Of a stretch of 34,042 nt of DNA, positions 1-34,042 are shown piece by piece. The stretch covers positions 1-34,042 of the forward strand of contig RQOS01000019.1 of the NCBI GenBank assembly GCA_008373205.1, in the 5' to 3' direction. The notes under the pieces are model-generated. The model did no database searches. It saw nothing but the letters and a program-made list of their open reading frames with translations, and had not been told where the DNA came from. The DNA is from SAR202 cluster bacterium. GTDB taxonomy: Bacteria > Chloroflexota > Dehalococcoidia > Lucifugimonadales > Lucifugimonadaceae. Each line of letters opens with the position of its first letter. Position 1 is the stretch's first letter. Position numbers and translations under genes: made by a program.

Positions 1-20
1 GTTATTTGAGCTGCTTTCAT
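1..20 (-). CDS. 5' end of a leftward CDS, possibly MDR-family dehydrogenase (partial)
   Basis: Only six complete codons are present. The minus strand reads MKAAQI and then a partial Thr codon before the window ends. A strong ribosome binding site (GAGGGGG) lies 4 nt upstream of the ATG, so the start looks real. An MKAA(V/Q)I(T) opening is common in zinc-type alcohol dehydrogenases and quinone oxidoreductases, but six residues cannot prove the family. The ATG is 15 nt downstream of the encoded CCA of the tRNA on the same strand. Confidence 0.45.
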
Positions 21-35
21 AAATCCCCCTCTTTA

Positions 36-111
<76 letters not shown>

Positions 112-159
112 CGTATTTTTAATTCTTCTCTTTACTTCAATGAAATTTATATTACACAT

Positions 160-172
160 TTACGTGACGTAA
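160..172. promoter_or_regulatory. 13-nt palindrome in the tRNA/enolase intergenic region, possible operator
   Basis: TTACGT-G-ACGTAA is a perfect inverted repeat around one central base, in the 122-nt region between the leftward tRNA and the rightward enolase-family gene. It lies 61 nt upstream of the ATG at 234. The size and symmetry resemble FadR/GntR-type operators, and such regulators often control enolase-superfamily catabolic genes. No regulator gene is in the window, so the role is inferred. Confidence 0.35.
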
Positions 173-233
173 GAAAAGGTTTAAACTTTCTAAAATAATT
201 ATTTCATAAAAAACTAATAATGGGACAAATAAA

Positions 234-1331
234 ATGAAAATTACTGATGTTAACCTAAAAATTTATAGATGGGAAAGAGCTACTCCTATAACAAATGGTC
301 TATATACCTACACACATAATGTACTTAATATTGTTGAAATCAAGACTGATGAAAAAGATATTACAGGTATCGGTATAGCAGCAGGTATTGATGTTTCTCC
401 AAGTGTAGGAAGAGAGCTAATAGATCATTTTAAGAAAGGAATTATTGGTTTAGATCCTCTTGATAATGAAAGAATATGGCATGAAATGTGGAGACCTAAA
501 CTTGTAGGTAGAAGAGGAATAACTACTAGAATTATTTCTGGAATAGATATAGCACTTTGGGACATAAAAGGAAAAGTTTCTGGGCTACCTGTTTATAAAC
601 TTTTGGGTGGTTTTACCAATAAAGTAGATACATACATAGCTGGGGGATATTACGAAAAAGGGAAAGGGTTAAAAGAATTAGCAAAAGAAATGGAAGATAA
701 TGTAAAAATTGGAGCTAGAGCAGTAAAAATAAAGGTAGGTGCAGTTTCTATTAATGAAGATATAGAGAGAGTAAAGGTTTGCAGAGATGTTGTTGGAAAA
801 GATGTAAAGCTTATGGTTGATGCTAATAATGCTTACAGGCATTACCAAGCAATAGAATTTGCAAGAAAGGCTGAAAAATATGATCTTTTTTGGTTTGAAG
901 AACCAGTAGAGCCAGATGATTATATTGGACAGGCAGAAATAACTCGATCAACATCTATTCCAATAGCTGCTGGAGAAAATGAATATACTAGATATGGATT
1001 TAGAGACATGATTAACCATAGGGCTGTAGATATACTTCAACCTGATTGTTTAATTCTAGGTGGAGTTACAGAATTTATGAAAGTTTGTGCACTTGCTCAA
1101 AGTAATGATTTAGATATTGCTCCTCATGGAGCACAAGAAGTTCATATTCATTTAGTATCAGCTATACCAAATGGACTAATTTTAGAATATTACAGAGATA
1201 CCGTAAATCCAATGCACGGTAAAATATGGGATAATGAATTAGTCATTAAAGATGGTTTTGTTTATGCCCCTGATATTCCAGGATTTGGTCTTAATCCTAA
1301 GTGGAAAGATCTAGAACCATATAGAGTTTAA
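234..1331 (+). CDS. Mandelate racemase/muconate lactonizing enzyme family protein (enolase superfamily)
   Basis: This 365-residue protein has the enolase-superfamily fold: an N-terminal capping domain (about 1-120) and a TIM barrel. Every catalytic position of the mandelate-racemase subgroup is visible: the KxK motif (K165, K167), metal ligands D196, E222 and E248, the Asp-His dyad D271/H298, and E318. The spacing matches mandelate racemase itself, shifted by one residue. Members abstract the proton alpha to a carboxylate, usually to dehydrate acid sugars and sometimes to racemise hydroxy acids. Substrate cannot be read from the sequence because the capping loops set it. It is the first gene of a probable operon, with xdhC 37 nt downstream. 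Its own ribosome binding site is weak. Confidence 0.93.
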   Translation: MKITDVNLKIYRWERATPITNGLYTYTHNVLNIVEIKTDEKDITGIGIAAGIDVSPSVGRELIDHFKKGIIGLDPLDNERIWHEMWRPKLVGRRGITTRIISGIDIALWDIKGKVSGLPVYKLLGGFTNKVDTYIAGGYYEKGKGLKELAKEMEDNVKIGARAVKIKVGAVSINEDIERVKVCRDVVGKDVKLMVDANNAYRHYQAIEFARKAEKYDLFWFEEPVEPDDYIGQAEITRSTSIPIAAGENEYTRYGFRDMINHRAVDILQPDCLILGGVTEFMKVCALAQSNDLDIAPHGAQEVHIHLVSAIPNGLILEYYRDTVNPMHGKIWDNELVIKDGFVYAPDIPGFGLNPKWKDLEPYRV

Positions 1332-1368
1332 TTAGAAGAGATTATATAATTATTATTAGAGGAATTAT

Positions 1369-2496
1369 ATGAAAGATGTATTTGACGCAGCAATAGAAGA
1401 AATTAGAAACAAGAGAAAATTTGTAATTTCTACAGTAACAAGAACTCAAGGCTCTACTCCCCAAAAACCAGGTGCAAAATTACTAGTTAGAGAAGATGGT
1501 TCAGGAGTCGGGACGTTAGGTGGAGGTTGTGTCGAAGGCGACATATGGTTCGCTTCAAGTGAGAAGATCAAGCGTGAAGAAAACGCTGAAGTAAGACCTT
1601 ATGAGCTAAATGAAGACCTAGCTGCACAAGATGGATTAGTCTGCGGCGGAACTATGCATTTTTTGATAGATCCTATAGAAGATAAGCTTGAATTCGAATT
1701 CTTTCTAGATGAAATAGACAAGGCATTTAATGGAGGCAAACCAGTTGCATTAGTCCAAATTCTTGAATCAGAAATCAAAGAACAGGTAGGAAATAAAATC
1801 CTAGTTAGAGAAAATGGTGATCAAACAGGAATTTTATTCAATAAAGATTTAGATAAAAAAATTGTGATGGAAGCCAGAAAATTAATGGCATTAGGTAAAA
1901 ATAAAACAATTCAGTTCGAAAATTGTAGAATATATATCGAAGCTTTTACAACCCCTCCAAAACTTGTAATTGCTGGTGGAGGTCATATCTCAAAAGCTCT
2001 CGGAGATTTAGCTAAACCACTTGGTTTTGAACTTAATATTTTTGATGATCGAGAAGAATTTGCAAATGAAGAAAGATTTCCTCAAGCTGATGAAGTAAAA
2101 GTTGCTTCATATAATGATGGATTTGATAAGTTTCAAATCAATGCCAATACTTTCATAGTGATAGCCACAAGAGGTCATCAACACGATGATTCTGCAACAA
2201 AAGCTGCTCTTGCAACTAATGCTTCTTATATAGGTTTATTAGGATCAAAAAGGAAAACAATATTAATTATTGAAAAATTATTATCTGAAGGGATTGATGA
2301 CGAATCATTCAGTAAGTTAAGAGCCCCTGTGGGATTAGGAATAGGCGCTAGGACACCAGAAGAAATTGCAATTTCTATAATGGCAGAAATATTATCTTTT
2401 AGGCTAGGTGGAAATAATAACTCTATGATGCTAGATCAAAAATTCATTGATAAAATCAAGGAAAAAATTTCAAAGACCCAAAGAATAAATAATTAA
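1369..2496 (+). CDS. XdhC/CoxI family molybdenum-hydroxylase maturation protein
   Basis: XdhC-type proteins bind molybdenum cofactor, support its sulfuration, and insert it into xanthine/aldehyde/CO dehydrogenase-type enzymes. The N-terminal XdhC_CoxI domain carries GGGCVEG (C54) and VCGGT (C92). The C-terminal Rossmann-like domain starts near residue 197 with a GGGH motif (203-206), followed by TRGHQHD (267-273) and LLGSKRK. At 375 residues it is full length for the two-domain form. An AGAGGA ribosome binding site precedes the ATG. A MocA-like nucleotidyltransferase begins 3 nt after the stop, a common pairing. No structural Mo-hydroxylase subunit is in the window. Confidence 0.93.
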   Translation: MKDVFDAAIEEIRNKRKFVISTVTRTQGSTPQKPGAKLLVREDGSGVGTLGGGCVEGDIWFASSEKIKREENAEVRPYELNEDLAAQDGLVCGGTMHFLIDPIEDKLEFEFFLDEIDKAFNGGKPVALVQILESEIKEQVGNKILVRENGDQTGILFNKDLDKKIVMEARKLMALGKNKTIQFENCRIYIEAFTTPPKLVIAGGGHISKALGDLAKPLGFELNIFDDREEFANEERFPQADEVKVASYNDGFDKFQINANTFIVIATRGHQHDDSATKAALATNASYIGLLGSKRKTILIIEKLLSEGIDDESFSKLRAPVGLGIGARTPEEIAISIMAEILSFRLGGNNNSMMLDQKFIDKIKEKISKTQRINN

Positions 2497-2499
2497 AAA

Positions 2500-3105
2500 A
2501 TGAAATCAGATATTGCAGCCCTGATTCTTGCTGCAGGTAAATCAACAAGAATGGGAACCTCTAAATCTCTTCTTAACTGGCATGGAGAATTGTTAGTAAA
2601 TTATCAAATCAATGCACTAATTAAATCCGGATGTAAAGAAATTTATTTGGTTATTGGTCATAATGCAGATGAAATTCGATCAAAGATTTCTAATACAAAA
2701 GTTACGATAATAAATAATCCAAATTATGAGTCTGGGAAATCTTCATCAATTATAAGGGGCATGAAATCCATAGATAAAAGTATAGAAAGCTTAATTATAG
2801 TTGGAGTAGATCAACCTAGACCAATTTGGTTCTATGAAAAAATAATTAAGTTTCACAATAAATCTACATCAGTGATTTCTTCACCTATAAATAATAAAAA
2901 AAGAGGTCATCCTCTAATCATCAGAAAAAGTTTTTTTGATGAAATTTTACAAATTTCAAATTATAAAAATGGATTAAAAGACTTATTTAGAATAAATGAT
3001 GATTTAGTAAAAACTTTTGAAATAAATTCTGAGTGGACTCACCTTGATCTCAATGATAAAGAGTCATTTGAAAGAAGCCTTAAATTAAACCTTGAAGATG
3101 AATAA
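2500..3105 (+). CDS. MobA/MocA-like molybdenum cofactor nucleotidyltransferase
   Basis: This 201-residue NTP-transferase-fold protein has the signature LILAAGKSTRMGTSK at 8-22, VGVDQPRP at 101-108 (D104 the likely metal ligand) and RGHP at 135-138. These fit MocA-type enzymes, which transfer CMP from CTP to molybdopterin cofactor for the xanthine dehydrogenase family. Its place directly after xdhC favours this over MobA (GTP) or an unrelated sugar nucleotidyltransferase. The stop overlaps the ATG of the next gene by 8 nt, so the genes are probably translationally coupled. Confidence 0.87.
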   Translation: MKSDIAALILAAGKSTRMGTSKSLLNWHGELLVNYQINALIKSGCKEIYLVIGHNADEIRSKISNTKVTIINNPNYESGKSSSIIRGMKSIDKSIESLIIVGVDQPRPIWFYEKIIKFHNKSTSVISSPINNKKRGHPLIIRKSFFDEILQISNYKNGLKDLFRINDDLVKTFEINSEWTHLDLNDKESFERSLKLNLEDE

Positions 3106-3418
3106 TAAATTAGAAAAATATGGGGATGAATTAATAAATGAAACCTTAGCTTTCATTAAAGAAAATATAAATTGGAAAATTACTGAGCATGACTTATTAC
3201 AATTCATAAACGGTAAAATTCAAATGAATAATTTTGATCTGAATATAAAAAATAATGTTTCATTTGAAGAAAACACTAAAGATAAAAACTATGTTCCAAA
3301 TCCGGAAAATTCAAAAATAATTAGAAAAAAAGGAAAGATTAAACTTGAATTATATTTATCAGAAAAAGAAACAAAAAGTGTTCACATAATTAAAGAAATA
3401 ATGATAGAAAATTTATAA
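3098..3418 (+). CDS. Small conserved-context hypothetical protein
   Basis: I do not recognise this 106-residue, lysine- and asparagine-rich protein. It has no signal peptide, membrane segment or cysteine. It looks soluble, with a helical N-terminal part (about 1-50) and a C-terminal segment rich in alternating Lys/Glu and aliphatic residues. I chose the ATG at 3098, which overlaps the preceding gene by 8 nt. A TTG two codons earlier (3092) is also possible. The overlap on one side and an 18-nt gap to the SDR gene on the other make it an operon member, so a link to Mo-cofactor maturation is plausible but unproven. Confidence 0.7.
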   Translation: MNNKLEKYGDELINETLAFIKENINWKITEHDLLQFINGKIQMNNFDLNIKNNVSFEENTKDKNYVPNPENSKIIRKKGKIKLELYLSEKETKSVHIIKEIMIENL

Positions 3419-3436
3419 GGATAAAGGAGTTAAAAA

Positions 3437-4201
3437 ATGAGTAGTTCTATTTTGAAGGATAAAGTTGCAATTGTTACAGGTGGTAATGGAGGGATTGGTT
3501 TAGGTATTTCAGAAGGATTTGCTGAAGAAGGTGCAAAAGTTATTATTGCTGCAAGAAATGAAGAAAAAAATAAAGCAGCAATTGAAAAAATAAAAAAAAT
3601 AAGTCAAAACAGCGAAACTTTTAATTTAGATGTGAACGACCCAGATTCTATAAATAAACTCATGGAATTTACAATAGAAAAATTTGGGAAAATAGATATA
3701 TTGGTTAACAATGCTGGTATAAGTAGAAGAAGTGATGAGCCTCATCTATTATCTAAAAATGATTGGGACGATGTTATTGATACTAACTTAAATTCAATTC
3801 ATCATATGACTTCTGCTGTGTTCCCACACTTAAAGAAAAATAAATCAGGGAAAATCATAAATATAGGTTCGATGATGTCTATTTTTGGGAATGCAAATTC
3901 TGCAGCTTATGCAGCAAGTAAAGGTGGTGTAGTGCAATATACAAAAAGCTGTGCAATTGCTTGGGCTAAATATAATATTCAAATCAACACTATACTGCCT
4001 GGTTGGATCGTGACAGATATGACAAATGAATTCAAAAAAGTAAATCCAAAAAGATACGCTACGATTGCAGGGAGAACTCCAGCGGAAAGATGGGGATTAC
4101 CTGAAGATATGGCAGGTACTGCTATTTTTCTTTCAAGCAAATTTTCAGATTTTGTAAATGGAGTATCTATTCCTGTAGATGGTGGTTATAGTGTAATGTA
4201 G
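3437..4201 (+). CDS. SDR family NAD(P)-dependent oxidoreductase
   Basis: This is a classical 254-residue short-chain dehydrogenase. The cofactor motif TGGNGGIG is at 14-21, NNAG at 91-94, and the catalytic Ser-Tyr-Lys set is S145, Y158 and K162. The C-terminal PVDGGYSVM end is typical of FabG/gluconate-5-dehydrogenase-like members. A strong AAGGAG ribosome binding site lies 8 nt before the ATG. As last gene of the enolase-xdhC-mocA run it more likely oxidises or reduces a hydroxy or keto acid in catabolism than serves fatty-acid synthesis, but the substrate is unknown. It ends 6 bp from the convergent thiD. Confidence 0.92.
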   Translation: MSSSILKDKVAIVTGGNGGIGLGISEGFAEEGAKVIIAARNEEKNKAAIEKIKKISQNSETFNLDVNDPDSINKLMEFTIEKFGKIDILVNNAGISRRSDEPHLLSKNDWDDVIDTNLNSIHHMTSAVFPHLKKNKSGKIINIGSMMSIFGNANSAAYAASKGGVVQYTKSCAIAWAKYNIQINTILPGWIVTDMTNEFKKVNPKRYATIAGRTPAERWGLPEDMAGTAIFLSSKFSDFVNGVSIPVDGGYSVM

Positions 4202-4207
4202 GTCCTA

Positions 4208-5008
4208 CTAAAAAAAATGATTTAATGGGCCATTCCCCTTGCCTATTTTATATGCTTTATTAATAGCTTTAGTAACATATTCTTTAGATAATTTTACTGA
4301 ATCTTTTAGATCTTCTCCTCTAGCAAGAAATGCTGTTATTGCTGCTGAAAAAGTACAACCAGTTCCATGAGTTGAAGTTGTATCTATTCTTTTTACACTG
4401 AATGATTCAAATTTATTTCCATCATAAAATACATCTTCAGACACATCTGATTTAAAAAAATGTCCTCCCTTGATTACTACAGATTTTGGGCCATAATTTT
4501 TTAAGATTTTACACGCTTTATAAATATCGTCTTTAGTTTTTATTTTCATCTCAGTCAACTCTTCAGCTTCTGATAAATTTGGAGTGATAATAGTAGCTAA
4601 TGGAAATAGTTTTTGCTTTAATGCTTTTATAGCCTTTGACGAAATCAGGACATCCCCTGATGTAGCAACTATTACCGGATCAATAACTAATCGAAGATTA
4701 GACGATTCACCTAACAAATTTGCAATATCAATTACTGTAGATTCTTCAGGAAGCATCCCTGTCTTAACTGCATCAAATCCTATATCTTTTATGATTGAAT
4801 TTATTTGATTCTTCAAAACAGTGTTAGGAATTATATGAATGTCACTGACCCCTACAGTATTTTGAGCTGTTACAGAAGTAACTGCAGAAACTCCATAACA
4901 ATCTAATGATCCAAAGGTTTTAAGGTCAGCTTGAATACCTGCGCCACCTCCAGAATCAGAACCTGCAATGGTCATACAAATAGGAAGTGGTTTTGCATCT
5001 GGTTTCAT
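4208..5008 (-). CDS. thiD: Hydroxymethylpyrimidine/phosphomethylpyrimidine kinase
   Basis: ThiD phosphorylates hydroxymethylpyrimidine (HMP) and then HMP-phosphate to give the pyrimidine half of thiamin. The N-terminal signature AGSDSGGGAGIQADLKTF is at 15-32. VKTGML (81-86), VIDPV (108-112), KGGH (180-183) and the GTGC anion hole with catalytic Cys (215-218) are all present. At 266 residues it is full length for the single-domain enzyme. The gene stands alone between two rightward genes, with no riboswitch in its 64-nt upstream region, unlike the transporter at 5957-8424. Together they imply salvage of the pyrimidine precursor. Confidence 0.96.
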   Translation of the reverse strand: MKPDAKPLPICMTIAGSDSGGGAGIQADLKTFGSLDCYGVSAVTSVTAQNTVGVSDIHIIPNTVLKNQINSIIKDIGFDAVKTGMLPEESTVIDIANLLGESSNLRLVIDPVIVATSGDVLISSKAIKALKQKLFPLATIITPNLSEAEELTEMKIKTKDDIYKACKILKNYGPKSVVIKGGHFFKSDVSEDVFYDGNKFESFSVKRIDTTSTHGTGCTFSAAITAFLARGEDLKDSVKLSKEYVTKAINKAYKIGKGNGPLNHFF

Positions 5009-5072
5009 AGTTTTACTTTTCTTAAGATTAAGTTATAAATATTTATAGTAAATATTCTAACAGAGGTTAAAA

Positions 5073-5948
5073 ATGTCTTGGATTTTCAAAAATGTTATAC
5101 CAAATATTGGGACTATTACTGAAGGGCCTTGCTGGAACGGTAAAGAACTTCTTTTCTCAAATATTTCTCACAATAGAGTTCTTTCATACAATCCAAGTAA
5201 CAACAAAGTTTATGAATTTATATCTGATACTGGAGGAGCAAACGGACTAAATTATAATAAAGAACAAGAGCTATTTGCATGTGAAGGATCAAGAAGAAAT
5301 ATTTCAAAATATAATATAGACGGTTCAAAAGAAATAATTGCTGAGTCATTAGATGGTAAAAAACTAAATGCCCCAAATGATTTAGCTATAAATAGTAAAG
5401 GTTCTATTTACTTTTCAGATAGGGTTGAGGACATAAATCCAGAGATGGGAATAGGTTTTTCTGCAATAATTTCCGCAGATAAAAATTCGGATGGAACTTA
5501 CACAACTAATAGAAGGACTTTTGATACTTCCATGCCGAATGGTTTATTATTCAATGAAGAGCAAAATATTCTATATGTAGCTCAATCAGATTATAGAGCA
5601 GACAGAGAAAGAGAACTAAGGTCATATTCAGTTGAATCTGATGGATCTCTAAGCAATATGAAAGTTTTACATGACTTTGGTCCTCATAGAGGAATAGATG
5701 GCATGACTTTAGCTTCTTCTAATAGCAATGAAAATTATATTGTCGCTGCTACTGGATGGGAGTTATCTGGACCCGGCGGGAGCATAGTTGTATTTGATCA
5801 AGATGGTAAAATTGTTGAACGCCATTTAGCTCCTTGCGAAAGGCCGACAAATTGCACATTTATAAATAATAAAATATATGTCACAAGTATCGAAGGGCAT
5901 CTTTTAGAAGCCGAAACAGAATTATCTGGAATTTTACTTTGGCCTTAA
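5073..5948 (+). CDS. SMP-30/gluconolactonase/LRE family protein
   Basis: This 291-residue six-bladed beta-propeller hydrolase shows the metal ligands of the SMP-30/gluconolactonase family: E17 in TEGPCW, N102 in NAPNDL, N156 in MPNGL and the catalytic D209 in RGIDGM. Relatives open sugar lactones to aldonates. There is no signal peptide, so it should be cytoplasmic. The ATG follows an AGAGG ribosome binding site. It diverges from thiD and ends 8 bp before the convergent transporter gene. With the acid-sugar-type dehydratase and SDR nearby it could belong to a sugar-acid route. Substrate is not inferable. Confidence 0.88.
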   Translation: MSWIFKNVIPNIGTITEGPCWNGKELLFSNISHNRVLSYNPSNNKVYEFISDTGGANGLNYNKEQELFACEGSRRNISKYNIDGSKEIIAESLDGKKLNAPNDLAINSKGSIYFSDRVEDINPEMGIGFSAIISADKNSDGTYTTNRRTFDTSMPNGLLFNEEQNILYVAQSDYRADRERELRSYSVESDGSLSNMKVLHDFGPHRGIDGMTLASSNSNENYIVAATGWELSGPGGSIVVFDQDGKIVERHLAPCERPTNCTFINNKIYVTSIEGHLLEAETELSGILLWP

Positions 5949-5956
5949 AATAAATC

Positions 5957-6916
5957 TTAATTTGAAAAGTTGGTATAAACTAAATCCTCAATATTAAGAG
6001 ATTTATCCAAAAATTTATTTTCATTCATCCAATTATACGTATCATACCATTTACTTAAATCTTGATATCCAAAATTAACACTTTCAGATTGCCACATTGG
6101 TATTAATAACTTAATTCCTGCTCTCTCAACCTCTTCTTCAACAATCTCTTTCCCAGCTATGTTAATTAAGCTATCAATTGATTTTTCAGGATTTAATATA
6201 GAGAATTCGTAACCTTTTTTAATTGAACTTACGACTTTTTTCAATTCAGCATTTTTTTCCTCTAAAAATGTTGAATTAGTAATTAACAGTAGTTCATAAT
6301 AATCTGGTACACCCCATTCTTCTAATCTCATAATTTCTATATCGTAACCTTGAAGCTCCATAACTATTGATTCATGGGTCCAATAAGCTCCTATTATTGC
6401 ATCAACTGAACCTGATACTAAGGCCTTAACTAGTTCAAATCCGACATCAATCGTATCTACATCTTCAATATTTAAGCCATCGTTATTTAGTACAGTTTCC
6501 AACATTGCTTTATTTGATGGAATTCCAGGATAACCAATTGTTTTACCTTTTAAGTCACTAGGAGTTTGTATATTTTTTTCTTTGAGAGTCATAATAGAAT
6601 TTAATGGATGCTGGGAAATACTTAAAACTGAAATCACATCTAGGCCCGCAGATTGAGCTTGTAAAATATCTGGATGATATGATAGTCCAAGATCGTCACG
6701 ACCACTTGCAACTGATGATATTATTGCAGTAGGATCAGAAGGAGTATAAACTTCTAAATTTATATTTTCTTTTTCGAAAAATCCTTCATCAATAGCTGAA
6801 TATATTCCTGAGTGATTAGAATTTGGATACCAATCTAATGCCATGGAAACAGATTTGTCATTTTGACAACTTATAAAAGATATTCCTAAAATTATTCCTA
6901 GTAATATTTTTTTCAT
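5957..6916 (-). CDS. ABC transporter substrate-binding lipoprotein, NMT1/THI5-like (thiamin pyrimidine precursor)
   Basis: The N-terminus is a lipoprotein signal with lipobox FISC (C17 lipidated). The mature domain opens with the NMT1/THI5-like segment LDWYPNSNHSGIY (27-39), which in ThiY-type proteins binds formylaminopyrimidine or HMP. Length (319 residues) is normal for the family. It is the last gene of a three-gene leftward operon whose leader is a TPP riboswitch, which strongly supports a thiamin-precursor ligand over taurine or nitrate. The ATG shares one base with the stop of the permease gene (TAATG). Confidence 0.92.
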   Translation of the reverse strand: MKKILLGIILGISFISCQNDKSVSMALDWYPNSNHSGIYSAIDEGFFEKENINLEVYTPSDPTAIISSVASGRDDLGLSYHPDILQAQSAGLDVISVLSISQHPLNSIMTLKEKNIQTPSDLKGKTIGYPGIPSNKAMLETVLNNDGLNIEDVDTIDVGFELVKALVSGSVDAIIGAYWTHESIVMELQGYDIEIMRLEEWGVPDYYELLLITNSTFLEEKNAELKKVVSSIKKGYEFSILNPEKSIDSLINIAGKEIVEEEVERAGIKLLIPMWQSESVNFGYQDLSKWYDTYNWMNENKFLDKSLNIEDLVYTNFSN

Positions 6917-7677
6917 TAATAAACTCCCTTGATTAATTTTTTTTCTATTATTTTTACTGATAAAAAAAGAACTGATGCAAATAATGATAATAAAAAGATT
7001 GAAGCAAAAACTCTTTCAGTTTGAAATAAAGGTCCAGATACTTTCATAATCCAACCTAAACCTGCTTTCGATCCAATCCATTCTGCTACAACAGCTCCTA
7101 TTACTGAGCTTACAGCAGCAACCTTAAGACCTGAAAAAAAGCTTGGTAAAGCTAATTTAATTTTTAATAATGAATAAATTTGATAAGTTGATGCCCCCAT
7201 AGTTTTCAGCATATTTTCCATTTCATTATTTTTTTTATTTAGCCCGTCAAAAACTCCTATGCAAATAGGGAAAAATGATATTAAGAACACCACTATAATT
7301 TTAGATAATAATCCAGCTCCAAACCAAACAATAAGAATAGGTGCGAGAGCAAAAATAGGGATCACTTGAGATGCAATTACATATGGCAATATAGATCTCT
7401 CTAAAACTTTTGAAAGAGTCATTGAAAAACCTAAAATTATTCCTAGAATCACTGCTAGCGATAAACCTAATATAATTTCGTATCCTGTCACTGACATGTG
7501 ATATAACAGAAAACTTGTTGAGTCTAAGAATTCCAAAAAAATAGCTGATGGAGATGGTAAAAGCCAAGGTTCAAATAAATTCATAATTGATAAGATTTGC
7601 CAAATCGCTATGATAAAAATAAAGGCAAGAATTGGTAAATACCAATTTATTAATTTATTATATAAATTTTCTAACAA
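6916..7677 (-). CDS. ABC transporter permease, thiamin precursor uptake (ThiX-like)
   Basis: This 253-residue inner-membrane protein has about six hydrophobic helices, starting at residues 13-31. The binding-protein-dependent transport EAA loop is at about 152-180 (G161-A162 and LP at 177-178), where it contacts the ATPase. The start is TTG, immediately after the ATPase stop, with ribosome binding site AGAGGTAAGG. The next in-frame Met (32) would delete the first membrane helix, so TTG is preferred. Gene order ATPase-permease-binding protein and the riboswitch upstream place it in thiamin-precursor import. Confidence 0.92.
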   Translation of the reverse strand: MLENLYNKLINWYLPILAFIFIIAIWQILSIMNLFEPWLLPSPSAIFLEFLDSTSFLLYHMSVTGYEIILGLSLAVILGIILGFSMTLSKVLERSILPYVIASQVIPIFALAPILIVWFGAGLLSKIIVVFLISFFPICIGVFDGLNKKNNEMENMLKTMGASTYQIYSLLKIKLALPSFFSGLKVAAVSSVIGAVVAEWIGSKAGLGWIMKVSGPLFQTERVFASIFLLSLFASVLFLSVKIIEKKLIKGVY

Positions 7678-8424
7678 TTACCTTACCTCTTCTAATCTAC
7701 AATAGAGATCTTTACGAATCTCAAGAAATTCACTAGACATATTAATATTTGAACTTCTAGGATGGGGCATAGAAATATCTTTTTGAAACCTAAAATTATT
7801 TTTGCCTGAACCCATGATTATAACTTTATCTGATAAAAAAATTGCTTCATCGATATCGTGAGTGACTAAAATTATTGATTTTTTTATATATTTCTTTAAT
7901 TGCTCTAACCATATGTATAGTTCCATTCTAGTTATTGCATCGAGAGATGCAAAAGGCTCATCTAATAAAATAAATTCTGATCTTTGTATGATAGTTCTAA
8001 GAAAAGCAGCTCTTTGCTTCAATCCTCCAGACAATTCATTTGGATAGAAATCAATATATTCATTTATCCCAAGAATTTTAGACTTTTCAATTACATCATC
8101 ATAACTTGATTGACTTTTATCACCTAGAATTTTCAATGGTAAAAGAACATTTTCTTTTACAGTTAACCAAGGAAATAGTAGGTCATTCTGCTGCATGTAA
8201 GAAATATTTCCGAGTAAATCTTTGTTGTTATCTATCGTAATATTGCCAGAAATAGGTTTTAGTATTCCTGAAATCATTTGAAGAAGAGTGCTTTTACCAC
8301 ATCCACTGTGTCCTAAAATTGCAATAGTTTGACCACTAGGAAATTCGAAAGAAAGATTATTAATTATGGGAGCTTCGTTGTTGAAGCTATAATAAATTTT
8401 TTCTAAGATTATATTTTTTTTCAT
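7678..8424 (-). CDS. ABC transporter ATP-binding protein, thiamin precursor uptake (ThiZ-like)
   Basis: This 248-residue ATPase has Walker A GHSGCGKST (38-46), Q-loop at 78-79, signature LSGGLKQ (131-137), Walker B ending in D155-E156, and switch H189. It resembles the nitrate/taurine/thiamin-precursor subfamily. It is the first gene after the TPP riboswitch, and its ribosome binding site GGAGGGA is the 3' end of the aptamer. It should energise uptake of the pyrimidine precursor with the permease and lipoprotein downstream. Confidence 0.93.
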   Translation of the reverse strand: MKKNIILEKIYYSFNNEAPIINNLSFEFPSGQTIAILGHSGCGKSTLLQMISGILKPISGNITIDNNKDLLGNISYMQQNDLLFPWLTVKENVLLPLKILGDKSQSSYDDVIEKSKILGINEYIDFYPNELSGGLKQRAAFLRTIIQRSEFILLDEPFASLDAITRMELYIWLEQLKKYIKKSIILVTHDIDEAIFLSDKVIIMGSGKNNFRFQKDISMPHPRSSNINMSSEFLEIRKDLYCRLEEVR

Positions 8425-8426
8425 TC

Positions 8427-8504
8427 TTCCCTCCGCTAGAATTATCTAGTTCAGGTTTTATGGGTCGGTTTTATACCCTCTCAGCCCTTATGAGCTCCCC
8501 AAGT
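8427..8504 (-). promoter_or_regulatory. TPP (THI-box) riboswitch controlling the thiamin-precursor ABC operon
   Basis: Read on the minus strand, the conserved TPP aptamer blocks appear in order: GGGGAGC, GGGCTGAGAGGG, ACCC, AACCTGA, GATAAT, and GCGGAGGGAAG. The last block is both the closing aptamer strand and the ribosome binding site of the ATPase gene, whose ATG is 2 nt further on. There is no room for a terminator between aptamer and start codon, so control is most likely at translation: bound TPP would stabilise the closing helix and hide the ribosome binding site. P1 is short (CTT/AAG), but upstream CATT could extend it over AATG. Confidence 0.95.
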
Positions 8505-8551
8505 AAATGTTAATGTTAAATATACAATAGTTTTCAAATTTAAAAAAACAA

Positions 8552-9241
8552 GTGACAGACAAAAGAAATAAATTAATAAATTACACTAAGAATTTTTTTT
8601 TACTAATGTTAATAGTTTCTTGTTCAAAAAATGTTTCAATCGAATCTTTAAGTTCTGAAGAAATAATATCTTTATCACAAAGTAAAATAGTAAATTCTAA
8701 ATCTTTTTCTTTTGATTTAAAACATAAAAATGGATCAACTGAATTACCTGGAAATTATAATATTTCTAGAGCAAATGGTGATATTCAGAAACCAAAAAAT
8801 ATCATGATAGATGCTGAAATAATCTCTAATAATTTCCTTATAAAACTATCATATTTATCTCTAAACGATCAGTATTGGATTACTAATCCAATATCTTTTG
8901 ATTGGATGAAAACTCCAGAGGAAGATAATCCATTTAGAAATATTGATCCTATAAATATTTTGGGAGATATTTATTCAGAAATAGAATCGATTAGGTTGGT
9001 TGAATACAAAAATAAAGAGTATCTATTGAGGGCAAATATTAATTCAAATAATCTAACTTCTTTAGTTGGAGATATAATAATTCCTGATAAAAATGTGGAT
9101 ATTGAATTGTTTATAAATGATGAAGGATTTGTAAGAAAAATTTTAATTTTTGGAGAAGTCCAACCTAATGACTTAAGTAATACTTTACGAGAAATTTCAT
9201 TTTCTAACTGGAATGTTGAAATAGAATGGAATGAACCTTGA
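8552..9241 (+). CDS. LppX/LprAFG-type lipoprotein (LprG-like)
   Basis: This 229-residue lipoprotein has a basic N-terminus, a hydrophobic stretch (14-22) and lipobox IVSC with C24 lipidated. The mature part follows the LppX_LprAFG pattern: an early SLSQSKIVNSKSF helix, then FDLKH, LPG, GDIQKPK and a WMKTP strand. That family forms a hydrophobic cup that carries acylated lipids; mycobacterial LprG works with the MFS protein Rv1410c/P55. The next gene is an MFS exporter overlapping by 4 nt, which strengthens the assignment. The GTG start has no clear ribosome binding site, so translation may be leaderless or weak. Sequence similarity alone is modest. Confidence 0.75.
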   Translation: MTDKRNKLINYTKNFFLLMLIVSCSKNVSIESLSSEEIISLSQSKIVNSKSFSFDLKHKNGSTELPGNYNISRANGDIQKPKNIMIDAEIISNNFLIKLSYLSLNDQYWITNPISFDWMKTPEEDNPFRNIDPINILGDIYSEIESIRLVEYKNKEYLLRANINSNNLTSLVGDIIIPDKNVDIELFINDEGFVRKILIFGEVQPNDLSNTLREISFSNWNVEIEWNEP

Positions 9242-10698
9242 TTTTATATAAAAAAATTTTCTATATCTCTATTCTTTGCTTAGCCGTTTTTATAGCAGCT
9301 GATGATCAAACAGTAATTGTCACATTATTACCCAGCATGGTATTAGATTTAAGAATATCTATAGGTGAACTAAATAAAATTTCATGGACAATAACTTCTT
9401 ACCTTCTAGGTTTTACTATAATTATGCCAATTGCAGGAAAGATATGTGACAAGTATGGCTATAGGTCTACTTTAATATTTTCTCTTATCATTTTTTCCTT
9501 AGGTTCTTTACTCATAGGTATCACAAACTCAATACCTGAGAATTCTTATTTTCCTTCAAAATTAATGTGGATGATTATATTTAGATTTTTACAAGCTATG
9601 GGTGGAGGTGCCATAATACCAATCTGCATAGTAGGAGTATCGTTAATTTTAGAAAAAAAATATTGGATATATGGATTTGGTTTAATAGGAGCTTCTGCAG
9701 AGTTAGGGGGAGTAATTGGGCCACTCTGGGGGAGCCTAATAGTAGAATATTTTGATTGGGAAACTGCATTTTTAATCAATATACCAATATCATTATTGAT
9801 AATATTTCTTATGTATTTTTTACCTAAAAGTAGAATTGCTGATACTAGAATAAAAATTTTTGACATAGTAATTTTTTCTGTAATAATAACTCTTTCTACT
9901 TATTTAATATCTGAGTACAATGGAATTGATTTTTCTGCTTTGGTAATAATTTTAGCTCTGTTAGTTTTATCATCATTATTTCTGATAAGAATTTTAAAAA
10001 AACAACAGAATTTTATACCCAATGAATTATTCGATTATAAATCATTTTTGACATCATCATTTATTCATTTTTTTGTTGGAGCTAGCTTAATTGTTATTAT
10101 GGTAACTATTCCACTTTCAGCATCTACTATTCATCAAATGGATAATTTAGAAATTGGTTTATCTTTGTTAAACTTAACTTTATTTATTGGAGTTGGATCA
10201 ATTTTAGGAATATTTATATCAAAATTAAGTAATTTTATCGCATTAATAATTTCGGGCTGTATATGCTCATTTGGAATTTTTCTTTACTCACTAAATATAT
10301 CCAAGCCACCAGATGAATTATTTTTTATTTTAATGATAATTGGATTAGGGTTTGGAATTTACATAGTCCCAATTCACAATGCTGGACTTAATAAAATACC
10401 CGAAAAAATCAGAGGTATTTCATCTTCTATGATTTCTTTTTCTAGAATGATTGGAATGATTTTTGGACTATCCATTATGACAACTTTTGGGACAGCAAGA
10501 TTTTCAGAATTAGTATCTGGCATACAAATTTTTACTTCAAATACCAGTGATCAACAAGAAATGATCGAATCTATTAATTTAGCTGGCTTATCTGTGTTTG
10601 AAGAATTGATTTTCGGTGCTTTAATATTTTCACTTTTAGCACTTTTTATAACAATTTTATCTTTTTACTATACTGATACAACAGATGCAACTGCATAA
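9238..10698 (+). CDS. MFS exporter, DHA2-like (P55/Rv1410c-like), partner of the upstream lipoprotein
   Basis: This 486-residue membrane protein has about 14 predicted helices. TM1 ends in an acidic pair (D22-D23), MFS motif A-like GKICDKYGYR follows TM2, and TM4-TM5 carry RFLQAMGGG and GPLWG as in drug:H+ antiporter family 2. A soluble stretch near 422-452 lies before the last helix. The TTG start overlaps the lipoprotein stop, so the two are co-translated. By analogy with LprG-P55 the pair may move lipids or lipophilic compounds across the envelope. A plain multidrug exporter is the alternative. The 3' end overlaps convergent acpS by 31 bp. Confidence 0.87.
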   Translation: MILYKKIFYISILCLAVFIAADDQTVIVTLLPSMVLDLRISIGELNKISWTITSYLLGFTIIMPIAGKICDKYGYRSTLIFSLIIFSLGSLLIGITNSIPENSYFPSKLMWMIIFRFLQAMGGGAIIPICIVGVSLILEKKYWIYGFGLIGASAELGGVIGPLWGSLIVEYFDWETAFLINIPISLLIIFLMYFLPKSRIADTRIKIFDIVIFSVIITLSTYLISEYNGIDFSALVIILALLVLSSLFLIRILKKQQNFIPNELFDYKSFLTSSFIHFFVGASLIVIMVTIPLSASTIHQMDNLEIGLSLLNLTLFIGVGSILGIFISKLSNFIALIISGCICSFGIFLYSLNISKPPDELFFILMIIGLGFGIYIVPIHNAGLNKIPEKIRGISSSMISFSRMIGMIFGLSIMTTFGTARFSELVSGIQIFTSNTSDQQEMIESINLAGLSVFEELIFGALIFSLLALFITILSFYYTDTTDATA

Positions 10699-11027
10699 TT
10701 TCTGGAATGACTAATAGATAATGCAATTTCTTTTATGCCAAGTTCATTTGCTTTCTTTTTTGCATTTCCATGAAGAATTACTTTTGGAGCTTTTCCTCTA
10801 GCTCTGTATACTTCAATAGATTTCCATGGCACCCCTCTAATTCCAGTTCCCAATAATTTCATAACTGCTTCTTTTGTTGCAAATCTAGCAGCAATTTGCG
10901 GGAAACGTCCTCTGCAATATTCAATTTCTTGTTTGGTAAAAATTTTCCTCATAAATCTATCAGGATAGTTTTGGCAAACTTCTTTTATTCTATAAATTTC
11001 TATAATATCTATACCAGTAAGGAGCAT
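10668..11027 (-). CDS. acpS: Holo-[acyl-carrier-protein] synthase
   Basis: AcpS transfers 4'-phosphopantetheine from CoA to acyl carrier protein. The 119-residue protein has the family's two signatures: GIDIIE at 5-10 with metal ligand D7, and ARFATKEAVMK at 47-57 with E53. ISHSRNYAVA closes the domain. Length is normal. It diverges from folD across 74 nt. Its last 31 bp overlap the 3' end of the MFS exporter on the other strand, so the C-terminus (VASVVSV) is encoded opposite the exporter's tail. Confidence 0.97.
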   Translation of the reverse strand: MLLTGIDIIEIYRIKEVCQNYPDRFMRKIFTKQEIEYCRGRFPQIAARFATKEAVMKLLGTGIRGVPWKSIEVYRARGKAPKVILHGNAKKKANELGIKEIALSISHSRNYAVASVVSV

Positions 11028-11101
11028 ATTTAAAAGTTCAAATATATATTATTTAGTATAAAGTTATTTTTTTAGATTGAAAGGAAAAAACAATTTCAAA
11101 T

Positions 11102-11977
11102 TTGATAGACGGGAAAAAAATTAGTATTTCAATTCAAAATTCATTAAAGGAAGAAATCTCAAAAATAAAAAATATTTACAATAGTGTCCCTAAGTTAGTT
11201 GTAGTTCTTGTTGGTAATAATCCAGCTTCAATATCTTATGTAAAAGCAAAAGAGAGAGCTTGTGAAAAAGCTGGAATACTTTGCCATGTGGAAAGATTAG
11301 AAGAAAATGTTTCAGAAAGTGAATTAATTAAATATATTAATGAGCTTAACCTTGATTCTGAAACCCATGGAATGATAGTACAGCTCCCATTACCAAAAGA
11401 CTTAGATGAGGAAAAAATAATTCAATCTATTTCCCCAATTAAGGATGTAGATGGACTCACTAATGAAAACTTAGGATTATTAGCTTCAGGTAATTCTAGA
11501 TTTGTTCCAGCAACACCCCTAGGTGTTCAGGTACTGCTTAATGAAATAAATGCAAAAACTGAGGGATCAAATATTGTGATTATTGGAAGAAGCAAATTAG
11601 TTGGTATACCATTGGCTTTACTTTTGTCATCTAAATCAGATTTAGGCAATGCATCTGTCACAATATGTCATAGCAAATCAAAAAATATTAAGTCACATAC
11701 AATTAAGGCAGATATAGTAGTTGTAGCAACTGGTTTCCCTCATACGCTAACTGCTGATATGGTTAGGAAAGACTCAATAGTAATTGATGTAGGGGTAAAT
11801 AGAATTGAAGATAATACAAAAAAAAATGGATATAGGTTAATTGGAGATAGTGACTTTGAAGAAATATATGAAATCGCATCAAAAATCACACCTGTTCCTG
11901 GTGGAGTAGGCCCTATGACAATAGCAATGCTACTAAAAAATGTAACAAAAGCATTTTTACTTAATGTGAAAAAATAA
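11102..11977 (+). CDS. folD: Bifunctional methylenetetrahydrofolate dehydrogenase/methenyltetrahydrofolate cyclohydrolase
   Basis: FolD interconverts 5,10-methylene-, 5,10-methenyl- and 10-formyl-tetrahydrofolate. Signatures are SYVKAKERACEKAGI (45-59; Y46 and K50 catalytic), VQLPLPKD (93-100), KDVDG (114-118), cofactor motif GRSKLVGIP (162-170) and PVPGGVGPMT near the C-terminus. It is 291 residues. The start is TTG; the product begins MIDGK, as FolD proteins usually do, so an earlier start is unlikely. Fhs (29420) and ThyX (15321) elsewhere in the window use the same folate pool. Confidence 0.97.
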   Translation: MIDGKKISISIQNSLKEEISKIKNIYNSVPKLVVVLVGNNPASISYVKAKERACEKAGILCHVERLEENVSESELIKYINELNLDSETHGMIVQLPLPKDLDEEKIIQSISPIKDVDGLTNENLGLLASGNSRFVPATPLGVQVLLNEINAKTEGSNIVIIGRSKLVGIPLALLLSSKSDLGNASVTICHSKSKNIKSHTIKADIVVVATGFPHTLTADMVRKDSIVIDVGVNRIEDNTKKNGYRLIGDSDFEEIYEIASKITPVPGGVGPMTIAMLLKNVTKAFLLNVKK

Positions 11978-12033
11978 TGTAAATGCTAATTTTAAAGCTA
12001 GATGTAATATGAAAGTTCAATTAAAATTTGCCT

Positions 12034-13047
12034 ATGGCGACATTAAAACAAGAAAAAAATAAAAAAACTTCTAAATCTTCAAAAATTTCAATAGAAAAAA
12101 GAGAAATGCTAGATATCTATAAGAATATGTTTCTTATAAGACAGTTTGAGCTTGCATGCGGTGAAAATTATACAAAAGGAAATATTAGAGGTTTTCTACA
12201 TTTATATATCGGTCAAGAAGCAACAGCAGTAGGATCAATTTCCAATCTAGAAGATGAAGATTATATTGTTACTCATTACAGAGATCATGGGCATGCACTT
12301 GCAAGAGGCTTGGATGTTAACAGATCAATGGCAGAGCTTTTTGGAAAAAGTACGGGTCTTTCCAAAGGTAAAGGTGGCTCAATGCATTTATTTGATGCAG
12401 GTAAAAAATTTATGGGTGGACATGCCATAGTTGGAGGTCAATTTCCACTAGCTACTGGATTGGCGTTGGCTTGTCAGTATAAAAAAACTGGAGGAATTGT
12501 AGTTTGTTATTTCGGTGACGGTTCTACAAATCAAGGTACTTATCACGAGACTTTGAACTTAGCCTCAGTTTGGAACCTTCCAATATTATTTATTTTAGAA
12601 AATAATAAATACGGAATGGGATCTTCAATAGATAGAGTAAGAGCTGGCGGAGAAGATTTTTATACAGGAGCTTCCACTTATGATATTCCTGCGGCACAAG
12701 TCAATGGAATGGATGTTTTAGCGGTTAAAGAAGCTACAAAAATTGCAGTTGAAAAGGTTCGTCAAAATGGCGGACCTTTTTATTTAGAATGTAAAACTTT
12801 TAGATTTGTTGGCCACTCACTTGCTGATGGGCAAAAATACAGAAAAACAGACGAAATAAAAGAATGGGAAAAGCAAGATCCTCTTATAAGATTCCCTGAA
12901 TGGTTACTTTCTGCTGGTATAGCTAGTCAAAAAGATATAGAAAAAATTAATCAAGAAGTAAATTTAATAGTAAAAGAATCTGTTGATTTCGCAGAATCTA
13001 GTTCAGAACCAAAAAATTCTGAAGTATATGATGATATCTACAAGTAA
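12034..13047 (+). CDS. pdhA: Pyruvate dehydrogenase E1 component, alpha subunit
   Basis: This is the TPP-dependent E1 alpha subunit, which decarboxylates pyruvate and acetylates the lipoyl arm of E2. The TPP-binding motif runs from GDG (161-163) to NN (190-191), numbered from the ATG. HYRDHGHALARG, SKGKGGSMHLF and FLHLYIGQEA are also typical. I use the ATG at 12034 (337 residues); a TTG two codons earlier is possible. The N-terminal 20 residues are Lys-rich and poorly conserved. Genes for E1 beta and E2 follow directly. An acetoin dehydrogenase role is the main alternative. Confidence 0.93.
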   Translation: MATLKQEKNKKTSKSSKISIEKREMLDIYKNMFLIRQFELACGENYTKGNIRGFLHLYIGQEATAVGSISNLEDEDYIVTHYRDHGHALARGLDVNRSMAELFGKSTGLSKGKGGSMHLFDAGKKFMGGHAIVGGQFPLATGLALACQYKKTGGIVVCYFGDGSTNQGTYHETLNLASVWNLPILFILENNKYGMGSSIDRVRAGGEDFYTGASTYDIPAAQVNGMDVLAVKEATKIAVEKVRQNGGPFYLECKTFRFVGHSLADGQKYRKTDEIKEWEKQDPLIRFPEWLLSAGIASQKDIEKINQEVNLIVKESVDFAESSSEPKNSEVYDDIYK

Positions 13048-13065
13048 GTAGAGAAAGAGCTTAAA

Positions 13066-14046
13066 ATGCCCCAATTAGTAATGAGAGAAGCTATAAAAAA
13101 AGGTCTTGAAGAAGCTCTTCAAAATGACCCTAATGTTCTTATTCTAGGAGAGGATATAGGAGCATATGGTGGAGCTTATGCTGTTACTGATGGATTCCTA
13201 GATAAATTTGGTCCTGAAAGAATTAAGGATACCCCTATTTCTGAAGCAACATTCATTGGTACAGGCATAGGAGCAGCTAGTGCTGGGCTTAGGCCAATTA
13301 TTGAGCTTATGTCAATCAGTTTTTCTTTAGTTGGATTTGATCAGATAGTTAACATGGCAGCAAATATTAGATATATGTCAGGTGGGCAAATAGATGTTCC
13401 TATGGTTATTAGAGCACCTACTGGAGCAGGAGTTCAACTTGCTGCTACACATTCACAAAGTTTTGAAACATGGTTAGCTGAAGTCCCGGGACTTTACTGT
13501 GTTTGTCCTTCTAATCCAAAAGATGCTCTTGGTTTATTAAGAACCGCCATAAAAGATAATAATCCTGTGATATTTGCAGAACCTGCTTTATTATATGGGA
13601 CAAAAGGTGATGTACCTGAAGAATATTATGAAATTCCATTAGGATCTGCTTCAGTAGTAAAAAAAGGAAATGATATAACCTTAGTTTCCTATGGAGCAGG
13701 AATGAAAGTTATCGAGGAAGTTTCAACCATTCTAGATAAAAAGAATATTAGTTCGGAGATAATAGACCTTAGATCATTAAGTCCAATTGATTATGCAACT
13801 ATTGGGGAGTCTGTAAAGAAAACTAATAAATTGCTAGCACTAGATACTTCAAGAAGAAACGGTGGAATAATGGCAGAAGTAGTAGCTGATGTGCAAGAAA
13901 ATTTTAATGATTGGCTTGATTCTCCTATAATTAGAATAGGAGCAAAAGATGTTCCATGGCCTTATAATAAAAATTTAGAATCAAATGCTTATCCTGATCC
14001 TAACGAGATAGTGGATGAGATAAATAATAAAATACTAAACTTATAG
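13066..14046 (+). CDS. pdhB: Pyruvate dehydrogenase E1 component, beta subunit
   Basis: E1 beta forms the heterotetramer with E1 alpha. The 326-residue protein has the family's opening (MREAIKKGLEEAL), LGEDIG at 27-32, DTPISEATFIGTGIG (55-69) with E60, which activates TPP, and a transketolase C-terminal domain (about 200-320). It starts 18 nt after pdhA, and E2 follows 9 nt later, so the three are one transcription unit. Sequence alone does not exclude a 2-oxoacid other than pyruvate. Confidence 0.94.
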   Translation: MPQLVMREAIKKGLEEALQNDPNVLILGEDIGAYGGAYAVTDGFLDKFGPERIKDTPISEATFIGTGIGAASAGLRPIIELMSISFSLVGFDQIVNMAANIRYMSGGQIDVPMVIRAPTGAGVQLAATHSQSFETWLAEVPGLYCVCPSNPKDALGLLRTAIKDNNPVIFAEPALLYGTKGDVPEEYYEIPLGSASVVKKGNDITLVSYGAGMKVIEEVSTILDKKNISSEIIDLRSLSPIDYATIGESVKKTNKLLALDTSRRNGGIMAEVVADVQENFNDWLDSPIIRIGAKDVPWPYNKNLESNAYPDPNEIVDEINNKILNL

Positions 14047-14055
14047 GAGAAAACT

Positions 14056-15324
14056 TTGGCTAACGAAATAACAATGCCTTCAATGGGAGCTGATATGACT
14101 GAAGGAACAATAGTTAAATGGCTAAAAAATGAAGGAGATAAAGTTTCTAAAGGTGATAAGCTTGCAGAAATTGAAACCGATAAAACTGTTGTAGAAATGG
14201 AAGCATATAACGAAGGTTTTCTTAGAAAAATAACATCTAGTGAAGGATCTGTTGTCAAAGTAGGAAAAATAATTGGATATATTGGAGAAATGGATGAAGA
14301 AGTTCCTGATGATGTTCAAGAAGACAATAGTGAACCTAAAGCAGAAATAAAAAATGTTGAACCGGAGCCAGAAAAAACTTTAGCAAAAGATGAATCAAAT
14401 AATGATTCATCTAAAAGTCAGTCATTAGACATTACATTGAGTTCTGATTCTGTACAAATAAAAGCATCTCCTATGGCAAAAAGATTAGCAAAAGAAAAAA
14501 ATATAAATTTAGCTGATATAAATGGGACTGGACCGGGAGGAAGAATTACTAAAGATGATGTAGAGAATCATGTACCTGGGCCTTCTCTAATCTCTTCAAA
14601 TCAATTAGGGAAAAGTCAAAATATTTCTCTTGATAGTAACGATATTCCATTAAATTCAATGAGACAAGCAATTGCTAGAGTTACAGTTAGATCAAAAACT
14701 GAAATACCACATTTTCAAGTTACAGTTGAAATAGATATGACTGAAGCTATGAAAATGAGAGCTGATATAAACGAAGATATTGAAAAAAATGGAATTAAAG
14801 TTTCTGTTAATGATCTTATTCTCAAAGCAACAATAAATTCACTTTTAAAATATCCAAAATGGAATACATCTTTTGATGGTGATAAATTAATCTCACACTC
14901 AAGTATTAATTTAGGCATTGCTATAGCTCTTGAACAAGGTCTTATTGTTCCTGCAATATTAGATGCTCAAAACTTAGACTTACTATCTTTGGCTTCTAAA
15001 TCAAAAGATTTAGGAAACCGTGCTAGGGGTAATGGAGATCCTCTTTCTAATCAAGAGTTAACTTCAGGCACTTTTTCAACTTCTAATTTAGGTATGTTTG
15101 GCACTCACTCATTTACAGCTATAATCGTTCCTCCGCAAAGTGGAATTATTGCTTTGGGTGAGGTAAAAAAAGAAGCAAAAGTTGTTAATGATGATATCCA
15201 AATCAGACAAGTAATGTACGCTACATTATCAGCTGATCATAGAGTAGGAGATGGGGCTGAAGGAGCAGTTTTTATGAAAGAATTTAAAGATCTTCTAGAA
15301 AAACCATCTAGACTATTATTATGA
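14056..15324 (+). CDS. pdhC: Dihydrolipoamide acetyltransferase (E2) of pyruvate dehydrogenase
   Basis: Domains in order: one lipoyl domain (1-78; K43 in ETDKTVVEME carries lipoate), a flexible Asp/Glu/Ser-rich linker, the peripheral subunit-binding domain (about 136-172, ASPMAKRLAKE to GRITKDDV), a second linker, and the catalytic acyltransferase domain (195-422) with HRVGDG at 395-400 (H395, D399). The TTG start has an AGGAG ribosome binding site. No E3 (dihydrolipoamide dehydrogenase) gene is in the run, so it must lie elsewhere. The stop overlaps the thyX start by 4 nt (ATGA). Confidence 0.94.
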   Translation: MANEITMPSMGADMTEGTIVKWLKNEGDKVSKGDKLAEIETDKTVVEMEAYNEGFLRKITSSEGSVVKVGKIIGYIGEMDEEVPDDVQEDNSEPKAEIKNVEPEPEKTLAKDESNNDSSKSQSLDITLSSDSVQIKASPMAKRLAKEKNINLADINGTGPGGRITKDDVENHVPGPSLISSNQLGKSQNISLDSNDIPLNSMRQAIARVTVRSKTEIPHFQVTVEIDMTEAMKMRADINEDIEKNGIKVSVNDLILKATINSLLKYPKWNTSFDGDKLISHSSINLGIAIALEQGLIVPAILDAQNLDLLSLASKSKDLGNRARGNGDPLSNQELTSGTFSTSNLGMFGTHSFTAIIVPPQSGIIALGEVKKEAKVVNDDIQIRQVMYATLSADHRVGDGAEGAVFMKEFKDLLEKPSRLLL

Positions 15325-15986
15325 GTTCAAATGTTAAGCTTATAAGCTACTCTCAAGCTTCAGATGAGTTTGAAAATTTAGGGCTATCAGATATTCAAGA
15401 GTTGATTGCATTTTGTGCTAGAGTTTCTAATCCTTCAAATCAACTTAATTCAGAGACAAGTGAGAAATTAATTAATTATCTTATAAAAAACTATCACTGG
15501 TCACCTTTAGAAATGGTAAATGTTTGTCTTGAAATTGAAACAACTAGAGATATAGCAAGGCAAATATTACGACACAGAAGTTTTAGCTTTCAAGAGTTTA
15601 GCCAAAGATATGCAAATCCTACTGAGGACTTAGATTTTGTAATCAGAGAAGCAAGATTACAGGATAATAAAAACAGACAAAATTCTATAGAAAATGAGAA
15701 TTCTGAATTAGAAATTGAATGGGCGAATAAGCAAAAAAAAGTCATTGAAAATGCAATATCAACTTACGAGTGGGCTATACAAAATGGGATTGCAAAAGAA
15801 CAAGCTAGAGTAGTTTTACCGGAAGGCAATACAGTTAGCAGATTGTATATGAATGGAACCTTAAGAAGCTGGATACATTATATTCAATTAAGAGCTTCAC
15901 ATGGGACACAAAAAGAACACATAGAAATCGCTAAAGCTTGTGCATTAGTAATTTCTAAAATTTTTCCCATGGCAGATAGTTTATAA
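15321..15986 (+). CDS. thyX: Flavin-dependent thymidylate synthase
   Basis: ThyX methylates dUMP with methylene-tetrahydrofolate using FAD and NAD(P)H, and releases tetrahydrofolate rather than dihydrofolate. The signature RHRSFSFQEFSQRY is at 84-97, and ARVVLPEGNTVSRLYMNGTL and RASHGTQKE line the active site in the C-terminal half. At 221 residues it has normal length. It overlaps the E2 gene by 4 nt. FolD, which supplies its folate substrate, is just upstream of the pdh genes. Confidence 0.97.
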   Translation: MSSNVKLISYSQASDEFENLGLSDIQELIAFCARVSNPSNQLNSETSEKLINYLIKNYHWSPLEMVNVCLEIETTRDIARQILRHRSFSFQEFSQRYANPTEDLDFVIREARLQDNKNRQNSIENENSELEIEWANKQKKVIENAISTYEWAIQNGIAKEQARVVLPEGNTVSRLYMNGTLRSWIHYIQLRASHGTQKEHIEIAKACALVISKIFPMADSL

Positions 15987-16010
15987 TTAAATTTTGTAAT
16001 TATAAGTTAT

Positions 16011-16784
16011 ATGAATAATCTAATAACAATAGATATTGGAAATAGTAATGTTGATCTAGGTTTGTTCAAGAATGAAGATCTAGTTTATAACGCTAAGGTT
16101 TCAACTCAAGATAATAAATCTGAATTTGAAATAGCCACCTCGATAAAACAGTTGTTGAATTTAAGTGATGATGAAGCATCCTCAACAAATACTATTATAA
16201 GTTCAGTTGTGCCAAACAAAACTCAAATAGTATCAAAGGCTTCGAAAATATTAACAAAAAAAGAACCTTTGGTATTAAATCATAAGCATGAATTACCAAT
16301 AATTAATAAATATAATCCTCCCGATGATGTAGGGATTGATAGGCTAGTCGATAGTGTTGCTGCAGTTAAGTTATATGGTAATCCTTGTATTATTCTAGAC
16401 ATAGGTACCTGCTTAGTATTTAATGCCATTACAGATAATAATGAATATATAGGAGGATCTATTCTTCCTGGATTAAATATGGCTTCAGAAAGCTTATCAA
16501 ATTCTACGGCATTACTTAAACCCGTGGAACTAAAAACACCTACTAATATAATTGGAAATAACACGACAGAATCTATTCAATCAGGAATTATTCTTGGATA
16601 TGTAGAATTAATAAAAGGTGTTTTCAAAAAATATAAAGAAATTGTTTCAAAAAATAAAGAAATTAAATTAATTATCACTGGGGGTGGAGGTGAATTAATA
16701 GTCCCAAATTTAGATTTTGAATTTATCTATAATGAACATTTATCATTTATAGGGTTAAAATATATATATGACTTATTTAAGTAA
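16011..16784 (+). CDS. coaX: Type III pantothenate kinase
   Basis: CoaX catalyses the first committed step of CoA synthesis. This 257-residue ASKHA-fold protein has the phosphate loop TIDIGNSN (6-13), GIDR (108-111) and the second phosphate motif DIGTC (130-134). A third glycine-rich motif, TGGGGE, lies near the C-terminus. Type III enzymes are insensitive to CoA feedback and need a monovalent cation. The gene overlaps coaBC by 17 nt, so two consecutive functions of the pathway are coupled. Confidence 0.96.
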   Translation: MNNLITIDIGNSNVDLGLFKNEDLVYNAKVSTQDNKSEFEIATSIKQLLNLSDDEASSTNTIISSVVPNKTQIVSKASKILTKKEPLVLNHKHELPIINKYNPPDDVGIDRLVDSVAAVKLYGNPCIILDIGTCLVFNAITDNNEYIGGSILPGLNMASESLSNSTALLKPVELKTPTNIIGNNTTESIQSGIILGYVELIKGVFKKYKEIVSKNKEIKLIITGGGGELIVPNLDFEFIYNEHLSFIGLKYIYDLFK

Positions 16785-17955
16785 TAAAAATATTGTTCTT
16801 TGCGTAACTGGTTCTATTGCAGCTTATAAATCAGTTTACTTGGCTTCTCTTATTGTAAAAGAGGGTGCTAACTTAAGGGTAATTATGACTGAGTCTGCAA
16901 AAGAGTTTGTTGGAGAATCATCTTTTTCCGGAATAACTCATAATGAAGTCATAACTGGATATTATGAAGGTAAAACTGAGTTATCTATAGATCATGTAAG
17001 TATTGCTAAAGAGGCAGATTTAATTGTTGTAGCTCCAGCAACTGCTAATTCTATAGCAAAGATTGCCCTTGGCATTTCAAGTGAACCTATTGTAGGAACT
17101 ATATTAGCATCAAAAGCCCCTGTCATCGTAGCTCCAGCAATGGATGGAGATATGTTTAATTCAAAACAGGTTCAATCTAATATAAAAATTTTACATGATT
17201 TAGATATGATAATATCTGGACCTGAAAAAGGAAGATTGGCATCTGGAATTAATGAATATGGCAGAATGACGGAGCCAGATAAACTTTTGGAAGAAATAAA
17301 CAAAATATTTTCAAAAAAAAAAGATTTTGAAAATATTAGAGCCATAGTCACAGCAGGAGCGACCATTGAATCAATAGATCCAGTACGCTTTATATCTAAT
17401 TGGTCTTCTGGCAAAATGGGAATTGCTATAGCAGAAGCCCTAAGAGACCGTGGTGCAAAAGTTACATTTGTTCATGGAAGAATGGATGAAAACTCAATTA
17501 ATGGAGTAAAAAAAATTCCTGTCTTAAGTGCAATTGAAATGAAAGATCAAATTCTTAAAGAAATTGATAATAATGATTTAATTATTATGTCAGCCGCAGT
17601 AGCAGATTATAGAGTAAAGCAAAAATTTGAGCAAAAGATCAAAAAAGAAAAATTAAGTTCTATAGATTTAGAAAAAAATCCAGATATATTAGCAGAAATC
17701 GATAATAAGAAAATTGTTAAAGTTGGCTTTGCTGCAGAATCAGAAAATCTAATTGAAAATGCCAAGAAAAAATTATCAAGTAAAGATTGTAATTTGATAG
17801 TTGCAAATGATATAACTTTAGAAGGAAGCGGATTTGGTTCAGATAATAATAAAGCTACTTTAGTTCATAAAGAAGGTTGTGATGATCTACCTCTTATGAA
17901 AAAATCAGAGTTAGCTCATAAAATTCTAGACAGAACAATTGAATATATAGATTAG
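16768..17955 (+). CDS. coaBC: Bifunctional phosphopantothenoylcysteine decarboxylase/phosphopantothenate-cysteine ligase
   Basis: The N-terminal flavoprotein CoaC (about 1-185) has TGSIAAYK (14-21) and H76. The substrate motif reads PAMDGDMF (123-130) where E. coli has PxMNxxMW, and the reductase loop reads LASG (157-160) where E. coli has the catalytic Cys. The C-terminal CoaB (about 188-395) has [17 protein letters not shown] (195-211), SSGKMG and SAAVADYR (275-282). At 395 residues it is full length. The two CoaC substitutions look like a lineage variant rather than decay, since the rest is intact. Confidence 0.94.
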
Positions 17956-17964
17956 GAGAATAAT

Positions 17965-18219
17965 TTGAGACTCTATTGGAGAACAAGAAAAATGGGACTA
18001 GATCTAGTCGTTGAAAATGATGATAAAGATATTTTCATAGTTGGTGGAGTAAGAGAAACTAAGAGAGGTATAGAGGCTTTGGCCAAAACTACAGGTTATG
18101 ATCCATCAAGAGCAATAAAAGGATTAGAATCTGTTGATCAAGGTAAGATATTTGTAGAAAATTTTCAACCTTGGTTAGAATTCTTCCCAGGAGAAGATCT
18201 TAACATCGAACTTGAATAG
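17965..18219 (+). CDS. Small conserved-context hypothetical protein (84 aa)
   Basis: I do not recognise this acidic 84-residue protein. It has no membrane segment or signal. The start is TTG with a good AGGAG ribosome binding site ending 5 nt upstream, and it lies 9 nt after coaBC and 7 nt before the RraA-like gene, so it is clearly part of the run. A hydrophobic core pattern (DIFIVGGV, KIFVENFQPWLEFFPG) suggests a compact alpha/beta fold. No catalytic motif is visible. Confidence 0.75.
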   Translation: MRLYWRTRKMGLDLVVENDDKDIFIVGGVRETKRGIEALAKTTGYDPSRAIKGLESVDQGKIFVENFQPWLEFFPGEDLNIELE

Positions 18220-18226
18220 GAGTGAT

Positions 18227-18880
18227 ATGAACTTAAGTAAAATAATTAAAGGTTTAGCAGATTATGATTCTGCAACCGTTCAAAATGCCTTGATGACAAT
18301 GGATAATTATGACAAAGAACAAATTGACTACTCAAGTCCTGAACTTAAATCTTATTATCTAGGGCCGAAACCAGTTGTTGGAATTGCAGTAACATGTAAG
18401 GTTACCCCACTATACGAACCAAAAAATAAACTAGACTGGGACGATTACTACGATCAAATTGATGCTTCTGATTTACCTGTAATAGGTGTAATAGTTGATA
18501 TTGAAAAAAATAAAGGCAGAGGAGCCGTCATGGGAGATGGAATGGCTTTAAAACATAAAGCATTAGGTGCTGTTGGAGTAATTAACGGTGGATCAATCAG
18601 AGACTTACCAGGTATTGCTGCTGCTGAGATGCCAGTATGGGCTACAGGGAGAGTTCCAGGACATGGCCCATTTAATTTAATTGAAACTAACACTGAAGTT
18701 GAAGTTGGAGACCTAATAATTAAACCTGGAGATCTTATAATTGGTGATACAGATGGAATAACAAGAGTTCCAATGGAATTAGCTGAAGAGGCTCTTGCAA
18801 GATGTAAGGAAGTTAGAGAATTCGAATCTAAGATATTTGAAGAATTGAAAAAAAAAATTTCAAGTACAAAGGAAAAGTAG
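18227..18880 (+). CDS. RraA/HMG-aldolase family protein
   Basis: The family includes 4-hydroxy-4-methyl-2-oxoglutarate/4-carboxy-4-hydroxy-2-oxoadipate aldolases, oxaloacetate decarboxylases and the RNase E regulator RraA. GGSIRD (121-126; R125 and D126 bind substrate and metal) and GDTDG (173-177) are present, and both are expected of catalytic members. I chose the ATG at 18227 (217 residues) because AGGAG at 18218-18222 sits just before it; an in-frame TTG at 18212 would overlap the previous gene and lies upstream of this site. A metal-dependent aldolase or decarboxylase for a keto acid is more likely than an RNA role. Confidence 0.88.
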   Translation: MNLSKIIKGLADYDSATVQNALMTMDNYDKEQIDYSSPELKSYYLGPKPVVGIAVTCKVTPLYEPKNKLDWDDYYDQIDASDLPVIGVIVDIEKNKGRGAVMGDGMALKHKALGAVGVINGGSIRDLPGIAAAEMPVWATGRVPGHGPFNLIETNTEVEVGDLIIKPGDLIIGDTDGITRVPMELAEEALARCKEVREFESKIFEELKKKISSTKEK

Positions 18881-18897
18881 GTTATAGATCTTTATAA

Positions 18898-21552
18898 TTA
18901 TTCGGATTCTTTTTCCAGAATTTCTGTTAAAATCTCATCGTTATCTGAAATTTCATTTATAAAAGTACTACAACCTGATGCATTACTAAAATCCTCAATA
19001 ATACTTTCTATCACCTCGAAATTATATTCATTTGTTTGAATTTTAATTTTCCTTACAGGCTTACCTAATCCTACTCCTTCTGAGGTTTTAGTTTGTCTAA
19101 CAGATCTTATAGCCCTAATAGCAATTTCTAATGAATTGTTATATTTAGGATTATTATATTCAGTAAATTCATCTGAAGATGGCCAATCTGATTGGTGTAT
19201 TGAATTAATATCATACTCGTCCTTGAAGCACCACGACCATATCTCTTCTGTAATAGTTGGTAAAACAGGTGCAAGTAGTCTTAAGATTACAGAAAGTCCG
19301 AGTCTCAAACATGTTACAGCTGAAGCTTTGTCATCTCCATCAGAATTAAAAACTCGTTTTTTTACTAATTCTAAATAATTATCTGTATATGTGTTCCAAA
19401 AAAATTCTTCAGTGATTTGTAAAGCTTGAGCAAACTGAAATTTTTCATAATAAGTAGTTACATTATTAACCATTTCCTCTAAATCTTTTAGAAAGGACGC
19501 ATCAATTTCATTTAATTTATTAATTTGGTAAGAATCATGAGAAAGTACAAACTTTGCAGCATTATACATTTTAGTTACAAGCTTATTTCCAACTAAAAAA
19601 ACATTTTCATCATAAGTAGTATCAGTACCTAATCGAGCGGATGCAGCCCAATATCTTACTGCGTCTGCACCATATTGTTCTATAGTATCTATGGGAGTGA
19701 TCACATTACCTTTTGATTTACTCATTTTTTTTCGATCTGGATCAAGAATCCAACCAGAAATCACTACATTTTCCCATGGAATAGTATCGTGATGTAAGTA
19801 AGCCTTAACTATAGTATAAAATGCCCATGTTCTGATAATTTCATGACTTTGAGGCCTTATATCCATAGGAAATATAGAGCTCATCTCATCTTGATCTTCT
19901 AGGCCCCATTTTGCGATGATTTGTGGAGTCATAGAGGATGTAAACCAAGTATCAAAAACATCTTTTTCACCAACAAAACCATTAGGTTTGCCTCTATCAA
20001 TTTCTTGGAATTCATTAGGAGTGTCTATATCTGGATCTATCGGTAAATCTGAAATATTTGGTAAAATTACATCATTATAATTTACTTCACCCTTATCATC
20101 AGTTCTATACCAAACAGGTATAGGTACTCCAAAAAATCTTTGTCTACTTATACACCAATCTATAGCTAAATTTTCCGTCCAATTTTCAAATCTTTTAGAC
20201 ATATAATCAGGGTGCCACTTAATTTTTTCTCCCATCCTTAAGAGATCTTTTTTCTTATCTGTTATCTTAACAAACCATTGTCTTGAAGATAAATATTCAA
20301 TAGGTGAATCCCCTTTTTCATAATATCTGACTGGATGAGATATTATTTTAGGTTCAGATACTAACGGTTCTTTATTATTAAGAGAATTATCAGAATCTCT
20401 TAACATATCAATAATAATATCTTTCGATTGCTTTAGAGATTTTTCATATAATTTAGAGATATTTTTATTAGCTTTATCAGGGTTAATACTTATCCAATTT
20501 GAAGAACTTTCTTCATTTTCATAATTTATATTCAAGACTTTACCATTCGATCCAAAAAGTTGCCTTAGTGGCAAGGAATTTTCTCTCCACCAAATCACAT
20601 CTGTTTGATCTCCAAATGTACAAACCATTAATATACCAGTCCCCTTTTCCATGTCCACAAGTTTGCTAGGAAAAATTGGTACAGGAGCAAAAAATATTGG
20701 AGAAATAGCTTTTTTATTGAAAAGATGTTTGTATCTTTCATCATCTGGATGAGCAGTTATACCTACACAAGAACCTAAAAGTTCTGGTCTAGTTGTTGAA
20801 ATAATTAAATCTTTTTCAGAATCTTCTATCGTAAATCTAATATCATGATATGCACCAGGAGTCTCTCTATCCTCAATTTCAGCTTGTGCCACAGCAGTCT
20901 GAAAGTCTATATCCCACATTGTAGGTGATTCATACTGATAAATATGTTTTTTTTCAAAAAGATCTATGAATGATTGTTGAGATATTCTCCTAGATCTATT
21001 ATCAATAGTTGCATATTCATCTTTCCAGTCTATAGAGTAGCCCATTTTTCTAAATAAATCTTTAAAAACTATTTCATCTTGAGCAGTGACAATATGACAC
21101 ATTTCTATAAAATTTTGTCTATTTATAATAAGAGGAGTATCTTTATCTAAACCCAATCTTTTCTTTTCTTTTTCAACATTTAATTTTTCTATATAAGAAA
21201 CATTGTTATCTATTCGAACACCAAAAATATTCTGAACTCTTCTTTCTGTAGGAAGACCATTATCATCCCAACCCATTGGGTATACTACATTAAATTTTTG
21301 CATTCGTTTATATCTGGCTATGATGTCTTGATGAGTGTATGAGAAGATATGCCCAACATGAAGAGATCCTGAAACAGTAGGTGGAGGCGAGTCAATCACA
21401 AATGATTTTTCTCTAGCTTGATTCTTGGATCTAGAATAGATATTGTTAGTTTCCCATTCATTTCTCCAAAAATCTTCCTTTAAGAGATAATCAAATCTTT
21501 TTGGCAATTCCTTAGGATTTATTTTTTTATAATTTTTATTTGTTTTTTCCAT
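18898..21552 (-). CDS. valS: Valyl-tRNA synthetase, archaeal-type (type 2)
   Basis: Class I synthetase charging tRNA-Val. HVGH is at 65-68 and KMSKS at 609-613. The segment after HVGH (FSYTHQDIIARYKRM) and the WDDNGLPTERRVQ motif match the archaeal/type 2 ValS form, not the usual bacterial GTDHAGIATQ form. The editing domain lies between, and an anticodon-binding domain follows KMSKS. At 884 residues it has no obvious C-terminal coiled-coil arm. It is the last gene of the leftward operon prs-secA-unknown-valS and ends 17 bp from the convergent RraA-like gene. Confidence 0.96.
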   Translation of the reverse strand: MEKTNKNYKKINPKELPKRFDYLLKEDFWRNEWETNNIYSRSKNQAREKSFVIDSPPPTVSGSLHVGHIFSYTHQDIIARYKRMQKFNVVYPMGWDDNGLPTERRVQNIFGVRIDNNVSYIEKLNVEKEKKRLGLDKDTPLIINRQNFIEMCHIVTAQDEIVFKDLFRKMGYSIDWKDEYATIDNRSRRISQQSFIDLFEKKHIYQYESPTMWDIDFQTAVAQAEIEDRETPGAYHDIRFTIEDSEKDLIISTTRPELLGSCVGITAHPDDERYKHLFNKKAISPIFFAPVPIFPSKLVDMEKGTGILMVCTFGDQTDVIWWRENSLPLRQLFGSNGKVLNINYENEESSSNWISINPDKANKNISKLYEKSLKQSKDIIIDMLRDSDNSLNNKEPLVSEPKIISHPVRYYEKGDSPIEYLSSRQWFVKITDKKKDLLRMGEKIKWHPDYMSKRFENWTENLAIDWCISRQRFFGVPIPVWYRTDDKGEVNYNDVILPNISDLPIDPDIDTPNEFQEIDRGKPNGFVGEKDVFDTWFTSSMTPQIIAKWGLEDQDEMSSIFPMDIRPQSHEIIRTWAFYTIVKAYLHHDTIPWENVVISGWILDPDRKKMSKSKGNVITPIDTIEQYGADAVRYWAASARLGTDTTYDENVFLVGNKLVTKMYNAAKFVLSHDSYQINKLNEIDASFLKDLEEMVNNVTTYYEKFQFAQALQITEEFFWNTYTDNYLELVKKRVFNSDGDDKASAVTCLRLGLSVILRLLAPVLPTITEEIWSWCFKDEYDINSIHQSDWPSSDEFTEYNNPKYNNSLEIAIRAIRSVRQTKTSEGVGLGKPVRKIKIQTNEYNFEVIESIIEDFSNASGCSTFINEISDNDEILTEILEKESE

Positions 21553-21573
21553 GGAAATATTATCTAAAATTTT

Positions 21574-22284
21574 TCAAAAAGCATAATCTATATTTTTAGA
21601 TTTAGTTGAAAAACTTTTTGTATTATTAATTTTTAATCTTTTGGATTCAGAACTTAATAGCCTAAATAAGAATGTAGTTCCTTTTTTTGTGTCAGAAGCA
21701 AGCTTTGAAGGTTCAGAAAAATCAACTCTTTTCTTAAAACACCAATATGTAAATTTTTCATCATCCAATTCACTATAATTATTTATATCTATTCTATATT
21801 CTTCACAAAATTCTTTAAACATTTCAGTGAATGAAAATTCATAAATTTTCTGAAAAGCATCATCAGGATTAAATCTTACAAAATTACCGTATGAAGTTTG
21901 ACGTTTAATTAATTCTTGTTCAACAAAGCACAGTAAACATCTTTCGATTATGATTCCATAAAAATAAGAAAGATGAGCAGAATATTTTTCGTACCCAATC
22001 AATCCCTTAAATTCCTTTTCAGAAAAACCAGCATATAGATGAGGAGAAGAGATCCATAATAGAATCTTAGATTTTAAAATCTTATTCACATTCATATTAT
22101 CTAAAATTAGATATGCTAATCTTTTCCAATTGAATGCTTCTTCTAGTACTATAAAGTCATATTTTTTTTTATTATCGATTTTCCATAAAGAAATAATTTT
22201 TAAGATATGAGATCTATAATTATCTTCATCTATATCTGAAAAATCATTTATTATTTTCTTTTCATCAATACTAATTTCAGACAT
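21574..22284 (-). CDS. Hypothetical protein between secA and valS
   Basis: I do not recognise this 236-residue protein. It is soluble-looking, rich in Lys, Ile, Phe and Tyr, and likely mostly helical, with aromatic stretches near 60-110 (FNWKRLAYLILDN, LLWISSPHLYAGF) and a polar, basic C-terminal tail. No signal peptide or clear membrane helix is seen. It sits 8 nt after secA and 21 nt before valS, so it is co-transcribed with essential genes. Base composition matches its neighbours, arguing against recent transfer. Confidence 0.8.
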   Translation of the reverse strand: MSEISIDEKKIINDFSDIDEDNYRSHILKIISLWKIDNKKKYDFIVLEEAFNWKRLAYLILDNMNVNKILKSKILLWISSPHLYAGFSEKEFKGLIGYEKYSAHLSYFYGIIIERCLLCFVEQELIKRQTSYGNFVRFNPDDAFQKIYEFSFTEMFKEFCEEYRIDINNYSELDDEKFTYWCFKKRVDFSEPSKLASDTKKGTTFLFRLLSSESKRLKINNTKSFSTKSKNIDYAF

Positions 22285-22292
22285 TTATAAAA

Positions 22293-24878
22293 TTATTTTC
22301 TTTTCTTATTTGTTTTCTTATTTAATCTTTCTAACCTTCTTCTTTCTTGTCTAGAAAGATTAGAATTATTAGACTGATTGACACTATTTGAGGCAGTTGT
22401 CATATTTTGTCTAGTTTGTTCAAAATCTTGTTTTTGAGTCTTATAATTTTGATTACTTTTATTTTGTATGTTACTTACCCTTATTGAATCACTAACAATT
22501 TGAGATTTTATATTTTGAACTAGAAGAGAAAACATCTCAAATCCCATTTTTTTATATTGAATCAAAGGATTCCTTTGCCCTATTGCTTCAAGACCAATAG
22601 ACTGTCTCATATTATCCATAACTGTTAAGTGTTCAACCCATTTAGAATCAATTGAGTGAATAAAAATCGAACTATCTAATTTCTTGGATATTTCTTCATT
22701 TAAGTTCTCTCTTCTTGTTTCATAGATTTTCTTCGCATCTAAAATAAGAGACTCTTTATTAAGATCATCTAAATTAATATTACTAGTATATTCCTCTGGA
22801 AAAAGATTCCTAAGAAAAAATATTTTATTTATATTATCTTGGTCATCAAGCTCATCATAATTTTCAAAAAAAGATTCTACTTCCTCTTCAAGATAATTAT
22901 GAATATCATCATCAAGGTTATCTCCAAATAGTCCTTTATCTCTTAACTTATAAATCACATCTCTTTGAGTATTCATTACGTCATCATAATCAACTAAAGT
23001 TTTTCTAATTTCAAAATGATATGCTTCTACTTTAGATTGTGCTGACTCAATTGATCTAGAGATCATCTTATTTTCTACAGCTTCATTTTCATCCCAATTG
23101 AATGCTGACATAGCAGATTTGATTCGATCTCCTCCAAATCTTTTCACTAAGCTATCCTCAGTTGAGATATAAAATTGAGTTGTACCGGGATCTCCTTGTC
23201 GGCCAGACCTTCCTCTTAGTTGATTATCAATTCTTCTAGACTCATGTCTTTCGGTACCAATAACATAAAGGCCTCCAGAATTAATCACTTTATCATGATT
23301 AGATTTCCACTCATTTTCGCTCTTATAATTATCAGGATTACCTCCAAGTATAATATCCGTTCCCCTACCTGCCATATTAGTTGAAACTGTAACTGAAAAG
23401 GGTGCTCCAGCTTGAGAAATTATAGAAGCTTCAGATTCGTGTTGTTTAGCGTTAAGTACGTTGCACTTTATTCCGTTAGATTTTAATAATTTCGATAAAT
23501 ATTCAGATTTTTCAATAGTCGTAGTACCCACTAAAACAGGAGACCCTTGGTGATTTAAGTCTTTGATTTTATTAGAAACAGCTCTCCATTTAGCTTCTTC
23601 AGTCATATATATTTGATCAGCTAAATCATCTCTTAGAGAAGGTTTGTTTGTTGGAATTTCTAAAACCTCTAATTCATATATTTTTTTAAACTCTTCAGCT
23701 TCAGTAGCAGCGGTTCCAGTCATACCTGATAATTTATCGTAAAGTCTAAAATAATTTTGTAAAGTTATTGTCGCATAAGTAACTGATTCTCTATTTATTG
23801 AGACAGATTCTTTTGCTTCCAGTGCCTGATGTAAACCATCAGAATACCTTCTTCCCTCCATAAGTCTGCCAGTAAACTCATCAACAATAATAATTTCAGA
23901 ATCTCTGACTACATACTGTTGATTTTTAATATAGAAATTTTCAGCTTTTATTGAATTTTCTAATAAATGAGAGTAGATTTGATTTTCTTCAGAATATAGA
24001 TTTTCAACTGATAATTGTTTTTCAACCTTATCAATACCTTTTTCTGTTAATGCAATTGACTGCCTTTTGGCATCAATTTGATAATCTTCTTCTAATTTTA
24101 ATTTTGAAGCAATATTGGAGAATCTTTTATAGTCTTGTGTTTTATCAGGAGCTGGGCCAGATATAATTAGAGGAGTTCTAGCTTCGTCTATAAGTATATT
24201 ATCAACCTCGTCAACAATAGCAAAGGTTAAGTTTTTCTGAACTTTTTCATTTTTTTCTTGAGCCATATTATCTCTTAAATAATCAAAACCAAACTCATTA
24301 TTAGTTCCATAGATAATATCTGATTTATAGGCTTCAGGACGTGGAACTTCTATAAGGTTATAATCATTTGAATCATCGTTTTTTTCTAAGATTAGAGATC
24401 CACTATTTTGTATACAACCAACACTCAAACCTAAGAATTTATATATTTTCCCCATCCATTCAGCATCTCTTTTAGCCAAATAATCATTAACTGTAACTAC
24501 ATGTACGCTATTTCCAGATAAAGTATTTAGGAATGCTGCGAGAGTAGCTATAAGAGTTTTTCCTTCACCAGTTCTCATCTCAGCAATTTTACCCTGATGT
24601 AAACAAATACCACCAATCATTTGAACATCAAAATGCCTCATTCCAAGACATCTTTTTGAAGTTTCTCTGACTAAGGCAAATGCTTCTTCTAAGATAGAGT
24701 CAAGAGAGTTAGTTGTTTTATATTTTTCTCTTAGTTTATTTGTTTGTTCTCTTAAATCCTGATCAGAAAGATTAATATAATTTTCCTCAAGTAAATTAAT
24801 TCTATCTACTATCTTGTATAGGTCTTTAATCTCATCATCGTTAGAATTACCTATAAGTTTTTTTAGGATATTTAACAT
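22293..24878 (-). CDS. secA: Preprotein translocase subunit SecA
   Basis: SecA is the ATPase that drives proteins through SecYEG. Walker A (MRTGEGKT, 101-108), the DEVD Walker B with DEARTPLIISG, GRLMEGRRYSDGLHQALEAKE, MAGRGTDIILGG and LRGRSGRQGDPG are all intact across the 861 residues. The C-terminus ends in a Lys/Arg-rich tail (QERRRLERLNKK) and lacks the CxCxSG zinc motif found in many proteobacterial SecA proteins. It follows prs by 4 nt. Confidence 0.98.
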   Translation of the reverse strand: MLNILKKLIGNSNDDEIKDLYKIVDRINLLEENYINLSDQDLREQTNKLREKYKTTNSLDSILEEAFALVRETSKRCLGMRHFDVQMIGGICLHQGKIAEMRTGEGKTLIATLAAFLNTLSGNSVHVVTVNDYLAKRDAEWMGKIYKFLGLSVGCIQNSGSLILEKNDDSNDYNLIEVPRPEAYKSDIIYGTNNEFGFDYLRDNMAQEKNEKVQKNLTFAIVDEVDNILIDEARTPLIISGPAPDKTQDYKRFSNIASKLKLEEDYQIDAKRQSIALTEKGIDKVEKQLSVENLYSEENQIYSHLLENSIKAENFYIKNQQYVVRDSEIIIVDEFTGRLMEGRRYSDGLHQALEAKESVSINRESVTYATITLQNYFRLYDKLSGMTGTAATEAEEFKKIYELEVLEIPTNKPSLRDDLADQIYMTEEAKWRAVSNKIKDLNHQGSPVLVGTTTIEKSEYLSKLLKSNGIKCNVLNAKQHESEASIISQAGAPFSVTVSTNMAGRGTDIILGGNPDNYKSENEWKSNHDKVINSGGLYVIGTERHESRRIDNQLRGRSGRQGDPGTTQFYISTEDSLVKRFGGDRIKSAMSAFNWDENEAVENKMISRSIESAQSKVEAYHFEIRKTLVDYDDVMNTQRDVIYKLRDKGLFGDNLDDDIHNYLEEEVESFFENYDELDDQDNINKIFFLRNLFPEEYTSNINLDDLNKESLILDAKKIYETRRENLNEEISKKLDSSIFIHSIDSKWVEHLTVMDNMRQSIGLEAIGQRNPLIQYKKMGFEMFSLLVQNIKSQIVSDSIRVSNIQNKSNQNYKTQKQDFEQTRQNMTTASNSVNQSNNSNLSRQERRRLERLNKKTNKKRK

Positions 24879-24882
24879 ATAA

Positions 24883-25830
24883 CTAAAGAAATAGTGCTCC
24901 TACAGAGTCTCCCCTATTAGTTCTCTTAATTGCTTCACCCAACAGTTCTGAAATAGATAAAATCTTAAGCTTTTCACTTTTGTAATTTATTGGTAGAGAA
25001 TTGGTAACAACAACTTCTTTGATTTCTTTTGAATTTACTATTTTTTCTATAGAATCTTCGGGGAAAACTCCATGTGTTGCAGCAACATAAACATCCTTAA
25101 CACCATTTTCTTTCAACAAAACAGATCCAGCTAACATAGTTCCACCAGTATTTATTTCATCATCAAATAAAACAGCTGATTGACCTTTAACATCTCCAAT
25201 AATATTTAGAGATTCAACAGTATCTTTGTTTCCAATTCTTCTTTTTTCAATAATTGCTAAAGGAGCCCCTAGCTTGTTAGCAAAATCTCTTGCTCTTTTA
25301 GTCCCTCCAATATCAGGAGAAACTACAACGATGTCATCAAGTTTTTTTTCAATAAAATATCTAGCCAGAATAGGTAGTGCTGTTAATTCGTCAACCGTAG
25401 CTGAAAAAAATCCTTGGACTTGACCTGCATGCAAATCCATCAACATAACTCTGTCTGCTCCAGCTGTAGTAACCAAGTCAGCAATCAATTTTCCAGTAAT
25501 TGGTACTCTAGGTTGATCTTTTTTATCTGTTCTAGCATAAGAAAAATAAGGAATAACTGCAGTAATTCTTCCTGCAGAAGCTCTTTTTGCAGCATCTATC
25601 ATTATTAATAGTTCCATAATATGGTCATTTACTGGAAATGAGGTGGGTTGAATTATAAAAACGTCTCTCTCTCTAACGTTTTCTAATATTCTTACAAAAG
25701 TATTGTCATTTATGAACTTAAATACTTCTGATTTAGTTAAGTCCTGTCCAATGTACTTAGCAATATCTTTAGATAAGTCTTTGTGGGCATTTCCGCTTAT
25801 TATTAATGGACCTTTTTGCAAATTCTTCAT
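24883..25830 (-). CDS. prs: Ribose-phosphate pyrophosphokinase (PRPP synthase, class I)
   Basis: Prs makes PRPP from ribose 5-phosphate and ATP for nucleotide, His and Trp synthesis. The 315-residue protein has YARTDKKDQPR (98-108), the metal-binding DLHAGQVQGFF (132-142), the flexible-loop KRR (196-198), and the PRPP loop DDEINTGGT (223-231). This fits class I enzymes, which need phosphate and are inhibited by ADP. It is the first gene of the leftward operon and diverges from ispH across 146 nt. Confidence 0.97.
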   Translation of the reverse strand: MKNLQKGPLIISGNAHKDLSKDIAKYIGQDLTKSEVFKFINDNTFVRILENVRERDVFIIQPTSFPVNDHIMELLIMIDAAKRASAGRITAVIPYFSYARTDKKDQPRVPITGKLIADLVTTAGADRVMLMDLHAGQVQGFFSATVDELTALPILARYFIEKKLDDIVVVSPDIGGTKRARDFANKLGAPLAIIEKRRIGNKDTVESLNIIGDVKGQSAVLFDDEINTGGTMLAGSVLLKENGVKDVYVAATHGVFPEDSIEKIVNSKEIKEVVVTNSLPINYKSEKLKILSISELLGEAIKRTNRGDSVGALFL

Positions 25831-25858
25831 AAACTAAATTTTTCCTTATTCATAATTT

Positions 25859-25943
25859 ATCAAATATTAAAAATAAAAATAATAACTTTTGAGAAAAAAT
25901 AAAGGGTAAAATTTTTCATAATCTTATAATCAAATATTAAAAA
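25859..25943. repeat. 15-bp direct repeat in the prs/ispH divergent intergenic region
   Basis: ATCAAATATTAAAAA occurs at 25859-25873 and again at 25929-25943, 70 bp apart start to start (near seven helical turns). The 146-nt region is very AT-rich and must hold both divergent promoters. A TATAAT at 25949-25954 is a possible -10 for ispH, though no good -35 is visible. The repeat could be paired operator half-sites or chance in AT-rich DNA. Confidence 0.35.
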
Positions 25944-25976
25944 AAGTTTATAATTTACAATATACAAATATTTTTT

Positions 25977-26897
25977 ATGGAAATTTATCTAGCCAGCCCC
26001 AGAGGTTTTTGTGCAGGTGTAGTGCTTGCTATTGACCTAGTTGAAATAGCTCTTGAAAAATATGGTGCTCCAGTATACGTAAAGCATCAAATTGTTCATA
26101 ATCCAGTTGTTGTTTCAGAAGTTGAATCTAAAGGTGCAATAACAGTAGAAAACGTATCAGATGTTCCAGATAATTCGGTTGTTGTATTTTCTGCCCATGG
26201 TTCACCACCTAGTGATTATAAACTTGCTGAAGAAAAGAACCTAAGAGTCATAGATGCTACATGTCCATTAGTAACTAAAGTTCATAATGAAGCAAAAAAA
26301 TACTCTAAAGAAGGAAAGAATATTATATTAGTAGGACATAAAGGTCACCAGGAAGTAATAGGTACTTCAGGTCAAGCTAATATGAAAATAATTGATGATA
26401 GAGACGAGTTTAATTTAGAAAATAATGATTCTGTTAAAGATGAGGATGTTATAGTTCTATCACAAACGACACTATCAGTCAGAGATACTGAAAACACAGT
26501 CAATAAAATAAAAGATGTATTCCCAAAAGCTAAAATCAGGAATGATATTTGCTATGCAACAACAAATAGACAAGAAGTGACAGTTAAGCTAGCTTCAGAA
26601 GTCGACCTAATATTAGTTGTTGGAGCTTCAAACTCATCTAATTGCAATAGATTAAGAGATGTGTCTATCCAATCAGGAACAAATGCTTACTTAATTAATT
26701 CATACGATGAAATAGAAAAAAAATGGTTAGAGGGAATTGAAAAAGTAGGAATTACTTCAGGAGCTTCTACACCAGATAAATTGGTCTATGAAATAGTAAA
26801 AAAACTAGAGCCCAAAAAAGTCATTAGATTCCATGATATAGACGAAGAAATAAAGTTTGAAATACCAAGAAAGGTAAAAAAACTTTTAGATGAATGA
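25977..26897 (+). CDS. ispH: 4-hydroxy-3-methylbut-2-enyl diphosphate reductase
   Basis: IspH performs the last step of the MEP isoprenoid pathway, reducing HMBPP to IPP and DMAPP with a [4Fe-4S] cluster. The three cluster cysteines are C12 (GFCAGV), C96 (DATCPLV) and C192 (NDICYATTNRQ). Substrate-binding H41, H74, H124 and E126 are present, as is SSNCNRL. At 306 residues it is full length. It overlaps the next gene by 4 nt (ATGA). Confidence 0.98.
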   Translation: MEIYLASPRGFCAGVVLAIDLVEIALEKYGAPVYVKHQIVHNPVVVSEVESKGAITVENVSDVPDNSVVVFSAHGSPPSDYKLAEEKNLRVIDATCPLVTKVHNEAKKYSKEGKNIILVGHKGHQEVIGTSGQANMKIIDDRDEFNLENNDSVKDEDVIVLSQTTLSVRDTENTVNKIKDVFPKAKIRNDICYATTNRQEVTVKLASEVDLILVVGASNSSNCNRLRDVSIQSGTNAYLINSYDEIEKKWLEGIEKVGITSGASTPDKLVYEIVKKLEPKKVIRFHDIDEEIKFEIPRKVKKLLDE

Positions 26898-27442
26898 GTA
26901 AAATATTTGTAATTATCATTATCAGTTCAATTTCTTCAATCGTCGCATGCAGTAATTCAAATGAGTTTGTTGAATCAAACTTTTGCTCAAATATAGAAAA
27001 AAATTATTCAGAGATTTCTGCATCACTAAAATCTAAAGAAATAAATTATAAATTGAATTTATTTTATGCTGATAAAAAAAGTGAGCATTTACAAGGATTG
27101 ATGTGCTTAAAAAATCTCCCCAATCCAATAGATGGCATGCTTTTTGAGTATAAAACAGAACAATCTTCTGCTTTTTGGATGTATGAAACACACTTCCCTA
27201 TCACAATAATATATTTTGATAAAAATAGAGATTCAATAGAGTATTTCGACATGAAACCTTGTGATAGAAGAAAACTAGAGACTGATTCAGACTACTCAAA
27301 CAGATGTTATGAAGAGTCAAAAATATACACACCTTCAAGAAAATATGTTTTTGCATTAGAGATTCCCAGTGAACATGAAAACATAAATGAAATTAAAACA
27401 TTTATAAAAGATCAAAAGCTTAAACTTGTTATAAATTATTGA
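26894..27442 (+). CDS. DUF192 family lipoprotein
   Basis: An N-terminal lipoprotein signal ends in the lipobox IVAC (C19). The mature part has the DUF192 pattern: QGLM (67-70), LP, GMLFEY (81-86), FWMYETHFPITIIYFD (94-109) and PC (123) with a second Cys at 138, then YVFALEI. DUF192 proteins are small envelope proteins of unknown function. The C123/C138 pair could form a disulfide. It is coupled to ispH by ATGA overlap; no functional link to isoprenoids is known. Confidence 0.9.
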   Translation: MSKIFVIIIISSISSIVACSNSNEFVESNFCSNIEKNYSEISASLKSKEINYKLNLFYADKKSEHLQGLMCLKNLPNPIDGMLFEYKTEQSSAFWMYETHFPITIIYFDKNRDSIEYFDMKPCDRRKLETDSDYSNRCYEESKIYTPSRKYVFALEIPSEHENINEIKTFIKDQKLKLVINY

Positions 27443-27473
27443 TAACATATCAATATCTTAGTGAGGATACAAA

Positions 27474-28148
27474 TTGAGCTTCTTAATTTTAGTTAGACAT
27501 GGAAAAAGTTTGTGGAACGAAGAAAACAGATTCACAGGCTGGACAGATATAGATTTATCAAATGCTGGAATAATTGAAGCAAAAGAAGCAGCTAAAAAGA
27601 TCAAGAAGAAAAATATCCAAATAAGTATGGCTTATAGTTCTATATTTTCTAGAGCTCACGACACATGCAAAATAATATTAGATGAACTAGGATTATCAAG
27701 TTTACAAATAATAAAAGATTGGCGCATTAACGAAAGACATTATGGAAATTTACAAGGATTAAATAAAAAAGAAACATCGGATATATATGGTAAAGAGCAA
27801 GTATTTGAATGGAGAAGAAACTATACTACGAAACCACCTTTATTAGAAGAAAGTAGATTCATAAATGATAAATCTTTACCAATATTTAAGGAAATTCCAA
27901 AAAATAAATTCCCAAGAGGAGAATCATTAAAAGATACTCTTGGCAGAGTAGAAGTATTCTGCAAAGAAATAATATACAACAGTCTAGAAAATGAAAAAAA
28001 TATACTTATTTCAGCTCATGGTAACAGCATAAGGGCAATGATAAAGTTATTCGAAAATATTGATGATGAAAGTATAGATAAATTAGAGGTTCCAACTGGA
28101 GAACCTATATTCTACAAATATCAATCTAAGAAGTTACTAAGAAATTAA
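27474..28148 (+). CDS. gpmA: 2,3-bisphosphoglycerate-dependent phosphoglycerate mutase
   Basis: GpmA interconverts 3- and 2-phosphoglycerate. The histidine-phosphatase motif LVRHGKSLWNEENRFTGWTD (6-25) has phosphorylated H9, E87 lies in INERHYG, and the second catalytic H182 is in SAHGNS. At 224 residues it is near the family's 227-250. The TTG start has GAGGA 7 nt upstream, and the product begins MSFLILVRHG, as expected. It follows the DUF192 gene by 31 nt. Confidence 0.95.
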   Translation: MSFLILVRHGKSLWNEENRFTGWTDIDLSNAGIIEAKEAAKKIKKKNIQISMAYSSIFSRAHDTCKIILDELGLSSLQIIKDWRINERHYGNLQGLNKKETSDIYGKEQVFEWRRNYTTKPPLLEESRFINDKSLPIFKEIPKNKFPRGESLKDTLGRVEVFCKEIIYNSLENEKNILISAHGNSIRAMIKLFENIDDESIDKLEVPTGEPIFYKYQSKKLLRN

Positions 28149-28150
28149 TT

Positions 28151-28192
28151 ACACGGATTCGTATACCTGTTTACAGGTAGCTGATACCGTGT
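28151..28192. promoter_or_regulatory. Structured 42-nt imperfect palindrome between gpmA and the MFS gene
   Basis: The outer arms ACACGG (28151-28156) and CCGTGT (28187-28192) are complementary, and so are the inner arms ACCTG/CAGGT around a TTTA loop. Two 8-nt strands form an internal loop with further partial pairing. The right outer arm also belongs to a perfect palindrome CGTGTACACG (28188-28197). G+C is 45%, well above the surroundings. No T-run follows on the plus strand, so it is not a standard terminator. It ends 14 nt before the MFS start codon. Confidence 0.5.
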
Positions 28193-28206
28193 ACACGTAA
28201 AGGGTT

Positions 28207-29433
28207 ATGATAAAAAGATTAAAAAAAACTTACCATGGATGGTGGATTAGTTTAGCCGGAGGATTAAATACAGCTATTTCTAGCATCCCTACTTTTAGTG
28301 GAGGAAGCATAATATTTAAGGCTATTGAAGATGAATTTGGTTGGTCTAGAGCAATAGTATCGGGAGTATCATCTTTTGGAAGATTTGGGGGAGCACTTTT
28401 AGGTCCAATTGAAGGGTTTATGACAGATAGATTTGGAGCTTGGAAGATGATTCTTATCGGCTTCATTATTGCTAGCTTAGGTTTATTTTGGTTAAGTTTT
28501 ATAAATACAATTGTTTTCTACTACTTATCATATTTAGTAGTTTCTATAGGTGTAAGCATAGGTGGCTTTGTTCCTTCTATGTCAGCAGTTAACGTCTGGA
28601 TGCCTCATAGAAGAGCTACGGCTATGAGTTTAGTTATAGGAGGAAGTTCATTTGGTGGATTTTTTATGCCTTTTATGGTCCTTTCTATAGAAAACTATGG
28701 ATGGAGAATTACAATGGTTTTTATAGCAATTATGTTTTTAATTACTGGACCTCTAATTGCTTTCATAATTAGAAAAAAACCAGATATAAATATAATTAAC
28801 AAACTTGCATCAAATCCTAAGGTGATACCCAATACTGACATTTCTGCAAAAAAAGCTATTAAAACTCAACCTTTTTGGATTTTAGCATTTTCACATTTAT
28901 TTGCGAATGTCTCTGTAGGAGCATTATCTGCACATATTTTTATGTATATGACAGATGATAACGGAGTAGGATTAGATATTATCACCGCGGGAACAATTTT
29001 ACCATTCATGGCCGTACTTCAGTTTTTTGGTCATATTTCAGGAGGAATAATTGGGGATTTATTTAATAAAAAAATTACATTACCTATATTCTTTGTAATT
29101 CAAGCTATTTCTTTAATAATACTAGCCTATGCAGATACCTATACTGATGTTATTTTTTGGTCTGTTCTTTGGGGAATTGGTTTTGGAATGAGAACATCAA
29201 CTTTTCACGCTTTTCGTGGTGATTTTTTTGGAGGTAAACATTATGGAACTATTTTAGGGTTTAATGCTTTACCCATGGGGATAGCTATGATGTTAGCACC
29301 TGTTGTAGTAGGATATTTGTATGATGTTTATGACTCATACTTTTACTCGTTAATTGTTATGTCTGGTCTATGCATAATCTCAAGTTTACTTATAATTGTT
29401 ATAAATAATCCTAAAAAATATGAAAAAAATTAA
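28207..29433 (+). CDS. MFS transporter, monocarboxylate/oxalate-formate (MCT/OFA)-like
   Basis: This 408-residue protein has about 12 membrane helices and a central cytoplasmic loop (about 190-220). The YHGWWISLAGG opening, FGWSRA after the first loop, and GPIEGFMTDRFGAWKM are typical of MCT/OFA-like MFS carriers for small carboxylates. The ATG has a close AAAGGG. The gene overlaps fhs by 14 nt, so the transporter and formate-tetrahydrofolate ligase are translated together; a formate or related carboxylate substrate is possible but only inferred. Confidence 0.88.
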   Translation: MIKRLKKTYHGWWISLAGGLNTAISSIPTFSGGSIIFKAIEDEFGWSRAIVSGVSSFGRFGGALLGPIEGFMTDRFGAWKMILIGFIIASLGLFWLSFINTIVFYYLSYLVVSIGVSIGGFVPSMSAVNVWMPHRRATAMSLVIGGSSFGGFFMPFMVLSIENYGWRITMVFIAIMFLITGPLIAFIIRKKPDINIINKLASNPKVIPNTDISAKKAIKTQPFWILAFSHLFANVSVGALSAHIFMYMTDDNGVGLDIITAGTILPFMAVLQFFGHISGGIIGDLFNKKITLPIFFVIQAISLIILAYADTYTDVIFWSVLWGIGFGMRTSTFHAFRGDFFGGKHYGTILGFNALPMGIAMMLAPVVVGYLYDVYDSYFYSLIVMSGLCIISSLLIIVINNPKKYEKN

Positions 29434-31057
29434 ACCTATAGAACAAATTTCAGAGGAGTTAGGTATAAGTCCCAATGATTTAGAACTTTATGGAAAATTT
29501 AAAGCTAAAATTCCTCTAGAAAATATTAAAAAAAATAATAATGATTCTAAATTAGTAGTTGTAACTGCAATAACCCCTACTCCACTTGGAGAAGGAAAAT
29601 CTACTACAGCTATTGGCTTAACTCAAGGTTTAGGTAAGTTGAATAAAAATGTAGCACTTACAATTAGACAGCCGTCTCTTGGACCAGTGTTTGGACATAA
29701 AGGAGGAGGAACAGGAGGAGGCAAAGCTACTGTTGAGCCAGCAGTAGATATAAATCTTCATTTCAATGGAGATTTTCATGCTATGGAATCAGCGCATAAT
29801 CTTCTTGCTGCAATGGTTGACAATAATGTTTACAGAAGTGCTATAAGCGATTTTTTACCTGAAAATGTTACTTGGAGAAGAGTAACTGATGCTGAAGATA
29901 GATCTCTAAGATCAATAGTTACAGGAATTGGAGGATCTTCCACATCTCCTCTAAGGACAACAGGGTTTGATATATCTTCTGCGTCAGAAATTATGGCTAT
30001 TTTAGCACTTACAGATTCATACGAAGATCTAAGAGAAAGACTAGGGAATATTGTTGTAGGTTGGAAAAGAGATAAAACACCAGTTTTAGCTAAAGAAATT
30101 AATGCTGTGGGTTCCATGATGGCATTATTAAAAGATGCAGTAAAACCTAATTTAGCTCAAACGGTAGAAGGTCAACCTGCAATTGTACATATGGGACCAT
30201 TTGGAAACATTGCTCATGGATGTTCTTCTATACTAGCAGATCATTTAGCTACTTCTTACGCAGATTTTGTGATCACTGAAGCAGGTTTTGGTGCTGACTT
30301 AGGATTCGAAAAATTCATGGATATTAAAGTTAGACAAGGTGGCCCTAAGCCTTTTTGTGCAGTGATAGTTACAACAATAAGAGGATTAAAGTGGCACGGG
30401 GGATTAGATATAAAAAACCTTTCAGAGAAAAATGAAAAAGCTATTATTGACGGATCAGAAAACTTAAAAAATGCAATTAATATTGTTTCAAAGTATGGAT
30501 TAAAATCTGTTGTTGCAATAAATATGTTCCCTGAGGACACTTCTGATGAAATAAATTTGGTAAAGAAAATTTGTGAAGAAAATAACTCTGTTGCTATAGC
30601 TGCAAATGGCTTTTCTGAAGGTGGAGAAGGAATGATAGAATTAGCATCTTATATATCTGAAATGGAAGATAATTCTCAAGAAATAAGTTTACTTTATGAT
30701 GATAAAGAATCTCCTATTAAGAAAGTTGAAAAATTAGCTAATGAAATCTATTCTGCAGAAAAAGTCTCATGGGCTCCTATGACTAGAACAACTTTACGAT
30801 TATTTGAAAAACAAGGGTGGGATTTCCCAATATGTATGGCAAAAACTCATCTTTCAGTATCTGCAGACTCAAAATTAAGAGGTGCTCCTACTGGTCATAC
30901 TTTACCAATTAAAGAAGTTAGGGTACTAGGAGGCGCCAAACAAATTGTAACTTTGGCAGGAGATATTATTACATTACCAGGATTACCTAGTTCACCAAAT
31001 GCATTTGATATAGATCTAGATGAAAATGGTGAAATAATAAATATCCTTTCAACTTAA
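29420..31057 (+). CDS. fhs: Formate-tetrahydrofolate ligase
   Basis: Fhs makes 10-formyl-tetrahydrofolate from formate, ATP and THF. The P-loop TPLGEGKST is at 54-62, followed by QPSLGPVFGHKGGGTGGG and INLHFNGDFHAMESAHNLL, which are diagnostic, and the C-terminal LPGLPSSPNAFDID. At 545 residues it is slightly shorter than the usual 555-560. The ATG overlaps the transporter gene by 14 nt. With FolD it gives a full formate-to-methylene-THF route. The stop overlaps the convergent DUF3500 stop by 4 nt. Confidence 0.97.
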   Translation: MKKIKPIEQISEELGISPNDLELYGKFKAKIPLENIKKNNNDSKLVVVTAITPTPLGEGKSTTAIGLTQGLGKLNKNVALTIRQPSLGPVFGHKGGGTGGGKATVEPAVDINLHFNGDFHAMESAHNLLAAMVDNNVYRSAISDFLPENVTWRRVTDAEDRSLRSIVTGIGGSSTSPLRTTGFDISSASEIMAILALTDSYEDLRERLGNIVVGWKRDKTPVLAKEINAVGSMMALLKDAVKPNLAQTVEGQPAIVHMGPFGNIAHGCSSILADHLATSYADFVITEAGFGADLGFEKFMDIKVRQGGPKPFCAVIVTTIRGLKWHGGLDIKNLSEKNEKAIIDGSENLKNAINIVSKYGLKSVVAINMFPEDTSDEINLVKKICEENNSVAIAANGFSEGGEGMIELASYISEMEDNSQEISLLYDDKESPIKKVEKLANEIYSAEKVSWAPMTRTTLRLFEKQGWDFPICMAKTHLSVSADSKLRGAPTGHTLPIKEVRVLGGAKQIVTLAGDIITLPGLPSSPNAFDIDLDENGEIINILST

Positions 31058-32040
31058 CTATGGCTCAGTTTGTAATGTTCGGCTAATATATCTTCACCAT
31101 AATCGCCATTAAAATCTCTTAAGACTGAATGAATATGATTAGCGTTATTTTGAGTATTGTCATACTCAATTAAAAAAGAATCGTGCTTGATAGTGTAATA
31201 GTGTCCTTCTCCTACATCAAGCGATCCTGCCCAAGAAAAGTAGGTGTTTTCAAATCCATTTGATTTTATTTTTTTCATATAAGAATCAGAAATATTTTTA
31301 TTATATCTATTTACATAAATTTCTATCAAATTAATTAATTTTTTTCTTTCTGAATCATTAAATTGATCAAACTTTATACCTTTATTAAAATCTTCTGGAG
31401 CAAATTTTCTAAAATTTTCTGTTAATATATCTGGGTGTGCAATCTCAGATAAAATTGCCAGAGATTTTTTGTCTGAAGAAAATTCAGATATCAGGTTTCT
31501 TGCAAGATCTTCTTCTTTAGCAAGCGCCCTAAAACCTTTGTTTGGGCCTTCTAAAACCTTAGCTGGATTTGACCCAAAAAATAACGGATGCATAGTAAAT
31601 GAATCATTAATAAAATTTACTGTAAGCCCTATGTGATGTCCTCCAAATCTATAACCCCATGGTTTATTTTTCATATTAGGTTTACCAAAAACAGCTAACC
31701 AGTATCTTTCTGTAGATCTAACCCAGTGACCAGCTCCACCATCATTCATGTTTGAATGTTTAGCCTCATAATCACCTAATATATTTTCAAGATTTATTAT
31801 AGATTTAGCAGTTTCATATCCTTCTTTAGAATATGATAATTCTAGTAGTTCATATACCAATTTTCTTTGAAAAGGTTTCATATCAAAAACAAGTAAACCA
31901 TTTTGGGGATGGGGTGTATAGTACCATACATATCTTTCTTGATCTTCAAAATCAAATAGTAATTTATCTTTCTGTTCTGAATCAAAACAGCTTAATATTT
32001 CATTAAGCTTTGTGGAAATTTCAGTAATTTTTGGTTTCAT
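31054..32040 (-). CDS. DUF3500 domain-containing protein
   Basis: DUF3500 proteins are about 300-400 residues, widespread in bacteria, and of unknown function. Characteristic segments are RYVWYYTPHPQNGL (36-49), GHWVRSTERYWLAVFG, PWGYRFGGHHIGL, and MHPLFFGSNPAKV. The paired His in GGHH and the conserved Trp/Tyr/Arg residues suggest an active site, perhaps with metal. No signal peptide is visible, although some relatives are exported. It is convergent with fhs and divergent from the epimerase gene. Confidence 0.9.
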   Translation of the reverse strand: MKPKITEISTKLNEILSCFDSEQKDKLLFDFEDQERYVWYYTPHPQNGLLVFDMKPFQRKLVYELLELSYSKEGYETAKSIINLENILGDYEAKHSNMNDGGAGHWVRSTERYWLAVFGKPNMKNKPWGYRFGGHHIGLTVNFINDSFTMHPLFFGSNPAKVLEGPNKGFRALAKEEDLARNLISEFSSDKKSLAILSEIAHPDILTENFRKFAPEDFNKGIKFDQFNDSERKKLINLIEIYVNRYNKNISDSYMKKIKSNGFENTYFSWAGSLDVGEGHYYTIKHDSFLIEYDNTQNNANHIHSVLRDFNGDYGEDILAEHYKLSHS

Positions 32041-32062
32041 TTTTATATTGGGTGTTATTTCT

Positions 32063-32130
32063 TTTCTATAATATTATTTTTTTAGTTAAAATAATTGATA
32101 GTATAACATCAAAAAATAATATTATAGAAA
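32063..32130. repeat. Perfect 20-bp inverted repeat in a divergent intergenic region
   Basis: The arms at 32063-32082 and 32111-32130 are exact reverse complements over 20 bp, with a 28-nt spacer. They start TTTCTATAATATT and end in a T6 run (left arm). Each arm holds a TATAAT hexamer, on the plus strand in the left arm and on the minus strand in the right arm, each pointing across the spacer at the gene on the far side. The region separates the starts of DUF3500 (minus) and the epimerase (plus). On the plus strand, TTGATA (32095-32100) and TAATAT (32117-32122) also form a plausible promoter. Confidence 0.8.
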
Positions 32131-32134
32131 GTCT

Positions 32135-33004
32135 ATGAAAATTTTGGTAACAGGCTCTAGTGGTTATTTAGGAGAAAATTTAATCGATTTTTTGTCGGAA
32201 AAAAAATTTAATATCTCAAGACTACATAGAAATAAAGAAACACATAAGGACAATTTTTATTGGGATCCTGAGAATAAAAATATAAATCATAAAGTCATTG
32301 AAAACTCTGACGTTATAATAAATCTAAATGGGAAAAGAATTATTAGACCTATAAAAAGAGAGGATTTTTCTGAAATAAGAAAAAGCAGAATTAATCCGAC
32401 AGAAACTTTAATTAGTGCTATAAATAAATCTAAAAACCCACCCAAATTACTTATTTCTGCTTCTGCTTGTGGTTTTTATGGTAATAGATCTAACGAGATT
32501 TTAGATGAGAATTCTCCAAAAGGAAGAGGAGCTTTACCCGATTTAGTTGAGGAATGGGAAACTATTCATAAATCAAAAAATTATAGAATAGTAAATCTTA
32601 GGTTAGGAACTGTTCTAGGAAAAAAATCTCCAATGATTAGTATGATGAAAAAATATAGCAGCATAATAGGAGTAAGCAGTTTTGGGAAAGGAGATAATTA
32701 TTTCCCTTGGATAGGACTAATAGATAGCTTAAGAGCAATAGAACACATTATTAAGAATGAAAAAATCAATGGTCCGGTAAATATTACTTCTTATAAACCA
32801 TATATCTTAAGAGATGTACTAGAAGATATAAATCTCAGACTGAAACCTATCCTAAAACTAAAAATTCCAGGAGAAGTAATTAAGATTCTTTTTGGAGGCT
32901 TAGGTGATGAGATAATGCTTAGTAACCAAAATATTAAGCCTAGAATATTACTCGAATCAAGTTTTAATTGGATAAACTCAACTCCTTTTTCAAGTATTAG
33001 CTAG
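32135..33004 (+). CDS. TIGR01777 family NAD-dependent epimerase/dehydratase-like protein
   Basis: This extended-SDR protein of 289 residues has TGSSGYLG at 6-13, and the family's features FYWDPENK, VIINLNGKRI, IRKSRINPTETLISAI, SASACGFYG, and EEWE, followed by LRLGTVLG and FPWIGLIDSLRAIEHI. TIGR01777 proteins (YfcH/SulA-like) have no firmly known substrate. The ATG begins 4 nt after the inverted repeat. The 3' end overlaps the convergent aconitase gene by 8 bp. Confidence 0.92.
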   Translation: MKILVTGSSGYLGENLIDFLSEKKFNISRLHRNKETHKDNFYWDPENKNINHKVIENSDVIINLNGKRIIRPIKREDFSEIRKSRINPTETLISAINKSKNPPKLLISASACGFYGNRSNEILDENSPKGRGALPDLVEEWETIHKSKNYRIVNLRLGTVLGKKSPMISMMKKYSSIIGVSSFGKGDNYFPWIGLIDSLRAIEHIIKNEKINGPVNITSYKPYILRDVLEDINLRLKPILKLKIPGEVIKILFGGLGDEIMLSNQNIKPRILLESSFNWINSTPFSSIS

Positions 33005-34042
33005 ATTCTTTCACCATTTTTCTCAAAACATAAGGAAGCAGTCCGCCATTATAGTAATATTCTGCTTCTATCTCAGTATCAATTCTTATCATTGTATAAA
33101 AGCTAAATTTTTCACCATTTTCTCTTGTGACATTGACTTTAATTTTTGAGTTTGGGACTATTGTTTTTTCTAATCCTTCAAAGTCATAAATTTCAGATCC
33201 ATTTAAGTTTAAGCTATCTGAATTTTCTCCTTCAAGAAATTGGAGTGGAATAACACCCATACCAACAAGATTAGATCTGTGAATTCTTTCAAAGCTTTCT
33301 GCAATCACTACCTTTACTCCAAGTAAAGCAGGCCCTTTTGCTGCCCAATCTCTTGAGGAACCAGTACCATATTCTTTACCTGCTAAAACTATTAAGGGAG
33401 TTTCTGATTGTAAGTATTTTTCAGAAGCTTCGAATATTCTCATTTTTTCCCCTGTAGGAAAATAAACAGTCCAATCTCCTTCTTCTTCCACTATTTGATT
33501 TCTTAATCTAATATTTCCAAAAGTTCCTCTAACCATAACATTATGATTTCCTCGTCTTGACCCATAAGAATTAAATTCAAATCTTGGGACATCACTAGAA
33601 ATCAGCATTTGACCTGAAGGAGCTGATTGTGGGATAGATCCAGCAGGAGAAATATGATCAGTAGTTACTGAATTTGATAATTTTACTAAACATCTTGCTT
33701 GATTTACTTCATTTTTCTTTGAAGGTTGAAGATTAAAGTCATCAAAATACGGAGGTTTTTGAATATAAGTAGATTGTTTCTCCCAATTAAATTTATTACC
33801 TTTAGATGAAGAGAGTTTTACCCACTCTTCTGGTCCTTGAAAAACAGATTCATATTCATCAATAAACATTTCTGAGGTAAGAGACTTATTAATAGTATCT
33901 TCTATCTCTTTAGATGAAGGCCATAGATCTTCAAGATACACCGCTTTGCCTTCTTTATCATTCCCTATAGGATCATTTGAAAAATCTATATTTACTGTTC
34001 CAGCTAGAGCATATAACACAACTAACATTGGAGAAGCTAGAT
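32997..34042 (-). CDS. acnA: Aconitate hydratase, C-terminal part (5' end outside window)
   Basis: Aconitase isomerises citrate and isocitrate in the TCA cycle. The visible part reads through to the window edge without a start: LASPMLVVLYALAGTV is internal AcnA/IRP1-type sequence, so the Met there is not the start. The swivel domain has SVTTDHISPAGSI, GSRRGNHNVMVRGTFGNIRL, KEYGTGSSRDWAAKGP and ESFERIHRSNLVGMGV. The cluster cysteines lie upstream and cannot be checked. The remaining length is about 348 of the expected ~890 residues. Confidence 0.96.
   Translation of the reverse strand, partial: LASPMLVVLYALAGTVNIDFSNDPIGNDKEGKAVYLEDLWPSSKEIEDTINKSLTSEMFIDEYESVFQGPEEWVKLSSSKGNKFNWEKQSTYIQKPPYFDDFNLQPSKKNEVNQARCLVKLSNSVTTDHISPAGSIPQSAPSGQMLISSDVPRFEFNSYGSRRGNHNVMVRGTFGNIRLRNQIVEEEGDWTVYFPTGEKMRIFEASEKYLQSETPLIVLAGKEYGTGSSRDWAAKGPALLGVKVVIAESFERIHRSNLVGMGVIPLQFLEGENSDSLNLNGSEIYDFEGLEKTIVPNSKIKVNVTRENGEKFSFYTMIRIDTEIEAEYYYNGGLLPYVLRKMVKESS

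Follow-up and report, generated by a model that had tools for sequence, protein, structure and literature searches.

Can a lipoprotein and a transporter of the LprG-P55 type form a working pair outside mycobacteria, and what could they do there? Work on LprG-P55 has been almost wholly confined to mycobacteria, where the pair is treated as a virulence and envelope system providing the mycomembrane with TAG. The question arose from a sequence-only reading of two overlapping genes in a stretch of 34,042 nucleotides (contig RQOS01000019.1; the window), which had supposed that the host might be a marine Chloroflexota. The source genome (G000; assembly of 1.33 Mb, 82% complete) is indeed of the SAR202 type of Chloroflexota (Dehalococcoidia). 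Its nearest relatives in public genome records include "Chloroflexi bacterium TMED70" and "Dehalococcoidales bacterium H12BWF_bin.23," and the cultured "Candidatus Lucifugimonas marina" JH1073 is a more distant relative.

The upstream gene (8552-9241, plus strand) starts with GTG and encodes an LprG-like (LppX_LprAFG-type) lipoprotein of 229 amino acids, as judged from its open reading frame, family profile, and fold. The downstream gene (9238-10698, plus strand) starts with TTG and encodes a P55/Rv1410-like, 14-helix DHA2 transporter of the MFS with 486 amino acids, whose best PDB match by sequence, profile, and fold E-value is MHAS2168 (8pnl). Stop and start overlap by the 4 nt TTGA, located exactly where they had been read (9238-9241, plus strand), and the near relatives L061 and L062 have the identical -4 overlap. 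A lipoprotein gene followed directly by the MFS gene repeats the arrangement of LprG-Rv1410 (P55; Rv1411c-Rv1410c) in Mycobacterium, as had been proposed, and that operon is described as highly conserved among mycobacteria (PMC10576003). Across SAR202, identity ranges from 18 to 99% for the lipoprotein and from 29 to 91% for the MFS protein; because both are conserved and stay adjacent, the two reading frames are not a chance pair. The explanation that we favor, with a probability of roughly 0.78, is a two-gene operon of the LprG-P55 (Rv1411-Rv1410) type, in which a proton-driven lipid extractor would pass its cargo to a membrane-anchored carrier.

Family and fold of the lipoprotein

The signal peptide ends in the lipobox IVSC (residues 21-24; 8612-8623, plus strand), with Cys-24 as the predicted lipidated residue on the grounds of sequence and conservation. 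The lipobox had been called clear, and the family alignment agrees: Cys-24 is at least 90% conserved among the 37 sequences of alignment A1. Both Lgt and LspA are encoded in the source genome, and they were found in 39 of 40 and 20 of 21 relatives, respectively; their presence across these genomes suggests that the lipoprotein can be anchored.

Membership in the LppX_LprAFG family, expected from the sequence-only reading, held for the family as a whole and could not be detected from the window protein taken singly. PF07161 (LppX_LprAFG) matched 21 of the 37 sequences in A1 (best 7.3e-20), whereas a direct Pfam scan of the window lipoprotein alone gave no match. A PF07161 search of the source genome was likewise negative, which we ascribe to sequence divergence, as PF07161 members can be reached through the A1 profile of the homologues. 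The same Pfam family also matched paired lipoproteins elsewhere in the phylum, with values of up to 1.0e-47 (163.7 bits, G294). The link to LppX_LprAFG is therefore made through the homologues and the predicted structure.

Compared with the PDB, the A1 profile placed LprG first (3mh8, E = 2.9e-7) and LprF next (0.0036), and LppX was not listed. The AlphaFold2 model of the lipoprotein (pLDDT 88, pTM 0.80) retrieved LprG at Foldseek ranks 1-7 (best 6e-10), with ranks 1-8 made up of LprG and LprF. VIA Z values for the model were 19.6 for LprG, 18.8 for LprF, 14.6 for LppX, and at most 12 for proteins of the LolA/RseB type, indicating that LprF and LppX share the fold. In structural alignments, the window protein is only ~9-10% identical to LprG. 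LprG and LprF are tied by structure, and we prefer the name LprG because the partner is of the P55 type; to our knowledge, neither LprF nor LppX is a P55 partner in mycobacteria.

From the fold, a lipid-sized hydrophobic cavity would be expected in this lipoprotein. Along the strands, hydropathy alternates to a greater degree than in shuffled columns (p = 0.008), and position 88, the equivalent of LprG V91, is mostly alanine in the family, both of which lend weak support to an interior that may be lined for lipid. Two other assignments were discarded: DUF4390 stayed below threshold in Pfam/NCBIfam (17 bits against a cut-off of 27) and was taken as a chance match, and galectin was rejected as a weak match from single-sequence phmmer against the PDB (E = 1.2).

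Transporter fold and mechanistic residues

When compared with the PDB as a single sequence, the MFS protein matched MHAS2168 (8pnl, an Rv1410 homologue) at 2.1e-33 versus 4.5e-17 for QacA. A profile from alignment A2 (33 members) scored MHAS2168 at 326 bits, with EfpA as the next MFS protein at 154. The AlphaFold2 model (pLDDT 86, pTM 0.86) is also nearest to 8pnl by Foldseek E-value and has the 14-helix layout of P55.

The last two helices of this model are long (residues 389-426 and 436-485). They form a predicted periplasmic extension of TM11/TM12 at about residues 417-454 (10486-10599, plus strand, boundaries approximate), a region spanned by the profile alignment to MHAS2168. A soluble segment ahead of the last helix had been suspected here; an element is present, and the model makes it an elongated pair of helices, as in P55, and not a plain loop. 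Truncation of the TM11/TM12 extension abolished the function of MHAS2168 (PMC10576003). An element is likewise found between TM11 and TM12 of QacA (PMC10576003).

Remm et al. 2023 (PMC10576003) described an ion lock between E157 and R426 of MHAS2168 (E147-R417 in Rv1410), which 17 mycobacterial homologues share and which is missing from 46 other MFS transporters that have been characterised. They also identified D35 of MHAS2168 together with R118, Q121, and N184, and the importance of P55-type residues was demonstrated by mutation (PMC10576003). By alignment, the equivalents in the window protein are E155 and R403 for the lock and D23, R116, Q119, and N181 for the remaining residues, with D23/R116 corresponding to the D22-R108 pair of Rv1410. 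We counted these positions in 124 SAR202 rows, in which some genomes are represented more than once. D23 in TM1 (9304-9306, plus strand; D22 in Rv1410, D35 in MHAS2168) is aspartate in 123 of 123 rows having the column, and R116 in TM4 (9583-9585, plus strand; R118 in MHAS2168) is arginine in 121 of 121. The ion-lock glutamate E155 in TM5 (9700-9702, plus strand; E147 in Rv1410, E157 in MHAS2168) is likewise invariant (120 of 120), and its partner R403 in TM11 (10444-10446, plus strand; R417 in Rv1410, R426 in MHAS2168) is arginine in 112 and lysine in 2 of 114 rows. The acidic residues seen earlier in TM1 are D22 and D23. The TM1 aspartate, the TM4 arginine, the E-R lock, and the extended TM11/TM12 are thus all features held in common with LprG-Rv1410.

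In other Chloroflexota families, D23, R116, and R403 do not vary among the 27 MFS proteins whose genes adjoin a lipoprotein gene. At the E155 position, 22 of these 27 proteins carry glutamate and 5 carry threonine (L145-L178), with the arginine kept.

Pairing across Chloroflexota and rival explanations

The co-occurrence survey that the sequence-only reading had called for came out in favor of the pair. A first-pass search detected the lipoprotein in 41 of 60 related genomes, and the MFS gene was adjacent in 39 of these 41; one genome (G010) has the lipoprotein and no P55-type MFS protein (best 208 bits). Among the 19 genomes negative for the lipoprotein in the first pass, G039 in fact has both genes, and G029 has a P55-type MFS gene at a contig edge. 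The remaining 17, all from the same order, contained neither a P55-type MFS protein nor a full-length lipoprotein of this family, with one partial weak match in G050. We also gathered 80 named SAR202/Dehalococcoidia loci with the MFS profile. The lipoprotein gene lies upstream on the same strand in 77, and the other 3 start at or near a contig edge, so that the two genes are neighbors in 77 of the 77 loci not cut in this way.

The lipoprotein profile matched 110 of 301 Chloroflexota genomes sampled, some of the weakest matches being partial. At 34 loci from other families of the phylum, a P55-like MFS gene follows immediately downstream in 27, lies 4 kb away in one (L165), and was not found in the stretch in 6. 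These counts are not independent events, because related genomes were counted and the sets share members. As judged from these genome searches, the pair is widespread in Chloroflexota and not special to the source genome; it is also present in the cultured "Candidatus Lucifugimonas marina." By computation, we have shown that both partners are homologous to their mycobacterial counterparts, that the two genes are paired in an operon and absent together, that mechanistic residues are conserved, and that the predicted folds are those of LprG and P55; these results sustain the earlier proposal of an LprG-like lipoprotein with a P55-like MFS protein outside mycobacteria.

Several genomes depart from the simple arrangement. 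G055 has two P55-type MFS genes (C9:74361-75740 and C6:1472-2887), both unlinked to the lipoprotein gene, and G039 apparently carries two lipoprotein/P55-type sets (C1:2053035-2055224 and C1:3324234-3328039), one adjacent and one ~1.7 kb apart. In G021, a second lipoprotein copy (L051 on C123, 807-3104) is followed by an MFS gene broken into three ORFs, which may reflect either the decay of a duplicate or a fault in the assembly. Downstream of the pair in the window lies a pyruvate dehydrogenase-type E1a/E1b/E2 cluster (12028-15324, plus strand). At 48 of 80 SAR202 loci, an E2 homologue lies no more than 5 kb from the pair, frequently in the opposite orientation, pointing to a gene order that may have been conserved for long. 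Corynebacterium glutamicum has a mycomembrane. As a member of the control set, it gave no PF07161 match, a result that is suggestive only. An actinobacterial comparator from a plasmid search, an LppX_LprAFG gene of Tsukamurella without an adjacent MFS gene, was uninformative.

The pair could be read differently, with the MFS protein as an ordinary DHA2 efflux pump for drugs or metabolites (EmrB/EfpA/QacA-like) and the lipoprotein as an accessory or a coincidental neighbor. Pfam and NCBIfam indeed offer no name more specific than MFS_1 and efflux_EmrB, with efflux_EmrB scoring under its cut-off, and the earliest description of P55 was as a drug pump (PMC10576003). EfpA, QacA, and EmrB belong to the same superfamily and have 14 helices in the DHA2 layout; this fold is common, and because TM-scores to the MFS model are similar for EmrB (0.84), EfpA, and QacA, the fold alone cannot separate P55 from drug pumps. 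What separates them is that MHAS2168 scores twice as high as any drug pump by profile, EfpA, QacA, and EmrB reaching half or less, and that these lack a lipoprotein partner of the LprG type. In the SAR202 genomes tested, MFS scores are bimodal (at least 484 bits for the P55 type versus at most 227 for other DHA2 proteins), and the E-R lock kept here was not seen in the aligned QacA or EfpA rows. The pairing of the two genes and their shared absence argue against a coincidental neighbor. On profile scores, ion lock, and pairing, we rejected a drug pump as the main explanation and consider it unlikely.

We judge it still less likely that lipid is carried in another direction or role, through uptake or retrograde transfer, or with the lipoprotein as a general LolA-like carrier or a lipid sensor. 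In molecular dynamics of MHAS2168, lipid was seen to travel in both directions (PMC10576003), but the MFS partner and its ion lock match the exporter P55. Similarly, the lipoprotein fold lies within the wider LolA/LppX/RseB superfamily and resembles the half-barrel of LolA/LolB and RseB that binds lipids or lipoproteins, but the match to these proteins is clearly weaker than that to LprG and LprF (Z ~19 versus at most 12), and no outer-membrane context was found for the pair. Omp85 is absent from 40 relatives, which makes Lol-type traffic towards an outer membrane of the Gram-negative kind unlikely; this absence bears on Gram-negative outer membranes and not on mycomembranes. Lastly, the pair might belong to an adjoining uptake system for thiamine precursors. 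A TPP riboswitch (8411-8511, minus strand; Rfam, 70.8 bits) precedes a ThiXYZ-type ABC transporter (5957-8424, minus strand) that diverges from the operon just upstream. Within 5 kb of the pair, ThiZ-like genes occur in 37 of 80 SAR202 loci and ThiY and ThiX in 18, and thi genes are also found near both lipoprotein genes that lack an adjacent MFS gene (L042 and L045). However, the riboswitch and the pair lie on opposite strands, and it is only the ABC genes that the riboswitch precedes. At many loci, the pair has no thi gene closer than 5 kb, and the neighborhood is accounted for by a gene order that related genomes have in common. We know of no vitamin role for either family. A thiamine-related role was thus rejected as the main explanation from the riboswitch strand and the loci without thi genes, and we regard it as highly improbable.

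Envelope, cargo, and a proposed mechanism

The host of the LprG-P55-type pair differs from Mycobacterium. Cultured SAR202 cells are described as monoderm; they are said to lack genes for peptidoglycan synthesis, to bear a layer resembling an S-layer, and to contain 10-methyl fatty acids (PMC10444878). Loss of LprG-Rv1410 is reported to make TAG accumulate in M. tuberculosis (PMC4709180). WS/DGAT (PF03007) was found in 0 of 40 SAR202 relatives; we take this negative as valid because the same search detected the family above its cut-off in 15 of 201 Chloroflexota. WS/DGAT is the main bacterial family of TAG synthases, although other routes to TAG exist. Its absence from the 40 relatives makes TAG no obvious cargo in SAR202; TAG itself may not be what is carried there, and either TAG made by another route or a different lipid is conceivable. 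For SAR202, our results give no support to a delivery of TAG to a mycomembrane.

An LprG-like lipoprotein and WS/DGAT occur together in G063, G104, G113, G185, and G217 (family f46) and in G095, G138, and G233 (family f59). Because of this co-occurrence, TAG export is more plausible in these two families than in SAR202.

By analogy with the mycobacterial work, from which export direction, proton coupling, and hand-over are inferred, the central cavity of the MFS protein would accept a strongly apolar lipid with several acyl chains out of the membrane core. Protons moving via D23/R116 and the E155-R403 ion lock would drive the switch to an outward-facing state, after which the long helices TM11/TM12 would pass the lipid to the membrane-anchored lipoprotein. 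This carrier, as modeled, would hold the lipid outside the membrane in a hydrophobic half-barrel of the LprG type. In these apparently monoderm cells, the lipid would end up in the outer leaflet, on the side of the S-layer, or in the medium, and not in a mycomembrane. The mechanism is probably common to the SAR202 pair and mycobacteria. More tentatively, and at somewhat less than even odds, the pair in monoderm, peptidoglycan-lacking SAR202 and other Chloroflexota exports a non-TAG lipid to the cell surface, for example a di- or tri-acylated glycolipid.

Our literature searches (LprG, LppX_LprAFG, and SAR202 lipoprotein/MFS) found no paper on the pair in Chloroflexota, with incomplete coverage and few subscription journals; database annotation of single LppX_LprAFG proteins in the phylum may already exist. 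With a conserved, mechanistically intact pair across SAR202 and much of Chloroflexota, in cells described as monoderm and, for SAR202, devoid of WS/DGAT, the transport mechanism is no longer tied to either the mycomembrane or TAG. As the pair is present in the cultured "Candidatus Lucifugimonas marina," its cargo and surface role can be tested in living cells of a non-pathogen. Because the pair spans bacteria that lack the mycobacterial outer membrane, its basic job appears to be more general than sealing that membrane. If this is true, the general role would be surface lipid export independent of a mycomembrane, and the mycobacterial use would be a specialisation.
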